DNA of 64,000 nucleotides. It comes from Arthrobacter sp. ERGS1:01. GTDB taxonomy: Bacteria; Actinomycetota; Actinomycetes; Actinomycetales; Micrococcaceae. The position numbers and the translations under genes are program-made. The stretch is taken from positions 2,790,001 to 2,854,000 of the forward strand of contig NZ_CP012479.1 in NCBI RefSeq assembly GCF_001281315.1, written 5' to 3'. This document shows, one piece after another, positions 1-64,000 of the stretch. The first letter of the stretch is position 1, and each line of letters begins with the position of its first letter. Under the pieces are notes generated by a model. The model made no database searches and had not been told where the DNA came from. It worked only from the letters and a program-made list of their open reading frames with translations.

Positions 1-579
1 GTTCACGGGCACGGAGCCGAAGGCCTGGACGGCGTCGGAGTGCACGGGGATGCCGTGGGCGCCGGCGAGCTCCACGATCCCGGCGATGGGCTCGATGGTG
101 CCGACCTCGTTGTTGGCCCACATGCAACTGATGAGGGCCACGGTGTCCGCGCCGCCGTCGTCGAGCTCGCGGGCCAGTGCTGCCAGGCTCACGGTGCCGC
201 TTTCATCGACGGGGAGCCAGACGGCCTGGGCGCCTTCGTGCTTTTCCAGCCATTCCACGGTGTCCTGGACGGCGGCGTGTTCGACGCCGGAGACCAGGAT
301 GCGGGTCCGGCGGGGATCGGCGTCGCGGCGGTTCCAAAAAAGGCCCTTGACGGCGAGGTTGTCCGCCTCGGTGCCGCCGGAGGTGAAGATGACCTCGGTG
401 GGGTGGGCGCCGGCGGCCGCCGCGATGGTTTCACGGGACGCCTCGACGGTGGCGCGGGCGCGACGGCCTGCCCCATGCAGCGATGAGGGGTTGCCGGGAC
501 GGGCGATGACGGAGGTGAGTGCGGCGAGGGCCGGGGCCGAAAGGGGCGTGGTCGCCGCGTGGTCTAGATACACGGGCAC
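1..579 (-). CDS. Cysteine desulfurase, IscS/NifS family (C-terminal part outside window)
   Basis: PLP-dependent enzyme that takes sulfur from cysteine as a protein persulfide for Fe-S cluster assembly and tRNA thiolation, in the cytoplasm. The 193 visible codons start at GTG (577-579) and read PVYLDHAATTPLS, the N-terminal signature of the family. They continue with GNPSSLHGAGRRAR, the segment IFTSGGTEADN that contacts the PLP phosphate, ISCMWANNEVGTIEPI and PVHSDAVQAFG, where the aspartate binds the PLP ring nitrogen. The PLP lysine and the active-site cysteine loop lie beyond the left edge, so IscS and SufS types cannot be separated for certain; the NEVGTIEPI form favours the IscS/NifS type. 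No ATG fits better than the GTG. In mycobacteria iscS lies a few genes from etfA and etfB on the same strand, as here at 11.7-13.5 kb. Confidence 0.93.
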   Translation of the reverse strand, partial: MPVYLDHAATTPLSAPALAALTSVIARPGNPSSLHGAGRRARATVEASRETIAAAAGAHPTEVIFTSGGTEADNLAVKGLFWNRRDADPRRTRILVSGVEHAAVQDTVEWLEKHEGAQAVWLPVDESGTVSLAALARELDDGGADTVALISCMWANNEVGTIEPIAGIVELAGAHGIPVHSDAVQAFGSVPVN

Positions 580-652
580 TGCTCAATTCTACGGCATCCG
601 GCCGGCACCGCCGGGGAGGCATTTGCCACATCATGTCAACCAAGTCAACGGA

Positions 653-681
653 GTTGTCACGGTTGTCAATAACTGTTGTCA
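653..681. promoter_or_regulatory. Three GTTGTCA direct repeats upstream of the S8 protease
   Basis: The heptamer GTTGTCA occurs at 653-659, 662-668 and 675-681, ending 57 bases before the protease start. Spacing is 9 and 13 bases, about one helical turn. This could be a regulator-binding array or an overlapping promoter element (TTGTCA resembles a -35 box). The regulatory role is inferred only from repetition and position. Confidence 0.35.
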
Positions 682-738
682 ATGGCAGTATCGAGCGTGT
701 TGTGCATCACTCACCGAATCCATGGGGGATTTTCTTAC

Positions 739-2238
739 ATGAAGACAGCTACATTCCGTCGCGCGACGGCGGCTGCCGCGTGCGCCGTCGCCTTCGCCGC
801 GTCCACAGTGCTCAGCGGCAGCGCCATGGCAACAACCGCAGCCACGCCGTCCACGCCCGTCGTTTTTCCCGCCGTCGAGGGCCAGCTCATGAGCTACGTC
901 GTCAACGCGAAGGTCGCCAACGCCAACAAGACCAAGGAGGTCGTGAAGGCCGTTGAGGCCGCCGGCGGCGTCGCCGTGCAGCAGTGGCCCGAGATTGGCG
1001 TGGTCATCGTCCAGTCCGAGAGCGCCAACTTCCGCTCCGACATCCTCAAGTACGGCTACTCCACCGTCGAATCGGTGGGCGCAACGCGCACCATTCCGGT
1101 CGCGGAGGGCACGCCGGCCGGGATCCCCGTCCCCTGGCAGAAGGCTATGGCGCCCCGCAGCAAGCAACTCGCCAAGTCCGACCTCCTGTACGGCGACGCC
1201 ACGTTCGACGGCGTTGCCGCGGACCCGCGCGAAACCGAGCAGTGGGACATGGTGCAGATCAAGGCGGACCAGGCCCACCAGCTGACCGACGGATCCCGCA
1301 ACGTCCTGGTGGGAGTCCTCGACAGCGGCATCGACCCGAACCACCCCGACTTGAAGGCCAACATCGACGTCGCGGCGTCGGTAAACTGCACCAACGCCGG
1401 CCGTCCCGACACCTCCCCCACCGGCTGGAACCCCACCACCTCCTCGCACGGAACCCATGTGGCCGGCATCATCGGTGCCGCCCGCAACGGCGTCGGGATC
1501 GTGGGCGTGGCCCCGAACGTGCGCATGGCCTCCGTCAAGGTGGTCAACGACGCCGGCTCGATCTACCCCGAATACGCCATCTGCGGCTTCATGTGGGCGG
1601 GCATGAAGGGCATGGACGTCACAAATAACAGCTACTACATCGACCCGCTGGAATTCTGGTGCAACGACCAGCCCGACCAGGCAGCCGTGCGGGTTGCCGT
1701 TGAGCGCGCCGTCAACTGGTCAACAAAGCAGGGCGTGGTGCACGCGGCCGCGGCCGGCAACTCCTCCTACGACCTGTCCAACAAGACCACGGACAACGCC
1801 AGCCCGAACGACAGCACGCCGATTGCGCGCGGCATCAACAACCAGTGCAAGGACATCCCCACCGAGCTGGACGGGGTGGTCACCGTTTCCTCGACCGACC
1901 AGGCCGGCAAGTTGTCCTCATTCTCCAACCGCGGCCTGAACTCGATTGCCGTCGCAGCCCCGGGCTCCCGGATCCTTTCCACGCTGCCGAACAACAGCTA
2001 CGGCCTGCTTAGCGGTACGTCGATGGCATCCCCGCACGTGGCGGGCGTACTGGCGCTCATGAAGTCCCAGCACCCCGGATGGGCCCCGAAGAAGCTGATC
2101 TCCGAACTGCAGAAGCAAGCCCAGAACCACATCTGCATGCCGTCCGCGACTCCCGTCGGCGCAGCCTGCGTGGGCACCCTGGACAACAACAGCTACTACG
2201 GCGAAGGCATCTCCGACGCCCTGGCCGCCGTGCTCTAA
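739..2238 (+). CDS. Secreted S8 (subtilisin-like) serine peptidase
   Basis: Extracellular protease of 499 residues. The chosen ATG (739) follows GGGGGA by about ten bases and gives a clean signal peptide: MKTATFRR, a hydrophobic alanine-rich core, then GSAMA near residue 30. Residues 30 to about 130 are probably a propeptide or inhibitor segment. The catalytic triad is visible: Asp195 in LDSGIDPNHPDL, His237 in SSHGTHVAGI and Ser428 in SGTSMASPHVAG; AAAGNSS carries the oxyanion-hole Asn. Cysteines in VNCTN, AICGF, FWCN, NQCK and near the C-terminus suggest disulfides, as expected for an exported enzyme. No C-terminal sorting signal or extra domain is present. The gene is monocistronic and ends just before a strong hairpin at 2257. 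Substrate unknown. Confidence 0.95.
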   Translation: MKTATFRRATAAAACAVAFAASTVLSGSAMATTAATPSTPVVFPAVEGQLMSYVVNAKVANANKTKEVVKAVEAAGGVAVQQWPEIGVVIVQSESANFRSDILKYGYSTVESVGATRTIPVAEGTPAGIPVPWQKAMAPRSKQLAKSDLLYGDATFDGVAADPRETEQWDMVQIKADQAHQLTDGSRNVLVGVLDSGIDPNHPDLKANIDVAASVNCTNAGRPDTSPTGWNPTTSSHGTHVAGIIGAARNGVGIVGVAPNVRMASVKVVNDAGSIYPEYAICGFMWAGMKGMDVTNNSYYIDPLEFWCNDQPDQAAVRVAVERAVNWSTKQGVVHAAAAGNSSYDLSNKTTDNASPNDSTPIARGINNQCKDIPTELDGVVTVSSTDQAGKLSSFSNRGLNSIAVAAPGSRILSTLPNNSYGLLSGTSMASPHVAGVLALMKSQHPGWAPKKLISELQKQAQNHICMPSATPVGAACVGTLDNNSYYGEGISDALAAVL

Positions 2239-2256
2239 CTAGCCCTGCACCCCAAG

Positions 2257-2315
2257 ACGGGGCCAAGCCGCGGAACGGTGCATCGCCACCGTTCTCGCGA
2301 CTTGGCCCCGTTTTC
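2257..2315 (+). terminator. Two-level hairpin terminator after the S8 protease
   Basis: The outer stem ACGGGGCCAAG (2257-2267) pairs with CTTGGCCCCGT (2301-2311) and runs into TTTTC. An inner stem AACGGTG/CACCGTT sits inside it. It starts 18 bases after the protease stop codon. Confidence 0.8.
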
Positions 2316-2338
2316 GGTGCAAGGGGGAATGGCGCTAC

Positions 2339-2865
2339 GGATCCGGCGCCGGACTCACGGCTCGGCGGGCGCAGGATTCGTGGTCGCCGCCGGGTCTCGA
2401 CAGTCTCGACCACCGTGATCCGGCCCGATGGTCGCGAGAACTGGTTTTGACGCCGAAAACTGGTGTTGTTGCCGACCATGACGCACCTGCGGCAGTGCTC
2501 GGCACCGAATTCAGTTTTCGGCGCGAAAAGCAGGGCTCGACGACGACGCCGTTTCCCTTATGTGCAGAGCTTGGCGCGGGTTCGCCCCGTGTTCGGTGAA
2601 GAAAGCGTGACGCCGCGATGCTTATGCGGCGAACCCGCGCCGGGTGTGGCGCCAATGAGGAGCCGGCGCAGAATTCGCAGCCGTAACCGGGTCTCGACAG
2701 GCTCGACCACCGACAAGCTCGGGCCGGAACCGGGTCTCGACAAGCTCGACCATCGAGAGACTCGGCCGGGAGCGGGTCTCGACAAGCTCGACCACCGAGA
2801 GGCTCGGGCCGGACTGGGTCTCGACAAGCTCGACCACCGACAAGCTCGGCCACCGAGGGCGCCGG
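2339..2865. repeat. Gene-free gap with family-A repeats
   Basis: No convincing gene lies between the S8 terminator and the convergent regulator. One family-A copy sits at about 2394-2416, and four more lie in direct order at about 2689-2855 at roughly 40-base spacing (cores GGTCTCGACAAGCTCGACCA). A 12-bp inverted repeat, CGCCGAAAACTG at 2451-2462 and CAGTTTTCGGCG at 2512-2523, lies between them. Open frames here merely translate the repeats (VVEPVET-type peptides). Similar cores recur at 11.6, 27.9 and 47.7 kb. Confidence 0.8.
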
Positions 2866-3522
2866 CTACCGGACGGGCACGATCCTCGCGCAGCAGTGGG
2901 AGGCATCCGGATCGGGTTCGATGCTGTGGGCGGTGTCGCTGCAGCCGGCCAGGGCGCCGTTGAGCAGGGCTCCGTTGAGGGCGCACACCACGCCTGTGTG
3001 TTCCTGGGCCAGCCGGTGGAACGGGCAGTTGGCCATGATGATGCCGCCGGCGCCGTCGGGCCTGGGGTCGTAGCCGGTGTCGGCCAGGACGTGCCCGATG
3101 CTGCCGGCCTCGGCACCCAGGGATTGGCCGGCGTCGAACGCCACGGCGGCGAGCGCGTCCTCCACACCTTCGGAAGTATCGATGGAGCGTTGCACGGCGG
3201 CGGCCAGCAGTTGGGCGGCGAGGTCGTAGTGGCGGGCGGGCACGGAAGCGCCCACCTCGGCGATGGCCACGGTGTACAGCTTGGTGGGCCGGCCGGAGCC
3301 AGGCCCCGTGCGGTCCCCCACCTTGCGGAATTCGACGTGGAGCAGCTTCTCCGCCTCGAGCCGGTCAAGGTGTGTCCGGATGGTGCTTTTGGGCAGGCCC
3401 AGGGCTGCGGCGCAGTCGTCCCGGCTCAGCGGGTCCGGGGCCTTGCGCAGCAGCTCAAAGATCTGTTTGCGCACCGGATCGCCCAACGACGCGACGGCGC
3501 GGAGCCGTTCCGCCTCATTCAT
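2866..3522 (-). CDS. ArsR-type winged-helix regulator with cysteine-rich C-terminus (COG2345, SufR-like)
   Basis: DNA-binding protein of 218 residues. The ATG at 3522 follows GGAGGCACC; an upstream in-frame ATG at 3684 would add 54 non-conserved residues. Residues about 5-80 form the winged helix (GDPVRKQIFELLRKA, then LGLPKSTIRTHLDRLEAE). The C-terminal part has NCPFHRLAQEH, then GVVCALNGALL, then HCCARIVPV at the end. This cysteine pattern is typical of COG2345 regulators, some of which (SufR) bind an Fe-S cluster. It is divergent from folE across 149 bases holding a palindrome, so it probably controls the pterin operon. Fe-S sensing is inference; an ordinary ArsR/PadR-like regulator is the alternative. 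Confidence 0.85.
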   Translation of the reverse strand: MNEAERLRAVASLGDPVRKQIFELLRKAPDPLSRDDCAAALGLPKSTIRTHLDRLEAEKLLHVEFRKVGDRTGPGSGRPTKLYTVAIAEVGASVPARHYDLAAQLLAAAVQRSIDTSEGVEDALAAVAFDAGQSLGAEAGSIGHVLADTGYDPRPDGAGGIIMANCPFHRLAQEHTGVVCALNGALLNGALAGCSDTAHSIEPDPDASHCCARIVPVR

Positions 3523-3612
3523 GGTGCCTCCAGTTCCGGGTTTGCTTCGCGGCTTCCCACACCGGGTGCGGCGGGTTTCGGGAAGCGATGTTTTGGATTG
3601 TGTCGCATTGTC

Positions 3613-3663
3613 TTGACGCCTTGAGTCTGCCCTTCTAAAGTCAAAAATACAAGATTTAGAAAG
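3613..3663 (+). promoter_or_regulatory. Promoter with overlapping palindromic operator for the folE operon
   Basis: TTGACG (3613-3618), a 17-base spacer and TAAAGT (3636-3641) make a plausible sigma-70-type promoter facing folE. An inverted repeat TTCTAAA (3633-3639) / TTTAGAA (3655-3661), 15-base spacer, covers the -10 box and start-point region, where a repressor would act. The AT-rich patch contrasts with the surrounding GC-rich DNA. The divergent regulator at 2866-3522 is the natural ligand; this pairing is inferred. Confidence 0.55.
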
Positions 3664-3671
3664 GTTGGGAC

Positions 3672-4286
3672 ATGTCGATCTCAAGCGCCGCCCTCCCCAG
3701 TCTGCTCGCCTATGAGGATCCCTCCGACGACGAGCCGGCTACCTCGCCCGGGATCGACCTGCCGGCCGCGCAGGCCGCGATCGCCGATTTCCTGCGCGCC
3801 CTGGGCCGCGACGTGGACAACCCCCACCTGCTGGATACGCCACGGCGCGTGGCCGCCGCCTACGCCGAAATGCTGACCCCGCGGGAAACCAGCTGGACCA
3901 CTTTCCCCAACGATGAGGGTTATGCGGGCCTGGTGCTGGTCAAGGACGTGCCGTTCAACTCCCTGTGCCAGCACCACCTGCTGCCGTTCCGCGGCGTGGC
4001 ACATGTGGGCTACCTCCCGGGTGAGCGGCTGTTCGGGCTGTCGAAGCTGGCCCGCGGCGTGGAGCTCTTTGCCCGTGACCTGCAGGTCCAGGAACGCCTG
4101 ACCCAGCAAGTGGCAGACTGGCTGGAGGAGACGCTGTCACCGCGCGGCGTCGGCGTCGTACTGGAGGCCGAGCACATGTGCATGTCATTGCGTGGGGTGC
4201 AGGCGGCCGGCACGTCCACCCGCACCTCGGTCTTCACCGGCGCCCTGGCCGGTGCCGGCCCGCTGCGGGACCAGTTCCCGGGCTAA
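3672..4286 (+). CDS. folE: GTP cyclohydrolase I
   Basis: Converts GTP to 7,8-dihydroneopterin triphosphate, the entry step to folate and other pterins; a cytoplasmic zinc enzyme. The 204 residues match the normal family length. Zinc ligands are Cys99 and His102 in SLCQHHLLPF and Cys170 in EHMCMSLRGV; LLDTPRRVAAAY and GLSKLARGVE are also family hallmarks. The N-terminal 30 residues are acidic and variable. The gene opens an operon with a reductase, a FolP2-like protein and a RibD-like reductase, not with folB, folK and canonical folP. It could therefore be a second, specialised cyclohydrolase; whether a housekeeping folE exists elsewhere cannot be seen. Confidence 0.95.
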   Translation: MSISSAALPSLLAYEDPSDDEPATSPGIDLPAAQAAIADFLRALGRDVDNPHLLDTPRRVAAAYAEMLTPRETSWTTFPNDEGYAGLVLVKDVPFNSLCQHHLLPFRGVAHVGYLPGERLFGLSKLARGVELFARDLQVQERLTQQVADWLEETLSPRGVGVVLEAEHMCMSLRGVQAAGTSTRTSVFTGALAGAGPLRDQFPG

Positions 4287-4373
4287 GGCTCCGAAGCGGC
4301 CCTTCCACCCACCCCAACCCCAGGCAGTCGTTCCTCCCAAGAAACAGTCATTTCCACGGAAAGAGTTTCGATC

Positions 4374-5648
4374 ATGAGCGAGTCAAACAGCGCAGCAACC
4401 CCCACCGGCGCCGACACCAGTAGTGCCGATGCGGGCATGGTGATCATTGGCGGGGGTCTGGCCGGCGCCACCGCCGCCGACACCCTCCGCGCCGAAGGCT
4501 ACACGGGCCCGGTGACGATCGTGGCGGAGGAGCCGGAGATCCCGTACCAGCGCCCGCCTCTGTCCAAGGGTTTCCTGGCCGGCAAGGAGGGCGACGACGC
4601 CCTGCTCCCCTACCCCGCAAGTTGGTACCCCGAACACGACGTCACGGTCCGCACCGGCACGGCTGCCACCGCGATCGACCCCGCCGCCCACGCCGTGAGC
4701 CTGTCCGACGGCTCGGTGCTGCCGTATGCGAAGCTGCTCATTGCCACGGGCGCCTTACCGCGGGTGATCCCCTTCCCCGGCGTGGAGCTCGACGGCGTCC
4801 ACTACTTCCGCTCGAAGGCCGACGCCGTGGCCATGAAGGAGCTGCTGTCCGCCGGCGGCCACAACCTGGTCATGATCGGCTCCGGCTGGATCGGCATGGA
4901 AATTGCCGCCACCGCCCGCGAGCTTGGCAACAACGTGACCCTGCTGGGCCTGGAGGACGTGCCGCTCTCGGTGGCCATCGGCAAGGAACTCGGCGCGGTC
5001 TTTGCCGCCCGCCATGAGGAGGCCGGGGTGCGGTTTGTGCTGCCGGCGAGCGCCGCGGAAATCAAGGGCGACGCCGGCCGGGTCACCGGAGTCGTGACGA
5101 CCACCGGCGTCACGCTGCCCGCGGACCTGGTGATCGTGGCCGTCGGGGTGGTGCCGAACATCGCGCTGGCCAAGGAGGCCGGCCTGGCCATCGACAACGG
5201 CATCCAGGTCTCCGGCAGCCTGCAAAGCTCCGATCCCGACATCTTCGCCGCCGGCGACGTGGCCAACTCGCTGCACCCCGTCACCGGCGCCTATGCCCGC
5301 TCCGAACACTGGGCCAACGCGATCGCCGCCGGCAAGGTGGCCGCCAGGTCCATGCTGGGCCGGGACGCGGTGCTCGATGACATCCCCTACTTTTACACCG
5401 ACCAGTTTGACCTGGGCATGGAGTACTCCGGCTACGGCGCACTGACCAGGGACGCCGAACTGGTGGTCCGCGGCAGCCTGGAGAAACGCGAGTTCATCGC
5501 GTTCTGGGTGCTCGAAGGCCGCGTTGTGGCCGGCATGAACGTGAACATCTGGGACGTGCAGGACGCCATCAAGGAGCTGATCGGCTCCGGCCGCACGGTC
5601 GACACGCAGGCGCTGGCTGACCCGCAAATCCCGCTCGAGGCTATTTGA
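4374..5648 (+). CDS. FAD-dependent pyridine-nucleotide reductase (ferredoxin/rubredoxin reductase type)
   Basis: Flavoprotein of 424 residues passing electrons from NAD(P)H to a small redox partner or acting as an oxidoreductase itself. The FAD-binding motif MVIIGGGLAGATAA is at about residues 22-35, then PYQRPPLSKGFL; the NAD(P)H motif MIGSGWIGMEIA lies near 165, and the second FAD motif DIFAAGDVA near 290. The C-terminal domain (YFYTDQFDLGMEYSGY) is the reductase C-domain of the BphA4/AIF-like group. There is no redox-active CxxC pair, so it is not a thioredoxin- or mercuric-reductase-like enzyme. It lies 87 bases after folE and overlaps the next gene by one base. It may supply reducing power for a pterin-dependent step; no ferredoxin gene is adjacent. 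Confidence 0.9.
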   Translation: MSESNSAATPTGADTSSADAGMVIIGGGLAGATAADTLRAEGYTGPVTIVAEEPEIPYQRPPLSKGFLAGKEGDDALLPYPASWYPEHDVTVRTGTAATAIDPAAHAVSLSDGSVLPYAKLLIATGALPRVIPFPGVELDGVHYFRSKADAVAMKELLSAGGHNLVMIGSGWIGMEIAATARELGNNVTLLGLEDVPLSVAIGKELGAVFAARHEEAGVRFVLPASAAEIKGDAGRVTGVVTTTGVTLPADLVIVAVGVVPNIALAKEAGLAIDNGIQVSGSLQSSDPDIFAAGDVANSLHPVTGAYARSEHWANAIAAGKVAARSMLGRDAVLDDIPYFYTDQFDLGMEYSGYGALTRDAELVVRGSLEKREFIAFWVLEGRVVAGMNVNIWDVQDAIKELIGSGRTVDTQALADPQIPLEAI

Positions 5649-6613
5649 TGGTGGAGATGACTACTTTCGAGCCGGCCCGCACCGCCCACGGATCGGCGGC
5701 GCCCTTCTACACGCCGCCCCTGCTGCACCCCGTGCACCAGTTCGGCACCCGGACGCTGGACTTCAGCCGCCAGGTGGCGTTGATGGCCATCGTGAACCGG
5801 ACCCCCGACTCCTTTTACGACGGCGGCGCCACCTTTGCGCTGGACGCGGCGGTTGCCGCCTCGCTGGCCGCCGTGGACGGCGGCGCCGACTGGGTCGACA
5901 TTGGCGGCGTCCCCTTCGCGCCGGGCCCGGCCCTGAGCGCCGCAGAGGAGGGCGACCGCGTAGTGCCCGTCATTGAGGCGGTGTCGGCCGCCAGCGACGT
6001 CATCATCTCGGTCGACACCTTCCTGCCCGAGGTTGCGGCGCGCAGCATCGCCGCCGGTGCCCATGTCATCAACGACACGACGGGGCTCGCCAACCCGGAG
6101 CTGGCCGCCGTCGTCGCCGAGACCGGCGCCCACCTGGTCATCACCCATTCGCTGGCCCGGCCACGCACCGTCTACCCCCGCCCCAGCTACGGCGACGTCG
6201 CCGCCGAGGTGGCCGCGTTCCTGGCCGAGAAGGTGGAACTTGCATTGTCGCTGGGCGTCCCGGCCGAGAAGATCATCGTGGACCCCGGCCACGACCTGAA
6301 CAAGAACACGCTGCACACGCTGGAGATCACCCGGCGTTTCAACGAGTTCGCCGCCCTGGGCTTTCCCGCGCTGGCCGCCGTGTCGAACAAGGACTTCATC
6401 GGCGAAACCCTCGATCAGGACAAGGCGCAGCGGCTGGAGGGTTCGCTGGCCACGGGCGTCATCTGCATCCTCGGCGGCGCCCGGATCCTGCGCATGCACA
6501 ATGTGGCCTCTGCCAGCTCCGCCATCCGCATGACCGAGGCCGTGCTGGGCTGGCGGGAACCGGCATACCTGCGCCACAACATGGGCGACGTCAACCAGCC
6601 CGCCCACCGCTGA
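5648..6613 (+). CDS. FolP2-type dihydropteroate synthase paralogue
   Basis: TIM-barrel protein of 321 residues in the dihydropteroate synthase superfamily. The start is the ATG in TGATG, overlapping the upstream stop, which implies translational coupling. Retained signatures are MAIVNRTPDSFYDGG, IISVDTF, HVINDTTG, SNKDFIGET and GGARILRMHNV. Lost relative to true FolP are the pABA loop GESTRPG (here DIGGVPFAPGP), the MH.+G segment (ITHSLARPRT) and SRKSFIG. The same pattern (NRTPDSFYD, VGG, SNKD) marks mycobacterial FolP2, which as far as I know lacks dihydropteroate synthase activity. Pterin binding is likely; the second substrate is unknown. It is unlikely to be the housekeeping FolP. Confidence 0.88.
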   Translation: MVEMTTFEPARTAHGSAAPFYTPPLLHPVHQFGTRTLDFSRQVALMAIVNRTPDSFYDGGATFALDAAVAASLAAVDGGADWVDIGGVPFAPGPALSAAEEGDRVVPVIEAVSAASDVIISVDTFLPEVAARSIAAGAHVINDTTGLANPELAAVVAETGAHLVITHSLARPRTVYPRPSYGDVAAEVAAFLAEKVELALSLGVPAEKIIVDPGHDLNKNTLHTLEITRRFNEFAALGFPALAAVSNKDFIGETLDQDKAQRLEGSLATGVICILGGARILRMHNVASASSAIRMTEAVLGWREPAYLRHNMGDVNQPAHR

Positions 6614-6633
6614 CGCTTCACGAAGAGGACGCC

Positions 6634-7422
6634 ATGATTGAACGGATCTTCCCCGAGTCCGGCCTGTCCGGGCAGGCGCTCGACGACGACCTCCTCGCCG
6701 CGCCCTTCACGGCCCCCGGCAGCAAGACGTGGGTCAGCTTCAACTTTGTCTCGAGCATTGACGGGGCGGCAACCGTCGACGGGCGTTCGGGCGCGTTGGG
6801 CAACGCCGACGACCAGCACTTTTTCCAACTGATGCGCCGGAACGCCGACGTGATCCTGGTGGGCGCCCAAACAGTCCGGTCCGAAGGCTACGGCGGGGAG
6901 CTGCTCAGCCCCGAGGCGCAGGCGTGGCGGGCCGATCGCGGCCTGCCCGTCCACCCGCCGCTGGCCATCGTGTCCGGCTCGCTCAACCTCGACCCCACCC
7001 TCGAGGTGTTCACCGACGCCCCCGTGCGCCCCCTGGTCATCACGACGGCTGCGGCACCGCCGGTCCGCCGGGCCGCGTTAGCCGCCGTGGCCGACGTCGT
7101 GGACGCCGGCGCGGACACGCTGGATGCGGGCGCGCTTCTGGCCGGACTTGCGGGCAGGGGCCTGCACCGGGTCCATTCCGAGGGCGGACCCACCGTGCTG
7201 GGCACCTTCGCGGCCGCGGACAAGGTGGATGAACTGTGCCTGACGGTGTCGCCCCTGCTGGTGGGCGGGACCGCGAAGCGCATCGCCGACGTCCTGCCGG
7301 GCGGAGACGGCGAGGGTGCCGGGCCGCGTGCCATGACGCTGGCCCAAATCCACAAGGCCGGGTCCATGCTGTTCCTGCGTTACGTCCGGGACACCGGGCC
7401 GAGCGAGGGTCCGAAAGTCTAA
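6634..7422 (+). CDS. RibD C-terminal-domain reductase (pyrimidine reductase / DHFR-like fold)
   Basis: NADPH-dependent reductase of 262 residues with the dihydrofolate-reductase-like fold of the RibD reductase domain. Visible signatures are WVSFNFVSSIDGAATVDG, the segment NADVILVGAQTVRSEGYG, LAIVSGSLNLDP, and the nucleotide-binding GLHRVHSEGGPTVLGTF. The deaminase domain of bifunctional RibD is absent. A mycobacterial RibD-like relative (Rv2671) can reduce dihydrofolate, so a dihydropterin substrate is plausible here. It lies 20 bases after the folP2-like gene with the ribosome site GAAGAGGA, and is the last gene of the operon. Its stop overlaps that of the convergent lipoprotein gene by four bases. 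Confidence 0.87.
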   Translation: MIERIFPESGLSGQALDDDLLAAPFTAPGSKTWVSFNFVSSIDGAATVDGRSGALGNADDQHFFQLMRRNADVILVGAQTVRSEGYGGELLSPEAQAWRADRGLPVHPPLAIVSGSLNLDPTLEVFTDAPVRPLVITTAAAPPVRRAALAAVADVVDAGADTLDAGALLAGLAGRGLHRVHSEGGPTVLGTFAAADKVDELCLTVSPLLVGGTAKRIADVLPGGDGEGAGPRAMTLAQIHKAGSMLFLRYVRDTGPSEGPKV

Positions 7423-8150
7423 TTGGAGGGCGGGGCCACGGACAATTTCGCCAGGAGTTGTGGTTTCGTGGCGGCCAGGAGCGCGTCGCTGGGGCAGGCC
7501 AGCGTGACCACCAGGCCTGTTCCCGCGGTTCCCAGCACGCGGCCCCACACCGTGCTGGCCGGAACGCCCTTGCCGGCTCTCGTGGTGTAGCCCAGGAACG
7601 CGATGGTGGGCGATTTCCTGCCCGGTTCGGCGCTCCATGGCAGGCTGGCCTCGGCCAGCGAGCCGGGGACCAGCGACGGGATGAGGTACTCCATCAATCT
7701 CACGGTGGAGGCTTTGTCGTCCCCGGCCGTGACGAGCGGGCCCGTGGTGCCGTTGACCCAGTACGCCAGCTGACAGCCGGCCGCATTCGTATAACGGGTT
7801 TGCCCGGCAACATTGTTCATCCGCTGTGTCCATTCCGGCGCCGCCGGGCCGGGCCGGCCCAATGACGGCTGGCCGAGGGCATCGCTGAAGGCGACCGGCA
7901 CCCTGGCGGAGAGGGTGTTGCCGGCCGCAAAAGTCAGGTTCTTCGCGGCGACGGCGGCCGCGTCATGGCCGGCCTGGGTGGTGGGGGCGGCGAACGTGGG
8001 CGCCTGGCTGGGCGGCGCCGTCGTGCCGCCGGTGGCGGGCGCGGGGACCGTGACGGTACACCCGGCCAGGGCGATGGCGGCCACGGCTGCGCCGGCCATG
8101 GCAGCAAGGACACCGGCCCGCCCGCTCCGGGCCTGGAATCTCACGCCCAT
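7419..8150 (-). CDS. Putative lipoprotein of unknown function
   Basis: Predicted exported lipoprotein of 243 residues. The N-terminus has arginines, a long alanine-rich hydrophobic stretch and the lipobox ALAGC with Cys31. A Pro/Thr/Ala-rich linker follows to about residue 60, then a globular domain with one internal cysteine pair candidate (AAGCQLAYWV and TLACPSDALL). I do not recognise the domain; it resembles short actinobacterial surface lipoproteins. The start overlaps the end of the upstream lipid-kinase gene by ten bases, so the two are probably co-transcribed. The stop overlaps that of the convergent reductase gene. Confidence 0.72.
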   Translation of the reverse strand: MGVRFQARSGRAGVLAAMAGAAVAAIALAGCTVTVPAPATGGTTAPPSQAPTFAAPTTQAGHDAAAVAAKNLTFAAGNTLSARVPVAFSDALGQPSLGRPGPAAPEWTQRMNNVAGQTRYTNAAGCQLAYWVNGTTGPLVTAGDDKASTVRLMEYLIPSLVPGSLAEASLPWSAEPGRKSPTIAFLGYTTRAGKGVPASTVWGRVLGTAGTGLVVTLACPSDALLAATKPQLLAKLSVAPPSN

Positions 8151-9124
8151 ACGCGCAGTGCCCCCGGGTCCACCCGGACCGTGGCCGGCAGCGAGCCGAT
8201 CCGCTCGCCGTCGGCGTAAGCCACGAGCCCGGCCGAGTCCATGTCCACGGAGGTGACGCGCTCGATCGAGACCACGGGGTGTCCGGTGTGCCGGCCCGAA
8301 TAGACCAGCGGGTAGATGCGCAGGAACGTCAGCCGGGACACGGGCGCCACAATGAACAAATCCAGCAGGCCGTCGTCGGTCCTGGCATCGGGGGTGATCT
8401 TCATGCCGCCACCGATCGACGGGCCGTTGGACACCGAAATCAGCACGGCCCGCTCCTGCCGCGGCACGCCGTCCACCACCAGTGAATTGCTCAACGGCTT
8501 GAGCGTCGCCAGTTCCCGCAGGATGGCCAGGTTGTAGCGCATGGGCCCATGCGGCCACCGCCACCCGTTGGCGCGCTCGTTGACCAGCGCATCAAAGCCG
8601 GCGGACAGCGCGCACATGAACCAGACCGGACCGTTGCCGTCGCGATCGATCCGCCCCAGATCCAGGGCGCGCGGCTCCCCCTGGGCGGCTTTGAGGAAAT
8701 GCTCGACGGCGGCCGCCGGGTCCTTCGGGTCAAGGCCCAGGCCGCGGGCGGCATCGTTGCCGGTGCCGGCCGGAATGATGCCCAGGGGTATGGAGCGCCC
8801 GGCCAGCGCATTGACGCCCAGGTGGACCATGCCGTCGCCGCCCACCACGAGCAGCGCCTGCGCGCCGGAATCGAGTGCGGCGAGCACGGCGTCGCGCAAC
8901 TCGGCGTAGTTGCGCCGGCGCAACACGGTGACGGTGTGCCCGGCGGCCCGCAGGCGCTCGACCGCCATGTCGCCGACCTGGCCGGTCGTGTTGCTGCGGC
9001 GGCCGCCAAAGGCAGCCCGCGGGTTCACGGCGACGGCGATCGAAAGGATCCGGGCCCGGGCCTGCGGCGGGCCGGGCAGCGGAGGTGTGGTGGCGCCGTC
9101 GTCGGCGGAATGTGCGGCAGTCAT
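8141..9124 (-). CDS. Diacylglycerol/lipid kinase family protein
   Basis: Cytoplasmic lipid kinase of the DagK/YegS group, 327 residues, phosphorylating diacylglycerol or a related lipid with ATP. The N-terminal catalytic domain shows AVAVNPRAAFG, the nucleotide loop VVGGDGMVHLGVNAL (the usual GGDGT has Met in place of Thr) and IIPAGTGNDAARGLGL. The C-terminal beta-sandwich has ISVSNGPSIGGGM, DDGLLDLFIV and a final YADGERIG with LPATVRVDPGALRV, all family traits. The ATG at 9124 was chosen because the segment upstream to 9208 is not conserved; it lacks a strong ribosome site. It may partner the following lipoprotein gene. Confidence 0.88.
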   Translation of the reverse strand: MTAAHSADDGATTPPLPGPPQARARILSIAVAVNPRAAFGGRRSNTTGQVGDMAVERLRAAGHTVTVLRRRNYAELRDAVLAALDSGAQALLVVGGDGMVHLGVNALAGRSIPLGIIPAGTGNDAARGLGLDPKDPAAAVEHFLKAAQGEPRALDLGRIDRDGNGPVWFMCALSAGFDALVNERANGWRWPHGPMRYNLAILRELATLKPLSNSLVVDGVPRQERAVLISVSNGPSIGGGMKITPDARTDDGLLDLFIVAPVSRLTFLRIYPLVYSGRHTGHPVVSIERVTSVDMDSAGLVAYADGERIGSLPATVRVDPGALRVWA

Positions 9125-9232
9125 GGGAAAGCCAGTATGACAGCGCGAGGGCCCCGGGCGGAATTGAGTCTCCACACAGGGTGCCCCACTAGACTTGGGG
9201 CGCACCACCTGATGAATAGCGAAAGGTCACCG

Positions 9233-10204
9233 GTGAGCGAGAAGTACCTCACGCACTACCAGGTCCTGGGCGTCCCCAGCACTGCGACCGAACGCGAGAT
9301 CAAGATTGCGTACCGCAAGGCGGCCCGCCTGGCCCACCCCGACCACGGCGGCGACCCCGCGGTGTTCCGCAAGATCACCGAGGCGTACGAGGTCCTCGTC
9401 AACCCGGCCCAACGCCGGATCTACGACGGCTCCTATCAGGGCGCACCGGGGCGCACCGGCACAGCCGGCAGCTACGGGTCCCCCGGCCGCAGCGGCGGCG
9501 AACCGTTTTCCGGGGCCGGTTTCAGCGGCACCTTCACCACTCGCCCGTCGAAGGAAACCCGCAACACGGCCGGCGACCCGGCCATCTACGTCCCTGCCTA
9601 CGAGGACCTGCTCCCCGGCGAGGTGCCGATCCTGCCCCGGCCCACCGCCGCGCAGCCCGTCCACGGCGCACCCCGCAAGCGCGGCGTCTTTGGTGCCGCC
9701 TCACGGCTGGCCCGCGAAGCACGCACCGCCCAACTGATCATGCAGCAGGTACTCCCCGCCGTTCCGGCGGCACGGCTCATCAACGGCCTGACCGCCCCCG
9801 TCAACAACGGCTACCTGGACCACGTGCTCGTCTCCGGCTACCGCATGGCGATCGTCGGCTCCATGCTGGTGCCCAACGGCGCGTTCCGCTGGGATGGCGG
9901 CGTGCTGGTCCACGGCAGCAAGGTGGTGGCGCCGCCGCAACTCATCCCGGCCACCCGGCGCATGCAGGAGCTGTTCCCCGAATGCAACGTCACCGCCTGG
10001 GTGTGCGTGCACAGCAGCACGGGAAACCTGTTCGAACCCGTCATCGACTACGCCCGCGGCTCCGACCCCGACGGCTCCAACCTGGTGAACGTGGCCAACC
10101 CCGCCCGGTTCGTCCGCGAAGCCAAACACTTCCTCTCCTCCGGACCCACCCCCAACGTGGTGGACCTGCAGCTCCTGAGCAGGCTGCTCGGCGGCATGTA
10201 CTGA
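9233..10204 (+). CDS. J-domain protein with uncharacterised C-terminal domain
   Basis: Co-chaperone-like protein of about 323 residues. The J-domain is at residues 4-68: THYQVLGVPSTATEREI, AYRKAARLAHPDHGG with the essential HPD at 35-37, and YEVLVNPAQRRIYDGSY. A Gly/Ser-rich linker (70-115) follows. The C-terminal 190 residues (PAIYVPAYEDLLPGE, then NGYLDHVLVSGYRMAIVG, then CNVTAWVCVHSS) match no domain I can name; there is no zinc-finger or DnaJ C-terminal domain, so it is not canonical DnaJ. The GTG start at 9233 follows GAAAGG; an ATG at 9212 is the alternative. It is divergent from the lipid kinase. Confidence 0.85.
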   Translation: MSEKYLTHYQVLGVPSTATEREIKIAYRKAARLAHPDHGGDPAVFRKITEAYEVLVNPAQRRIYDGSYQGAPGRTGTAGSYGSPGRSGGEPFSGAGFSGTFTTRPSKETRNTAGDPAIYVPAYEDLLPGEVPILPRPTAAQPVHGAPRKRGVFGAASRLAREARTAQLIMQQVLPAVPAARLINGLTAPVNNGYLDHVLVSGYRMAIVGSMLVPNGAFRWDGGVLVHGSKVVAPPQLIPATRRMQELFPECNVTAWVCVHSSTGNLFEPVIDYARGSDPDGSNLVNVANPARFVREAKHFLSSGPTPNVVDLQLLSRLLGGMY

Positions 10205-10275
10205 GCCCCACCTGCCGGCCCGCACATCCGGGCAGCTGAGCAAACGCCTGTTCCCTCTACCGTTAGGATTGAACC

Positions 10276-10743
10276 GTGTTTCGCATCCTCTTCGTAACCC
10301 CCGAAATTCCCGGTAACACGGGCAACGCCATACGCCTGGCCGCCATTACCGGGGCGGAGCTGCACCTGGTGGAGCCGTTGGGCTTTGACTTTTCCGACGC
10401 CAAGCTGCGCCGCGCCGGCCTGGATTACCACGACCTCGCGGTCGTCACCGTCCACAAGACGCTTGACGCCGCCTGGGAGGCCCTGGCCCCGGAGCGCGTC
10501 TTTGCGTTCACGGCCGACGGCGAAGCCGGCTACGCGGACATCGCCTACCAGGCCGGCGACGTGCTCATGTTTGGCCGCGAATCCGAGGGCCTGCCCGAGG
10601 ACGTCAAGCACGATCCCCGCGTGACCAGCCGGGTCCGACTGCCCATGCTTCCGTCGCTGCGGTCCCTGAACCTGGCCAATGCGGCCTCGATTGCCGTGTA
10701 TGAGGCCTGGCGGCAGAACGGTTTTGCCGGCGCCAAGCTCTAG
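10276..10743 (+). CDS. trmL: tRNA (cytidine/uridine-2'-O)-methyltransferase TrmL (SPOUT)
   Basis: SPOUT-fold enzyme of 155 residues that methylates the ribose at wobble position 34 of certain leucine tRNAs using S-adenosylmethionine. Signatures are FVTPEIPGNTGNAIRLAA at the N-terminus, VEPLGF, LMFGRESEGLPEDV in the middle and the trefoil-knot SAM site RLPMLPSLRSLNLANAAS near the C-terminus. The length is typical of the minimal single-domain TrmL. The GTG start gives FRILFVTPEIPGN directly. It appears to be a single-gene unit between the J-domain gene and the methyltransferase. Confidence 0.95.
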   Translation: MFRILFVTPEIPGNTGNAIRLAAITGAELHLVEPLGFDFSDAKLRRAGLDYHDLAVVTVHKTLDAAWEALAPERVFAFTADGEAGYADIAYQAGDVLMFGRESEGLPEDVKHDPRVTSRVRLPMLPSLRSLNLANAASIAVYEAWRQNGFAGAKL

Positions 10744-10809
10744 CCACCCATCCCGGGCCCGCACCCAAAGCTACGGCCCACATCAGCAGTTCACCCCTTG
10801 GAGGTATGC

Positions 10810-11613
10810 ATGTCCGCTCGCGATCCCGGCCTGGCTTTCACCGACGGCGCCCTGCAATTCGAGGCGTGGTCCGACAAACTCTGGGACCCCATGGGCCGCG
10901 ACGTGGTCCAGGCAGCTCGGCTGCAGCCGGGCGAGAAAGTGCTCGATGCCTGCTGCGGCACCGGTGCCGCCACTATTCCGGCGGCCCTGGCCGTGGGCCC
11001 GGACGGCACGGTCGACGGCGTCGACCTCTCCACCGGGCTGCTGCGCATCGCGGCCGCCAACCTGGCCGAGCGCCGCATCCTCAACACCACGCTGACCGAG
11101 GCCGACGTCACGCAGTGGCGCGGCCACCGCACCTTTGACGCGGTGCTGTGCTCGTACAGCATGTTCTTCTTTGCCGACATGGAATCCGGCGTGGAGCACC
11201 TGGCCTCCATGCTGCGCCCCGGCGGCCGGCTCGTCACGAGCACGTGGATCGAGGGCGCGCTGGAGCCGTTTGCCGGGCTGATCCTGGAAGCCGCCATCAA
11301 AGAACGCCCGCGGCTGGCCGGCGTGGTGCCGCTGGCCAACCAAAACATGGCCAAGATCGACTCCGCGGACTCCCTCGCCGGCTGGCTGGCGGCGCGCGGC
11401 CTGGCGGACGTGGAAGTTTCCACCCATCCGCTCACGCTCACGGTGGACGACGCCATGGCCTGGGACCTGGTCATGGGCAGCGGCTGGCGCACCCTGCTCC
11501 CCCGCGACCCCGACGCAATCGCCCGGGTCCGCCGCGAGTTCATCAAGTCAGTCGGCCCGCAGGTCACGATGAACTCGGACGCCCTGATCGGCATCGGCAC
11601 CGTCCCGGCTTAA
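10810..11613 (+). CDS. Class I SAM-dependent methyltransferase
   Basis: Methyltransferase of 267 residues, substrate unknown. The ATG at 10810 follows a good GGAGGT site. The Rossmann SAM-binding fold is clear: motif I VLDACCGTGAATIPAA at about residues 43-58, the acidic residue in VDGVDLSTG, then FDAVLCSYSMFFF and LRPGGRLVTSTW. It looks like the UbiE/arsenite/quinone methyltransferase group. The C-terminal half (SLAGWLAARGLADVEV, then a helical tail) is the usual variable lid. No adjacent gene points to a pathway. It ends just before the long palindromic terminator shared with the convergent etfA. Confidence 0.85.
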   Translation: MSARDPGLAFTDGALQFEAWSDKLWDPMGRDVVQAARLQPGEKVLDACCGTGAATIPAALAVGPDGTVDGVDLSTGLLRIAAANLAERRILNTTLTEADVTQWRGHRTFDAVLCSYSMFFFADMESGVEHLASMLRPGGRLVTSTWIEGALEPFAGLILEAAIKERPRLAGVVPLANQNMAKIDSADSLAGWLAARGLADVEVSTHPLTLTVDDAMAWDLVMGSGWRTLLPRDPDAIARVRREFIKSVGPQVTMNSDALIGIGTVPA

Positions 11614-11617
11614 ACAA

Positions 11618-11671
11618 AAAAGGGTCTCGACGGGCTCGACCACCGGTGGTCGAGCCCGTCGAGACCCTTTT
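11618..11671. terminator. Perfect 54-base palindrome shared by converging genes (inverted family-A pair)
   Basis: Positions 11618-11644 and 11645-11671 are exact reverse complements with no spacer. Four A's begin the left arm and four T's end the right arm, so either strand can form a hairpin followed by a short U-run. Each arm is a family-A repeat (GGTCTCGACGGGCTCGACCA). It starts 4 bases after the methyltransferase stop and ends 5 bases from the etfA stop. Confidence 0.9.
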
Positions 11672-11676
11672 GCGAA

Positions 11677-12645
11677 TTAGGCCCTGCGGCGCTTGATCTC
11701 CTCGACGGCCTGCGGCAGCACCTTGAACAGGTCGCCCACAATGCCGAAGTCGGCGATCTCGAAGATCGGCGATTCGGAGTCCTTGTTCACAGCCACGATC
11801 ACCTTCGACGTCTGCATTCCGGCCTTTTGCTGGATGGCGCCGGAGATGCCCACGGAGATGTACAGCTGCGGGGACACCTTCTTGCCGGTCTGGCCCACCT
11901 GGGCGGCGTGCGAGATCCAGCCGGCATCCGTGGCGGCACGTGAGGCACCGACCGCGGCACCGAGCACGTCGGCCAGCTCCTCGACCGGGCCAAAGTCGCC
12001 GTCCACACCGCGGCCGCCGGCCACCACGATGCGGGCGTCCTCCAGCTCGGGGCGGCCGGACGCGGCGCGCGGGGTGCGGGTGACGATGCGGGCGGCCAAG
12101 CTGGCCGGGGCGAACGCCACGTCCAGAACCTCGACGGCGGGCACGGCAGCCTCCGCGGCAGCAGCGGCCTCAACGCTGTGGGACTTGACGCTGATGACGG
12201 CGACGGCGGACGTTGCCCGCGCCTCCACCGTGTAGGAACCGGCCAGGACCGACTTGTGCACCACCAAGGTGCCGGCGTCGAGGGTCACGGAGACGGCGTC
12301 GGTGATGACGCCGGCGTTCAGCGCCACGCCGGCGCGGGCCGCGATTTCCTTGCCCTGCGGGCCGTTGTCCACCAGCACGGCGGACGCGCCCACGGCGGCG
12401 GCGGCTGCTGCCACGAGGTCGGCCTTCGGGGCCACCAGGAACTGGCCCAGTTCGGCCTGCTCGGAATGCAGCACGCGGCTCACGCCGTAGGCGCCCAGCT
12501 CGGCGGCCACCTCGGCGCTGACCGCACCGGCCACGACGGCCACCGGCTCGCCGGCGCCGCGGGCCAGCGTCAGCAGCTGGTGTGTCACGGGGTGCAGGGT
12601 GCCGGGTGCGTCGGTCTGGTCAATGAAAACAACAATTGCACTCAT
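11677..12645 (-). CDS. etfA: Electron transfer flavoprotein alpha subunit (first copy)
   Basis: Large subunit of the ETF heterodimer, 322 residues, binding FAD and passing electrons from acyl-CoA and other dehydrogenases toward the quinone pool. The N-terminal domain starts [13 protein letters not shown]. The C-terminal FAD domain shows [74 protein letters not shown] and [15 protein letters not shown], the classic EtfA motifs. It lies nine bases after etfB. The cysteine desulfurase, etfA, etfB order on one strand resembles mycobacteria, supporting this as the housekeeping ETF; a second pair is at 33-35 kb. Confidence 0.96.
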
Positions 12646-12654
12646 GAGTGGTCC

Positions 12655-13461
12655 TTAGATCAGTTTCTGCGCGGCCAGGAAGTCGACGAGGGCAATGCCG
12701 GCGTCGCCCGAATCGGTGATGATGGTTCCGGCCGTACGGGCAGGGCGCTCCGCGGCGGTCGTGACCTGCGTCAGCGAGCCGGCATGGCCAACAGCGTCCG
12801 CGGACAGCCCGATCTCGGCCAGCGAGAGGGTGGTGATCTTCTTCTTCTTGGCCGCCAAGATGCCCTTGAAGTTGGGGTAGCGGGGCTCGTTGGCCTGGTC
12901 GGTGACGGAGACGAGGGCCGGCAGCTGGGCTTGGATCTCCTCGGTGACGTCGTCGCCGTCGCGCTTTGCGCTCACGGTGCGGCCATCCACCTCGAGGGAG
13001 GAGGCGAAGGTGATCTGGGCCAGGCCCAGGCGGGCGGCCAGCTGGGCCGGCACGATGGAGGTTTCACCGTCGGTGGACGCCATCCCGGTGATGACCAGGT
13101 CCACGGGGCCAAGGGTCTTGATGGCGGCGGCGAGGGCCAGGGACGTGGCCGAGGCGTCGGAGCCCGCGAGTGCTTCGTCGCTGATGTGCAGGCCGTCCGT
13201 GGCACCAATCTGCAGGGATTTCTTGACGGCGGCTGCGGCGGAGGCCGGGCCGATCGTCAGGGCCGTGACCGTGTTGCCGCCCTTGGCGCCGCCGCGGGCG
13301 TCCGTGAGGGCCAGGGCCGCTTCCAGCGCGTACTCGTCAAGTTCGGAGAGGATGCTCTCGTCGCGGTCAATGCGGTGGTTTTCACCTGTGAGGTGGCGGT
13401 CAAATTGCGTGTCTGGCACGTATTTGACCAGTACCACAATGTTCAGTGCTGAGTTTTCCAC
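12655..13461 (-). CDS. etfB: Electron transfer flavoprotein beta subunit (first copy)
   Basis: Small ETF subunit of about 268 residues, binding AMP structurally. Visible are LNIVVLVKYVPDTQFDRHL, the ESILSELDEYALEAAL helix and the recognition-loop region LEVDGRTVSAKRDGDDVTEE, then PALVSVTDQANEPRYPNFKG followed by AAKKKKI. The GTG at 13459-13461 is preferred because AAAGGA lies five bases upstream and it brings the start nearest the usual MKIVVLVK. The ATG at 13479 would add six residues and lacks a well-spaced site. It is the first gene of the etfBA pair. The gap to the divergent exporter ATPase holds no obvious operator. Confidence 0.94.
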   Translation of the reverse strand: MENSALNIVVLVKYVPDTQFDRHLTGENHRIDRDESILSELDEYALEAALALTDARGGAKGGNTVTALTIGPASAAAAVKKSLQIGATDGLHISDEALAGSDASATSLALAAAIKTLGPVDLVITGMASTDGETSIVPAQLAARLGLAQITFASSLEVDGRTVSAKRDGDDVTEEIQAQLPALVSVTDQANEPRYPNFKGILAAKKKKITTLSLAEIGLSADAVGHAGSLTQVTTAAERPARTAGTIITDSGDAGIALVDFLAAQKLI

Positions 13462-13712
13462 TACTGTCCTTTGTGTCATGGACGGTCGGCTCCGGTCCCC
13501 GTGCCCAGTGGTGGGCAGGATCCCCGGGTTCGTCCTTGGCCTTGCCCGTTACAGCTTAGTTCGTGCCGGGCCGGAGCCGGAATTTCATGGGTCGATTCTT
13601 TACTTCCCGCCGCACGGGATCCCGCCGCTCCTCCCCCGGGATGAGGGCGGCCGGCCGGCATTCCGCCCGCGGCCCGATGCCGGCGCACCCCCGCCCCGGG
13701 CACAGTGGAAGC

Positions 13713-14495
13713 ATGAGAACAGCTACTTTGAGCGCACGCTCCCTCACCAAGCGCTACGGCGCCGGCAAGGCCCTGGACAATGTCTCGGTGGACATTGCCG
13801 CCGGCGAGTCGGTGGCCGTCATGGGTGCTTCCGGTTCCGGCAAGACGACCCTCCTGCACACCCTGGCCGGCATCACCTCCCCCGATTCCGGGCAGGTCAG
13901 CTACAACGGCATCGACGTCACGGCCCTGAATGAGACCGGCCGGTCCAAACTGCGCCGGGAACAATTTGGCTTCGTCTTCCAGGCCGGGCTGCTCATCCCG
14001 GAGCTGACGGCGCTTGAAAACGTGGCCCTGGCCCTGATGCTCAACGGTCTCTCCCGCCGCGACGCCGAGGCGGAGTCGGCGCTCTGGCTGGCCCGGCTGG
14101 GCCTGGCCGGCATGGAAAACAGGCGCATGGGGGAACTCTCCGGCGGCCAGGCACAGCGCGTCGCGATCGCCCGCGCCCAGGTGACGGGCGCCGGCGTCGT
14201 CTTTGCCGACGAACCCACCGGCGCCCTTGACTCGCACACCTCCGCCGACGTCATGACGGCCCTCCTGCAGGCCACCTCCGGCCGCGGCCGCACCCTGGTG
14301 GTGGTCACGCACGATCCCACGGTCGCCGCCCGCTGTGCCCGCACCCTTTTCATGCACGACGGCGTCCTGTCCCCCGCGCCGCCGGCCCGCCCGGCCGAGG
14401 TGGCAGGTACCGGCGGCGGAAACCTCACGGCTCCCGCTGCTGGCAATCCCGACGCCGGCACCACGTTCATGGCCGGGCCGCGGGGTGCCCAATGA
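13713..14495 (+). CDS. ABC transporter ATP-binding protein (MacB/LolD type)
   Basis: ATPase subunit of 260 residues energising the FtsX-like permease encoded next. Motifs are Walker A GASGSGKT at residues 38-45, Q-loop FVFQAGLLIPEL, signature [16 protein letters not shown], Walker B VVFADEPTGALD and the H-loop VVTHD. The ordinary domain ends near residue 215; an extra Ala/Pro/Gly-rich tail of about 40 residues follows. The ATG at 13713 gives the standard N-terminus MRTATLSARSLTKRYG; in-frame sequence upstream is not conserved. The stop overlaps the permease start (ATGA). Such pairs typically export peptides or lipids, or act as antimicrobial-resistance and stress pumps; the cargo is not evident. 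Confidence 0.9.
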   Translation: MRTATLSARSLTKRYGAGKALDNVSVDIAAGESVAVMGASGSGKTTLLHTLAGITSPDSGQVSYNGIDVTALNETGRSKLRREQFGFVFQAGLLIPELTALENVALALMLNGLSRRDAEAESALWLARLGLAGMENRRMGELSGGQAQRVAIARAQVTGAGVVFADEPTGALDSHTSADVMTALLQATSGRGRTLVVVTHDPTVAARCARTLFMHDGVLSPAPPARPAEVAGTGGGNLTAPAAGNPDAGTTFMAGPRGAQ

Positions 14496-15832
14496 AAACC
14501 GTGCTGCCCGTGCTGTGGCTCCTGTCCCGGCCGGCACCGGGCAGCAAGGCCGTCACGGCGCTGCCGGCCACCGCCTTTGCGCTGGTCACCGCCCTGCTGC
14601 TGACGGTGCTGGCCGGGGCCTTGAGCTTCTTCACCAACGCCCCCGCAGATGACCCGTCCGGCACGGCGGGCGCATACCAAAACCTTGCCCTGGTGGCGCT
14701 GGCCCTGCTCGTCATGCCGCTGCTGACGCTGGGCGGTTCCGCCGCCCGGCTGTCCGCGCGCCGCCGCGACGAACGCCTGTCCACGCTGCGGCTGCTGGGC
14801 GCCACCCCGGCACTCGTGGGCGTGTTGACGGTGGTGGAGTCCACCGTGATTGCCGCCGCCGGCATCCTGGCGGGCACGGTGCTGTACGCGGCGGCAGTCC
14901 CCGCCGTGGCGCTCATTCCCTTCCAGGGCAAGCCGCTGGGCATGGCGGCGCTGTGGCTGCATCCCCTGGTCCTGGGGGCGGCCGAGGGATCGCTGTTGCT
15001 GCTGGCCGCCGTGAGCGCCGCGATCGGGCTGCGCCAGGTGGTCCTCTCGCCGCTCGGCGTGCGCACCCGGCAAAAAGCCCCCGCCGTGCATTGGGTGCGG
15101 ATCGCACTGGGGGCCGGGGCCGGCGTCGTGCTTTATATGGTCATGAGCACGCTGACCGCGAGCGGGTCTGCGGCCGTCATGGTCCTGATATTGGTGGGTG
15201 TCTTTGCCGGCGGCCTGGCGCTGCTGAACCTGGTGGGACCGTTCCTGCTCAAGTGGACGGCGGGGCGGTCCGCCCGCACGGCGGCCACCCCCGCCAAGCT
15301 GCTGGCGGCGCGCACCATCCTCGAATCGCCCAAGGCCGCGTGGCGTCAGGTCAGCGGGCTGGCCATGACAAGTTTTGTGGCCGTCGTGGCAGGCACCGGC
15401 CTGGCCGTCATCGACGGGGCGGGCGCGGGCGGCAACGCACCCGAGGCCAACCTGTTCACCGACATGCGCACCGGGGTGCTCATCACGGTGGTGGAGTCGT
15501 TCGTGCTGGTGGCGTGCAGTGCGGGTGTCAATGCCGCGGCGGCCGTCCTTGACCGGCGCGATCTTTATGTCAGCCTTGACCGGCTGGGCATGCCGCGCGG
15601 CGTCATGGAGGCTGCCCGCCAACGCGCCGTCATGGCGCCGGTGCGGTTCGTCACCGTGGGCTCGGCGGCGTTTTCGGCGGTGCTCCTGTTCCCGCTGACG
15701 GGCCTGGCCCTGATCGTTGCCCCGCTTTCGCTGGCCGTCATTGCCGGGGTCCTGGCCGGCGGGATGGGGCTGGTCTGGCTTGGACTGGCTGCCACGAAGC
15801 CGGTCCTGGGCCGCGTCCTCGCCGAAGCTTAA
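14492..15832 (+). CDS. FtsX-like ABC permease
   Basis: Membrane protein of 446 residues. Hydrophobic segments appear at about 24-45 (TAFALVTALLLTVLAGALSF), 68-87, 115-140 and 160-180, with a second cluster from about 200 to 250 and three more from 300 to the C-terminus. This arrangement fits two four-helix FtsX modules without a large extracellular domain, close to BceB/YtrF-like or MacB-like permeases of actinobacteria. SARRRDERLSTLRLLGATP is the typical conserved cytoplasmic loop of FtsX domains, and SLDRLGMPRGVMEAARQR repeats the motif in the second half. It is translationally coupled to the ATPase gene. Ligand unknown. Confidence 0.86.
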   Translation: MKTVLPVLWLLSRPAPGSKAVTALPATAFALVTALLLTVLAGALSFFTNAPADDPSGTAGAYQNLALVALALLVMPLLTLGGSAARLSARRRDERLSTLRLLGATPALVGVLTVVESTVIAAAGILAGTVLYAAAVPAVALIPFQGKPLGMAALWLHPLVLGAAEGSLLLLAAVSAAIGLRQVVLSPLGVRTRQKAPAVHWVRIALGAGAGVVLYMVMSTLTASGSAAVMVLILVGVFAGGLALLNLVGPFLLKWTAGRSARTAATPAKLLAARTILESPKAAWRQVSGLAMTSFVAVVAGTGLAVIDGAGAGGNAPEANLFTDMRTGVLITVVESFVLVACSAGVNAAAAVLDRRDLYVSLDRLGMPRGVMEAARQRAVMAPVRFVTVGSAAFSAVLLFPLTGLALIVAPLSLAVIAGVLAGGMGLVWLGLAATKPVLGRVLAEA

Positions 15833-15841
15833 CGCCTGAGA

Positions 15842-15889
15842 ACCAGTGAAGGACCGGCCCCCACGTTCGGGGGCTGGTCCTTCACTGGT
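15842..15889. terminator. Bidirectional hairpin between the FtsX and HtrA genes
   Basis: Arms 15842-15862 and 15869-15889 (21 bases each) pair fully with one G-U wobble around a six-base loop ACGTTC. It begins 10 bases after the permease stop and ends 10 bases from the convergent HtrA stop. There is no strong T-run. Confidence 0.8.
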
Positions 15890-15898
15890 GGCGGATGG

Positions 15899-17761
15899 TT
15901 AGCTGGCGGCCGCGGTGCCCAACGTGACGTCGGCTTCCATGGTCTTGCCATTGCGGGTGAAGGTGACCTTCACGGTGGCCCCGCCGGCCTGCTGCCGGAC
16001 GGCCGCCGTCAGGGAGGAGGCGTCGCTGACGGTCTGGCCGCCCAGCGCCGTGATGACGTCCCCGGCCTTCAGGCCGCCCTTGCCCGCCGGTGAACTCGAG
16101 GTCACGGAGGCGATCTGGGCTCCGACGGTGAATCCGGAGGAGCCGCCCGCCGTGGCGTCCTGGACGGAAACGCCCAGCTGGCCGTGCGTGGCCTTGCCAT
16201 TGGCAATCAGTTCCTGGGCGATCCGCTTGGCGTTGTTAATCGGGATCGAGAAGCCGACGCCGATGTTCCCCGACTGGCCGCTGGAGCTCGAGGAGGAGCT
16301 GCTGGCGGAGGCGATTGCGACGTTGACGCCGATGACCTGGCCGGAGGAGTTGACCAGTGCACCGCCGGAGTTGCCGGGGTTGATGGCCGCGTCCGTCTGG
16401 ATCACGTTCAGGTTCACGGTGCCGGTGGCGGTTTGCGCGCTGCCGCTGGAGCCGTCCGGCGGGGAGAACTGGAAGCCGTTGCCGCCGCCGGAGCCGCCGT
16501 TGCCGCCCTGCGAGGAATCGCTCGGCGTGCTGGGCACGGCCGAGGACGCCACCTGGATGGTGCGGTTCAGGGTGGAGACAATGCCGTCCGTCACCGTCCC
16601 GCTCAAGCCGAGCGGGGCGCCGATCGCCACCACGTTGTCACCGACGTTCAGCGTGCTCGAGTCGCCGAGCACTGCCGGTACCAGGTTGGGGGCCGAGATC
16701 TTGACGATGGCAAGGTCGGAGAGCGGATCGGTGCCGACCACGGTTCCGGCGTACACCTTGCCGTCGCTGGTCTGGACCGAGATGGAGGCGTGGGCCGCCG
16801 CCCCGTCCAGGGTGACCACGTGGGTGTTCGTCAGGATGTCGCCGTTGGTGTTCAGGATGATCCCGGAGCCCGTGCCGCCGGAGCTGCCGCTCGTGGCCGA
16901 GATGGTCACCACGGAGGGCAACGCCTTGGCCGCGGCCGCCGTGACGGCGTTGACCGAGCTCGGGTTGTTGACCACGATCGGCGAGGACTGCTGGGTGGAG
17001 GAGGCGACCGTGCTGGGGCTCTGCTGGCCCACCAGGTAGGTGGTGCCGCCGGCCACGAGGCCGCCGACGAGCGCAGCGGCGACGACGCTGCCCGCGAACA
17101 GGCCCATCCCCACCTTCTTGCGCTGCCGGGGGCGTGCCGTGACGGCCGGGGCTAGGACGTGCGGGTACGCGTTCGACGCCGGGTAGCCGGCTTCCGCGTG
17201 AGTGGAATCGTTGTGCTGGTAGCCCGCCCCCTCGGCGGACGGCGCTGCCGGGTAGGCCTGCGTCGGCTGGGCCGCGGTTGCCGGGTAGGACTCCTGCGCC
17301 TCATAGCCGTAGGGCGCCTCGGCGTCCTGCGCGGCATAGGCAGTGGGTTCCTGTGCCGGGTAGGCGGGTTCGGGCGCAACGTGCCGAGGGGTCTCGGCGG
17401 GGGTGCCCGCCTCGTTCCATACGGGCTGTGCCGGCTGGGCGGGGTGTTCCGGCTGGGCCGGGTTCTGCCAGCTTTGGGTCGGGCTCGGCGTGTAGATCGG
17501 CTGGGTCGGGTTGGTTTGGGCCGGATATGGCTGGGCGGGGCCCGTTGCGGGGGCTGCCGGGTCGGCGGCGAACGGTGCGATCTGTTCCGTCGCGTTGCTG
17601 TCCGGGGATGCCGTCTCCGGGGCTTGATCGGCCGGGGAATCGGCGACGGGCGTAGCCGCGGCCGTTTCCTGGGCCCCTGCGTTTTCTGGTGCCGGTGTCT
17701 TCGGTGTTTCTGCGGGGGTGCCTTGCTCGCGGTTGGTGTCCCCAGCCATATTCTCGCTCAT
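15899..17761 (-). CDS. HtrA/DegP-type S1C serine protease with PDZ domain, membrane anchored
   Basis: Envelope quality-control protease of 620 residues. Residues 1-205 are a Pro/Ala/Gln/Glu-rich cytoplasmic tail; a membrane segment lies at about 216-245 (KKVGMGLFAGSVVAAALVGG). The trypsin-like domain carries His314 in ILTNTHVV, Asp349 in LSDLAIVKI and Ser465 in NPGNSGGAL. A Ser/Gly-rich insertion (SSQGGNGGSGGGNG) sits between the strands. The PDZ domain is at about 520-615 (LGVSVQDA through AGDVITALGG). The layout matches actinobacterial HtrA proteins such as those controlled by MprAB or SigE. The ATG at 17761 follows AAGGGCAAGG. It is divergent from the TPM/PspA stress genes, suggesting a shared envelope-stress neighbourhood. 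Confidence 0.94.
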   Translation of the reverse strand: MSENMAGDTNREQGTPAETPKTPAPENAGAQETAAATPVADSPADQAPETASPDSNATEQIAPFAADPAAPATGPAQPYPAQTNPTQPIYTPSPTQSWQNPAQPEHPAQPAQPVWNEAGTPAETPRHVAPEPAYPAQEPTAYAAQDAEAPYGYEAQESYPATAAQPTQAYPAAPSAEGAGYQHNDSTHAEAGYPASNAYPHVLAPAVTARPRQRKKVGMGLFAGSVVAAALVGGLVAGGTTYLVGQQSPSTVASSTQQSSPIVVNNPSSVNAVTAAAAKALPSVVTISATSGSSGGTGSGIILNTNGDILTNTHVVTLDGAAAHASISVQTSDGKVYAGTVVGTDPLSDLAIVKISAPNLVPAVLGDSSTLNVGDNVVAIGAPLGLSGTVTDGIVSTLNRTIQVASSAVPSTPSDSSQGGNGGSGGGNGFQFSPPDGSSGSAQTATGTVNLNVIQTDAAINPGNSGGALVNSSGQVIGVNVAIASASSSSSSSSGQSGNIGVGFSIPINNAKRIAQELIANGKATHGQLGVSVQDATAGGSSGFTVGAQIASVTSSSPAGKGGLKAGDVITALGGQTVSDASSLTAAVRQQAGGATVKVTFTRNGKTMEADVTLGTAAAS

Positions 17762-18027
17762 TAGCCTTGCCCTTCTTGAAAAATCTGTTGTTGAACCCTT
17801 GCTTGATATCCATCATGACCGGCACGTCTGATGCGTTTACGAACGTTCGCTGGAAGGTAGCTGTGAAGAACTCCGTCTTCCAATTATGTCCCACACGCCG
17901 TCCCGGCCCGGGGTGGCGTCGCTGCGCCACACCGGGAGGCCGTGGACGCTGACGAAAAAACAGACCTAGAATCAAAGTGAAACTACGCGCTGGTTCCCTG
18001 CACAGTCGGCACATACAAAGGTGGACG

Positions 18028-20118
18028 ATGTTTTCACGATTCAAGTTACTCTCCCGGGTACTGGCGGCGTTGGGCTTTGCCGCATTCCTGGTGTTCCCGG
18101 CCGGCCCTGCACAGGCAGCTACAGTGCAGGCAAGTACAGTGCAGACCGGCACGGCGCAGGCCGCGATTGTGCGGGCGGAACCGCCGGTGACCATTGCGCC
18201 GGGCAGCTACATCGTGGATGACGCCAATGTGCTCGGCGGCAAGAAGGCCGACGTCCAGAACGCCATCACGAAATTGAGCAAGGACCACGGCGTCACGCTC
18301 TTCGCGGTCTATGTGGACAGCTTTGACGGGCAGAGCCCGGAGACGTGGGCCCAGACGGTCGCCGCCCAGAAGAACATGGGCCAGTACGACGTCCTGCTGG
18401 CCGTCGCTGTCAAAGACAAGCAGTATGCGTTCATCGGCGGAACCAACACCTTCCTGACGGCCGCCCAGGGTTCCAGCATCCAATCCAATGCGATCAAACC
18501 CCAGCTTTCCGCGGGGAACTGGGCACAGGCGGCCATCGATGCAGCGGCCGCGACGGGCGATGCGGCCGGCGGCGGCAAGGGCACCGTCCCCAATGCCACG
18601 GGCGGTCTCGTGGCACTCGGAGTTGGCGGCGTCGTCGTCGTGGGCGGCGCGGGCACGGCCCTGGTGATTCGCAACCGGCGCAAGAAGGCTGCCACGGAGG
18701 CCACGGCCAAGGGCTACGGTCCCGACGGCAAGGCGCTTGACCCCAACGCGGGCATGACGATCGCGGAGCTGCGCAGCAAGGCCGGCTCGCTGCTCATCGC
18801 GGCCGACGACGCCATCAAGTCAAGCGAGCACGAGATCGGCTTCGCCCAGGCGTCCTACGGAGAGGACGCCGTGAAGCCCTTCGCGGCCGCCCTGGAGAGC
18901 GCCAAGACGCACCTGAGCGAATCGTTCAAGCTCCAGCAACAGCTCGACGACGAAATCCCGGACACCATCGATGAGCAGCGCAGCTGGCTGGGCGAAATCA
19001 TCAAGCGCTCCGAGGATGCCAACGCCGCCCTGGAGGCCGAAAAGGCCTCCTTCGACGAGTTGCGCGAACTTGAACGCACGGCGCCGCAGGTGCTGGGCAC
19101 CATCCGGTCCCAGACGGCAACGGCAAGGACCGCCGTCGCCGCCGCGGAACAATCGCTGGCCGGCCTCACCGCCCAGTATTCGGAATCGGCCGTCGCCACG
19201 GTGCGCGACAACGTCAAGCAGGCCACTGAACGGCTGGACTTCGTGGACTCGGCCGCGGCCGACGCCGATGCCAAGCTGGCCGCCGGCGACACCGCCAACG
19301 CCGCCCTCTCCGTGAAGGCCGCCGAGGAAAGCCTGCTCCAATACGGGGTGCTGCTGGAAGCCATCGACAAACGCGAAGCGGCCATCAAGGACGCCTCGAC
19401 AGCGCTGGAATCGGCCCTGCCAGCGGCACTGGCCGACCTCGAACAGGCCAAATCAATGGTCGCCTCGGGCGAATTCTCCCGCTACGCCCCCACCGTGGCG
19501 GCCGCGGAAGCAACCCTCAACGACGTCAAGGCCCAAAGCTCGGCCGGCAAGAGCGATCCCGTGGCCCTGTTGGGCGCGGTCCAGGGTGCCCACGGCCAGC
19601 TCGATGAGCTGCTCACCGGCATTCGCGACCAACAGCAGCAGGCGCTGCGGGCCCAGGCTGCCCTGTCACAAACCATTGCCGGGGCGCAGGCGCACATTTC
19701 CGCGGCCCAGGACTTCATTGCCGCCCGCCGCGGCGGCGTCGGCTCCGAGGCCCGGACCCGGCTGTCCGAGGCCGAACGCAACCTTGACTACGCGATGACC
19801 ATCGCGGACAAGGATCCCGCCAACGCCCTGCAATACGCCCAGCAGGCCCAGTCGCTGGCCCAGCAGGCCATCCAATACGCCCAGTCCGACGTCGACAGGT
19901 TCAGCGGCGGCGGCATGGGAGGCATGGGCGGCGGATACGGCGGCCGCGGCGGTTCCGGCATGAACGGCGTGGGCGGTGCCATCCTCGGCGGCATCATTGG
20001 CGGCATCCTCGGCGGGGGTGGCGGCTTTGGCGGCGGAGGTGGCTTCGGCGGCGGTGGAGGTGGCGGCGGCTTCGGCGGCGGCGGTGGCGGCTTCGGAGGG
20101 GGTGGCGGCAACTTCTAA
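18028..20118 (+). CDS. TPM-domain membrane protein with coiled-coil and glycine-rich tail
   Basis: Exported protein of 696 residues. The ATG at 18028 follows AAAGGTGG and gives a signal peptide ending near PAQA. The TPM domain occupies about 55-170 (YIVDDANVLGGKKADVQNAI, the FAVYVDSFDGQSPETWA region). A membrane helix follows near 195-215 (GGLVALGVGGVVVVGGAGTA) and ends in RNRRKK, so the TPM domain is outside. Residues 230-630 are long Ala/Glu-rich helices likely to form coiled coils on the cytoplasmic side. The last 60 residues are almost only Gly and Phe. It lies directly upstream of pspA, a common pairing in actinobacteria suggesting a joint role in membrane stress; biochemical function uncertain. 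Confidence 0.85.
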   Translation: MFSRFKLLSRVLAALGFAAFLVFPAGPAQAATVQASTVQTGTAQAAIVRAEPPVTIAPGSYIVDDANVLGGKKADVQNAITKLSKDHGVTLFAVYVDSFDGQSPETWAQTVAAQKNMGQYDVLLAVAVKDKQYAFIGGTNTFLTAAQGSSIQSNAIKPQLSAGNWAQAAIDAAAATGDAAGGGKGTVPNATGGLVALGVGGVVVVGGAGTALVIRNRRKKAATEATAKGYGPDGKALDPNAGMTIAELRSKAGSLLIAADDAIKSSEHEIGFAQASYGEDAVKPFAAALESAKTHLSESFKLQQQLDDEIPDTIDEQRSWLGEIIKRSEDANAALEAEKASFDELRELERTAPQVLGTIRSQTATARTAVAAAEQSLAGLTAQYSESAVATVRDNVKQATERLDFVDSAAADADAKLAAGDTANAALSVKAAEESLLQYGVLLEAIDKREAAIKDASTALESALPAALADLEQAKSMVASGEFSRYAPTVAAAEATLNDVKAQSSAGKSDPVALLGAVQGAHGQLDELLTGIRDQQQQALRAQAALSQTIAGAQAHISAAQDFIAARRGGVGSEARTRLSEAERNLDYAMTIADKDPANALQYAQQAQSLAQQAIQYAQSDVDRFSGGGMGGMGGGYGGRGGSGMNGVGGAILGGIIGGILGGGGGFGGGGGFGGGGGGGGFGGGGGGFGGGGGNF

Positions 20119-20247
20119 CCACAACTTCTGGGCACGTTCCCGCCCGCAGCGGAGCAAAGTCACTTAGACTCACTGTCAGGTTCCACCAGCACGTCAAGAA
20201 AAGATCAAGCACGGATGTTTTTCAACAGTAGAAAAAAGGGGAAAAGA

Positions 20248-21033
20248 ATGGCTAAGCAGTCAATTTTCGGCCGAATCGCGCAGTTGGCCAAGGCAAACAT
20301 CAACTCCTTGCTGGACTCGGCGGAGGATCCGGAAAAGATGCTGGACCAGATGGTTCGCGACTACAAGGAAAACATCACCGAGGCCGAGAGCGCCGTTGCC
20401 CAGACCATCGGCAATCTGCGCATGCTGGAGGACGACTACAACGAGGACGTCAAGGCCGCCCAGGACTGGGGCACCAAGGCCCTGGCCGCGAGCCGCAAGG
20501 CCGACGAATACCGGACCGCCGGCAACCCCGTGGACGCGCAGAAGTTCGACAACCTGGCCAAGGTGGCCCTGCAGCGCCAGATCAGCTCCGAGAACGAGGC
20601 CAAGGCGTCGGCTCCCAACATCGCTGCCCAGACCGACGTCGTCGACAAGCTCAAGACCGGCCTGACCCAGATGCAGGGCAAGCTGACCGAGCTCTCCAGC
20701 AAGCGCAATGAGCTCATCGCCCGTTCCAAGACGGCCGAGGCCCAGACCCAGGTCCACGATGCCTTGAAGAGCATCGACATCATGGACCCCACGAGCGAGG
20801 TCAGCCGTTTCGAGGAGAAGATCCGGCGCGAAGAGGCCAAGGTGCGCGGTCAGAACGAACTCGCCGCCTCCAGCCTTGACGCCCAGTTCAACAGCCTTGA
20901 GGACCTGGGTGAGCAAACCGAGGTGGAGGCCCGCCTGGCCGCCCTGAAGTCCGGCGGCGTCCCCGCCCCGGCCGCGATCACCGCGGCGTCCGACTCGGAC
21001 ACGGTTGACGAGGCGGACTTCGACAAGCTGTAA
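20248..21033 (+). CDS. pspA: Phage-shock protein A / IM30 family
   Basis: Peripheral membrane protein of 261 residues that assembles into rings or rods on damaged membranes. It starts MAKQSIFGRIAQLAKANINS, an amphipathic helix followed by SAEDPEKMLDQMVRDYKENI, the diagnostic PspA segment, then about 170 residues of coiled coil rich in Ala, Glu and Lys. The C-terminal tail (DSDTVDEADFDKL) is short and acidic. The ATG at 20248 follows AAAAGGGGAAAAGA; an upstream ATG at 20215 would add a lysine-rich leader that overlaps the ribosome site. Located 129 bases after the TPM gene. No pspF- or clgR-like regulator is adjacent. Confidence 0.93.
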   Translation: MAKQSIFGRIAQLAKANINSLLDSAEDPEKMLDQMVRDYKENITEAESAVAQTIGNLRMLEDDYNEDVKAAQDWGTKALAASRKADEYRTAGNPVDAQKFDNLAKVALQRQISSENEAKASAPNIAAQTDVVDKLKTGLTQMQGKLTELSSKRNELIARSKTAEAQTQVHDALKSIDIMDPTSEVSRFEEKIRREEAKVRGQNELAASSLDAQFNSLEDLGEQTEVEARLAALKSGGVPAPAAITAASDSDTVDEADFDKL

Positions 21034-21040
21034 CCATCGG

Positions 21041-21091
21041 GTGCGCAGATACTGCGGCTTGGGACCCACCCAGGCCGCATTATCTGCGCAC
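21041..21091 (+). terminator. Long hairpin after pspA
   Basis: GTGCGCAGATA (21041-21051) pairs with TATCTGCGCAC (21081-21091); inside, TGCGGC pairs with GCCGCA and the stem continues with CTTGGG/CCCAG. It starts 7 bases after the pspA stop but lacks a T-run, so it may be an RNA-stabilising or repeat hairpin rather than a simple terminator. Confidence 0.6.
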
Positions 21092-21120
21092 TGTGCCGTG
21101 CGCCAGGAAGGGATCGAGCC

Positions 21121-22092
21121 ATGAAGTACTCGCAGTTGGGCCGCAGCGGCCTGAAAGTCTCCAAGCTTTGCCTGGGCACCATGAACTTTGGTCCGCACAC
21201 CAAGGAGGCGGACGCCCACAAGATCATGGACCAGGCCCACGATGCCGGGCTGAACTTCTTTGACACGGCCAACGCCTATGGCGGCACGGAGCGCCGCGGC
21301 TGGACCGAGGAGATCATCGGGCGCTGGATCTCCCAGGGCGGAGGCCGGCGTGAGCGGACGGTACTGGCCACCAAGGTGTACGGCACCATGACCGACTGGC
21401 CAAACGACGGAAAACTCTCCGCCCTGAACATCCGGCGCGCCCTGGATGCGAGCCTCAAGCGCCTGCAAACGGACCACATCGACCTGTACCAGTTCCACCA
21501 TGTGGACCGGGACACGCCGTGGGATGAGATCTGGCAGGCCGTGGACGTGGCGATCACGCAGGGCAAGATCCTGTATGCGGGCAGCTCCAACTTTGCCGGC
21601 TGGCACCTTGCCGCCGCGCAGGAGGCCGCAGCCCGCCGCCCCGTGACCGGCCTGGTGAGCGAACAGTCCATCTACAACCTCATGCAACGCAGCGTGGAGC
21701 GGGAGGTCATTCCGGCCGCGCAACACTACGGGCTGGGGCTGCTGCCGTGGTCGCCGCTGCACGGCGGGCTGCTGGGCGGGGTGCTGCAAAAGCAGAACGA
21801 CGGCGTGCGTCGCTCCGAAGGCCGCGCCGCCGACGCGCTGGCCAAGTCCCATGACGCCATCGCCGCCTTCGAGGCGTTCGCCGCGGAGCTGGGCCATGCG
21901 CCCGGGGACGTGGCCCTGGCCTGGCTGCTGCACCAGCCGGCCGTCACGGCCCCGATCATCGGCCCGCGCACGGCGGCCCAGCTGGAGGCCGGGCTGCGGG
22001 CCCTCGACGTCTCCCTGGACGAGGCAGCGCTGTCCCGCCTGGACGAGATCTTTCCGGGCCCCAAGACGGCGCCGGAGGACTACGCCTGGTGA
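21121..22092 (+). CDS. Aldo/keto reductase
   Basis: NADPH-dependent oxidoreductase of 323 residues with the TIM-barrel AKR fold. The catalytic tetrad is visible: Asp48 and Tyr53 in FFDTANAYGG, Lys85 in VLATKVYG and His125/126 in YQFHHVDRD. Further hallmarks are YSQLGRSGLKVSKLCLGTMNF at the start, AGSSNFAGWHL, and the C-terminal nucleotide region TAPIIGPRTAAQLEAGLRAL. It resembles the YajO/YccK-type AKRs annotated broadly as aryl-alcohol or sugar reductases; the physiological substrate is unknown. The start follows AGGAAGGGATCGAGCC. The stop overlaps the GTG of the following epimerase-like gene by four bases, so the two are likely translated together. Confidence 0.92.
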   Translation: MKYSQLGRSGLKVSKLCLGTMNFGPHTKEADAHKIMDQAHDAGLNFFDTANAYGGTERRGWTEEIIGRWISQGGGRRERTVLATKVYGTMTDWPNDGKLSALNIRRALDASLKRLQTDHIDLYQFHHVDRDTPWDEIWQAVDVAITQGKILYAGSSNFAGWHLAAAQEAAARRPVTGLVSEQSIYNLMQRSVEREVIPAAQHYGLGLLPWSPLHGGLLGGVLQKQNDGVRRSEGRAADALAKSHDAIAAFEAFAAELGHAPGDVALAWLLHQPAVTAPIIGPRTAAQLEAGLRALDVSLDEAALSRLDEIFPGPKTAPEDYAW

Positions 22093-23237
22093 GCGGTTTC
22101 ACCGACGACGTCCGGGTCGGGCTTGGCCCGGGACCGGCAGCCGAACACGCCGGCTCCGCCCCCTGGCCCGGCACGCCGTGGCACGCCGGGCATCAGGGCT
22201 ACGGGCCTGGCGGCCTGCTGTCCGGGGCAGCCCACCTGCCCGTCCCGCTGACCGGGCCGCGGGTGTTGTTCCTGGGCGGCACGGGCGTCATCAGCGCCGC
22301 CTCCGTGGCCCGCGCGGTCGGCCTGGGGTTCACCGTCACGGTGCTCGGCCGGGGGACCACGACGTACCGCCCGGTGCCGCCCGGCGTCGAGGTCCTGGTG
22401 GCGGATGTTCGCGACCCCCACGCGGTCCGTGCCGCCCTGGGAAACCGGACCTTTGACGTGGTGGCCGACTTCCTCTCCTTCACGCCCGAACAGGCACGCA
22501 ACGCCGTCGAACTGTTCACGGGGCGGTGCGGGCAGTACCTGTTCATCAGCACGGCGTCGGCCTACCAAAAGCCGCCGGCCAGGCTCCCCATCACGGAATC
22601 GACGCCGCTGCGGAACCCGTTCTGGCAGTATTCGCGGGACAAGATTGCCTGCGAGGACTTGTTCATGGCGGCTTACCGGGACAACGGTTTTCCCGTCACC
22701 GTGGTGCGGCCCTCGCACACCTACGATCCCACGCGCCTGTCGCTGCTGTTTGGCTGGACGGACGTACACCGGATGCGGGCCGGGCTGCCCGTGGTGGTGC
22801 ATGGCGACGGCACCTCGCTGTGGACGTTGACGCACACCGACGACTTTGCCGTGGGCTTCGTGGGCCTGTTTGGCCTGGCGGCGGCCGTGGGAGAGAGCTT
22901 CACGATCACCTCCGACGAGGTGCTTCCGTGGGATGCCGTCTACCAGACCGTCGCGGCGGCCGCCGGCGTGCCCGAACCGCTGCTGGTGCACGTGGCCAGC
23001 GACACGATCGCCGCCGCGGCGCCGGAGCTCGGCCCGGGCCTGCTCGGGGACAAATCGCATTCGGTCATCTTCTCCAACGCCAAGATCAAGGCACTCGTGC
23101 CGGACTTTGCCGCCCGGATCCCCTACGCCGTCGGCGCCGCGCAGGCCATGGCCTGGCACATCATGCACCCCGAGGCCCGGGTGGTGAACCCGGCACACAT
23201 GGCGCTGTCCGATCAACTCGCCGGGCTGGGCGCGTAA
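22089..23237 (+). CDS. NAD-dependent epimerase/dehydratase family protein (SDR)
   Basis: Extended short-chain dehydrogenase of 382 residues acting on a nucleotide sugar or similar carbohydrate. The Rossmann motif VLFLGGTGVISAASVAR begins at about residue 59 and the catalytic YSRDK (YxxxK) is present; NGFPVTVVRPSHTYDP and TLTHTDDFAVGF are typical of the isoflavone-reductase/UDP-glucose-epimerase-like group. The first 55 residues are Gly/Pro-rich and precede the fold, so the true start could be internal. However, the GTG overlapping the upstream stop (GTGA) fits coupling to the aldo/keto reductase. The pair may form a two-step reductive conversion of a sugar; no sugar transporter is adjacent. 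Confidence 0.85.
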   Translation: MSGFTDDVRVGLGPGPAAEHAGSAPWPGTPWHAGHQGYGPGGLLSGAAHLPVPLTGPRVLFLGGTGVISAASVARAVGLGFTVTVLGRGTTTYRPVPPGVEVLVADVRDPHAVRAALGNRTFDVVADFLSFTPEQARNAVELFTGRCGQYLFISTASAYQKPPARLPITESTPLRNPFWQYSRDKIACEDLFMAAYRDNGFPVTVVRPSHTYDPTRLSLLFGWTDVHRMRAGLPVVVHGDGTSLWTLTHTDDFAVGFVGLFGLAAAVGESFTITSDEVLPWDAVYQTVAAAAGVPEPLLVHVASDTIAAAAPELGPGLLGDKSHSVIFSNAKIKALVPDFAARIPYAVGAAQAMAWHIMHPEARVVNPAHMALSDQLAGLGA

Positions 23238-23308
23238 CTTCATCACAATGTGGCATATGCGGAACAGAAGTCACCGGCAATCCGTATTTGAGGATATAGA
23301 CTCGGAAA

Positions 23309-23719
23309 ATGACACTCATACGTGTATCGGAGGCTGCCCGCTTCCTTGCCGTCAGCGACGACACCGTCCGGCGCTGGCTGGATAACGGAACCCTCAACGG
23401 AAGCAAGGACGCCCAGGGCCGGATCGTCATCGACGGCCTGGAGTTGGCGGAACTGGCCAAATCCCTGTCCCAGCCGCCCGAGGATCCCAACCGGAGCGAC
23501 AGCTCGGCCCGCAACAGGTTCGTCGGCCTCGTCACGAACGTCATTGCGGACACCGTCATGGCCCAGGTTGAGCTGCAGTGCGGGCCGTTCCGGGTGGTGT
23601 CGCTGATGAGCAGCGAGGCGGTGCGGGAGCTGGGCCTGGAGCCCGGTTCCGTGGCCACCGCCGTCGTCAAGTCAACCAATGTGATCGTTGAAGTCCCCCA
23701 TGGAGGAAAAGACTCATGA
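23309..23719 (+). CDS. HTH-TOBE molybdopterin/molybdate-binding regulator
   Basis: Small protein of 136 residues combining an excisionase/MerR-type helix-turn-helix (residues 4-40, RVSEAARFLAVSDDTVRRWL) with a single TOBE (Mop) domain at about 68-133 (RNRFVGLVTNVIADTVMAQV, and VATAVVKSTNVIVEV). TOBE domains bind molybdate or tungstate oxyanions. It is the first gene of the modABC operon and overlaps modA by four bases (ATGA), so it probably senses molybdate and adjusts transport, taking the role of ModE although ModE uses a different winged helix. The 71 bases upstream contain TATAGA, a possible -10 box, 18 bases before the ATG, suggesting a very short leader. Confidence 0.88.
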   Translation: MTLIRVSEAARFLAVSDDTVRRWLDNGTLNGSKDAQGRIVIDGLELAELAKSLSQPPEDPNRSDSSARNRFVGLVTNVIADTVMAQVELQCGPFRVVSLMSSEAVRELGLEPGSVATAVVKSTNVIVEVPHGGKDS

Positions 23720-24519
23720 AAATGCCCCTGAAGCGTTTGACCGCCCTCGCCGCAGCAGCCCTGCTCGCCGCCACGGTGTCCTCGTGCTCGGCCACCAACG
23801 ACGCCGGCACCTCCCCGTCGTCGTCCGCCTCTGCCGCGGACTACTCCGGCACCCTCAACGTCTTTGCCGCGGCGTCCCTGAAGGCGACGTTCACCCAGCT
23901 GGCCACCCAGTTCGAGGCGGCCCACCCGCAGGTGAAGGTGTCGCTGAACTTTGACGGCTCCTCCACGCTGGTCACCCAAATCACCCAGGGCGCCCCGGCC
24001 GACGTTTTCGCCTCCGCGGACCTGGCCAACATGAAGAAGCTCACCGCCGCCTCCATGGCAGCCGGCACCCCCGTCGACTTCGCCACCAACGTGCTCACGA
24101 TTGCCGTCCCGCCCAGCAACCCGGCCAACATCACCACGTTCGCCGATCTTGCCAAGCCGGGCGTGAAGGTTGTGGTGTGTGCCGCCCAGGTGCCCTGCGG
24201 CGCCGCCGCCAAGGCCGACGCCGCCAGCGCCGGGATCACGCTCAAGCCCGTCAGCGAGGAACTGTCCGTGACCGGCGTGCTGAGCAAGGTCACCTCCGGG
24301 GAGGCCGACGCCGGCCTGGTCTACGTGACCGACGCCAAGGGCGCCGGCGACAAGGTCAAGGCCATCCCGCTGGGCCTGGCCAAGCCGACCGTCAACGAAT
24401 ACCCGATTGCCGCCGTCGCCAAGTCCAAGCAGCAGGCCGCGGCCGACGCCTTCATCAAGCTCGTGACCGGCGCCGACGGCCAGAAAGTCCTCAAGGATGC
24501 CGGCTTCGGGGCGCCCTAA
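23716..24519 (+). CDS. modA: Molybdate ABC transporter substrate-binding lipoprotein
   Basis: Membrane-anchored receptor that captures molybdate (or tungstate) outside the cell; 267 residues. The signal peptide ends in the lipobox VSSC with Cys24. The mature protein has [20 protein letters not shown], the segment [35 protein letters not shown] and [15 protein letters not shown], all ModA landmarks; Ser in AAAS and Ser in DGSS would coordinate the oxyanion. The ATG overlaps the stop of the HTH-TOBE gene. The 3' end overlaps modB by 23 bases. Confidence 0.95.
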
Positions 24520-25363
24520 GGCACCACGGCTGTGGGAGTACCACGCCGTTCCGCGCTGGGTCTACGTTGCAGCGGCACTGGGGGCATTGTTCATCCTGGT
24601 GCCGCTGCTGGGCATGGTGGCGCGGGTCAACTGGGGCCAGTTCATCCCGCTCGTCACCTCGGAGTCGTCGCTTGACGCGCTGGTGCTGAGTCTGAAGACG
24701 GCCGCCGCCAGCACCGCCCTGTGCATCATCTTTGGCGTGCCGCTGTCGCTGGTGCTGGCCCGGGCCACGTTTCCGGGCCAGCGAATCCTGCGGGCGCTGA
24801 TCCTGCTGCCACTGGTGGTCCCGCCCGTGGTGGGCGGCCTGGCCCTGCTGTACACCTTTGGCCGGGAGGGCTTGATCGGCAAGTACCTGAACCTGGCCGG
24901 CATCGACATTGCGTTTTCCACCACGGCCGTCATCATGGCACAGGCCTTCGTCGCCATGCCGTTCTTGGTGCTGAGCCTGGAGGGTACGCTGCGCACGGCC
25001 GGACAAAAGTATGAGGCCGTGGCCGCCACCCTCGGCGCCCGGCCCTCCACCGTATTGCGGCGCGTCACCCTGCCCCTGGTGCTGCCGGGCCTGGTGTCCG
25101 GGGCCGTGCTGTCCTTTGCGCGCAGCCTGGGCGAATTTGGCGCCACCCTGACGTTTGCGGGCAGCCTGCAGGGCGTCACGCGCACCCTGCCGTTGGAGAT
25201 CTACCTGCAGCGGGAGACCGATCCCGACACGGCCGTCGCGTTGTCGTTCCTGCTGATAGCCGTGGCCGTGGTGGTGGTCGCGCTGACGTACCGCACGCCG
25301 AAGTCGCCGCTGCGCGCCATGGTCTCCGGCGACGTCGGGCGCGATTTGGCGGGTACCCCGTGA
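24497..25363 (+). CDS. modB: Molybdate ABC transporter permease
   Basis: Inner-membrane channel subunit of 288 residues. Hydrophobic segments begin at about residues 21, 65, 95, 138, 193 and 250, consistent with the six-helix MetI-like fold. The coupling loop (EAA motif) is [20 protein letters not shown], and [15 protein letters not shown] is the conserved ModB stretch after it. The ATG at 24497 lies inside modA, overlapping it by 23 bases. The first 15 residues ([15 protein letters not shown]) are cytoplasmic. The stop overlaps the GTG of modC. Confidence 0.94.
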
Positions 25364-26460
25364 CCCTGGAATTCAGCGCCGCCCTGGCCGCCCGCAACCT
25401 CGAGCTGGAGTTGCGCGTGGGCCCGGCGGAAACCGTGGCCGTCATGGGCCCCAACGGCGCCGGCAAATCTTCGGTGGTGCAGATCCTCGCGGGCCTGTTG
25501 AAGCCCGATTCCGGAGCGGCCGCGCTGGATGGCCGGGCGCTGTTCCGCTCCGCTCTCCCATCAGTTTGGCTGCCGCCGCATGAGAGGGGAATCGGCCTGC
25601 TGGCCCAGGATTCGCTGCTGTTTCCGCACCTGAGCGTCCTGGAAAATGTCGCGTTTGGTCCGCGCAGCCAGGGCCGTGGCCGGCACGATGCCGCGGAGGC
25701 GGCCCGGCACTGGCTGCGCGAGGTGGGCACGGAGGGATTCGCCGCCCGCAAACCGGCCCAGCTGTCCGGCGGGCAGGCCCAGCGGGTGGCCCTGGCCCGC
25801 GCCCTGGCCACGGACCCCGAGCTGCTGCTCCTGGATGAACCGATGGCCGCCCTGGACGTCAACAGCGCCCCGTTCCTGCGCAGCCTGCTCAAAAGGGTGC
25901 TGGCCGGCCGGCGCGCCATCATCGTCACCCACGACGTCCTCGACGCACTCATGCTCGCCGACCGGATCATCGTCATGGAGCACGGCCGGATCGTCGAGGA
26001 GGGGCCCACCGCCGCCGTGCTGGCCCACCCCCGCAGCGCCTTTGCCGCGTCCCTGGCCGGGCTCAACGTGCTCACCGGGACCCTGTCCGGCGCCACCGTC
26101 CTGACGTCCGACGCCGGCCTGGTCACGGGCCGCTTGACCGGCGCGCCCGCCGATGGTCCGGGCACGGACGGCCCCCTTGGCGTTCCTGCCGGACCAGACG
26201 TGGAAGGCGGGCAGGACGGCATGGCCGCATTCCCGCCGTCGGCCGTCTCCGTGTTCCTGTCCCCGCCCCAGGGCAGCCCACGCAATTGCTTCGCCGCAAC
26301 CGTGACGGAGCTGGAGCCGCATGGGGACCACATCCGGGTCCGTGCCGGCCGGCTCGCCGCCGACATCTCCCCCGCCGCGACGGCCGAACTGGGACTCATA
26401 CCCGGCTCCGAGGTGTTCTTCGTGGTCAAGGCCGCCGAGGTGGCCGTCTACCCGGCCTGA
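25360..26460 (+). CDS. modC: Molybdate ABC transporter ATP-binding protein with C-terminal TOBE domain
   Basis: ATPase of 366 residues driving molybdate import. Walker [10 protein letters not shown] is at residues 30-38, signature [15 protein letters not shown] near 140, Walker [13 protein letters not shown] and H-loop IIVTHD. The C-terminal quarter contains the regulatory TOBE (Mop) domain ([35 protein letters not shown]). Between them is an alanine/glycine-rich segment of some 60 residues ([18 protein letters not shown]) that is longer than usual. It starts with GTG overlapping the modB stop (GTGA). A weak hairpin follows the stop. Confidence 0.93.
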
Positions 26461-26468
26461 ACCGGCCG

Positions 26469-26490
26469 CGCGGGAGTCCACGATCCCGCG
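26469..26490 (+). terminator. Possible weak terminator after modC
   Basis: CGCGGGA (26469-26475) pairs with TCCCGCG (26484-26490) around an eight-base loop, then GACGATCTTT. It lies just after the modC stop. The stem is short and the T-run weak. Confidence 0.4.
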
Positions 26491-26600
26491 GACGATCTTT
26501 CACCCACTCCTGCTACGCCCTTTGGACCATCGCCGGTTTCGGCGCTCATCCCAAGTGATGAAATTTCCATTTCGGCTGGCCGCGGGCCCGTAAATTGTGA

Positions 26601-26615
26601 GGTAATTAAATTACC
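26601..26615. promoter_or_regulatory. Perfect palindrome GGTAATTAAATTACC upstream of the hydrolase
   Basis: Fifteen-base perfect palindrome with a central A in an AT-rich pocket, 75 bases before the hydrolase ATG. It has the size and symmetry of a regulator operator. No regulator gene is adjacent. Confidence 0.4.
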
Positions 26616-26689
26616 CCGGGCCGGTGAATACCGAAACCCCTTATGCGGATCAATAGCGGCCAATACCTTTTATACGCCCGGACTTTGTT

Positions 26690-27667
26690 ATGCCCGGAAT
26701 CTCAAAAGATACGAACGGAAAATACGTGAGAAAGTTTCTAAGGATTACCCTCATCGTGGCGGCGGGCTTTGTGGCGCTGGTCGTTGCCACCCTCGCAACC
26801 ACGTCGATAGTCAACGTGGTCGCCGGAAATTCCGAAGCCGAAAAGATTGAACCCTACGGCCGGCTGGTTCCGGTCGATGGCAAGAACATGAATGTGGTCG
26901 TCAAGGGTGACGGGCCGGAGACGGTGGTGCTGCTGCCCGGCTTCGGCACGGCCGCACCGGCCCTGGACTTCAAGCCGCTCGTGGCCGAACTCCTGCCACG
27001 CTACAAAGTGGTGGTCGTTGAGCCGTTCGGCTATGGGCTCAGCGATCAAACGGACAAGCCGCGGACCACGGACAACATCACCTCCGAGGTCCACGAGGCC
27101 CTGGCCGGCCTGAACATTGACCGCTACGTGCTGATGGGTCATTCCATCGCCGGCATCTATGCCCTCGACTACGCCAACAAGTACCGGGCCGAAGTTCAGG
27201 CCTTCGTGGGAATCGACAGCAGCGTGCCCAACCAGCCGGGCATGGACGACAAACTTCCCATCGGCGCCATGAAGGCGGCCAAGGCCCTGGGCCTGACCCG
27301 TGTCCTGGTGTCCATGGCCGGCGACCCCTACGACGGACTGCCGTATGACGAGGCAACCAAGGAACAAATAAGGATGCTGTCCCTGAAGAATACCTCCACG
27401 GCGACTTATTCAAATGAGATGGAGAATTTCGAAAGAAACTTTACCGCCGGCAAATCCCAATCATTTCCGCACGATCTCCCCGTGCTTGAATTTGTCCAGG
27501 CCGCCAACCACGACGTCGAGGGTTGGATCCCGCTGCATCAACAGCAGGTGGCCAGCGTGGACCACGGTGAAATGGTTACCCTGGACGCCACCCATTATCT
27601 CCACCACACCAAGTCAAGGGAGATCGTGGAAAACCTCAACCGGTTCATGGTGGGCGTGAAGAAATAA
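26690..27667 (+). CDS. Membrane-anchored alpha/beta hydrolase
   Basis: Probable hydrolase of 325 residues. After a short basic N-terminus a membrane or signal segment covers about residues 18-46 (ITLIVAAGFVALVVATLATT), so the enzyme faces outward. The fold shows VVLLPGFGTAAPALDF (oxyanion region), KVVVVEPFGYGLSD, the nucleophile elbow GHSIAG with Ser152, and a C-terminal histidine in LDATHYLHH. The acidic triad member is not certain. Substrate unknown. ATG 26690 is used; a GTG at 26726 with GGA nine bases upstream would start at RKFLRITL. Local base composition is more AT-rich than its neighbours, hinting at later acquisition. Close homologues might be non-haem haloperoxidase-like or lipase-like. 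Confidence 0.85.
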   Translation: MPGISKDTNGKYVRKFLRITLIVAAGFVALVVATLATTSIVNVVAGNSEAEKIEPYGRLVPVDGKNMNVVVKGDGPETVVLLPGFGTAAPALDFKPLVAELLPRYKVVVVEPFGYGLSDQTDKPRTTDNITSEVHEALAGLNIDRYVLMGHSIAGIYALDYANKYRAEVQAFVGIDSSVPNQPGMDDKLPIGAMKAAKALGLTRVLVSMAGDPYDGLPYDEATKEQIRMLSLKNTSTATYSNEMENFERNFTAGKSQSFPHDLPVLEFVQAANHDVEGWIPLHQQQVASVDHGEMVTLDATHYLHHTKSREIVENLNRFMVGVKK

Positions 27668-27700
27668 TCCGACGCTAATATTCCGGGCCCGGGGAAACGA

Positions 27701-27730
27701 AAAACCCCCGGCCATCAGGCCGAGGGTTTT
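27701..27730 (-). terminator. Terminator of the first initiator tRNA gene
   Basis: On the minus strand AAAACCCTCGGCC pairs with GGCCGGGGGTTTT (one mismatch) around TGAT, ending in a T-run. It starts about 12 bases beyond the tRNA 3' end. Confidence 0.9.
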
Positions 27731-27741
27731 CCTCATCATGG

Positions 27742-27815
<74 letters not shown>

Positions 27816-27870
27816 TTGCGTCCTCAACAGTACATGTGTTTGAGCGAAACACCAACTCGAGAGGTCCCTG

Positions 27871-27919
27871 CGGTGATCGAGCTTGTCGAGATCCGGGTTT
27901 CGACAGGCTCAACCACCGG
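27871..27919. repeat. Inverted pair of family-A repeats
   Basis: A family-A copy in reverse orientation (about 27871-27894, core GATCGAGCTTGTCGAGATCC) is followed by one in forward orientation (about 27896-27919). They could form a hairpin six bases beyond the stop of the minus-strand enoyl-CoA hydratase, so the pair may end the valine-degradation transcript. Confidence 0.65.
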
Positions 27920-27924
27920 CCCGC

Positions 27925-28701
27925 CTAGCGGTTCTTGAAATCCGCGGGGCGTTTCTCCATGAACGCCGCCATGCCTTCCTTTTGGTCCTCGGTGGCAAAG
28001 CAGGCGTAGATGAGGCGGCGTTCCTGGTGGACGCCTTCGGCGAGGGTGGTTTCCCAGGCGGCGTTGACGGCTTCCTTGGCGATCATGGCGACGGGTTTGG
28101 ACATGCCGGCGATCACGGCGGCCGTGGCGAGGGCCTCCTCGAGGAGGGAGTCCAGGGGCACCACGCGGGCCACGAGGCCGGCCTGTTCGGCTTCCACGGC
28201 GCCCATGACGCGTCCGGTGAGCACCATCTCCATGGCCTTGGCCTTGCCGATGGCGCGGGTCAGCCGCTGGGAGCCGCCCATGCCGGGGATGACGCCGAGC
28301 TTGATTTCGGGCTGGCCGAACTTGGCGTTGTCGGCGGCGATGATGAAGTCCGCGATCATGGCCAGCTCGCATCCGCCGCCCAATGCATGGCCGGCGACGG
28401 CGGCAATCATGGGGATCCGTATCCGGGCCAGCCGGTCCCAGACGGCGAACCAGTCGGCCATGTACATGTCCACGGAGGACTTGGCGGCCATTTCCTTGAT
28501 GTCGGCCCCCGCGGCAAAGGCCCGGGAGGAGCCCGTGATGACGATGGCCCCCACCCCGGGGTCCCGTTCAAAGGCCTGCGCGGCGGCCAGGATCTGGTGC
28601 CCCATGGCGTCACTGAGGGCGTTGAGCGCCTCCGGACGGTTCAGCGTGATGAGCCCCACGCGGCCGCGTTGTTCGGTCAGGATCAAGGAGTAGTCGCCCA
28701 T
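27925..28701 (-). CDS. Enoyl-CoA hydratase (crotonase family), probably methacrylyl-CoA hydratase
   Basis: Hydratase of 258 residues adding water across a trans-2-enoyl-CoA double bond. The oxyanion-hole segments are [14 protein letters not shown] and [12 protein letters not shown]. Both catalytic glutamates are present, in GGGCELAM and in [15 protein letters not shown]. The C-terminus [18 protein letters not shown] is the usual short-chain crotonase end. It is last in a minus-strand run with isobutyryl-CoA dehydrogenase, 3-hydroxyisobutyryl-CoA hydrolase and 3-hydroxyisobutyrate dehydrogenase, so hydration of methacrylyl-CoA in valine breakdown is the likely role. A general short-chain enoyl-CoA hydratase is also possible. 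Thirteen bases separate it from the upstream dehydrogenase gene. Confidence 0.92.
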
Positions 28702-28714
28702 TGAGGCAAAGCCC

Positions 28715-29650
28715 TTACTGTTCGTCGGTGGCGGTCGATGCCGCCCGGATGGTGTTGATGATGCCGGAGAAATCGGTGCCGGCCCCGCCCTCCAGGGCGA
28801 AGGTGCGGTAGATTTCCTCGGCGGCCCGGCCCAGGGATGCGTCCACGCCCGTCGCGTTCAGCGCCTCGACGGCCAGGCCCAGGTCCTTGGCCATGAGGGC
28901 GCCGGCAAAACCGGGCTGGTAGTCGCGGTTTGCCGGGCTGGCCGGGACGGGTCCGGGGACGGGGCAGTTGGTGGTCAGCGACCAGCACTGGCCCGAGGCG
29001 TTGGCGGCAACGTCGAAGAGCGCCTGGTGGGTGAGCCCGAGCTTTTCGCCCAGCACGAACGCCTCGCTGACGGCGATCATGGACACGCCCAGGATCATGT
29101 TGTTGCAGACCTTGGCGGCCTGCCCGGCGCCCGGCCCGCCGCAGTGCACGATCCGCCGGCCCATGACCTCGAGGATCTCGGCGGCGTCGGCAAAGTCCTC
29201 CGCGGAGCCGCCCACCATGAACGTGAGCGTGCCGGCCTCGGCTCCCACCACCCCGCCGGAGACCGGGGCGTCCAGGCCGCGGTGCCCGGTGGCCAACACC
29301 ATCTCGTGCGCCGTGCGGGCGTCCTCCACGGCGATCGTGGAGCATTCCAGGAACAGCGAGCCCGGCTTGGCGGCCGCCAGCAGCCCGCCGCCGGGACCGT
29401 CGCCGTCGTACGCGGCAAAAACGTGCTTGCCGGCGGGGAGCATGGTGATCACCACGTCGGCGCCCGTGGCGGCCCCGGCGGAGGAGTCCGCCACCACCAC
29501 GCCGGCGGCCCGGGCCGCATCCAGGGCGGCCGGCACCACGTCGAAGCCGGTGACCTGGTACCCGGCCGCCACCAGGTTGGCCGCCATGGGCCCGCCCATG
29601 TGGCCGAGTCCGATAAACGCGATTGTCCGCTTCGAGGTTGAATCATTCAT
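28715..29650 (-). CDS. mmsB: 3-Hydroxyisobutyrate dehydrogenase
   Basis: NAD-dependent enzyme of 311 residues oxidising 3-hydroxyisobutyrate to methylmalonate semialdehyde in valine degradation. The Rossmann motif [19 protein letters not shown] begins at residue 12. The substrate-binding [20 protein letters not shown] and the catalytic-lysine helix [16 protein letters not shown] are both present, as is [10 protein letters not shown]. Length is normal. The ATG overlaps the stop of the preceding hydrolase gene by four bases. The next enzyme of the pathway, methylmalonate semialdehyde dehydrogenase (mmsA), is not in this window. Confidence 0.95.
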
Positions 29651-30714
29651 TGTGCTTCCACCGATCCGTTCCGTGCGTCCGCCAGGCCCAACTCACGTGC
29701 GCCCAGTCCTTCAAACGTTTCTTCCACGAGGGCCGCCGGCACCTGCGCGAGCGTGGCGGGGTGCCAGGCCGGGTTGCGGTCCTTGTCCACCAGTTGTGCG
29801 CGGATGCCCTCGGCAAAATCGGGCCAGTGCAGCGCCCGCAGGGATACCCGCAGTTCCTGGTCGAGCACCGCCTCGAGCGAGGGCAGCGCCCGGGCCCGCC
29901 GCAGTGCCGCCAGGGTGATCGTCACGGCTGTCGGGGACTTTGCCGCAATGGTGCCGGCCGCGGCCTGCGCCGCGGGGTCATCCACCCCGGCCAGCCGGTC
30001 CAGGATGGTCCGGACGTCGTCGGCCGCGTAGGCCTCGTCAATCCACGGGCGCTGGGACATGAGTGCCGATTCCGGCGGCACCTGCCCATACCGGCCGACG
30101 ACGGAGGCTGCGGTTCGCTCCGACAACTCCCCCACCAGCGTGGCCAGGTGTGTCGAGTCGACGTAGTGGCTGGCCAGTCCCATGGCGATGGCGTCCGCGC
30201 CGCTGACCAGGGCCGCCGTCAGCGCCGCGTGCGTGCCCAGTTCGCCGGGCGCCCGGGAGAGCAGATAGGTGCCGCCCACGTCGGGGACGAAGCCGATGCC
30301 GGTCTCGGGCATGCCAACCCTTGACCGTTCGGTGACGATCCGGTGGGAGGCGTGCGCGGAGATGCCCACTCCCCCGCCCAGCACCACCCCGTCCATGAGC
30401 GTCACGACCGGTTTGGGATAGCGGGCGATGCGGGCGTTGAGGTGGTACTCGTCGCGCCAGAACTGTTCGCTTTCATTGCCGCCGGTACGGGCGTCGTGAT
30501 AGATCGTGACAATGTCCCCGCCGGCACACAAGCCCCGCTCACCGGCGCCGGAAATCAGCACGGTGGCGACGCCGTCGTCGTTCTCCCACGCATCCAGCGC
30601 CGCGGCCACGGCCACGACCATGCCGTGGTTGAGTGCGTTCATCGCCGCGGGCCGGTTCAGCACCAGGTGCCCCAAATGCCCCGCGCGCGTAGCCAGAACG
30701 TCGTTGTTGTTCAT
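29647..30714 (-). CDS. 3-Hydroxyisobutyryl-CoA hydrolase
   Basis: Crotonase-fold thioesterase of 355 residues that frees 3-hydroxyisobutyrate from CoA, which protects the cell from reactive methacrylyl-CoA. Specific marks separating it from hydratases are GLCAGGDIVTIYHDARTGG, then ESEQFWRDEYHLNARIARYP, the segment GGVGISAHASHRIVTERS and MPETGIGFVPDVGGTYLLSR. The extended C-terminal helical region (LRVSLRALHWPDFAEGIRAQ, KDRNPAWHP) is also typical. The ATG at 30714 follows GGCGGAGGATGGGCAC; another in-frame ATG at 30732 has no such site. It lies between the acyl-CoA dehydrogenase (32 bases) and mmsB (4-base overlap). Confidence 0.94.
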   Translation of the reverse strand: MNNNDVLATRAGHLGHLVLNRPAAMNALNHGMVVAVAAALDAWENDDGVATVLISGAGERGLCAGGDIVTIYHDARTGGNESEQFWRDEYHLNARIARYPKPVVTLMDGVVLGGGVGISAHASHRIVTERSRVGMPETGIGFVPDVGGTYLLSRAPGELGTHAALTAALVSGADAIAMGLASHYVDSTHLATLVGELSERTAASVVGRYGQVPPESALMSQRPWIDEAYAADDVRTILDRLAGVDDPAAQAAAGTIAAKSPTAVTITLAALRRARALPSLEAVLDQELRVSLRALHWPDFAEGIRAQLVDKDRNPAWHPATLAQVPAALVEETFEGLGARELGLADARNGSVEAQ

Positions 30715-30746
30715 GTGCCCATCCTCCGCCATGGTGTGCGCCCCGC

Positions 30747-31883
30747 CTAGTCTTCAACCGCCAGGCGGCCCACGATCAACCGCATGATCTCGTTGCTGCC
30801 TTCCAGGATCTGGTGGACGCGCAGGTCGCGCACGATCTTCTCCAAGCCGTACTCGGAAAGGTAGCCGTACCCGCCGTGAAGTTGCAGGGCCTGGTTGGCC
30901 ACGTGGAAGCCGGCATCCGTGGCCACCCGCTTGGCCATGGCGCACAGCTTCACGGTGTCCGGAGCGCCGTTCTCCAGGGCCTCGGCGGCGCGCAGCAGCA
31001 GGGTGCGGGCGGTTTCGAGCTCGGTGTCCATGTCGGCGATTTCAAAGAGCAGGTGCTGCTGCTTGATGAGCGGCCCGCCAAACGCCTGCCGCTCCTTCAG
31101 GTACGTGATGGACTTTTCCAGGGCCGCCCGGCCGCCGCCGAGGGAGCACGCGCCAATGTTCACGCGGCCGCCGTTGAGGCCCTTCATGGCGATCATGAAA
31201 CCGTCACCCTCCTCGCCGAGCCGGTTGGCCACGGGGATGCGCACGTCCTCAAAGATGACCTGCCGGGTGGGTTGGGCGCGCCAGCCCATCTTCTTTTCGT
31301 TGACGCCGAAGGACAGCCCCGGGGTACCGTCCGGGACGACGACGGCGGTGATGCCGCGGCTGCCCGTGTCGGCCGTGCGGGCCATGACCACGTACCAGGC
31401 CGAGGTGCCGGCCCCGGAGATGAACTGTTTGGTGCCGTTGATGACGTAATGGTCGCCGTCGCGCACGGCCCGGGTGGTGAGGGCACCGGCGTCGGACCCG
31501 GCGCCCGGTTCGGTCAGGGCGTAGCTGCCCAGCTCGGTCATGGCGGTCAGGCCCGGCAGCCAGGCAGCGCGCTGCGTTTCATTGCCAAAGGCGTCGATCA
31601 TCCAGGCCACCATGTTGTGGATGGAGATGTAGGCGGCCATGGAGGGGTCGGCGGCGGCCAGTTCCTCGAAGATCAGCACGGCATCGGTGCGGGTCATGGC
31701 GGAGCCGCCGTAATCCTCGCCCACGTAGATGCCGCCCATGCCCAACGCCCCGGCCTCCGCCAGCACATCGACGGGGAAGTGTTTCTCCTCGTCCCAGGCG
31801 GCGGCATGCGGGGCCAAGGCCGTGGCGGCAAAGTCACGGACCATCGCCACAACGGCCTGCTGTTCTTCGGTGAGGTTTTCCAT
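30747..31883 (-). CDS. Acyl-CoA dehydrogenase, probably isobutyryl-CoA dehydrogenase
   Basis: FAD enzyme of 378 residues that introduces the alpha-beta double bond and passes electrons to ETF. Motifs are YALTEPGAGSDAGAL and KQFISGAGTSAWYVVMAR around the flavin, the helix RVNIGACSLGGGRAALE, QLHGGYGYLSEYGLEKIVRD and the catalytic base Glu in HQILEGSNEIMRLI. Its neighbours are 3-hydroxyisobutyryl-CoA hydrolase and mmsB, which points to isobutyryl-CoA (valine pathway) as substrate; 2-methylbutyryl-CoA is the alternative. A second etfBA pair is upstream on the same strand, so enzyme and electron acceptor may be co-expressed. Confidence 0.93.
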   Translation of the reverse strand: MENLTEEQQAVVAMVRDFAATALAPHAAAWDEEKHFPVDVLAEAGALGMGGIYVGEDYGGSAMTRTDAVLIFEELAAADPSMAAYISIHNMVAWMIDAFGNETQRAAWLPGLTAMTELGSYALTEPGAGSDAGALTTRAVRDGDHYVINGTKQFISGAGTSAWYVVMARTADTGSRGITAVVVPDGTPGLSFGVNEKKMGWRAQPTRQVIFEDVRIPVANRLGEEGDGFMIAMKGLNGGRVNIGACSLGGGRAALEKSITYLKERQAFGGPLIKQQHLLFEIADMDTELETARTLLLRAAEALENGAPDTVKLCAMAKRVATDAGFHVANQALQLHGGYGYLSEYGLEKIVRDLRVHQILEGSNEIMRLIVGRLAVED

Positions 31884-31966
31884 GGCGTCTCCTTTGACAC
31901 TGCCGGGCTGGAAGGTTCAGCCCGTCCTCGGGTCCGTCCCGGCACGGTGGGCCGGGACGGAAAGGC

Positions 31967-32899
31967 TTACTTGCTGACCTTCCCCGTCAGGGAGGCGATG
32001 GGCCTCAGGAACAGGGGGCGGGCGGCAAACCAGGCGGCCACCGTGACCACCAGGGATGCGGCAAAGATGCCAAAGCCCCACCAGTTCACGACGTCGCTGT
32101 GGCCGTACATGTGGTTCAGGTTGCGCAGGGCGCCCGTGGCCAGCACCAGTGTCACGTGGACGATGATAAACAGCACGAAGTAGATCATGACCGGGAAGTG
32201 CACCTTGCGGGCCGCCTCAATCGGGAAGATCTTGTTCAGCGTGCGGGCGTTCTTGGGCCAGGCGCCGGACATCCGGATGCCCGTCAGGATGGCCAGGGGC
32301 GCGGCAATGAACACCGTGGTGAAGTAGGTCAGCAGCTGCAGCGCGTTGTAGTTGACCCAGCCACTTTCCGTGGGCCAGTTCAGCGAGAGGTATTGCAGGC
32401 CGGCGGAGATCGCGTTGGGGAACACGTCCCAGGAGGTCGGCACAATGCGCAGCCACTGCCCCGTGGCGAAGATGACGACGATGAAGATGAGCCCGTTGAG
32501 CACCCACAGCGCATCCAGGGTCAGGTGGAACCACAAATCGAGGCTGATCTTGGTGGGTGCGTTGCGGGTCTTGATCAGTCCCTTGTTGTTGCGGATCCAG
32601 TGCGCCGGCGGGCGTTTGACGGTGCGCACCTGCCAGCCGGAACGGATGATCAGCACAATGAAGAACATGTTCAAGAAGTGCTGCCAGCTCAGCCACACCG
32701 GGAAGCCGACGGGCGCCGTGGCGGGAAGCTCGGACTGCCCCGGGTAGGTGGTCATGAACGACTTCACGGCATCCAGGCCCGTAAACCAGCGGGCGGCCAG
32801 GACCAGGACCAGCAAGCCGATCACAACACCGGCGGCCACGATCGCGGGCTTGGCCCACTTGTTCGTGGTCCCGGACTTCTTCTTTGCGGGGGTGGACAC
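31967..32899 (-). CDS. Cytochrome b-type membrane protein (cytochrome b561/FdnI-like)
   Basis: Integral membrane protein of 310 residues with hydrophobic segments at about 22-40, 72-90, 130-155, 195-220, 235-262 and 275-295. Histidines in membrane positions that could bind b-type haem occur in SWQHFLNMFF, DLWFHLTLDA, AARKVHFPVMIYF and FIIVHVTLVLA. This resembles membrane cytochrome b subunits that pass electrons between periplasmic or peripheral dehydrogenases and quinone. The GTG at 32899 is chosen because GAGGTG lies about eight bases upstream; a TTG at 32920 is possible. It sits between etfA2 and the acyl-CoA dehydrogenase, so a role in re-oxidising ETF is an attractive but unproven idea. 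Confidence 0.8.
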   Translation of the reverse strand: MSTPAKKKSGTTNKWAKPAIVAAGVVIGLLVLVLAARWFTGLDAVKSFMTTYPGQSELPATAPVGFPVWLSWQHFLNMFFIVLIIRSGWQVRTVKRPPAHWIRNNKGLIKTRNAPTKISLDLWFHLTLDALWVLNGLIFIVVIFATGQWLRIVPTSWDVFPNAISAGLQYLSLNWPTESGWVNYNALQLLTYFTTVFIAAPLAILTGIRMSGAWPKNARTLNKIFPIEAARKVHFPVMIYFVLFIIVHVTLVLATGALRNLNHMYGHSDVVNWWGFGIFAASLVVTVAAWFAARPLFLRPIASLTGKVSK

Positions 32900-33015
32900 G
32901 GTTTGCAACACCTCTTCCAAGGACTTCTATGAACCTAAGCCGTCGATGCGGCTTTCAACAGCTCTATTTCTAACAGGTCTGCCCGCTGAACCGCTTATCC
33001 GCTGTAACAGGGGCG

Positions 33016-33984
33016 TCAACGAGGCCGGGCCGCCAGAGCCTCGATGAGTTGCGGCACCACCGTGAAGACGTCTCCCACCACGCCAAAATCCGCCACCTCG
33101 AAGATGGGTGAATCGGCGTCCTTGTTGACCGCAACGATCACCTTGGCCGTCTGCATCCCGGCCCGGTGCTGGATGGCCCCGGAGATGCCCAGCGCAATGT
33201 AGAGCTGCGGCGAAACGCTCACACCCGTTTGGCCCACCTGCGCGGTTTGGGCCACATAGCCGGCGTCGACGGCGGCCCGGGACGCCCCGACTGCCGCACC
33301 GAGGGCGTCGGCCAGCTGCTCCACGAGTGCAAAGTTTTCCTTGGATCCCAGGCCGCGGCCCCCCGAGACCACTGTCTTGGCGCCGCGCAGCTCGGGCCGG
33401 CTGGCCGTGACGGGCGCGTCGTGGACGGCGTCGATGCGCACCGTGCCCGTTCCCTGGGGCAGTGCCACCGTAGTGACTTCCGCGGACCCCGCCGGGGCGG
33501 TTCCCTCGATGGCACCCTGACGCACGGTGATGACGGCAAGCCCGCCCTCCACGGCCGACTCCACCGAGTAGGAGCCGCCAAACACGGAATGTCCGGCGAT
33601 GATCTTTCCGGAGTCCGAACGGACGGAGACGGCGTCGGCGATCAACGCCCCGCCCGTGCGGACGGCGAGCCGGGCCGCGACCTCGCGCCCGTCCACGGAG
33701 TTGGCCGCCAGCACCGCCGCGGGTTCCAATGCCGCCACAGCCAGGGTCATCGCCTCCAGTGCGGGGGTGCCCAGCACCGTGGCGGCGTCGGGCCCCACGG
33801 CCTGGTAAACGGCCGCCGCGCCCAGCGCACCCAGCCCGGCGACGACGTCGTCGGCCAGCGCAGCCGGCGTTGCCACCACGGCCACGGGCGTGCCAAGGCC
33901 GGCGGCCGCGGCCAGGAGCCCGCGCGCCGAGGCCGCAATGCCGCCCTGGCGGGTCAGTTCAACAAATGTCAGGATGTTCGCCAT
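33016..33984 (-). CDS. Electron transfer flavoprotein alpha subunit (second copy)
   Basis: EtfA paralogue of 322 residues. FAD-domain motifs are intact: [75 protein letters not shown] and [15 protein letters not shown]. The N-terminal domain ([17 protein letters not shown]) differs strongly from the first copy, so this is an old paralogue rather than a recent duplication. The ATG at 33984 follows AGGAAGGGTTGGGC. It is 12 bases downstream of its partner etfB2 and in the same run as the valine-degradation genes, which suggests a dedicated electron acceptor for branched-chain acyl-CoA dehydrogenases. Confidence 0.94.
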
Positions 33985-33996
33985 GCCCAACCCTTC

Positions 33997-34764
33997 CTAG
34001 ACCAAACGGTTTTCGATGAGGTAGTCCGCCAGCAGCGTTCCCGCCGTGCCGTCGTCGACAATCTTGCGCCCGGCAACCCTGGCCGGACGTTCGGAACTGT
34101 TGAGCACCACGGTTTGGGCGGGGGTCGCCGGCACGTCCAGATCTGCGAGAGTCAGGGTGGTGACTGGCTTGCGCTTGGCAGTGAGGATGCCCTTGAAATT
34201 GGGGAAACGGGCCTCAGCGGTCCGTTCCGTCACCGTCACGACGGCGGGCAGGGCCGCGCTGACCGTGAGCGTTCCGTGTTCACCCTGGCGTTCCCCGGAT
34301 ATCTTGCCCGTTTCCAGGGCGACGGCGGCGAGGGACCCCACGAGCGGCAGGCCCAGGTACTCGGCCATCATGGCCGGGACCATGCCGCCGCGGCCGTCGG
34401 TTGATTCGTTCCCGGCCAGGATCACATCGGCATCGGTGGTCCGCAACGCGGCCGCAAGGACTGCCGCCGTGCGGGCAATATCGGCGCCGGCCAGGGCGTC
34501 GTCGAGGACGTGGATTCCGGCGTCGGCGCCCATGGACAACGCCTTGCGGACCGCCTTGGCAGCCTCGTCAGGGCCCATGGTCAGCACCACCACCTCGGTG
34601 GCCTTGTCGGCGTCCTTGATCCGCAGCGCCACCTCAAGGGCGCGCTCGTTGATCTCGTCGACGATGTTCGCGGCACCGTCGCGGACCAGCCGGCCCGTGG
34701 CGCGGTCCAGCGTGCGTTCCTCGGCGGTGTCCGGTACCTGTTTGATCAGCACAACGATTTTCAT
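33997..34764 (-). CDS. Electron transfer flavoprotein beta subunit (second copy)
   Basis: EtfB paralogue of 255 residues, pairing with the downstream EtfA. It begins MKIVVLIKQVPDTAEERTL, then VDEINERALEVALRIKDAD, ILAGNESTDGRGGMVPAMMA, SGERQGEHGTLTVSAALPAV and EARFPNFKGILTAKRKP. The ATG at 34764 is preferred because AAGGGAG lies six bases upstream; longer in-frame starts at 34770 and 34794 lack correct spacing. It is the first gene of a minus-strand run that continues with etfA2, the cytochrome b-like gene and the valine enzymes. It faces a MarR-type regulator across 132 bases holding TTACTAGG repeats. Confidence 0.94.
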   Translation of the reverse strand: MKIVVLIKQVPDTAEERTLDRATGRLVRDGAANIVDEINERALEVALRIKDADKATEVVVLTMGPDEAAKAVRKALSMGADAGIHVLDDALAGADIARTAAVLAAALRTTDADVILAGNESTDGRGGMVPAMMAEYLGLPLVGSLAAVALETGKISGERQGEHGTLTVSAALPAVVTVTERTAEARFPNFKGILTAKRKPVTTLTLADLDVPATPAQTVVLNSSERPARVAGRKIVDDGTAGTLLADYLIENRLV

Positions 34765-34806
34765 TGACATCTCCCTTGATGCAAGACTCTTCATCCACCG
34801 ACGACG

Positions 34807-34846
34807 TTACTAGGGACTGCTAGCATTTACTAGGTATTCCAAGTAA
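34807..34846. promoter_or_regulatory. Candidate MarR operator between etfB2 and the marR gene
   Basis: TTACTAGG occurs at 34807-34814 and 34827-34834. The second copy is the left half of an imperfect 20-bp palindrome ending CCAAGTAA (34839-34846), the size of known MarR sites. It is in the divergent promoter gap and AT-rich. Binding by the adjacent MarR protein is inferred. Confidence 0.5.
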
Positions 34847-34896
34847 ATTATCAGGAACGCACCACGCCAGCATCCATCGCGCGAAAGGACCCACTC

Positions 34897-35433
34897 ATGG
34901 CACCCGCATCGCCGCTTCCCATGGATCCCATTGCGGAGGCCCGGCGCCAATGGATTGTCCACGGCTGGTCCGACGCCGCCGACGGCATGGCCGCGTTTTC
35001 CTCCGTGATGCGCGCCCACCAGATCATGTACAGCCGGGTCGACGCGCTCCTGAAACCCCTGGGCTTGTCCTATGCGCGCCTCGAGCTGCTCCGGCTGCTG
35101 TCCTTCTCCCGCGACGGCGCCCTGCCGATGGCCAGCGCCAGCACCCGGCTCCAGGTCCACCCCACCTCCATCACGAACGTCGTGGACCGGCTGGAGAAAG
35201 ACGGGCTGGTTCGCCGGGAGGCGCATCCCACCGACGGCCGGGCCACGCTGGTGGTGGTGACCGATACCGGGCGCATCCTCGTGGAGGAGGCCACGGCCGT
35301 GCTCAACTCCGGGGTCTTCACCGATCCGGGCATTCCGGCCGGGGACCTGCGCACCATGACCGCCATCCTGGCCCGATTCCGCCGCGCCTCGGGCGACTTC
35401 ACCGACCCGGCGCCCCAGCCCGAACCCCTCTAG
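34897..35433 (+). CDS. MarR-family transcriptional regulator
   Basis: DNA-binding protein of 178 residues. The winged helix is clear: YARLELLRLLSFSRDGALPM, then STRLQVHPTSITNVVDRLEKDGLVRREAHPTDGR, where the final DGRA is the wing; long helices on both sides form the dimer. The start follows GAAAGGACCCACTC; an internal ATG at 34921 is possible. It is divergent from the etfBA2/valine-degradation run and probably represses it together with itself; the ligand could be an acyl-CoA or a branched-chain acid. Its stop codon abuts the first unit of a family-B repeat array. Confidence 0.92.
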   Translation: MAPASPLPMDPIAEARRQWIVHGWSDAADGMAAFSSVMRAHQIMYSRVDALLKPLGLSYARLELLRLLSFSRDGALPMASASTRLQVHPTSITNVVDRLEKDGLVRREAHPTDGRATLVVVTDTGRILVEEATAVLNSGVFTDPGIPAGDLRTMTAILARFRRASGDFTDPAPQPEPL

Positions 35434-35599
35434 ACGCCGTATCACCTTTGGCGCCCTTTCCCCCGGACGCGGTATCACCTTTGGTGCCTTTCCCCCGGAC
35501 GCGGTATCACCTTTGGCGGCGTTCTCTGGCACGCGGTATCACCCGGAACCGGAAGTGATACGGCGTCTCCCGAAAGGCGACCAGAAGTGATACGGCGTC
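35433..35599. repeat. Family-B repeat array between marR and the metallohydrolase
   Basis: Six copies: four forward (cores GACGCCGTATCACCTTTGG, ACGCGGTATCACCTTTGG twice, CACGCGGTATCACCC) and two reverse (AAGTGATACGGCGTC) at the right end. It fills the whole gap between two genes that end toward each other. Forward and reverse copies can pair into a large hairpin. The same family occurs at 44843-45092. Confidence 0.85.
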
Positions 35600-35601
35600 G
35601 G

Positions 35602-36642
35602 TCAGCGGGCGGAGGCCGGGGCGCCGCGGGGCACGGCGATGTCGACGGGAACGCCCTGCGAGCGCAGGTAGACCAGGTGGCTGGCGGTTTCGGCGAGCGC
35701 CAGGCGCAGGGTGAAACCGTGTAACGAGTCGAAGCCGCGCGACCACGTCAGTTCGCGGGCCACGCCCCAGACGGACGCGGCGTTTCCGGCGGCCAGCACG
35801 CCGGCCACTTCCCGGGAGCGTTCCTGCGCATGCTCCCGCAGTTCGTCCAACCGCTCCGGCAGTCCGGTGAAGCGGTACTCGTGGGCGGGCAGCACCTCCA
35901 TGGCGGATGCAATATCCATTGCGTCCAGGGAATTCAGGTAGTCGGCAAGAGGGTTGCCGTGTCCGTGGGCCTCGAGGGAGACGTGCGGGGTGATGCGCGG
36001 CAGGATGTGGTCGCCGGTGAGCACCAGTTGGTTCACCTCGTCGATGAGCGAGATGTGGCCGGGCGTGTGGCCCGGGGTGAAGAGGACGCGCACGGCCAAC
36101 CCGGCCACGGGCAACAGCACACCGTCGGCCAGGCGCAGTTCGGGCTCCTGCATGCCGCGCATCAGCTGCCACGTCCGTGCCTGGAACGCCACCTCGTCCA
36201 GCCTGCCGGCCGGCACGCCCCACGCTTGGAACTGTGTCCTGTCCGCAGCCACGAACTCCCGGGTGTCCTGGGACCACTGGGACGGCAGCGGCTCATGCTC
36301 GCCCAGCGCCATCCACGCGTTCGACGCCGCCCGCAACCGGGCCGCCATGCCCAGGTGGTCCGGGTGGAAGTGGGTGGCCACGATCCCCGTGAGGAACGAC
36401 GGCGTGATCCCGGCAGTTGCCAAACCCGCCACAAGGGCGGCCCAGCCTTCGTCGCTGTCCCAGCCAGGGTCAACGAGCACCGCTTCGCCTTCACCCACCA
36501 GCAGGTAGGCAAGCGTGTACCGCATGGGGTTGCCGGGGAACGGGACAGGGATCGACCAGACGCCGGGGCGAACCTCCTCCACAGCCGGCATGGTTTTCTC
36601 CTGCCAGGCACGGAATTGTTCGTGTCCGGTAATGGTGATCAT
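35602..36642 (-). CDS. Metallo-beta-lactamase-fold hydrolase
   Basis: Zinc hydrolase of 346 residues. The metal site IVATHFHPDHLGMA gives His91, His93, Asp95 and His96; further ligands are expected in LFTPGHTPGHISLID and VLTGDHILPRITPHVS. The C-terminal helical region (EHAQERSREVAGVLAAG onward) is like the BLACT/CapD helix extension seen in thioesterase-like members. The ATG at 36642 follows GGAGGGCACC. It is last in a run after thiolase, FadB and a crotonase, 40 bases after the crotonase, so a role in hydrolysing an acyl-CoA or lactone intermediate is plausible. Glyoxalase II-like activity is the alternative. Confidence 0.87.
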   Translation of the reverse strand: MITITGHEQFRAWQEKTMPAVEEVRPGVWSIPVPFPGNPMRYTLAYLLVGEGEAVLVDPGWDSDEGWAALVAGLATAGITPSFLTGIVATHFHPDHLGMAARLRAASNAWMALGEHEPLPSQWSQDTREFVAADRTQFQAWGVPAGRLDEVAFQARTWQLMRGMQEPELRLADGVLLPVAGLAVRVLFTPGHTPGHISLIDEVNQLVLTGDHILPRITPHVSLEAHGHGNPLADYLNSLDAMDIASAMEVLPAHEYRFTGLPERLDELREHAQERSREVAGVLAAGNAASVWGVARELTWSRGFDSLHGFTLRLALAETASHLVYLRSQGVPVDIAVPRGAPASAR

Positions 36643-36682
36643 GGTGCCCTCCAGAAGCTGATCGTGTTCATGGGTGTGACGC

Positions 36683-37543
36683 CTACTTGCCGTGGAACAC
36701 GGCCGGGCGCCTTTCACCCAGGGCGGCAACGGCCTCGAGCAGGTCCTCGCTGTGCAGGAACGCCGAGTTCCACAGCGCCACATGCCGCAGGCCCCGGCCG
36801 ATGTCTTCCTCCCGGCCCTCGTTGAGCACGGCCTTGGTGCCGGCCACGGCCAGCGGCGAGTTGGCCGCCATCTCCCCCGCCATGGCCAGGGCCGCCGCCA
36901 TGAGCGCCTCCTGGTCCGGCAACACATCGTTGACCAGGCCGATCTTCGCGGCCCGGGCCGCCGGGATGTCCTTGCCGGTCAGGGCCAATTCGCGCAGCTG
37001 CCCCTCGCCGATGATGCCGCGCAGCCGCTGGAGGCTGCCGACGTCGGCCACGATGGCCAGCCGCGCCTCACGGATGCTGAACCTGGCGTCGGCGGAGGCG
37101 AGGCGCACGTCCGCGGCGCTGATGAGGTCCACGCCGCCGCCAATGCACCAGCCGGACACGGCCGCGATGACGGGCTTGCGGCACCGGGCCACCGACGTCA
37201 CGGCGTCCTGGAGCATGCGGACCAGGCCCAGGAGCTCGCTCCGTTGCGCGGCCTGGGCAGGGGCGCCGGGGCCCAGTTTGCCCAGCCACGGCCCCAATAC
37301 CTCCGCCACGTCCAGGCCTACGCTGAACTGCGCCCCGGCACCCGTGAGGACCACGGCGCGCACGGTCTCGTCGGCGTCGAGCGCGGCAAACACGGCCGGT
37401 AGTTCGGCCCAAAAGTCCAGGCCCATCATGTTGCCCCGCCCCGGCCCGGTCAGCCGGACGACGGCGACCCCCGGCGTGGGTGCCGCCTCAACCGTGAACG
37501 CCTTCCACGCTTGCGGCACTGTGCCGTCCTCGTGCGCGCCCAT
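36683..37543 (-). CDS. Enoyl-CoA hydratase/isomerase family protein (delta3,5-delta2,4 dienoyl-CoA isomerase-like)
   Basis: Crotonase-fold protein of 286 residues. Oxyanion segments are AQFSVGLDVAEVLGPWLG and SGWCIGGGVDLISAADVRL; the second acidic segment reads SIREARLAIVADVGSLQRL. The Asp in GGGVDL and the Glu in IREARLAIVADVG match the pattern of dienoyl-CoA isomerases rather than simple hydratases (VSVREAxLGLAADVG). It probably moves double bonds during breakdown of unsaturated fatty acids. It overlaps the fadB stop by one base (TGATG), so it is coupled to fadB and fadA. Confidence 0.87.
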   Translation of the reverse strand: MGAHEDGTVPQAWKAFTVEAAPTPGVAVVRLTGPGRGNMMGLDFWAELPAVFAALDADETVRAVVLTGAGAQFSVGLDVAEVLGPWLGKLGPGAPAQAAQRSELLGLVRMLQDAVTSVARCRKPVIAAVSGWCIGGGVDLISAADVRLASADARFSIREARLAIVADVGSLQRLRGIIGEGQLRELALTGKDIPAARAAKIGLVNDVLPDQEALMAAALAMAGEMAANSPLAVAGTKAVLNEGREEDIGRGLRHVALWNSAFLHSEDLLEAVAALGERRPAVFHGK

Positions 37544-39702
37544 CAGTAGCTTTCCCCGGCACGTGCCTTGGCCACGAGGGATTCCGGCGGTAGGAAGTGC
37601 TCGCCGTACCGGCTCGCCAGCTCCAGCGAACGGGCTACGAAACCGGGCAGGCCGCCGTCGTAGCCGTTGATGTACTGCAGGACGCCGCCGGTCCAGCCGG
37701 GGAAGCCGATGCCGAGGATGGAGCCGATGTTGGCGTCTTCGACGCTGCGCAGCACGCCCTCGTCCAGGCACCTGACGGTTTCCAGGGACTCGGCGAAGAG
37801 CATGCGTTCCTTCATGTCTTCGAACGGGATCTCGGCCGTGCCGCCCCAACGCTCGAGAAGGCCCTCCCACAAGCCAGTGCGGTGGCCGTCGGCATAGTTG
37901 TAGAAACCGGCGCCGGCCAGTTTTCCCGGGCGCCCGAAGTCCCCGATCATGGTGTCCACGATGTCGTAGGCGGCGTGGTGGCGGTACTGCTGGACGCCGT
38001 CGTCGGCCTCCAGGCCCGCCTTCGTCTCCTTCTGGATCTTGGACATGAGCCTCAGGTTCAGCTCGTCCGCAAGTTGGAGCGGCGGCGCCGGGTAACCGGC
38101 CTGCGCGCCGGCCTGCTCGATGGACGCAGGGTGGATGCCCTCACCGAGCATGGCGATGGCCTCGTTCATGAACGTGCCGATGACCCGGCTCGTGAAGAAT
38201 CCGCGGGAATCGTTGACCACGATGGGCGTCTTGCGGATTTGCTGGGCGATGTCGAAGGCGCGGGCCAGGGTTTCGTCGGAGGTGTTCTTCCCCGCGATGA
38301 TCTCCAGCAGCGGCATCTTGTCGACCGGGGAGAAGAAGTGCAGGCCGATGAAGTTTGGCTGGTCCTTCACACCCTCGGCCAGCCGGGTGATGGGCAGCGA
38401 GGACGTGTTGGAGCCGAGTAGGGCGCCGTCCGCCACGAGGTCCTGGATCTCGGCGAACGCCTGCTGCTTGACCTCGACGTTTTCAAAGACGGCCTCGATC
38501 ACCAGGTCGGCGCCGGCCACATCGGCGGCCGTCGCCGTGGGGACGATCCGCGCCAGCAGTTCGTCGGCCTGCGCCTGGCTGGACTTGCCGCGGGCCACGG
38601 CCTTCTCGGTCAGGGTCCGCGAGTACGCCCGACCGTGTTCGGCGGCCTCCAATGACACGTCCTTGAGCACCACGTCCATGCCGCCGCGGGCGCACACGTA
38701 CGCGATGCCGGCCCCCATCATGCCGGCGCCCAGCACGGCGACCTTTTTGGCCGTGAACTTTTCGAAGCCGGCCGGGCGGCTGCCTCCGGCGTTGATGTGG
38801 GCCAGGTCGAAGAAGAACGCCTTGGTCATGTTGGTGGAGACCTGGCCCGTCACGACCTCCACGAAGTAGCGGGACTCCATCGACAAGGCGGTATCGATGT
38901 CCACCTGGGTGCTTTCGACGGCGGCCGCCAGGATGGCGCGCGGGGCCGGGTAGTTGGCGCCCTTGAGCTGCTTTCGCAGATTGGCCGGGAACGACGGCAG
39001 GACGGCAGCAAAGGCGGGCGTGGCCGGGGTACCGCCGGGGATCCTGTAGCCGGGCACATCGAAGCGCTGGACGGCGTCCGGGTTGGCCGCGATCCACGCC
39101 TTTGCGGCCGGAAGCAGCAGCTCCGCGGTGTCCACCACCTCGTCCACGAGCCCCAGCTCGAGTGCCTCCCGGGGCTTGTACCGGCGGCCCTCCAGCAGCA
39201 CCTTCGTCAGGGCGTCGGCCACCCCCAGCATGCGCACCGTTCGGACGATGCCGCCGCCGCCGGGCAGCAGGCCCAACGTCACCTCGGGCAGGCCAATGAC
39301 CGAGCCGCGGGTGTCGGCGGCGATCCTGTGGTGGGTGGCCAACGCGATTTCCAGCCCGCCGCCCAGCGCGGCACCGTTGATGGCGGCCACAACAGGCCGG
39401 CCCAGGGTCTCCAAGGCACGCAACGGGGTCTTGATGGCGGTGCCCAGGTCGAAGATCTTCTGGGCGTCCGCCGGTCCCGCGGCCACGAGGTCGTTGAGGT
39501 CGCCGCCGGCAAAGAACGTCCGCTTGGCGGAGGTGAGGATGACGCCGGCGATGGAGTCCTTCTCGGCCGTGAGCCGTTCCACGGCCGCCTGCATGGACGC
39601 GGCGTAGGCCTCGTTCATGGTGTTGGCGGACTGCTCGGGATCGTCAATGGTCAAGATGACGACGCCGTCGGCGTCCTGCTCCCAGCGGATGGTGTTCCTC
39701 AT
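37543..39702 (-). CDS. fadB: Fatty-acid oxidation multifunctional protein (enoyl-CoA hydratase / 3-hydroxyacyl-CoA dehydrogenase)
   Basis: Bifunctional beta-oxidation enzyme of 719 residues. The N-terminal crotonase domain (about 1-190) has KRTFFAGGDLNDL, INGAALGGGLEIALATHH and GLPEVTLGLLPGGGG with both glutamates. The NAD domain begins near 325 with VAVLGAGMMGAGIAYVCARG, followed by the catalytic segment FIGLHFFSPVDKMPLLEII and DSRGFFTSRVIGTFMNEA; the C-terminal dehydrogenase repeat ends with GIGFPGWTGGVLQYI. The ATG at 39702 follows AGAGGTTTTGAGC; fadA ends two bases upstream. With thiolase it forms the trifunctional-type complex for long-chain acyl-CoA oxidation. Confidence 0.96.
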   Translation of the reverse strand: MRNTIRWEQDADGVVILTIDDPEQSANTMNEAYAASMQAAVERLTAEKDSIAGVILTSAKRTFFAGGDLNDLVAAGPADAQKIFDLGTAIKTPLRALETLGRPVVAAINGAALGGGLEIALATHHRIAADTRGSVIGLPEVTLGLLPGGGGIVRTVRMLGVADALTKVLLEGRRYKPREALELGLVDEVVDTAELLLPAAKAWIAANPDAVQRFDVPGYRIPGGTPATPAFAAVLPSFPANLRKQLKGANYPAPRAILAAAVESTQVDIDTALSMESRYFVEVVTGQVSTNMTKAFFFDLAHINAGGSRPAGFEKFTAKKVAVLGAGMMGAGIAYVCARGGMDVVLKDVSLEAAEHGRAYSRTLTEKAVARGKSSQAQADELLARIVPTATAADVAGADLVIEAVFENVEVKQQAFAEIQDLVADGALLGSNTSSLPITRLAEGVKDQPNFIGLHFFSPVDKMPLLEIIAGKNTSDETLARAFDIAQQIRKTPIVVNDSRGFFTSRVIGTFMNEAIAMLGEGIHPASIEQAGAQAGYPAPPLQLADELNLRLMSKIQKETKAGLEADDGVQQYRHHAAYDIVDTMIGDFGRPGKLAGAGFYNYADGHRTGLWEGLLERWGGTAEIPFEDMKERMLFAESLETVRCLDEGVLRSVEDANIGSILGIGFPGWTGGVLQYINGYDGGLPGFVARSLELASRYGEHFLPPESLVAKARAGESY

Positions 39703-39704
39703 GC

Positions 39705-40928
39705 TCAAAACCTCTCAATCAACGTGGCCACGCCCATGCCGCCGCCAATGCACAAGGTCACGACGGCCCGGCGGGCGTTGCGGCGTTCCAACTCATCGAT
39801 CGTGGCGCCCAGGATCATGGCCCCCGTGGCGCCCAGCGGATGGCCCATGGCAATGGCGCCGCCGTTCACGTTCAGTTTTTCCTCCGGGATCCCCAGGTCC
39901 TTTTGGTACTTCAGGACGACGGCGGCAAACGCCTCGTTGATCTCGAACAGGTCGATGTCGTCCACCCCCAGGCCGGCCTGCTTGAGCAGTTTATGGGTGG
40001 CCGGGGTGGGGCCGGTGAGCATGATGGTGGGGTCGGCGCCGGAGGTGGCCGTGGCCACGATCCGGGCGCGCGGCGCCAGGCCCAGCCGCCCGCCCATCTC
40101 CTCGCTGCCCACCAAGACCAGGGCCGCGCCGTCGACGATCCCCGACGAGTTCGCGGCCGTGTGGACGTGGTTGATGCGCTCCGTGCCGTGGAACTTTTGC
40201 AGGGCGACGGCGTCGAATCCGCCGGCCTCCCCCATGCCGGCGAAGGACGGCTTGAGCGCGGCGAGCGATTCCGGCGTGGACCCGGGGCGCATGTGTTCGT
40301 CGCGGTCCAGCACCACCAGGCCGTTTTGGTCCCGGACGGGGATCACGGAGTTGGCGAAGCGGCCCTCCGCCCAGGCGCGGGCGGCGAGTTGCTGCGAGCG
40401 CACGGCGTAGGCGTCCACGTCCGCGCGGCTGAAGCCTTCGGTGGTGGCGATGAGGTCCGCGCCAATGCCCTGCGGCACGAAGTAGCTGTCGTAGTTGGTG
40501 GCCGGGTCCATGGCCCAGGCACCGCCGTCGGAGCCGATGGGCACGCGGGACATGGATTCCACGCCGCCGGCGATGATGAGCCGGTCCCAGCCGGAGCGCA
40601 CCTTTTGGGCCGCCGTGTTGACGGCTTCCAGGCCGGAGGCGCAGAACCTGTTCAGTTGCATGCCGCCCACCGTGTTGGGCAGTCCGGCGGCCAGGACGGC
40701 GGTGCGGGCAATCACGGCGCCCTGGTCACCCACGGGGGACACGACGCCCAGGATGAGGTCGTCGATGAGGTCCTCATCCAGCCCCGGGTGGCGGTCCCGC
40801 AGCGCGTTGATCAGGCCCACCACCAGGTCGATGGGTTTGGTGCCGTGCAGAGCGCCGTTCCTGCCCCGGCCCCGCGGGGTCCTGATGGCGTCATAGACAA
40901 ATGCGTCGGTGGGTGCTGGTGAGCTCAC
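39705..40928 (-). CDS. fadA: Acetyl-CoA acyltransferase (thiolase)
   Basis: Thiolase of 407 residues that cleaves 3-ketoacyl-CoA to acetyl-CoA and a shortened acyl-CoA. The acylated cysteine is Cys96 in [12 protein letters not shown]; the catalytic His is in [15 protein letters not shown] and the second Cys in [27 protein letters not shown] at the start and [10 protein letters not shown] are also typical. It starts with GTG at 40928 and opens a minus-strand operon continuing into fadB, a crotonase and a metallohydrolase. It is divergent from a crotonase-TetR pair across a promoter region with two palindromes. Confidence 0.95.
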
Positions 40929-41017
40929 GGGAGCTGCGTCCTTTCAGTGGCGTCCATGGCTGTGCGGGCCATCCTCGCGGACTTCGTCGTCGCTCCACCT
41001 CGCGGAAAAGAGACTTG

Positions 41018-41064
41018 TTGACATACCGCCAATAGTTCAGAACTATTGACACCATGTCAATAGT
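41018..41064. promoter_or_regulatory. Overlapping divergent promoters with two palindromic operators
   Basis: Facing right: TTGACA (41018-41023), 17 bases, AACTAT (41041-41046). Facing left: TTGACA (complement of 41055-41060), 17 bases, AACTAT (complement of 41032-41037). The two -10 boxes lie within nine bases of each other. Palindrome 1, AATAGTTCAGAACTATT (41031-41047), covers both; palindrome 2, ACTATTGAC (41042-41050) / GTCAATAGT (41056-41064), covers the left-facing -35. The TetR protein of 41949-42599 is the likely ligand, able to shut both promoters at once. Confidence 0.65.
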
Positions 41065-41094
41065 CCGCCGGAGTTTCCCCCGAGAGCACCAGCT

Positions 41095-41948
41095 GTGAGC
41101 ACGCCCGACTACACGGCCATCACCTACGCGGTCGTCGACGGCATCGCCACGGTCTCCCTCAACCGGCCCGAGGCCCGCAACGGTTACACGTTCACGATGG
41201 CCGACGAGGCGGAGCACGCCTTGAAGGCGGCCGACGCCGACCCCGGGGTGCGCGCGGTGGTGCTGACCGGCGTCGGCCGTGACTTCTCCGTGGGTGCCGA
41301 CCTCAGCGGCGGCAGCTTTGACCTGCTGGGCGCCTGGGACGGGGACGGCGACTGGCAGGAGCCGGCCGGGCGCTGCTCCAAGACCATCTACGGCATGGAC
41401 AAACCCGTCATTGCCGCGCTGCGCGGGGTGGCCGTGGGCGGCGGGCTGACCATTACGCTGTCCTGCGACTTCCGCCTGGCCTCCACCGATTCGCGTTTCT
41501 CGCTCCCGTTCAGCCGCCGCGGGATCTTCCCCGAGGGCGCCTCGGTGTGGTACCTGCCGCGCCTGGTGGGGATGACCCGGGCGGCCGACTGGATGCTCAC
41601 CGGGCGGCTCTTCGACGCGGCCGAGGCCCTGGAATCCGGGCTCGTCACCTCCGTCCATGAACCCGGGGACGTGCTGGAGGCCGCGTACGCCCTGGCCCGG
41701 GACATCATCGCCAACACCTCCGCCGTCTCCACCGCCGTCATCAAGCAGATGCTCAACCGGCTCAGCGGGCTCGACTCCCCTTTTCCCGTGCACGCCGTCG
41801 ACTCCCGGCTGATCGCCGGGCTGGGGACGAACGACGACGCCGTGGAGGGCGTGGCGTCCTTCCTGGCGAAACGGCCGCCGCACTTCCCGCTGACGCTACC
41901 GGCGGACATCCCGCAATGGCTGCCCTGGGTGGCCGGGGACACCGGGCG

Positions 41949-41952
<4 letters not shown>
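41095..41952 (+). CDS. Enoyl-CoA hydratase/isomerase family protein
   Basis: Crotonase-fold protein of 285 residues, GTG start. Segments are VSLNRPEARNGYTFTMADEA, RDFSVGADLSGGSFDLLG (oxyanion hole 1), RGVAVGGGLTITLSCDFRLA and LPFSRRGIFPEGASVWYLPR. The first glutamate of the hydratase pair is replaced (GGLTITL instead of GCELAL), while the second acidic position is retained as Pro-Glu-Gly (FPEGAS). This pattern fits a CoA isomerase or other crotonase activity better than a hydratase. It overlaps the tetR start by four bases and faces the fadA operon, so a fatty-acid or aromatic-acid CoA substrate is likely. Confidence 0.87.
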
Positions 41953-42599
<647 letters not shown>

Positions 42600-42667
42600 T
42601 CCCCCGGCCCTGGGGTCCGCGGCTGTCCCGCGGGTCCAGGGTTCCCGAGGGTCAGGGTTCCGGCGGG

Positions 42668-43522
42668 TCAGCCATCCAGGAACAGGTCCGGCATCAGCCC
42701 TGCCGTCGGGTCCACGGCATAGCCTTCGAAATCCGTGATGCCGCGGGCGCGCAGCAGTTCCTCGTCAATGAGGCACTGCCCGCTCATCTCCCGGCTGCCG
42801 GTGGTGAGGATCGCGTGGGCGGCGTCGGCCATAATGGCGGGCTTGCGTGAGCGGCGCATCATGGCCTCCCCGCCCAGGACGTTGGCGACGGCGGCGGTGG
42901 CGATGGTGGTCCGCGGCCACAGGGTGTTGGAGGCCACGCCCTGTGCGGCAAACTCGGCGGCGAATCCAAGGGCGCACAGCGTCATGCCGTATTTGGCCAG
43001 CGTGTAGCCCGGGTGGGCGCCGAGCCAGTGGGGCGCAAGGTTCAGCGGCGGGCTCAGCGTGAGAATGTGCGGGTTGGCCGCCTTGACCAGGTGCGGAAGC
43101 GCGGCCCGGCTCAGCATGAACGTGCCGCGGACATTGACGTCCGCCATGAGGTCAAAGCGTTTGGGGCTGAGGTCAAGCGTCCCCTCCAGGGCGAGGACGC
43201 TTGCGTTGTTGAGGACGACGTCGATCCCGCCAAAGGTGCCCACGGCCGCTTCCACGGCGCGGGCGATGGTGACGTCGTCACGGATGTCGCCCACCACGGG
43301 CAGAGCCCGCCCGCCGGCGTCCTCGATGGCCGCGGCGGCCGTGTGGATGGTGCCCTCCAGGCGGGGGTTCGGGGTGTCGGTTTTGGCGATGAGCACAATG
43401 TTGGCGCCGTCGACGGCCGCCCGCAGCGCAATGGCCAGGCCGATCCCGCGTGAACCGCCGGACATGACGATGGTTTTGCCGGCCAGGCCGGGTAGTGGCG
43501 TTTCGGACAACGCTGCGTTCAT
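42668..43522 (-). CDS. Short-chain dehydrogenase/reductase (HSDL2-like)
   Basis: NAD(P)-dependent oxidoreductase of 284 residues. The cofactor motif is TIVMSGGSRGIGLAIA at about 17-32, then VGDIRDDVTIARAVEA, DVVLNNASVLALEGTL (NNAS), and catalytic YTLAKYG (YxxxK). The segments LTLSPPLNLAPHWLGAHPGY and GQCLIDEELLRARGITDFEGY are characteristic of the hydroxysteroid-dehydrogenase-like-2 group, often linked to fatty-acid metabolism. The ATG at 43522 follows GGGGAGGACCC. Convergent with tetR, 68 bases apart. Substrate unknown. Confidence 0.9.
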   Translation of the reverse strand: MNAALSETPLPGLAGKTIVMSGGSRGIGLAIALRAAVDGANIVLIAKTDTPNPRLEGTIHTAAAAIEDAGGRALPVVGDIRDDVTIARAVEAAVGTFGGIDVVLNNASVLALEGTLDLSPKRFDLMADVNVRGTFMLSRAALPHLVKAANPHILTLSPPLNLAPHWLGAHPGYTLAKYGMTLCALGFAAEFAAQGVASNTLWPRTTIATAAVANVLGGEAMMRRSRKPAIMADAAHAILTTGSREMSGQCLIDEELLRARGITDFEGYAVDPTAGLMPDLFLDG

Positions 43523-43715
43523 GGGTCCTCCCCTGTTGTTGGCAGTGTAGTTGTTGGCAGTGTAGGCCATTGCCCTTCCACTGCCGCCGGCCACGGAATG
43601 TCCTTTTGGTAAAGGCGCAGAAATCACCACCAGCCACCGGTATTCACGGGTGCCGGATAAGATATTTCCAATGCCACTGGGGCATGGAGAATGGCAGCAC
43701 CGAAACGGGCACCTC

Positions 43716-44834
43716 ATGAGCGAAACAAGCGGGAACATTCCTGCCAAACCCGGGGACCATTCCTCCGGCTCCAAGATCCTGATTGCCTTGGCCGCTGCCG
43801 TCATAGTCCTCTTCGGCTTGGGCCGCATTTCCTCCATTGTGGGGCCGGTATTTCTTGCCCTTATTTTGACCATTTGCGTTTATCCGCTCAAACAACGCCT
43901 GATAGCCCGCGGCACCCCCGCCGGATTGGCCACGGTGGCATCCATTTTGAGCGTCTACGCCATGGTCGGCGCCCTCATTGCGGCACTGTGGGTTTCCGCC
44001 GTGCAATTCACCAGGCTGCTGCCGCAGTTTGCCCCGCAAATCTCGGCGATGCGGGATAGTTTGCGTATTTTCCTCCATGACGACCTTGGCATCGGCGATG
44101 ACCAGGTGCGCGCCGTCGTCTCCTCGATCGACCCGCGGGTGCTGCTCAACGCCGCCGCCAACCTGCTTGGCAGTGCCATGAACGTTGGTTCCGGCACGAT
44201 CTTCCTGCTGTTGCTCGTGATGTTCATGAGCATCGACGCGGTCTACTTCCCGACCATCCTGGCGGCGTTGAAGAAGAAACGGGCCCCCATGGTGGAGGCG
44301 CTGGCACACTTTGCCGCCTTGTCACGCTCCTTCATGGTCATGACCACCGTCTTTGGCGCCATCGTGGCGTTGCTGAACCTGATCCTGCTGCTGGTGCTCG
44401 GGGTGCCGGGCGCCGGCCTGTGGGCCATGCTGGCGTTTGTGTGCGGCTTCATCCCGTTCATCGGTTTCTGGATCAGCCTGGTGCCGGCCGCCATCATGGC
44501 CCTGCTGGCCGGCGGGCTGCCGTCCTTCATTGCCGTCGTGGCGTTCTACGGCGTGATCAATTCACTGATCCAATCCGTCATCCAGCCCAAGTTCGTGGCC
44601 GGCTCGGTCAACTTGAACATGACGTTGACGTTCCTCTCGGTCATCTTCTGGTCGGCGTTGCTGGGGCCGCTGGGCGCGCTCTTGGCCGTGCCGCTGACCC
44701 TTTTTGCCCGGGCCATCCTGGTCGACTCCCACCCGCAGTCCGCGTGGCTGAAACCGCTCCTCGGGGATGTCTCCGCTGCCAAGGCACTGCTGAAGGAGCA
44801 AAAGGCGGCCGCGAAGGCAAAGAAGGCGCCCTAA
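43716..44834 (+). CDS. AI-2E family transporter (membrane permease)
   Basis: Polytopic membrane protein of 372 residues. Hydrophobic segments occur near residues 24-42, 45-62, 75-100, 160-178, 215-245, 250-275, 280-300 and 315-340, the usual eight-helix layout. FIPFIGFWISLVPAAIMALL and NSLIQSVIQPKFVAGSVNLN (with IQPK) are the conserved family signatures. The name comes from a proposed autoinducer-2 exporter, but many members are ion antiporters or unknown, so function is open. The C-terminal tail is lysine/alanine-rich. The chosen ATG lacks a strong ribosome site; an ATG at 43671 is possible. Confidence 0.87.
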   Translation: MSETSGNIPAKPGDHSSGSKILIALAAAVIVLFGLGRISSIVGPVFLALILTICVYPLKQRLIARGTPAGLATVASILSVYAMVGALIAALWVSAVQFTRLLPQFAPQISAMRDSLRIFLHDDLGIGDDQVRAVVSSIDPRVLLNAAANLLGSAMNVGSGTIFLLLLVMFMSIDAVYFPTILAALKKKRAPMVEALAHFAALSRSFMVMTTVFGAIVALLNLILLLVLGVPGAGLWAMLAFVCGFIPFIGFWISLVPAAIMALLAGGLPSFIAVVAFYGVINSLIQSVIQPKFVAGSVNLNMTLTFLSVIFWSALLGPLGALLAVPLTLFARAILVDSHPQSAWLKPLLGDVSAAKALLKEQKAAAKAKKAP

Positions 44835-44842
44835 CCCCTACC

Positions 44843-45092
44843 GACGCCGTATCACCTTTGGCGCCATTCCTACCGACGCCGTATCACCTTTGGCGCCATT
44901 CCTACCGACGCCGTATCACTTTTGGCACCAAAACAGCCAACACGGTATCACTTTTGGTGGACGCACCGGGCACGGCCAGCGGCGGTGATATCGCGTTCCC
45001 AAAAGGACTGCCAAGGTGATACCGCGTCGCGTAGTTCCGAACCAAAAGTGATACCGCGTCGCCGAAAAGGGTGCCAAAAGTGATACGGCGTA
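44843..45092. repeat. Family-B repeat array between the AI-2E gene and cardiolipin synthase
   Basis: Eight copies at about 32-base spacing: four forward (GACGCCGTATCACCTTTGG type, starting 44843, 44875, 44907, 44940) then four reverse (GGTGATACCGCG / AGTGATACGGCG type). It fills the gap between two convergent genes and ends ten bases before the cls stop. Half the array is the reverse complement of the other half, allowing a large hairpin. Confidence 0.88.
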
Positions 45093-45101
45093 GGGGGCGG
45101 G

Positions 45102-46574
45102 CTACTGGAGGTTGGAGGTCAGGCGCGCGGCGCTGTCCCAGAACTTTTCCCACACGGGCCGCTTGACCCAGTCCGCCAGCTCCAATTCACGGCTGTTGGC
45201 CCGGTAACCGTCCTCCACCTCGCGCAACCCCGCCACGAAGGGGGCGCTGTGGATCAGCACCGAGACCTCCATGTTCAGCGAGAACGAACGCACATCCATG
45301 TTGGACGAGCCCACCACTGCGACGTCCGAGTCGATGCTGAAATGCTTGGAGTGCAGGACCTCCGGCGCCTTGTACAGATAGATCCGCACGCCTGCACGCA
45401 GCAGCGCCTCATAGTAGGAGCGCTGCGCGTGGTAGACCATGGCCTGGTCGCCGATCTCGGAGACAAACAGCTCCACGTCGAGCCCGCGCCCGGCTGCAGT
45501 GATGATGGCCAGCAGCACCGAATCTTCCGGCACAAAGTAGGGGCTGGTGATGCTGACGCGTTCCGTGGCCTGGTGGATCATGGCGACAAACAGTTTCAAG
45601 TTGTTGTCGTTTTCAAAGCTGGGCCCGCTGGGCACCACCTGCGCGTCCACCAGGTGCGGCGCCGGGTCCAGGACCACGGGAGAGGTGTCCAACTCGAGCA
45701 GCACGTCGGTCTCGCTGAACCAGTCGGTGACGAAAACGGCGTCGAGCTCGCGGACGGCGGGACCCTCCAGGCGCATCATGAGTTCGTGCCAGCGCAGGCC
45801 GCGGGCGATGTTCTTTTTCTTGTTGTAGCTCTCGTGCACCAGGTTCTGTGAGCCGGTGAAGCCCGTCCTGCCGTCCACCACCAGGAGCTTGCGGTGGTTG
45901 CGCAGGTCGATGCGCTGCCAATGCCCCTGCCACGGCCGCAGCGGCAACATGGCGTGGTACTCGGCGCCCATGGAGGCCAGGCGAGCCAGTGTTTCCTTGC
46001 GTCCGGGGTTCATAAGCGCGGCCAGGTGGTCGCTGAGCACGCGCACCGTCACCCCGCGCCGGCAGGCCCGCTCCAGCGCGTCGAAGAACGGCTGTGTGGC
46101 GGTGTCGTGGACCAGGATGTAAAACTCCACGTGCACGTAGCGCCGGGCCGTGTCGATCTCGGCAGCCATGGCGGCGATGGAACCGTGGTAGTCCGGCAAA
46201 AGTTCGACGCCGTTGCCACCCACCATGGGCAGCGCACCCAGGTTGGTGTTCAGGGTGGCCAGGGTGGACAGCCCGCGCGGCCAGTCGTCCCGGTGGCTGA
46301 GCTGGCCCAGTCCCTCGGTGCGTTCAACGATCAAGTCATTGACGTGTCTTTGTTTGTCCCGCCGGGCCTTGGGCAGCCGGTTGAACCCCACCAGCAGGAA
46401 CGCCACGAGGCCGATGTACGGGATGAAGATGATGGTGAGCATCCAGGCGATGGCGGTGGCGGGCCGTCGTCGGGCGGAGATGAAGGCCACCGCGACGGCG
46501 CCCATCACCACGTGCAGGGCCAGCAGGAGCCAGGCGAGGTGGTCGGCGTTACCCAACCAGGTGCTGATGCTCAC
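45102..46574 (-). CDS. cls: Cardiolipin synthase (phospholipase D family)
   Basis: Membrane enzyme of 490 residues joining phosphatidylglycerol molecules (or PG and a donor) into cardiolipin. Two N-terminal membrane helices (about 13-33 and 42-63, IAWMLTIIFIPYIGLVAFLL) precede two PLD domains. Each has an HKD motif: NHRKLLVVDGRTGFTGSQNL near 245 and LHSKHFSIDSDVAVVGSSN near 425. FYILVHDTATQPFFDAL and SPYFVPEDSVLLAI are also Cls landmarks. The gene appears to stand alone, with a family-B repeat array after its stop. Confidence 0.94.
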   Translation of the reverse strand: MSISTWLGNADHLAWLLLALHVVMGAVAVAFISARRRPATAIAWMLTIIFIPYIGLVAFLLVGFNRLPKARRDKQRHVNDLIVERTEGLGQLSHRDDWPRGLSTLATLNTNLGALPMVGGNGVELLPDYHGSIAAMAAEIDTARRYVHVEFYILVHDTATQPFFDALERACRRGVTVRVLSDHLAALMNPGRKETLARLASMGAEYHAMLPLRPWQGHWQRIDLRNHRKLLVVDGRTGFTGSQNLVHESYNKKKNIARGLRWHELMMRLEGPAVRELDAVFVTDWFSETDVLLELDTSPVVLDPAPHLVDAQVVPSGPSFENDNNLKLFVAMIHQATERVSITSPYFVPEDSVLLAIITAAGRGLDVELFVSEIGDQAMVYHAQRSYYEALLRAGVRIYLYKAPEVLHSKHFSIDSDVAVVGSSNMDVRSFSLNMEVSVLIHSAPFVAGLREVEDGYRANSRELELADWVKRPVWEKFWDSAARLTSNLQ

Positions 46575-46645
46575 GGAATGTCATCTCCTACGGGATTGGG
46601 CCACTACAAAGATTAGTGCACGCAAGTCGGGGCCGAACAGCAAAC

Positions 46646-46683
46646 GGCGCAGCGGCGGTCTCCTGCGAGTCCGCCGCTGCGCC
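46646..46683 (-). terminator. Terminator after the SHOCT-domain gene
   Basis: Perfect 13-base arms GGCGCAGCGGCGG (46646-46658) and CCGCCGCTGCGCC (46671-46683) with a 12-base loop, starting 8 bases past the SHOCT gene stop. No strong T-run. Confidence 0.7.
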
Positions 46684-46691
46684 GGGATTCC

Positions 46692-47081
46692 TTAGGCCAG
46701 GGCCTTGGCCTTCAGCTGCTGGAACTCGGCATCGTTGATGGTGCCGGCGTCCAGCAGTGACTTGGCGGCGGCGATCTGGTCCGCCGGGCTGGGCGTGCCG
46801 GCCACGCTGCGCACGTACTCCTCGGCTTCCTTCTGGGCGTTGCTCACGGCCCGGATGTTGCGTTCGGTCATGCCATTGCCACGCACGATGATGTAGACGA
46901 GGGCCGTGATGACGGGCGCCACCAGCAGGAAAAAGACCCACAGCGCCTTATATCCGCCGGACAGGGTGGAGTCCCGGAAGATGTCCCCCACAATTTGGAA
47001 CAGCAGAATTAAATATGACAGGAAAAGGCAGAAGATGATGACGGACCAAAAGGTTTCCAAGAAGTTCACGATACGTCCCAA
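46692..47081 (-). CDS. SHOCT domain membrane protein
   Basis: Small membrane protein of 129 residues. Two hydrophobic segments (about 12-32, SVIIFCLFLSYLILLFQIV, and 47-67, ALWVFFLLVAPVITALVYII) resemble the PLD N-terminal helical hairpin, followed by a linker and a C-terminal SHOCT domain (DQIAAAKSLLDAGTINDAEF, then QQLKAKALA). SHOCT domains are short helical modules often found on small membrane proteins; function is unknown. It lies upstream of cls on the same strand, 117 bases away and separated by a hairpin. Confidence 0.82.
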   Translation of the reverse strand: MGRIVNFLETFWSVIIFCLFLSYLILLFQIVGDIFRDSTLSGGYKALWVFFLLVAPVITALVYIIVRGNGMTERNIRAVSNAQKEAEEYVRSVAGTPSPADQIAAAKSLLDAGTINDAEFQQLKAKALA

Positions 47082-47533
47082 TTTTTGAATGAATTTCGAC
47101 GACGAATCCGCCTGTGCGGGCCCGTCGAGTCACGCTGATGACCTGTGGCCGCCACGTATCTGGGGTCAGCGTAACAGGTGGCGGTATTCAAACCCACAGG
47201 TTCGGGTCACGTTTTACTTACGTTAGAAGGCTCCGCTTCGATCATCGATGACGGAATCACCTGGTCACTTTGTCACTGCCCGGAATCTACGCAATTCCTT
47301 CAATTCTGACAATTGCCATTTTCATATTCGGGTGGAACAAGATTCCGTTCGGGATTGCGGTCGCGGAAGTTGCCCCGGCGCTTTTGCCACCGGCATTGGT
47401 GACACTTTTCAGGGTTTGGTTCGTCGTGACCGTAAGCGGACCCCTGGCGGAGAATCCCCGGCGCCATCCGCCGCGGCCCCTCTTCCCCACCTGGCTGCTT
47501 CGCCTCAATGGCGCCCTCCGGAAACGGGCGCAC
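47082..47533. other. Gene-free stretch upstream of the second initiator tRNA repeat
   Basis: No supportable gene was seen. The part from about 47200 to 47350 is noticeably AT-richer. Open frames starting near 47248 and 47270 run straight into the tRNA gene and lack ribosome sites, so they are not counted. The left end should hold the promoter of the SHOCT gene. Confidence 0.6.
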
Positions 47534-47539
47534 AAACGA

Positions 47540-47569
47540 AAAACCCCCGGCCATCAGGCCGAGGGTTTT
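47540..47569 (-). terminator. Terminator of the second initiator tRNA gene
   Basis: Same hairpin as at 27701-27730: AAAACCCTCGGCC and GGCCGGGGGTTTT on the minus strand around TGAT. Confidence 0.9.
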
Positions 47570-47580
47570 CCTCATCATGG

Positions 47581-47654
<74 letters not shown>

Positions 47655-47721
47655 TTGCGATCTCTACTTTACGCCGCCTGCAACCGGGAGCCTAATTGGC
47701 GGGGCGTGACCTTCGTCTCGC

Positions 47722-48019
47722 CGGGTCTCGACAGGCTCGACCACCGAATACGGCCGGGCCTCGACAGGCTCGACCACCGAATACGGCCGGGCCCCGACAG
47801 GCTCGACCACCGAATACGGCCGGGTCTCGACAGGCTCGACCACCGGATACGGCCGGGTCTCGACAGGCTCGACCACCGAATACGGCCGGGCCTCGACAGG
47901 CTCGACCACCGGATACGGCCGGGTCTCGACAGGCTCGACCACCGAATACGGCCGGGTCTCGACAGGCTCGACCACCGGATACGGCCGGGTCTCGACAGGC
48001 TCGACCACCGAATGCGGAA
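47722..48019. repeat. Tandem array of nine 33-bp family-A units
   Basis: Nine head-to-tail units of 33 bases, each containing CTCGACAGGCTCGACCACCG followed by a GAATACGGC- or GGATACGGC-type spacer. Units differ at two or three positions only, alternating in the later part between GAATAC and GGATAC. There are no unique spacers. All copies are in the same direction, unlike the inverted arrangement at 11.6 and 27.9 kb. The array lies between the tRNA-fMet gene and the UPF0182 terminator. Confidence 0.95.
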
Positions 48020-48053
48020 GGGTCCCGCCACCGTGCGGTGACCGGACCCTTCC
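48016..48053 (-). terminator. Terminator after the UPF0182 gene
   Basis: GGAAGGGTCC (48016-48025) pairs with GGACCCTTCC (48044-48053); the loop holds a second stem CACCG/CGGTG. It lies 21 bases beyond the stop of the minus-strand gene and its left arm merges with the end of the repeat array. Confidence 0.75.
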
Positions 48054-48074
48054 ACTAATCAATCAACCGTGCCG

Positions 48075-51000
48075 TCAGGGCTTGGGGCTCGGCGTGGGCG
48101 TCGCGCTCGGCTTTGCCGTGGCGCTCGGCGTGGCGGTGGCACTGGGCGTGGCACCCTCGGCCGCGATGGCGGCGTCGATGGCGGCCTTCAGCGCCTTCTG
48201 GGCCACACCGTAGGCGGCAAAGTCACCCTTGGCCAGGGCGGCAGTGCCGTTCTGCAGCGCCGTGTTGGCGTCGTTGAGGGCCTTGGCCAGGGCCGGGTTG
48301 GTGTCCCCTGCGCTGTTGCCGTTGGAGCTGCCCGCGGCGTTTGGTTCCTTGACCACGTTGGCGTCACCGGCGGCGGCGCCCGAATCACCCTGGAACAACT
48401 GGTCCAGGGCCTGGTTCAGCGTGGCCGCGTAACCGATCTTGTTGCCGAACGCGACAAGGACGCGCTGCAGGGTCGGGTACGACGTCGAACCTGTCGATTG
48501 GACGTAGACCGGCTGGACGTACAGCAGGCCGCCACCCATGGGCAGGGTGAGCAGGTTGCCGTTCTTGATGTCGGACTGGCCGAGCTTGAGCAGGTTCAAC
48601 TGCTCCGAGACGGACGGATCCGATTGGAACGTGTTTTGCACCTGGCCTGGGCCGGGCACCTGCGTGTCCGGTGGCAGCTGCAGCAGTTGCAGCTTGCCGT
48701 AGTCGGGACTCTTGACGCCCTTGACGCTGCCGGCGTCGCCGTTGGCGGCCATGAAGCCGTACAGCACGTTGCGGGACTCGGTGCCGGCCACCTCCTGCGG
48801 GATGAAGTCGGTGGTGAGCGAGAACGCCGTCTTGTCCGCCCCCGGCATCTTCAGCGAGAGGTAGTACGGCGGCTGCTTGTCCTTGGCCGCGGTGGTGGGG
48901 TCATCCGGCACGCTCCACGCGTACGTGTTGTTGTAGAAGTCGCTGGGGTTGGTCACGTGGTACTGGCCCAAAAGTTCACGCTGGACCTTGAACAGGTCCT
49001 CCGGGTAGCGCACATGCGCCATCAGGTCGGCCGACATGTCCGAATACGGCTTGATCGTGGTGGGGAAGACCTTCTCCCAGGACTTCAGGATCGGATCCTG
49101 GGTGTCCCAGGCGTACAGCTGCACGGAGCCGTCGTAGGCATCCACCGTGGCCTTGACCGAGTTGCGGATGTAGTTCACGGAGGTGTTGGGCAGCGCGCCG
49201 GTCCCGTTCTGGTTCGTCAGCGAGTCCGTAGTGGCTTCCTGCAGCTGCTGCTGCTGGGAATACGGGTAGTACTGGCTGGTGGTGTAGCCGTCCACGATCC
49301 ACTTGACCCGGCCGTCGACGACGGCGGGGTACGGGTTGCCGTCGATCGTCAGGTACGGCGCCACCTGGGCCACCCGCTGCTCGGGGGTGCGGTCGTAGAG
49401 GATTTGGGACTTGTCGTTGACGCCGTTGGTCAGGAGCAGGTCCGAGGACTGGAACTTCATGGCGTACATGAGCCGGTTGAACCAGTTGCCGATGCTCGGG
49501 CCGCCGTTGCCGGTGAAGGTGGTCATGGACTCGCCGGTGTCGGTGGCGGAGCTGTCGGATGCCGTGGTGCCGGTGCCCTGCGGGCGGTCAAGTTCAACGT
49601 GCGCGGCACCTTCCGGGGCGCCCACGATCGAGTAGTCGGTCAGGGACTGGCCGAAGTAGATGCGCGGCTGGTAGCTGGTGTCGGTGCCCAGGACGCCGGT
49701 GGAGGGAACGCCGGACTGCATGAACACGGGCTTGCCGTCCGCCGAAACGGTGTTGCCGTAGGCGGCGACGACGCCGTAGCCGTGCGTGTACACCAGGTGC
49801 TGGTTGTACCAGGTCTGCTGGCCAGGGTTGATGCCCTGCGGGTTCAGTTCACGCACCGCAATAACGGTGTCCTGGACCTTGCCGTCAATCGTGTACCTGT
49901 CGACATTGAGCGTCTTCGGGAACTCGTAGTACGGACGGTACTGCTGCAGCTGGGCGAACGTGGAAGAGACCAGGTTGGGGTCCAGGATGCGGATGTTCGC
50001 GGCGGTGTCGGCGTCCTTTCGCAGGGCGCCGGCGGTCGCCGTCGTCGTCGCGTTGTAAGGGGTGACCTCCATGTCGGAGAGGCCGTACGCCTGCCGGGTC
50101 ATGTCGATGTTGCGGGCAATGTAGGGCGCCTCGACCGAACCCTGGGAGGGCTTGACCTGCAGGCCCTGGATGGCCCAGGGGTAGATGCCGCCGGCCACGA
50201 TGGCCGTGATGACCAGCATGCCGGTGCCGATCAGCGGCAGTTTCCAGCGGCCGATGAAGGCGGCCACGATGAACAGGATGGCCACGATGATGGCGGCCAC
50301 GGCCAGGATGGCCTTGGTGGGAATGACGGCGTGCACGTCCGTGAACATGGCGCCGGCACGGTAGCCGCCGTTGTTCTGCAGCGTGGTGTAGCGGTCAAGC
50401 CAGAAGTTCAGGCCCAGCAGCAGCAGGAACGCGGCTGCGAGGATGGCCATGTGGACCTGGGCATTGCGGGAGGTGAACAGGCCGCGCTCGGTCAGCCGGA
50501 CCGCACCGTACAGGTAGTGGGTCAGCAGGCCGGCAATGAAGGCGATGACGGTGACGCTGATCAGCAGCCCGATCACGAATCCGAGGAACGGCAGGGTGTT
50601 GGTGTAGAAGCTGATGTCCAGGCCGAACTGGGGATCCGTCTGGCCGAACGGCACCCGGTACAGGAACAGCAGCACCTTCTCCCACTGGGCCATGGCCGCG
50701 GTGCCGGCAAACAGGCCAAACACCACAGGAATGCCGATCATCACCACGCGGCGGATCGGTTCGAGCTGGATCTGGTAGCGGTTGAGGTTCTCGTCCCGAG
50801 CACTGTCGGGGGCGTAGATGGGCCGGGCCCGGTACGCCGTGCGGATCGAGAAGTACACGCTGACGGACATGATGAGGAAGCCGGCAAGGAAGATCAGCAG
50901 CTTGGCGAGCTTTTCGCGCCAGAACACCTCCGAATAGCCAAGCTGGCTAAACCACAGCAGGTCCGTGTAGACGCCGGCGAAGATCACCAGGGCCACCACC

Positions 51001-51092
51001 AGTACCGCCACCACGATGATGGTTGGCAGCAGCGCGCCGCGGCGCCTGGGTCTCACGGAATTGTTCGGGGAAGGGGCTGGGCGGGATGTCAC
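48075..51092 (-). CDS. UPF0182 family large membrane protein
   Basis: Membrane protein of 1005 residues. The first 300 residues hold seven hydrophobic segments (the first at about 22-42, [20 protein letters not shown]; also [19 protein letters not shown] and [19 protein letters not shown]). A large extracytoplasmic domain of about 600 residues follows, with [20 protein letters not shown] and [17 protein letters not shown] segments typical of the family. The C-terminal 40 residues are a Pro/Ser/Thr/Ala repeat tail. The homologue is Rv3193c-like. Function is unknown; conservation across Actinobacteria suggests an envelope role. It starts with GTG at 51092 and lies 150 bases after the PDZ protease gene on the same strand. 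Confidence 0.93.
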
Positions 51093-51242
51093 TCGTACCT
51101 CTATTTGCTGTTGCTGGTTGCGGGGATGATGCCGGCGCGGCCACGGTGGTTTCGCAGCGGCCGCGTCACTGGCGTGCTACTGCCAGTGTCCTACTGTTGC
51201 CACGAATGGCCACGGGGTGTGGTTCCGTCTGTTGCGCAATTG

Positions 51243-52337
51243 TTACTTACAGGTAGGCAGCGACGAGGAGTCCTTGCCCGAGCCCACGAGCTGTACGGCG
51301 TCGTAGGCTTCCTTCAGCGTAGCGACTTTAATCACCTGAAGCCCGTTTGGGACGTGCCCGACGACGTCGCTGCAGTTTGCCGACGGCGCCAGGAAGTAGT
51401 TGGCCCCGTTGTCCCGGGCGCCGATCATCTTTTGGGCGATGCCGCCGATGGCGCCAACGTTGCCGTCCGGATCGATGGTGCCGGTGCCGGCGAAGTCCTT
51501 GCCCCCGGTCAGGTTGCCGGGCGTGAGGGTGTCCATGATGCCCAGGGCGAAGATCATGCCGGCGCTGGGACCGCCAATGTTGCTCAGCGAAATGGTTACG
51601 TCAAAGGGGAAGGTGAATTTGTCCTGCAGCGAGATGCCCAGCAGGAATTTCCCGTCGGTGCCCGCCTTCGGTGTGACGGTGACGGTCTTGTTGGCGCCGG
51701 CCCGGAGCACCGACAGTTCCACCGGCTTGCCCTTGCCCGCGGCCAGTTCGGCCTGGATCATGGGCAGCCCCGTGACGGCCTTCCCGTCAAGGGTGAGCAG
51801 GACGTCGTCGGGCTTGAGGATGCCGGCGGAGGCGCCGTCGTCGGGAATGGAGGCGATGGCCAGCGCCGTCTTGAAATCAATGTTCAGGGCCTTGAACGCC
51901 GCGGCCGTCGCGTTCTCCTGGGAGCCGGTCATGGCCGCGGAATTTTCGCTGTTGACGGCGTCCTGGCTGATGCCGGGGGCGTAGATGAGCTCGGCCGGGT
52001 AGAGCGAGTTCGACGGCGAAAGCCACGCCTGCAGGGCCTGGAAAATGTTGATCTGGCTGTCCGGCAGGCCACCCGTGAGGTGAACCGTGGTCAGGTCGAG
52101 GCTGCCGGCGGTGGCCGGGAAGCTTGGATGGCCGGCCACCGTGATGACCGGCTGGTTGTTCATGGTGCCGATCGTGTTGATGGCGGGGCCCGGGGACTCG
52201 ACAACGTATGGGACCGGGATGGTCAGGGCGGCAATGGCCAGCACCACGGCGATGACGCCGGAGACGGTCATCAGCGAAACGCGCCCGTCCCTGGCAACTT
52301 TTGGCGGCGCCGCCACGGGTTGGTGCTCCTGGCTCAA
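51243..52337 (-). CDS. PDZ-domain Lon-like serine protease (YlbL family)
   Basis: Membrane-anchored protease of 364 residues. A single N-terminal membrane segment (about 22-42, LMTVSGVIAVVLAIAALTIP) is followed by PYVVESPGPAINTIG, a PDZ domain near 160-225 and a Lon-type catalytic domain with Ser258 in NIGGPSAGMIFALG and Lys303 in AQKMIGARDNG. GTGTIDPDGNVGAIGGI is the typical Lon-like strand. It starts at TTG 52337 after AAAGG; GTG 52316 after CAGGAG is an alternative. Gene order beside UPF0182 and DUF2342 is as in mycobacteria (Rv3194c). Likely role: envelope protein processing; substrate unknown. Confidence 0.92.
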   Translation of the reverse strand: MSQEHQPVAAPPKVARDGRVSLMTVSGVIAVVLAIAALTIPVPYVVESPGPAINTIGTMNNQPVITVAGHPSFPATAGSLDLTTVHLTGGLPDSQINIFQALQAWLSPSNSLYPAELIYAPGISQDAVNSENSAAMTGSQENATAAAFKALNIDFKTALAIASIPDDGASAGILKPDDVLLTLDGKAVTGLPMIQAELAAGKGKPVELSVLRAGANKTVTVTPKAGTDGKFLLGISLQDKFTFPFDVTISLSNIGGPSAGMIFALGIMDTLTPGNLTGGKDFAGTGTIDPDGNVGAIGGIAQKMIGARDNGANYFLAPSANCSDVVGHVPNGLQVIKVATLKEAYDAVQLVGSGKDSSSLPTCK

Positions 52338-52579
52338 TCTCTTACCTTTCCAAGACTCCCGGCGATGGGCGGATGCCGCGTGATCGCGAACACCACCGTT
52401 CCACCCTACTGTGTCTTGCGCCCGTCAATGCTGGGAGGTTCCGGGGAAGAAGCGCCGGTGGATGCGGCGCCGGGCGCACCCTTTGCCTAGAGCGAACAGG
52501 GCCCGTCCATGGGGCGACAATGCCCGGCAGCGGCGGTAACGTGAAGATATTCAGCATCTCCTGCAACGATCGGGTCATC

Positions 52580-54004
52580 ATGTCTTCCACACCAGCCAAC
52601 AACGACGACGACACCCCGAAGGACCCGCTGTCCGAAATGCTGGCGAACCTGATGGGCGGCCAGGGCATCGAGGGTTTTGACCCTGCGGAACTGGCCAAGG
52701 CTGCCGGGCTGCCGTCCGATCCCAACGCGCTCGCGCAGATGTTCGCCCAGGTCCAGGCCATGATGAACAACTCCTCCGACACCCCCGTGAACTGGGACAT
52801 GGCGCGCGACGCCGCCCGGAAGGCCGCGGCCGGGGACGACCCGTCAGTCTCCGCCGTGCAGTCCCGCGAAGTGGACGAGGCCCTGCGCCTTGCCGAGATG
52901 TGGCTGGACCCCTTCACCGAGCTCGCCGCCACCGGCATCATTGGCCGGGCATGGTCGCGGGCCGAGTGGGTCGAGGAAACCCTGGGCACCTGGCAGCGGC
53001 TGACCGAACCGGTGGCCAACAGCATCGCCTTCGCCATCTCCGGGGCCATGAACGAACAGCTCCCCGAAGAGATGAAGTCCATGATGGGCGGCGCCGCCTC
53101 CATGATGCAAAACATTGGCGGGGCCCTGTTTGGCCTGCAGCTTGGTGCCGCCGTGGGCGCCCTGGCCAAGGAAGTGGTGGGCTCCACGGACATTGGCATC
53201 CCGCTGGCCGACCTGCAAATGGCACTGCTGCCGGCCAACGTCAAGGCCTTCGGCGAGGGCCTGGAAGTTCCCGAGCAGGAAATCCGGCTGTTCCTGGCCC
53301 TGCGCGAGGCCGCCCACGCCCGCTTGTTCGTGCAGGTCCCCTGGCTCCGCGGACACCTGCTGGGCACCATCGAGTCCTACGCCCGCGGCATCCACATCGA
53401 CATGTCCCGGATCGAGGACCTGGCGCACAACCTGGACCCGGCCAATCCCGAGGCCATGCAGGCCGCCCTGTCCGAAGGCGTCTTCATGCCGGCCCGCACG
53501 CCCGAACAGGACGCCGCGCTGGCCAAGCTGGAGACGGCGCTGGCCCTCGTGGAGGGCTGGGTGGACGAGGTCACGTTCGAGGCCGCAGCAAACCTGCCCT
53601 CCGCTGCCGCCATCCGCGAAACCATCCGCCGCCGCCGCGCCACGGGCGGTCCCGCCGAGCACGCCTTCGGCTCCCTGGTGGGCCTGGAACTGCGCCCGCG
53701 CCGACTCCGCGAGGCCTCCGCGCTGTGGGCTTCTTTGAAGGAGCAGCGCGGCATTGCCGGGCGCGACGCCATCTGGGCGCACCCGGACCTGCTGCCCACC
53801 TCCGCCGACCTTGACGACGCTGCGGGCTTCGGCGCCCGTCGCGACGCCTCCGAGGCATCCGAGTCCGACGTCGACGCCGCGCTGGCCAAGCTGCTCGACG
53901 GCGGCTTCGACGACGTTCCCCCGGCCGAGGGACCCGACTCCGGCGAGGCCGGCGGTTCCGAGGAGCCGGGTACTTCCGGCGAGGGCACCGGCACGGACAA
54001 GTAA
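52580..54004 (+). CDS. Zinc-dependent metalloprotease-like protein (DUF2342)
   Basis: Cytoplasmic protein of 474 residues of the DUF2342 family (Rv3195 type). The conserved core has LDPFTELAATGIIGRAWSRA, ALFGLQLGAAVGALAKEVVG, and LFLALREAAHARLFVQVPWL with LRGHLLGTIESYARGIHID. The ExxH-like EAAH plus downstream His and Glu suggest a metal site similar to zinc hydrolases, but catalysis is unproven. The C-terminal 50 residues are acidic and Gly/Ser-rich. The ATG at 52580 gives the acidic N-terminus MSSTPANNDDDTPKDPLSEM. Divergent from the PDZ protease; ends before a strong bidirectional hairpin. Confidence 0.88.
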   Translation: MSSTPANNDDDTPKDPLSEMLANLMGGQGIEGFDPAELAKAAGLPSDPNALAQMFAQVQAMMNNSSDTPVNWDMARDAARKAAAGDDPSVSAVQSREVDEALRLAEMWLDPFTELAATGIIGRAWSRAEWVEETLGTWQRLTEPVANSIAFAISGAMNEQLPEEMKSMMGGAASMMQNIGGALFGLQLGAAVGALAKEVVGSTDIGIPLADLQMALLPANVKAFGEGLEVPEQEIRLFLALREAAHARLFVQVPWLRGHLLGTIESYARGIHIDMSRIEDLAHNLDPANPEAMQAALSEGVFMPARTPEQDAALAKLETALALVEGWVDEVTFEAAANLPSAAAIRETIRRRRATGGPAEHAFGSLVGLELRPRRLREASALWASLKEQRGIAGRDAIWAHPDLLPTSADLDDAAGFGARRDASEASESDVDAALAKLLDGGFDDVPPAEGPDSGEAGGSEEPGTSGEGTGTDK

Positions 54005-54034
54005 GCGCCGAGTTTTCGCACCGAGTTTTCGCAC

Positions 54035-54098
54035 CGAGGGGGCCGTTCCGGTCATGCGCAGCTGGTGGATCGGCAGCGCATGACCGGAACGGCCCCCT
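54035..54098. terminator. Perfect 24-bp stem between convergent genes
   Basis: Arms 54035-54058 and 54075-54098 are exact reverse complements (GAGGGGGCCGTTCCGG at the left edge) with a 16-base loop, between the DUF2342 stop and the DUF45 stop. It can act on both strands, although T-runs are absent. Confidence 0.8.
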
Positions 54099-54127
54099 CT
54101 CCTGTCCTGTTGGCTAAAACCTGCTGC

Positions 54128-54880
54128 CTAAGACAACTCCGCGGACCATTTCGTGCCGTCGCCCCCGGCGCTCACAGCGCCGGGGGCTCCGGGTTCGCCG
54201 GAATCGGGCTCATCCAGGTCCGATTCGTCGAGTTCGGGTTCGTCGTCGAGGTTCCCGCCCATGCCGGCAAGGTTGCGGGCCGAGGCGAACGACGCCCCCT
54301 CCAGGAATGCCTTGGCCCGTTCCTGGTGTGGATAGCCGTCGAGTTCGGCCCAAAATGCCGCGCTGTGGTTGGGGTGGATCAGGTGGGCCAGTTCGTGCAG
54401 CAGCACGTAGTCCAGCACCCATTCGGGCATGCCCTTGACGTGGTGTGAAATCCGGATCGTCTTGCGGACGCTCGTGGCCGATCCCCACCTCCCCCGCTGG
54501 TTGGTGACCCACCGCACGGACTCCGGGATGGCCCGGGAGCCCAAATACCGTGCCGAGAGGTCCAGGCACCGCCGGAGCAGGGCGTCGTCGCTCTCGGGAA
54601 CGCGCCGCCGGCCACCGGATCGGGCCCGCATGTCCGCCTCCAAGCGGGCCACCATGTGCGGAATCCAGAATTGCTCATCCTCAAGGGTCAGCCGCGCGGG
54701 AACCGCAATGACGGCCCGGCCCTCCTCCCAAAAAGCCGAGACACCCGTGGTGCGGCGCCGGGTGCGGCGCACCACCACCTGTGCGCCGTTGCCGGCCTGA
54801 TGCCCGGAAACGGAGTCGCCAAGCGGTCCGGGCGTGCCCTTGCCGATTGCCCTGCGTGCTGGATCCCTCTGTGCTGCCAT
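54128..54880 (-). CDS. M48/SprT-like metallopeptidase (DUF45, YgjP type)
   Basis: Predicted zinc peptidase of 250 residues. The metal motif is LLHELAHLIHPNHS, giving His162, Glu163, His166 and a third His at 172. NQRGRWGSATSVRKTIRIS and MPEWVLDYVLLHELAH are exactly the YgjP-like signature. The N-terminal 55 residues and the C-terminal acidic tail (DEPELDESDLDEPDSGEP) are variable. The ATG at 54880 starts MAAQRDP; a longer in-frame start at 54910 is less likely. Its natural substrate is unknown. Convergent with the DUF2342 gene, divergent from the ThiF-like gene. Confidence 0.88.
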   Translation of the reverse strand: MAAQRDPARRAIGKGTPGPLGDSVSGHQAGNGAQVVVRRTRRRTTGVSAFWEEGRAVIAVPARLTLEDEQFWIPHMVARLEADMRARSGGRRRVPESDDALLRRCLDLSARYLGSRAIPESVRWVTNQRGRWGSATSVRKTIRISHHVKGMPEWVLDYVLLHELAHLIHPNHSAAFWAELDGYPHQERAKAFLEGASFASARNLAGMGGNLDDEPELDESDLDEPDSGEPGAPGAVSAGGDGTKWSAELS

Positions 54881-55041
54881 GCTTCGACCGTACAACGCCG
54901 CACCCGGCAAAATCGACCCGGCCTCCCCCGCCTTGTGGACAACGCCGGATTGTGGATAAGTCCGGGCGCGGATCCGGGCACGGTGCCATGATCAAGGGAC
55001 GGTCCGCAGATGGGGCGGGCCCGATCCGAGGGGAGGCAGCC

Positions 55042-56136
55042 ATGACCCGTATCAATCCGGGACTGCGCATGGTTCGGCGCGACGCCCAGAGCGTCCAGAT
55101 CGGTGTGGGTCCGGGCGGGACCGTCATCGACGGACTCCAACCCCGCGACCTTGCCTTTGTCCAGGCCCTGCGGGACGGCATCGCCGATGCCGAGGTATTT
55201 GCCAAGGCGGCTGCCCTGGGGCTGACGGAGCAACGGGCCCAGGAGGTGTGCATCAGCCTCGCGGGCCTGCTCTTCGGCGATGCCGAACTGGCCAGCCGGG
55301 GATTCCGGGCCGAACGGCTGCTGCCCGAAAGATCGGCCCTCCTTGGCCTGCACCAGGGCTCCTGCAAGGACTCCATGGCCCGCCGGGAACGCGGCGTCGT
55401 CCATGTCGTGGGGCTGGGCCGCACGGGTGCGGCCCTGGCGCTGGTGCTTGCCGGGGCGGGCGTGGGAACCATCCTGCTCGAGGATGACAGGCCGGTGACC
55501 GCGGTCGACGTGGGGCCGGGCGGGTTCAAGTTGGCCGACATCGGCCTGTTGAGATCCGTGGCCGTGCGCCGCCATGCCTTATCAGTGGACCCCAGCTGCC
55601 ACGCCCATGTGCTTCATGAGGGCGGCACGGGAGGCCCCGATTCGCGCTGCCTGGACCTGGCCATCGTGGTGGCGCACGACGCCGTCTCGGCCGGCACCGC
55701 GGCCCGGTTCATGAGCTCGGACCGGCCCCACCTGTTGGTGCTGGTGCGGGAGCAGGACGGGACGGTGGGGCCGCTGGTGCTGCCGGGCGAGACGGCGTGC
55801 GCGGAATGCGTCGAACGGCACCGCAGCCGCCACGACCCCCAGTGGCGGGAGGTGTGCGAGCAGCTGGCGGAAGGCGGCGGCCCGGCCGATGACCACAGGC
55901 CCCGTGCCGAACTACTGGAAAGCGCCGCCCTCGCCACGTCCCTGGCCGGGACAGCCGCCGCCCAGGCGCTTTTGTTCCTGGACGGCGTCAACCAGCCCTG
56001 CACCTGGTCCTCGGTCATGACGTTCCATCCGGACAACGGCCGGTGGACGCAGGAGGAATTTAGAGCTCACCCGGAGTGCGGCTGCCAACTGCAGCGTCAG
56101 GCGCTGGCAACGATCTCCAGGACGTCCTCACCGTAG
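55042..56136 (+). CDS. ThiF/E1-like adenylyltransferase family protein
   Basis: Protein of 364 residues, ATG after GAGGGGAGGCAGCC. The N-terminal 110 residues are a helical domain like those of bacteriocin cyclodehydratase partner proteins (RINPGLRMVRRDAQSVQIGV). The Rossmann fold begins VVHVVGLGRTGAALALVLAG at about 119. Zinc-type cysteines occur as CAEC near 245 and CGCQ at the C-terminus. The usual catalytic Arg and adenylation residues of ThiF are not obvious, so activity may be lost or changed. No peptide precursor or YcaO partner is adjacent. It occupies the place of Rv3196 in mycobacteria. Its last 40 bases overlap the 3' end of uvrD2 on the other strand. Confidence 0.82.
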   Translation: MTRINPGLRMVRRDAQSVQIGVGPGGTVIDGLQPRDLAFVQALRDGIADAEVFAKAAALGLTEQRAQEVCISLAGLLFGDAELASRGFRAERLLPERSALLGLHQGSCKDSMARRERGVVHVVGLGRTGAALALVLAGAGVGTILLEDDRPVTAVDVGPGGFKLADIGLLRSVAVRRHALSVDPSCHAHVLHEGGTGGPDSRCLDLAIVVAHDAVSAGTAARFMSSDRPHLLVLVREQDGTVGPLVLPGETACAECVERHRSRHDPQWREVCEQLAEGGGPADDHRPRAELLESAALATSLAGTAAAQALLFLDGVNQPCTWSSVMTFHPDNGRWTQEEFRAHPECGCQLQRQALATISRTSSP

Positions 56137-58244
56137 CGCTCCAGCTTTGACGGGCCCACCCCGGGCAGGGCGGACAACTCGTCCAGGTCCTGGGGCGCGG
56201 CTTCGGCGATGGCCATGAGCGTGGCATCCGTGAACACCACGAACGCCGGGATGTCCGCGGCGGTGGCAATCTTCAGCCGCCAGGCCCGCAAGTCCTCAAA
56301 GACCGCCTCGTCGTAGCCGGGCGGGCACGTGGAACAGCGGCCGATCTTGCGTTCGGCCCCCGTACTGAGCATCTTCCCGCACACCCGGCAGACCGACGGC
56401 GCGGCCGCCTTCCGCGACTTGCGCGCGGCCGGCTGCCGCGGGCCGGTCGGGGCCCCGCCCACCGAGCTGGGACGCAGTCCGTCCAGGAAACGTGAGGGCC
56501 TGCGGTTGGCCCGGCCGCCGGGAGTGCGCGCCGTGGACCAGGAAAAGTTCAGGAACTCGCGGGCACGGGTGATGCCCACATAGAGCAGCCGGCGTTCCTC
56601 ATCGACGCCCTCCGCCGTGTCGGCAAAGGAGATGGGCATCAGGCCCTCGCTCATGCCCACCAGGAAAACGGCGTCCCACTCCAGGCCCTTGGCCGAGTGC
56701 AGCGACGCCAGGGTGACGCCCTGCACCGTGGGCGCATGCTGGGCCGAGGCGCGCTCCTGCAGCTCCGCCACCAGATCGGCCAACGAAAACGCGTGTTCGG
56801 GGGTGCTGCGCGAAACCACCAGCTCATCCGCCAATGCCACGAGCGCGGCCAGCGACTCCCAGCGTTCGCGCACGGCGCCTCCGGTCTTGGGTGCCTCGGC
56901 CTGGTAGCCAAGGTTGCCCAGGATGTCCCGAACCAGCTGGCCCAGGGGTTCGTCCTCGGCGGCCCGGGAGGCGGCCCGCATCTGCAGGATCGCGTCGCGG
57001 ACTTCCTTGCGGGCAAAGAACCGCTCCCCGCCGCGCAATTGGTAGCCGACGCCGGCCGCCGTCAGGGCTTGTTCGTAGGCTTCGGATTGGCCGTTGGTCC
57101 TAAACAACACGGCGATCTCGCTGGCCTGGGTGCCGTGCTCGATCAGGATCTTGATGCGCGCGGCGACGGCGGCGGCCTCGGCCTCGTCGTCGCTGCATTC
57201 CAGGAATTCCGGGACGGGGCCGTTGGGCCGTTGCGCCACCAAGTGCAGGGGTTGGGACCACAGGGCGTCGGCTGTCAGCCCGCCGCTGCGCCTGCTGTTC
57301 AGCAGGGTGTTGGCCAGGCCCACCACCTGCGGGGTGGAGCGGTAGTCGCGGACAAGTTTCACAACGTTGGCGTCCGGATAGCGTGCCGGGAAGTCCAGCA
57401 GGTGCCGCGGGGTGGCGCCGGTGAAGGAGTAGATGGTCTGGCTGGCGTCGCCCACCACGCAGAGCTCGTCCCGGCCGCCCAGCCACAGGTCAAGCAGGCG
57501 TTGCTGCAGCGGGGAAACGTCCTGGTACTCGTCCACCACGAAATGCCGGTACTGGTCCCGCACGGTGGCCGCAACGCGCGGATCCTCGGCCAGGATGCCG
57601 ACCGTGATGAGCAGTACGTCCTCGAAGTCGATGAGGTTCCGGTCCGCCTTCACGTCCTCGTACGCCTGGAACAGCCGCCCCACGGCGACCTTGTCCAGCC
57701 CGCCGGGTTCGCCGCGGTCCTCCGCCTTCGTCAGGTATGTTTCCGGGGTCAGCATGGACACCTTGGCCCACTCGATCTCCGCGGCCAAGTCCCGGATCGC
57801 GGCCCGGTCGGTGGGCAGGCGCAGCCTGCGCGCGGCCTCACCGATGATCTGCGCCTTGTGTTCAAGGAGTCCGGGCAGCTGGCCGCCGATCGCGTGCGGC
57901 CAGAAGTATTGCAGCTGGCGCAGCGCCGCGGCGTGGAAGGTGCGGGCCTGGACGGTGCCGACGCCGAGGTCGCGCAGGCGGGTGCGCATTTCCGCGGCGG
58001 CCCGGGCCGTGAACGTGACGGCCAGCAGGCGGTTCGGGTTGTAGACGCCCGTGTGCACGCCGTAGGCGATCCTGTGCGTGATGGCACGCGTCTTGCCGGT
58101 GCCGGCGCCGGCCAGGACACACAGGGGCCCCGCCAGCGTGGTGGCCACGGCGCGTTGTTCGTCGTCGAGGCCGGCCAGGATGCGTTCCTCGGCCGTGCGC
58201 TCGTCCATGACGGGCAGGCCCAGCTGGCGTGGATCGAAGCTCAT
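56097..58244 (-). CDS. uvrD2: ATP-dependent DNA helicase UvrD2
   Basis: Superfamily 1 helicase of 715 residues for DNA repair. Q motif LDDEQRAV, Walker A LAGAGTGKTRAITHRI with Lys51, motif II FVVDEYQDVSPLQQRLL, motif III VVGDASQTIYSFTGA, motif IV VKLVRDYRSTPQVV, motif V TLASLHSAKGLEWDAVFLVG and motif VI RRLLYVGITRAREFLNFSW are all present. A four-cysteine zinc element (CRVCGKMLSTG and RCSTCPPGY) joins to an HRDC domain (the C-terminal 80 residues, ALPGVGPSKLERYGED). This layout is diagnostic of actinobacterial UvrD2. It overlaps nudC by four bases (translational coupling) and the ThiF-like gene by 40 at its 3' end. Confidence 0.96.
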   Translation of the reverse strand: MSFDPRQLGLPVMDERTAEERILAGLDDEQRAVATTLAGPLCVLAGAGTGKTRAITHRIAYGVHTGVYNPNRLLAVTFTARAAAEMRTRLRDLGVGTVQARTFHAAALRQLQYFWPHAIGGQLPGLLEHKAQIIGEAARRLRLPTDRAAIRDLAAEIEWAKVSMLTPETYLTKAEDRGEPGGLDKVAVGRLFQAYEDVKADRNLIDFEDVLLITVGILAEDPRVAATVRDQYRHFVVDEYQDVSPLQQRLLDLWLGGRDELCVVGDASQTIYSFTGATPRHLLDFPARYPDANVVKLVRDYRSTPQVVGLANTLLNSRRSGGLTADALWSQPLHLVAQRPNGPVPEFLECSDDEAEAAAVAARIKILIEHGTQASEIAVLFRTNGQSEAYEQALTAAGVGYQLRGGERFFARKEVRDAILQMRAASRAAEDEPLGQLVRDILGNLGYQAEAPKTGGAVRERWESLAALVALADELVVSRSTPEHAFSLADLVAELQERASAQHAPTVQGVTLASLHSAKGLEWDAVFLVGMSEGLMPISFADTAEGVDEERRLLYVGITRAREFLNFSWSTARTPGGRANRRPSRFLDGLRPSSVGGAPTGPRQPAARKSRKAAAPSVCRVCGKMLSTGAERKIGRCSTCPPGYDEAVFEDLRAWRLKIATAADIPAFVVFTDATLMAIAEAAPQDLDELSALPGVGPSKLERYGEDVLEIVASA

Positions 58245-59212
58245 GCCCGGACCCCGGCCACGGTGGCTGCTGCGTCGCCGGGCTCACTGATGGGCCCGCC
58301 GTACCAATGTTCAATGAGCTCCCGGGCAATCGAAAGCCGCCCGGGGATGCCGGCATCCCCGCTGAGGACGGCGGACTGCAGTTCCTCCCGGCTGAACCAG
58401 CGGGCCTCCCTGACCTCGACGCCGTCGGGCACGGGGACTGTATCGGCCGTGTGGGCGAGGAAGCCGAGCATGAGCGACCGCGGGAACGGCCAGGCCTGCG
58501 AGCCAAGGTATTCGACGGCGTGCAGCTTGACGCCGACTTCCTCGGCGATCTCGCGCACGGCGGCCTGTTCGGCGCTTTCACCGGCTTCGACGAATCCCGC
58601 CACGGTGGAGTAGCGGTTGGCCGGCCAGGCGAAGTTGCTGGCGAGCAGGATCTTTTCATCCGCGCCAACGATGGCAACAATCACGGCGGGGTCGGTGCGG
58701 GGGAAGTGCTCGGAGCCGTCCACCGTGCAGCGGCGCATCCAGCCGGCCCACTCGGATTCGGTGGCGGCACCGCACCGCGGGCACCGGGGATGGCTGTTGT
58801 GCCAGTTCGCCACGGCTTGGGCCTGGATGAATATGGCGGCGTCGGCAGCGGACAGCAGGCCCGCCGCGTCCCGGTACCCCAGGAATTCGGCGCCCTCGGG
58901 CAACAAAGCCGGCGCACCGGCGTCGTCCGCCAACACCTTCAGCACCAGGTCGGTGCCGTCGGGCAGTGTGGGATGGCTGCCGTCCACGGTTTTGCCAAGG
59001 TAGATGGTCAGGGTGTCCGCCGGCAGTCCTCCGGCAACCCCGGCGGGGTCAAGGAATGCCAGGGCATTGCCGTGGACGGGGGCCTTGCCGGCCTGAAAAA
59101 GCAGGACACGATGGCCGGGCCGGGCCTGCACCGCTTCCAGGTAGCCGGGTTCGACACGTTGTTCACAGTCGCGATCGAGCACGGCTTCGAGGGAGGGCAA
59201 GGCTTGGATCAT
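58241..59212 (-). CDS. nudC: NAD+ diphosphatase (Nudix hydrolase NudC)
   Basis: Enzyme of 323 residues hydrolysing NAD(H) and possibly removing NAD caps from RNA. The zinc ribbon has CPRCGAATESEWAGWMRRC. The Nudix box begins GFVEAGESAEQAAVRE and ends EIAEEVGV. The family hallmark SQPWPFPxS reads SQAWPFPRS here, with Ala for Pro. FPRTDPAVIVAIV precedes the box as usual. The N-terminal domain (residues 1-125) is variable. It is translationally coupled to uvrD2 by a four-base overlap, as in mycobacteria (Rv3199c-Rv3198c). Confidence 0.95.
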   Translation of the reverse strand: MIQALPSLEAVLDRDCEQRVEPGYLEAVQARPGHRVLLFQAGKAPVHGNALAFLDPAGVAGGLPADTLTIYLGKTVDGSHPTLPDGTDLVLKVLADDAGAPALLPEGAEFLGYRDAAGLLSAADAAIFIQAQAVANWHNSHPRCPRCGAATESEWAGWMRRCTVDGSEHFPRTDPAVIVAIVGADEKILLASNFAWPANRYSTVAGFVEAGESAEQAAVREIAEEVGVKLHAVEYLGSQAWPFPRSLMLGFLAHTADTVPVPDGVEVREARWFSREELQSAVLSGDAGIPGRLSIARELIEHWYGGPISEPGDAAATVAGVRA

Positions 59213-59368
59213 GCTTCTACCGTACGCAGTCCGGGCGACTTTTTACATTCCTCCTGCAGGACCGGGCCGGGGTCCGTGGAGCGGGCCGGCCGGAGGACTT
59301 CTTGCGACTCGCCGCGGCATGGGCAGGCAGTTGCCCGTTCCGCGCTCTACGGTGGAGGGGTGAGACGA

Positions 59369-60682
59369 ATGACTGCAATCGAATTGGCCGCTATTGCCAG
59401 CGCGGCCGTGCCCGGACTCAACGTCACGGCGTTTGGGCCCGAACCCGACGATGCAGCCGATTTCAGCTCCGCATTGTTGGTGGATTCGGAAAACCGCCGC
59501 TGGCGCGTGCGCTCCCCCAAGCATGTCGAGGCCAGCGCACGGCTGGAGACCGAGCGCCAGGTTCTGCGCGCCTTCTCCCCCGCCATCCGGGCCGAATTGC
59601 CGTTCCTGCTCCCCACCGTGGCCGGCACCGTCCGCCAGGGCGAGCTGATCACCTTTGTGTACTCCCACATTGTGGGCAAGGCCGAATCGGTGGAGGAGCT
59701 CTCCTCCGGCGGGGCCGCGCTGGCGCTGGAAATTGGTGCCGCCATTGCCGCCATCCACGATCTGCCGCAGGAACTTGTCACCAACGCCGATTTGCCCAGC
59801 TACACGGCCAACGAGTTCCGGCAGCGCAAGCTCAACGAACTGGACCAGGCCGCCACCACGGGCAAGATCCCGCCGTCCCTGCTCCTTCGCTGGGAGCACG
59901 CCATGGAGGATGTGGCCCTCTGGCGTTTCAACTCCTCCGTGGTCCACGGCGACCTGCACGAGGACAACATCCTGCTGGACGGCACCAAGGTCACGGCCGT
60001 CATGGGCTGGACCGACCTGCGCGTCGGCGACCCCGCCGACGACTTTGCCTGGCTCGTGGCGATCAACGATCCCGCCTTCGTCGACACCGTGATGCAGGCC
60101 TACGCCGCCGCCCGGCACGAGACACCCGACCCGCATTTGCTGCGCCGGGCCGCCCTGAGCGCCGAGTTTGCGTTGGCCCAGTGGCTGGTCAAGGGTTTCG
60201 CGGCGGACAGCGCCCGCATGGTGGCCGACGCCGAAACCATGCTCCGCACGCTCAAGGCCGACATCGACCTGCACGGCGGCCAGCCCATCAGCACCGAGCC
60301 GGCACCCGTGGCCGAGCCCGCCAAGACCGAGACCGAGACCACCGAATCCGCCTCTGAGTCCGTTGTGGGCACTTCCGTGGACCCCGACGCGACGGGTGCC
60401 ATCCAGGTGGTCATGGCGTCCCCGGCGGTATCGGCGGTTGAGCCGGTCGAGGCCAAGCCCGCCGTGGAGCTTCCCGGGTCAGAGGCCAAGGGCGCCGATT
60501 CCGCCCCGGCGGACGATGACGCCGCGGCCGACGTCGCCGAAGCCGGGACCGCAGGCGAGGCCACGACCGGGCCCGACGCCGGCACTGACGACACCGCTGC
60601 CGACAACGCTGCCGGAGGCGGCGAGGACGTCGACACGACGGCCATGAAAGTCATTCCGTTGAAGGCAACGCCCAACACCTAG
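59369..60682 (+). CDS. Aminoglycoside/macrolide phosphotransferase-like kinase with acidic tail
   Basis: Kinase-fold protein of 437 residues. Residues 1-290 form the phosphotransferase domain: RWRVRSPKHVEASARLETER in the N-lobe, the Brenner motif VVHGDLHEDNILLD with Asp195 and Asn200, and VMGWTDLRVGDPADDFAWLV. The usual metal-binding Asp (IDW) is Gly213 here. Residues 300-437 are a low-complexity acidic, Ala/Thr/Glu-rich tail, probably disordered. It could phosphorylate a small molecule or be a pseudokinase; resistance to macrolides is not established. The ATG at 59369 follows GGAGGGG; GTG at 59360 is a close alternative. Divergent from nudC. Confidence 0.83.
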   Translation: MTAIELAAIASAAVPGLNVTAFGPEPDDAADFSSALLVDSENRRWRVRSPKHVEASARLETERQVLRAFSPAIRAELPFLLPTVAGTVRQGELITFVYSHIVGKAESVEELSSGGAALALEIGAAIAAIHDLPQELVTNADLPSYTANEFRQRKLNELDQAATTGKIPPSLLLRWEHAMEDVALWRFNSSVVHGDLHEDNILLDGTKVTAVMGWTDLRVGDPADDFAWLVAINDPAFVDTVMQAYAAARHETPDPHLLRRAALSAEFALAQWLVKGFAADSARMVADAETMLRTLKADIDLHGGQPISTEPAPVAEPAKTETETTESASESVVGTSVDPDATGAIQVVMASPAVSAVEPVEAKPAVELPGSEAKGADSAPADDDAAADVAEAGTAGEATTGPDAGTDDTAADNAAGGGEDVDTTAMKVIPLKATPNT

Positions 60683-60773
60683 GCCACGGCTGTTGCCGCC
60701 TGGCGGCACTCGCTTGGAAAACCTTCAGCGGAACATCCCCGCCCGGCCATGGGTGTTATGCAATGATTCGTCC

Positions 60774-61277
60774 ATGGGGACCACACACCGCTCACTTGCC
60801 GCCATCGCCGCCATCATTTTCGGGGCGGCCGCACTGTCCGGCTGCACCAGCGCCGAAGCGACCGCAACGCAACCGACCGTGACGCCGTCGTCGGCTTCGT
60901 CATTTGCATCGGCGTCGGCGCCGGCAAAGGACCTTCCCGGCTCGGCGATCATCTTCGAGGTCCAAAAGAAGCAAATCGGACCGAAAACGTCTACTCCCGG
61001 CACCGTCGTGAAGCACTACAGCGGGACCGGGCCGACCACCCTTCACATCCCACCGCTGGCACCCGGCCAGAAACGGCTGGGCTCCATCGTCATCTGCAGC
61101 GGAGCCGGGGAATGGAAGGTCTCCTTCGCCCGGGTGGGCTGGTCCAGCGGGGTCTGTTCGACGGAGAACAGCTCGACCGCGATCTACGAACTTCCCGCCC
61201 CGTCAAAGGACACGGCAGTCACTATCGACGTCCCGGCGGACGCCAATGTGTGGCTGACCGTCTTCTCCACGAAGTAG
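60774..61277 (+). CDS. Small putative lipoprotein
   Basis: Exported lipoprotein of 167 residues. The signal segment is MGTTHRSLAAIAAIIFGAAA with lipobox LSGC (Cys24). A Ser/Thr/Ala linker to residue 45 precedes a compact beta-rich domain with two cysteines (IVICSGAG and SGVCSTEN). I do not recognise the domain; it may be a small immunoglobulin-like or PEBP-like fold, but this is a guess. No clear ribosome site was seen. It stands 91 bases after the kinase-like gene on the same strand and ends six bases from the convergent adnB. Confidence 0.7.
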   Translation: MGTTHRSLAAIAAIIFGAAALSGCTSAEATATQPTVTPSSASSFASASAPAKDLPGSAIIFEVQKKQIGPKTSTPGTVVKHYSGTGPTTLHIPPLAPGQKRLGSIVICSGAGEWKVSFARVGWSSGVCSTENSSTAIYELPAPSKDTAVTIDVPADANVWLTVFSTK

Positions 61278-61283
61278 GCCCGC

Positions 61284-64000
61284 TCAGCTGCCGGATTCCG
61301 TGTAGGCGCCCGTGACGATTGCCTCCAATTCCGCCCGGCCGGCCAGGTCCACCGGCCGGATCAGCTTGTCCTGGCCAACGTAGTAGAACGCGGCCCGCAC
61401 CTGCTCCAGCGGAACCTCCTTCAACCGTGACCACGCCAGCCGGTACACGGCCAGCTGGACGCCGCGCACCGCCAGCTGCGCCTTGGACGGGACCTTGCCG
61501 GTCTTCCAGTCGATCAGGTCCCAGCCGCCGTCGGCATCCTTGAAGATCGCGTCGATGCGCCCGCGGACCACGACGTCGGCCACGCGGGTTTCGATGGGCA
61601 CCTCCAGTTCCGCGGGGGTCCTGTTGGCCCACGCCGAATTCTTGAAGGTCTCCTGCATCTCCGCCAGCCCGTACGCCTCGTCCACATAGGCGTCGGCGCC
61701 GGGCAGCTCGTCCAATTCCAGCTGACCGGTGCTGCCGAAGTAGTCCTCGATCCAGGCGTGGAACGCGGTCCCCTTACGCGCGGCCATGCCGGGTTTGGTG
61801 GGCACGGGCCGGCGCATGGCACGCGTGACCTTTTCGGCGTCCTCCCCCAGAGCCACCAGGCGCGAGGCGGAAATGTGCGGGGGCAGTTCCACCCGAAATT
61901 GGTCTGACTCCACCTTTTCCTGGGCCAGCAGCACCTGGGTTTCCCTGCCCCAGCGCGGATTGGCGGCCAGGAACCCGGCCAGGCCCGGCCCGGCAGCATC
62001 TGCGTGGGGGTGATCCGCGCCCTCGGCAAGTGCGTCCCGGACGGCGGCGGCCGAGGCCTCCACGGCGTCGCGCCTGCCCGTCCTGGCCACAACGCCCTGC
62101 CGGCCCGTGATGACGGGGCCGTTGAGCGGGTCATAGGGCCACAACGCCGTCTCCTCCCCCGCGCTGACTGGGTTCTCGGCGTCCTCTTCCGGATCCTGCC
62201 GCCACTCGCCGATGACTGCGCTCTGTTGGGCACCCTCGGCCAGCGGCAGCAGTTCGGCCAGGAACGGCGACGGTTCCAGCGGCGCCTTGCCGCTCCCCCA
62301 CACCGTGGTGCTGCACAACAGGAAGTCCCGGGCCCGGGTGAACGCCACGTAGGCCAGGCGGCGCTCCTCCTCCTCGCCGTGCAGTTTGACGTCGTCGGCG
62401 AAGAGTTTCTCGTTGTCCAGGAGCGTTTTCAGGTCGGGGACATTGAGGTCCCACTCGGGGAGGTCGTCCCGGTCCCCGCGCAGCGGCCAGGGCAGCGACT
62501 TGGCCCCCGTGGTCCACCTGTCGGCGCGGGCGCTGGGGAAGGCACCGGCGTTCATGCCGGGGACAAACACCACATCCCATTCCAGGCCCTTGGAGGCGTG
62601 GACGGTCAGCAGCTGCACGGCGTCCGGGTTGGTCTCCACCGCCGTCATCTCCAGGCCACCCTCCTCCGATTCCGCCGTCTCCAGCCAGGCCAGGAACGCC
62701 GCCAGGTCAACGCGTTCGGCGCCCTGCATGAACGTCATGGCGGCGTCGGCGAAGGCGTCGAGGTTGCGCCGGGCGTGGTGGATGCTGGAGCCCGGCTTGG
62801 CCGCCAGTTCAATGTCGAGCAGCATGGTCCGCTCCACGACGCCAAGCAGGTTCGTCAGCTCGTCGCCGACAAAGGTGCGCAGCAGCCGCAGCTCGTCACG
62901 CAGGGCGAGCAGGCGTTCGCGGGCCGGCTCGGAGAGCGGCCGGGCGGCCTCGGGCCAGTAGTCGGGGCTCAGGTAGTCGAGCGCTTCGATGAGGGAGGCG
63001 GCGTCGACGACGTCGGAGGTCACCACGGTTTCCTCCTCCGCCTCGGCGGCGGTGCCGGCCGGATCCTCTCCCCCGGCCACGGCGGCCGGGTCGAAGGGCA
63101 CCTGGTTCTTGGCCGCCCATTCCCGGCGACGGGCCAGGTACCGGGACCAGTCGGCGAACGCCATGAGGTCAGCCGGGCCGATCCGCCAGCGGGCACCCGT
63201 GAGCAGGCGCATGAGCGAATCGGAGCGGCCGGGATCGGCAATGACCCGCAAGGTGGCCACCAGGTCGACGATTTCCGGGGTGGACAGCAGCCCGCCCAGC
63301 CCCACGATCTCATATGGGATGCCGTGGGCCTCGAACACGGCCTGGAAGCCGGCAAATTGCGCCCGGCGCCGGCACAACACGGCCACGGTCATGGCACCCT
63401 GGGCGCCCTGGTGCGAGGAAAAGTCGCCCTTGCGGTCCAGGATTTCCGCGGCAACGGCCTCGGCCTGCGCCATTTCGGTCTCGAAGCGGGCCAACACCAC
63501 CGCCCCGTCCGGTGCGGAGGGTTTTTCCCGCAGCGGCGACACCACCACGCGGGGCCCGGCCGCGGCCCGCTCCGCCTCGCTGAGCCCGGCGGCCAGCCGG
63601 GCGTTGGCCTTGCGTTCCTGGGCGTGCGTGAGCTCGGCGGACATCACGTTCGCGGCCTTCAGGATCCGCGCCGAATTGCGCCACGCAATGGTGAGTTCGG
63701 CGGTCTCGGCATAGCCGCCGTCGTCCTTGCGGAAGATCTCCGGGAAGCGGAACAACTGCCCGGCCGAGGCCCCGCGGAAACCGTAGATGGACTGGTGGGG
63801 ATCGCCGACGGCCGTGACGGGGTGGCCGCCGCCAAAGAGCTGGGCGAACAGTTGCAGCTGCGCATGGGAGGTGTCCTGGAATTCGTCCAGCAACACCACC
63901 TTGAACCGTTGGCGTTCCATCTCACCGGCGTGCGGCACCTCGGCGGCAATCCGGGCCGCCAGGGCCACGAGGTCGCCGTAGTCCAGGGCGTTGCGGCGGC
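61284..64000 (-). CDS. adnB: AdnB-type helicase-nuclease (UvrD/RecB family), N-terminal part outside window
   Basis: Large subunit of a two-motor DNA end-resection machine. About 905 residues are visible; the N-terminus with Walker A lies beyond the right edge. Helicase motifs include VVLLDEFQDTSHAQLQLFAQ, VTAVGDPHQSIYGFRGAS, TIAWRNSARILKAANV, LLTVHASKGLEWDVVFVPG and RLAYVAFTRARDFLL. The C-terminal nuclease domain has VVRGRIDAIFKD, DLIDWKTGKVP and QLAVYRLAWSRL, the PD-(D/E)xK pattern of RecB-like nucleases. Upstream of uvrD2 and nudC on the same strand, this matches the position of mycobacterial adnB (Rv3201c); adnA would be expected just outside the window. AdnA cannot be fully excluded without the N-terminus. 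Confidence 0.9.
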   Translation of the reverse strand, partial: RRNALDYGDLVALAARIAAEVPHAGEMERQRFKVVLLDEFQDTSHAQLQLFAQLFGGGHPVTAVGDPHQSIYGFRGASAGQLFRFPEIFRKDDGGYAETAELTIAWRNSARILKAANVMSAELTHAQERKANARLAAGLSEAERAAAGPRVVVSPLREKPSAPDGAVVLARFETEMAQAEAVAAEILDRKGDFSSHQGAQGAMTVAVLCRRRAQFAGFQAVFEAHGIPYEIVGLGGLLSTPEIVDLVATLRVIADPGRSDSLMRLLTGARWRIGPADLMAFADWSRYLARRREWAAKNQVPFDPAAVAGGEDPAGTAAEAEEETVVTSDVVDAASLIEALDYLSPDYWPEAARPLSEPARERLLALRDELRLLRTFVGDELTNLLGVVERTMLLDIELAAKPGSSIHHARRNLDAFADAAMTFMQGAERVDLAAFLAWLETAESEEGGLEMTAVETNPDAVQLLTVHASKGLEWDVVFVPGMNAGAFPSARADRWTTGAKSLPWPLRGDRDDLPEWDLNVPDLKTLLDNEKLFADDVKLHGEEEERRLAYVAFTRARDFLLCSTTVWGSGKAPLEPSPFLAELLPLAEGAQQSAVIGEWRQDPEEDAENPVSAGEETALWPYDPLNGPVITGRQGVVARTGRRDAVEASAAAVRDALAEGADHPHADAAGPGLAGFLAANPRWGRETQVLLAQEKVESDQFRVELPPHISASRLVALGEDAEKVTRAMRRPVPTKPGMAARKGTAFHAWIEDYFGSTGQLELDELPGADAYVDEAYGLAEMQETFKNSAWANRTPAELEVPIETRVADVVVRGRIDAIFKDADGGWDLIDWKTGKVPSKAQLAVRGVQLAVYRLAWSRLKEVPLEQVRAAFYYVGQDKLIRPVDLAGRAELEAIVTGAYTESGS

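Follow-up and report, generated by a model that had tools for sequence, protein, structure and literature searches.

A second pterin-type operon in Arthrobacter sp. ERGS1:01 and a candidate operator shared with a DoxX-like membrane-protein gene

The question raised by this locus is whether a GTP cyclohydrolase I, a flavoprotein reductase, a FolP2-type protein and a RibD-type reductase, encoded side by side, serve the synthesis of folate or of another pterin. A preliminary description had proposed the latter, with the operon placed under a SufR-like regulator. The window analysed here is the whole stretch of 64,000 nucleotides from contig NZ_CP012479.1. The five genes were confirmed by Pfam and NCBIfam profiles together with the sequence, the regulator gene (REG) being divergent from FolE-FNR-FolP2-RibD_C. 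The features are as follows; the last lies outside the window.

2866-3522, minus strand: REG, with an ArsR-type HTH and a C-terminal Cys domain (NCPFH, C-X13-C-X29-CC)
3613..3641, plus strand: candidate sigma-70 promoter of folE, found by eye (TTGACG 3613-3618, 17-bp spacer, TAAAGT 3636-3641)
3633..3661, no strand: candidate operator TTCTAAA-N15-TTTAGAA, a perfect inverted repeat over the folE -10 box
3672-4286, plus strand: FolE, second GTP cyclohydrolase I, REG-associated type by tree (PF01227 193.6 bits, cut-off 27)
4374-5648, plus strand: FNR, FAD/NAD(P)H reductase of the putidaredoxin-reductase/BphA4 type (Pyr_redox_2 and Reductase_C)
5648-6613, plus strand: FolP2, Rv1207-type dihydropteroate-synthase fold (PDB 2vp8, E 3.6e-57; TIGR01496)
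6634-7422, plus strand: RibD_C reductase, Rv2671-type (PF01872; PDB 4xrb, E 1.8e-48; PRK14059-type)
Own genome C1:366096-366581, minus strand: DoxX-like membrane-protein gene, unlinked, with an operator-type site upstream

In the window sequence FolE, FNR, FolP2 and RibD_C are tightly spaced as a single unit, with the ATG of folP2 (5648) and the stop of FNR sharing bases in TGATG. FolB and FolK are missing from the operon, as had been described, and both are encoded in a separate folE-folP-folB-folK cluster of the same genome (G000:C1, about 168.8-171.3 kb); folA is found at C3:3316494. The four-gene operon was retained in all 22 other genomes of the genus, with FolP2 83-89% identical (one congener, G005, has a stop and ambiguous bases inside the FolP2 stretch), and REG adjoined it divergently in 12 congeners, which are all the loci read that far. 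The arrangement is not due to chance, because it is kept in 22/22 congeners. Two observations had been named as speaking against a second pterin operon, namely the absence of any other folE or folP in the genome and a gene order not kept in relatives. Neither applies, because the separate cluster and folA exist and the operon is conserved, and the view of a second operon apart from the housekeeping folate genes thus holds. Two other roles were rejected, that of housekeeping folate cluster (a separate one is present) and, for RibD_C, that of sole DHFR (folA is present).

The N-terminal part of REG matched Pfam HTH_20/HTH_5, and in a structure search of the PDB with the AF2 model (mean pLDDT 82.7) the HTH part resembled ArsR structures; among the 50 matches listed there was no convincing one for the C-terminal domain. 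The N-C-P-F-H motif, the C and the CC were invariant across 11 homologues. Like SufR, REG combines an HTH with cysteines in its C-terminal part. However, membership in the SufR family was rejected, since REG scored 15.3 bits against TIGR02702 (cut-off 178.8), and this match covered residues 19-107, outside the Cys region. The cysteine spacing also differs from what we take to be that of SufR. The operon may be under iron, redox or nitrosative control, as had been suggested.

The sequence TTCTAAA-N15-TTTAGAA had a single match in the window at up to two mismatches, where 0 were expected. The stretch covered by the preliminary description includes this element, which it left unnamed. An operator-type site was present at the folE operon in 23/23 genomes of the genus, and a second one just before the DoxX-like gene in 16 of them (checked in 16/16); the second site was missing at up to one mismatch in the remaining 7/23. 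A reversed control pattern gave 5 sites, in 4/23 genomes, versus 40 true sites. In another genus, an operator-type site preceded an FNR homologue in three genomes (G031, G117 and G187), and genomes lacking a FolP2 match likewise had such sites ahead of FNR and DoxX. The operator is not general, since outside the genus it was found at up to two mismatches in 7/33 REG loci. No recognised target was seen at the 1-mismatch sites G002:C1:997815, G031:C12:132545 and G117:C1:2898032; the last adjoins an ftsE-like gene and may be due to chance. REG, the candidate operator, folE-FNR-folP2-ribDC and the unlinked DoxX-like gene very probably form one regulon, well supported at the level of sequence, and the candidate operator that unites the folE operon with the DoxX-like gene is new here. 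This regulon member was absent from the preliminary description.

The own DoxX-like protein gave no DoxX match in Pfam at E<=1, just PF05915 at 0.12, and the copy in locus L164 scored 19.2 bits with PF07681, under the cut-off of 23.6; among the 120 homologues listed, some carry PF07681 or the name DoxX. Its best fold match was NACHO/TMEM35A (E 0.041, TM 0.66). The best PDB matches of FNR were 3lxd, 1q1r and 3lb8, followed by the BphA4-type 1d7y. FNR resembles ferredoxin reductases and may have an unlinked ferredoxin partner, no ferredoxin gene being found within the operon. Flavoprotein reductases and DoxX-clan membrane proteins also occur together under a redox-type regulator in RclR/RclA/RclC and in HOCl-responsive DoxX regulons. 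In the system described here, by contrast, the flavoprotein and regulator families are others and pterin genes are added. In the accessible part of PMC7907618, a DoxX-like gene cluster of H. influenzae answers HOCl via an ECF sigma factor, and a DoxX-like protein of M. tuberculosis is said to belong to a thiol-oxidoreductase complex.

FolP2 scored 250.1 bits against the equivalog model TIGR01496, above its cut-off of 162.6, and its closest solved relative, 2vp8, is named 'dihydropteroate synthase 2'. The residues aligned with N22, D96, N115, D185, K221, R255 and H257 of E. coli are retained. Those aligned with T62, R63 and S222, presumably the pABA and loop-2 residues of DHPS, are F, A and D, and the loop-2 STR was missing in all 39 aligned FolP2 rows and present in the sole housekeeping row. 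The Rv1207-type signature NRTPDSFY..D.GG..DP.HD..K..S.KD (our own pattern, with no curated model) is present, and the window protein shares NRTPDSFY, IND, DP.HD..K, S.KD and R.H with 2vp8; the distant actinobacterial copies of this type differ in lying outside an operator-preceded folE-FNR-folP2-ribDC operon. Their neighbours, named by eye, are dapE/LOG/fadD6/gpgS/tagA-like genes, and no pterin link was seen in that neighbourhood. Identity to the own copy was higher for FolP2 than for housekeeping FolP in 9/14 genomes and lower in 5/14. As far as the consulted portion of PMC1971073 goes, the M. leprae folP2 does not complement E. coli folP and folP2 lies among unrelated genes; FolP2 has thus been an open question at least since 2007. 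This agrees with the earlier statement that the function of FolP2-type proteins is unsettled.

The naming of the fourth gene as a RibD-type reductase was right as to the domain (PF01872), while full-domain similarity to its best PDB match, 4xrb (RV2671), makes Rv2671-type the better class. Models of PRK14059 were the best NCBIfam matches, all under cut-off (210.1 of 226, 187.1 of 274 and 181 of 184 bits). Residues N, D and E of RibD_C align with N, D and E of Rv2671 (PDB 4xrb, 6de5), with the numbering shift set by eye. According to the section of PMC10530724 available, these residues contact an antifolate in Rv2671, whose family is treated as a second antifolate target besides DHFR. A difference from Rv2671 is that the reductase of the window neighbours a FolP2 of the Rv1207 type. 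RibD_C lay downstream of FolP2 in 62 of the best 80 of at least 593 confirmed loci, in 45/79 loci of the order (picked by FolP2 score, not at random) and in one locus of another class (L120). Both proteins were found in 94/127 FolP2 genomes, a count made at E<=1e-42 that includes weak matches, some of them possibly housekeeping FolP. This recurrent succession of FolP2 and RibD_C, as read from gene order, is new here; in the literature searched no paper was found that joins Rv1207 and Rv2671, and no description of this gene combination.

These data bear on whether the operon is an inducible second folate pathway, with an additional FolE, a sulfonamide-insensitive, pABA-using FolP2 and a trimethoprim-insensitive DHFR analogue serving under antifolates or redox damage. 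The TIGR01496 score and the antifolate link of the Rv2671 family are in its favour. So is the housekeeping folP frame, which is interrupted near its start in the own assembly; a folate role of FolP2 is therefore possible in this strain. Nevertheless, such a pathway is improbable in view of the loss of loop-2 STR throughout the FolP2 rows, the D in place of S222, the failed complementation with the M. leprae gene (PMC1971073, in part) and the presence of folA, and an operator before the DoxX-like gene and FNR homologues would not be expected for folate supply.

FolE carries the C..HH and C of the metal-ligand pattern, Cys/His/Cys being, we assume, the metal ligands of GTP cyclohydrolase I. It exceeded the cut-offs of NF006826 and NF006825 and stayed below those of TIGR00063 (167.3 of 181.6) and NF006824. 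In a tree of 44/47 rows (29/31 operon-type, 15/16 housekeeping; three were lost to length or match filters), which carried a warning of long branches that meet, it fell within a clade of 23 REG-associated FolE (100/98), apart from 14/15 housekeeping FolE. A FolE gene lay upstream of FolP2, whether FNR intervened or not, in 18 of the same best 80 loci; by the tree, these FolE stem from at least two lineages. Presence was counted from tblastn searches, for which the queries were the DoxX-like protein and the five proteins of the window, on crude gene calls (longest frame with GC-position bias), and the co-occurrence tests ignore relatedness. With these limits, REG was divergent from DoxX and/or FolE in 20/25 genomes of the order that have REG. 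It stood without either in the stretch read in the other five (G117, G225, G050, G143 and G306); in G117 an operator-type site and the FNR homologue lie past the gene next to REG. FolE was beside REG in 12/25, all 12 with FolP2 and RibD_C, which in 6 of them sit elsewhere in the genome; among the other 13, FolP2 was found in 6 and RibD_C in 4. The REG-associated FolE, on tree and gene content, is thus a clade of its own linked with the presence of FolP2 and RibD_C, which is also new here.

Conversely, 62 of the best 80 of at least 593 FolP2 loci had no FolE upstream and 69 no REG, and REG-DoxX was present in genomes without a FolP2 match (g10 genomes). The genes thus form two separable modules, FolP2-RibD_C and REG-DoxX-FNR-FolE, a split that the preliminary description did not contain, so that a reaction common to FolP2 and REG-DoxX need not be assumed.

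The earlier proposal of a non-folate reduced pterin as product of this second operon remains the likely reading. The repeated links of FolP2 with GTP cyclohydrolase I and with a reductase of Rv2671 type indicate that it probably acts on a reduced pterin, with a likely partner now named. The model we prefer, whose chances we put slightly short of even, is repressor-controlled synthesis of a non-folate tetrahydropterin that FNR and DoxX would use under oxidative stress. REG would bind TTCTAAA-N15-TTTAGAA and repress by covering the -10 box; oxidation or nitrosylation of its Cys cluster, or the loss of a metal or Fe-S group from it, would release REG. Extra dihydroneopterin triphosphate would then come from the dedicated FolE, and housekeeping FolB and FolK would convert it to 6-hydroxymethyl-dihydropterin pyrophosphate. 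FolP2, with its pterin/pyrophosphate residues kept and its pABA/loop-2 residues lost, would couple this pterin to an acceptor that is not pABA, and RibD_C, of Rv2671 type, would reduce the resulting dihydropterin to its tetrahydro form. The regulon core, which is FNR and DoxX even where FolP2 is absent, might use or recycle reducing power; under oxidative or nitrosative stress the tetrahydropterin would serve at the membrane as an electron donor or cofactor. The chemistry and the stress role are both putative. Against this model speak the separability of the two modules, the absence of FolB, FolK and any pterin-consuming enzyme from the operon, the lack of PF00351 and PF02898 matches in the own genome, the restricted distribution of the operator, the lower conservation of FolP2 than of FolP in 5/14 genomes and the interrupted housekeeping folP.

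The proteobacterial tetrahydromonapterin pathway (FolE-FolX-FolM) is the nearest parallel in outline. The parts seen of PMC1971073 and PMC5041015 likewise have a GTP cyclohydrolase I and a reductase leading to a non-folate tetrahydropterin, but here the middle position is filled by an enzyme of the FolP fold, no FolX or FolM is in the operon, and an ArsR-type regulator and a DoxX-like protein belong to the system. A more specific version, which is rather unlikely, would be an undescribed actinobacterial conjugated tetrahydropterin, made by FolP2 from 6-hydroxymethyl-dihydropterin and a non-pABA acceptor and completed by the Rv2671-type enzyme. In this genus its supply would be controlled by the Cys-based redox repressor jointly with a flavin reductase and the DoxX-like protein, to which it would be a membrane-side electron donor against oxidants. 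If so, the orphan families of Rv1207 and Rv2671 type would share a single pathway. A new tetrahydropterin would add a cofactor or redox carrier to folate, biopterin, monapterin and methanopterin. The conserved operator, the DoxX-like protein and the reductase define a regulon in a soil-type organism, one whose regulator can be assayed. Comparison across hundreds of genomes joins a membrane protein and two enzymes of unsettled role, both of which the tuberculosis bacterium also has, in a single system under common regulation.

Alternatively, a simple free tetrahydropterin (tetrahydroneopterin or monapterin) could act as antioxidant or cofactor, with FolP2 as a pterin-binding carrier or a transferase of other chemistry. 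REG-DoxX-FolE(-FNR) without adjoining FolP2 occurred in 4/25 REG genomes, as such a role would allow, though all four have FolP2 elsewhere. FolP2 was present in 17/18 genomes of the order with phenylalanine hydroxylase, a count that is not independent, because these genomes are clustered in three families, and the RibD_C type was found in just 8/18. FolP2 also lies beside paaC-paaD-paaE in L034 and L035 and behind paaC-paaD and a hydrolase in L115 (PaaD assigned by eye), these three genomes belonging to two families, while in L112 and L119 HPPD genes are nearby; this lead is real but limited to few families. Still, no FolX, FolM or PTPS-like genes were noticed within the operon, the own genome has no PF00351 match, and the residues aligned with N22, R255 and H257 are retained in FolP2, so that we consider a free tetrahydropterin unlikely. 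A role in providing phenylalanine hydroxylase or NO synthase with pterin was rejected for this strain, as the own genome has no PF00351 or PF02898 match.

In a further reading, FNR and DoxX would be the functional core, a redox system directed at reactive chlorine or thiol stress, and the pterin genes riders that only replace oxidised folate or pterin. This would fit the operator-type sites in genomes without FolP2, the DoxX-like systems in the accessible part of PMC7907618 and the ECF-sigma-like genes seen by eye beside the DoxX-like gene in some f6 genomes, but is very unlikely, as a loose rider would not predict FolP2 and RibD_C in all 12 genomes with FolE beside REG, nor are the four genes of the operon loosely spaced. 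The tetrahydropterin model preferred here is further supported by the position of the membrane-protein gene in two Microbacteriaceae loci (L159 and L164), where the DoxX-like gene lies inside the operon itself.

The genomic region 2866..7422 holds four co-directional genes and a divergent regulator gene, with a predicted operator between them:

2866-3522, minus strand, REG, divergent regulator of the cysteine-rich ArsR type
3633-3661, predicted operator TTCTAAA-N15-TTTAGAA, overlapping a candidate -10 box that is spaced 17 bp from TTGACG
3672-4286, plus strand, folE, first of the four co-directional genes
4374-5648, plus strand, FNR, an FAD/NAD(P)H reductase with putidaredoxin-reductase-type proteins as best solved relatives
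5648-6613, plus strand, folP2, closest solved relative 2vp8 'dihydropteroate synthase 2'
6634-7422, plus strand, RibD_C reductase, closest solved relative Rv2671

The folP2 start codon (ATG at 5648) overlaps the FNR stop codon as TGATG. The same genome (G000) has a further folE at the head of a folE-folP-folB-folK cluster, at about 168.8-171.3 kb of contig C1 (FolB and HPPK identified by Pfam), and folA at C3:3316494 (PF00186 was matched in 36 of 38 genomes searched). Hence, as the preliminary description had proposed, the operon is not the housekeeping folate pathway. Conservation of gene order was also borne out: FolE-FNR-FolP2-RibD_C was found in the same order and strand in all 22 congeners, the FolP2 stretch of one (G005) containing a stop and ambiguous bases.

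The operator pattern was matched once in the window at up to two mismatches, none being expected. Within the genus (23 genomes, including our own) a site with at most one mismatch was present at the folE operon in every genome (12/12 and 11/11, in two batches); in 14 it was seen before folE, and in 9 its position, some 2 kb ahead of folP2, was taken from coordinates. A second site was found in 16 of the 23 genomes (10 and 6 in the two batches), in all 16 just upstream of a gene for a DoxX-like membrane protein. The genus total was 40 sites at one mismatch or fewer, with one unexplained (G002), against five for the reversed control pattern (in 1/12 and 3/11 genomes). The reversed pattern gave no site in 13 other genomes searched, and the operator pattern gave none in six outgroup genomes of the order. 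Outside the genus, G029, from another genus of the family, has two sites, before FNR-FolP2-RibD_C and before a DoxX gene. Four genomes of genus g10 (G031, G058, G187, G215) carry a site between REG and DoxX, and three (G031, G117, G187) carry one ahead of an FNR homologue with 57-61% identity; no site was found in G028. Among the REG loci outside the genus, only 7 of 33 have a site within two mismatches; apart from L159 and L164, these genomes belong to the window's own family. The site is thus not general among these loci. Two one-mismatch sites without a recognised target (G002:C1:997815 and G031:C12:132545) are possible extra members of the regulon.

The REG protein combines an ArsR-type HTH with NCPFH and four cysteines that are invariant, spaced C-X13-C-X29-CC. 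It had been described as SufR-like; by the SufR model it is not SufR. We infer that REG would sense by being oxidised or nitrosylated, or by means of an Fe-S group, and we give an oxidative or nitrosative inducer an even chance. In a sample of 297 genomes of the order, the DoxX-like protein was found in 21, REG in 25 and both in 14. The divergent neighbour of REG in these 25 genomes was FolE-FNR (8), DoxX (7), DoxX-FNR (1), DoxX-FolE with or without FNR (4) or neither (5). FolE adjoins REG in 12 genomes, six of them from two genera, and each of the 12 also encodes FolP2 and RibD_C, in six at another place; where FolE is not adjacent (n=13), FolP2 was present in six and RibD_C in four. In Homoserinimonas (L164) and in a MAG (L159) DoxX lies within the operon, REG being divergent from DoxX-FolE-(FNR)-FolP2-RibD_C. 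The strongest single result is that the predicted operator precedes a gene of the DoxX family found within the operon in other genomes, and the regulon is very probably real.

Modelled at pLDDT 81.3, the DoxX-like protein is predicted to form a bundle of helices, for which NACHO/TMEM35A is the best PDB match (E 0.041), and D43, K44, E79, D116, R120 and D121 are invariant in 24 homologues. DoxX is treated in connection with stress in PMC7907618. In five f6 genomes (L250, L251, L252, L255, L259) the DoxX-like gene has an ECF-sigma-like gene nearby, joined in three genomes by a small CDEC-type anti-sigma-like gene (both by eye); no REG was seen in the stretch read around it.

FolP2 and RibD_C often occur together. 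In the order sample FolP2 was found in 127 genomes, the RibD_C type in 108 and both in 94 (E<=1e-42 and E<=1e-22, respectively; relatedness uncorrected). A RibD_C match follows immediately downstream for 39 of 56 FolP2 matches of at least 53% identity; in one more, G046, a partial match was found by tblastn. The 80 named FolP2 loci that ranked best among 593 confirmed in one scan of genome_contigs have RibD_C downstream on the same strand in 62 cases, FNR upstream in 20, FolE upstream in 18 and divergent REG in 11. The chromosomal neighbourhoods of the pair differ between families (by eye), and the pair occurs in a genome of another class (L120) with RibD_C only ~30% identical. In the tree, the FolE proteins adjoining FolP2 fall into two or more lineages. 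One is the clade that holds the window FolE (23 rows, among them L210, without adjacent REG); another is a group from Curtobacterium, Frigoribacterium and Glaciihabitans, which includes 1 of 15 housekeeping FolE rows and, the branches being long, is less sure. That FolE has been recruited more than once speaks for a role of FolP2 downstream of GTP cyclohydrolase I.

Rv1207, the type of FolP2, is reportedly the subject of a biochemical paper by Gengenbacher from 2008. Compared with E. coli DHPS, FolP2 keeps N22, D96, N115, D185, K192, K221, R255 and H257, whereas loop 2 is changed from ESTRPG to VPFAPG, F190 to L, S222 to D and NV-TPDSF to NR-TPDSF. The assignment of residues to pterin, pyrophosphate and pABA binding follows the DHPS literature. 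The loop-2 STR is absent from 39 of 39 aligned FolP2 rows, and N48, D121, N140, D210, K246, R280 and H282 are invariant in the 20 FolP2 of alignment A1 (numbered in that alignment, starting at 5654). Identity to our own copy was compared for FolP2 and housekeeping FolP in 14 genomes. FolP2 was higher in nine (among them G029, 77 v 69; G030, 67 v 57; G032, 66 v 57; G055, 60 v 49; and, by a tiny margin, G004) and lower in five (G021, 87 v 88; G013, 86 v 91; and, with a more distant FolP2 type, G036, 43 v 55; G042, 40 v 53; G051, 40 v 50). A constrained enzyme with an altered acceptor site suggests that FolP2 uses a different acceptor rather than having lost its function. E. coli folP was not replaced by M. 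leprae folP2, according to PMC1971073.

That FolP2 takes a non-pABA acceptor, with RibD_C as its reductase, falls just short of an even chance. The regulon is shown as far as sequence allows, and the chemistry that we infer for the pathway would complete the explanation we prefer, tentatively and as the best among those offered rather than for every step jointly; the boldest joined reading is unlikely. Against the preferred explanation, the housekeeping folP (L023 ~5424-6373, G000:C1) is interrupted near its start in our assembly, with no in-frame start upstream of the conserved first motif. FolP2 might therefore be forced into a folate role in this strain, or the assembly may be in error at folP; each of the 22 congeners has two FolP-type matches. 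Two further points against the preferred explanation are that no consumer enzyme is linked to the operon and that the modules separate freely. Among the alternatives, an inducible folate bypass is improbable, a free tetrahydropterin as product equally so, and an FNR-DoxX core with the pterin genes as riders is less probable still. Neither the operon nor a FolP2-Rv2671 link was described in the literature searched, mostly open-access text.

Other neighbours of FolP2 were observed. In L034 and L035, of family f5, paaC-paaD-paaE directly precede it; in L115, from a distant family, it follows paaC-paaD and an alpha/beta hydrolase gene (PaaD and hydrolase by eye). In two distant genomes (L112, L119) 4-hydroxyphenylpyruvate dioxygenase-like genes lie ~4 kb or less from it (L119: TIGR01263, 438 bits). 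Among 18 genomes of the order sample with phenylalanine hydroxylase (PF00351), 17 have FolP2 and 8 the RibD_C type. Finally, the short repeat GTCTCGACARGCTCGACCA occurs in 15 copies in the window at up to one mismatch (0 expected in shuffles), clustered at 2394-2836, directly behind REG, and at 11624-11665 and 47725-48007, with spacings of ~42 and ~33 bp.
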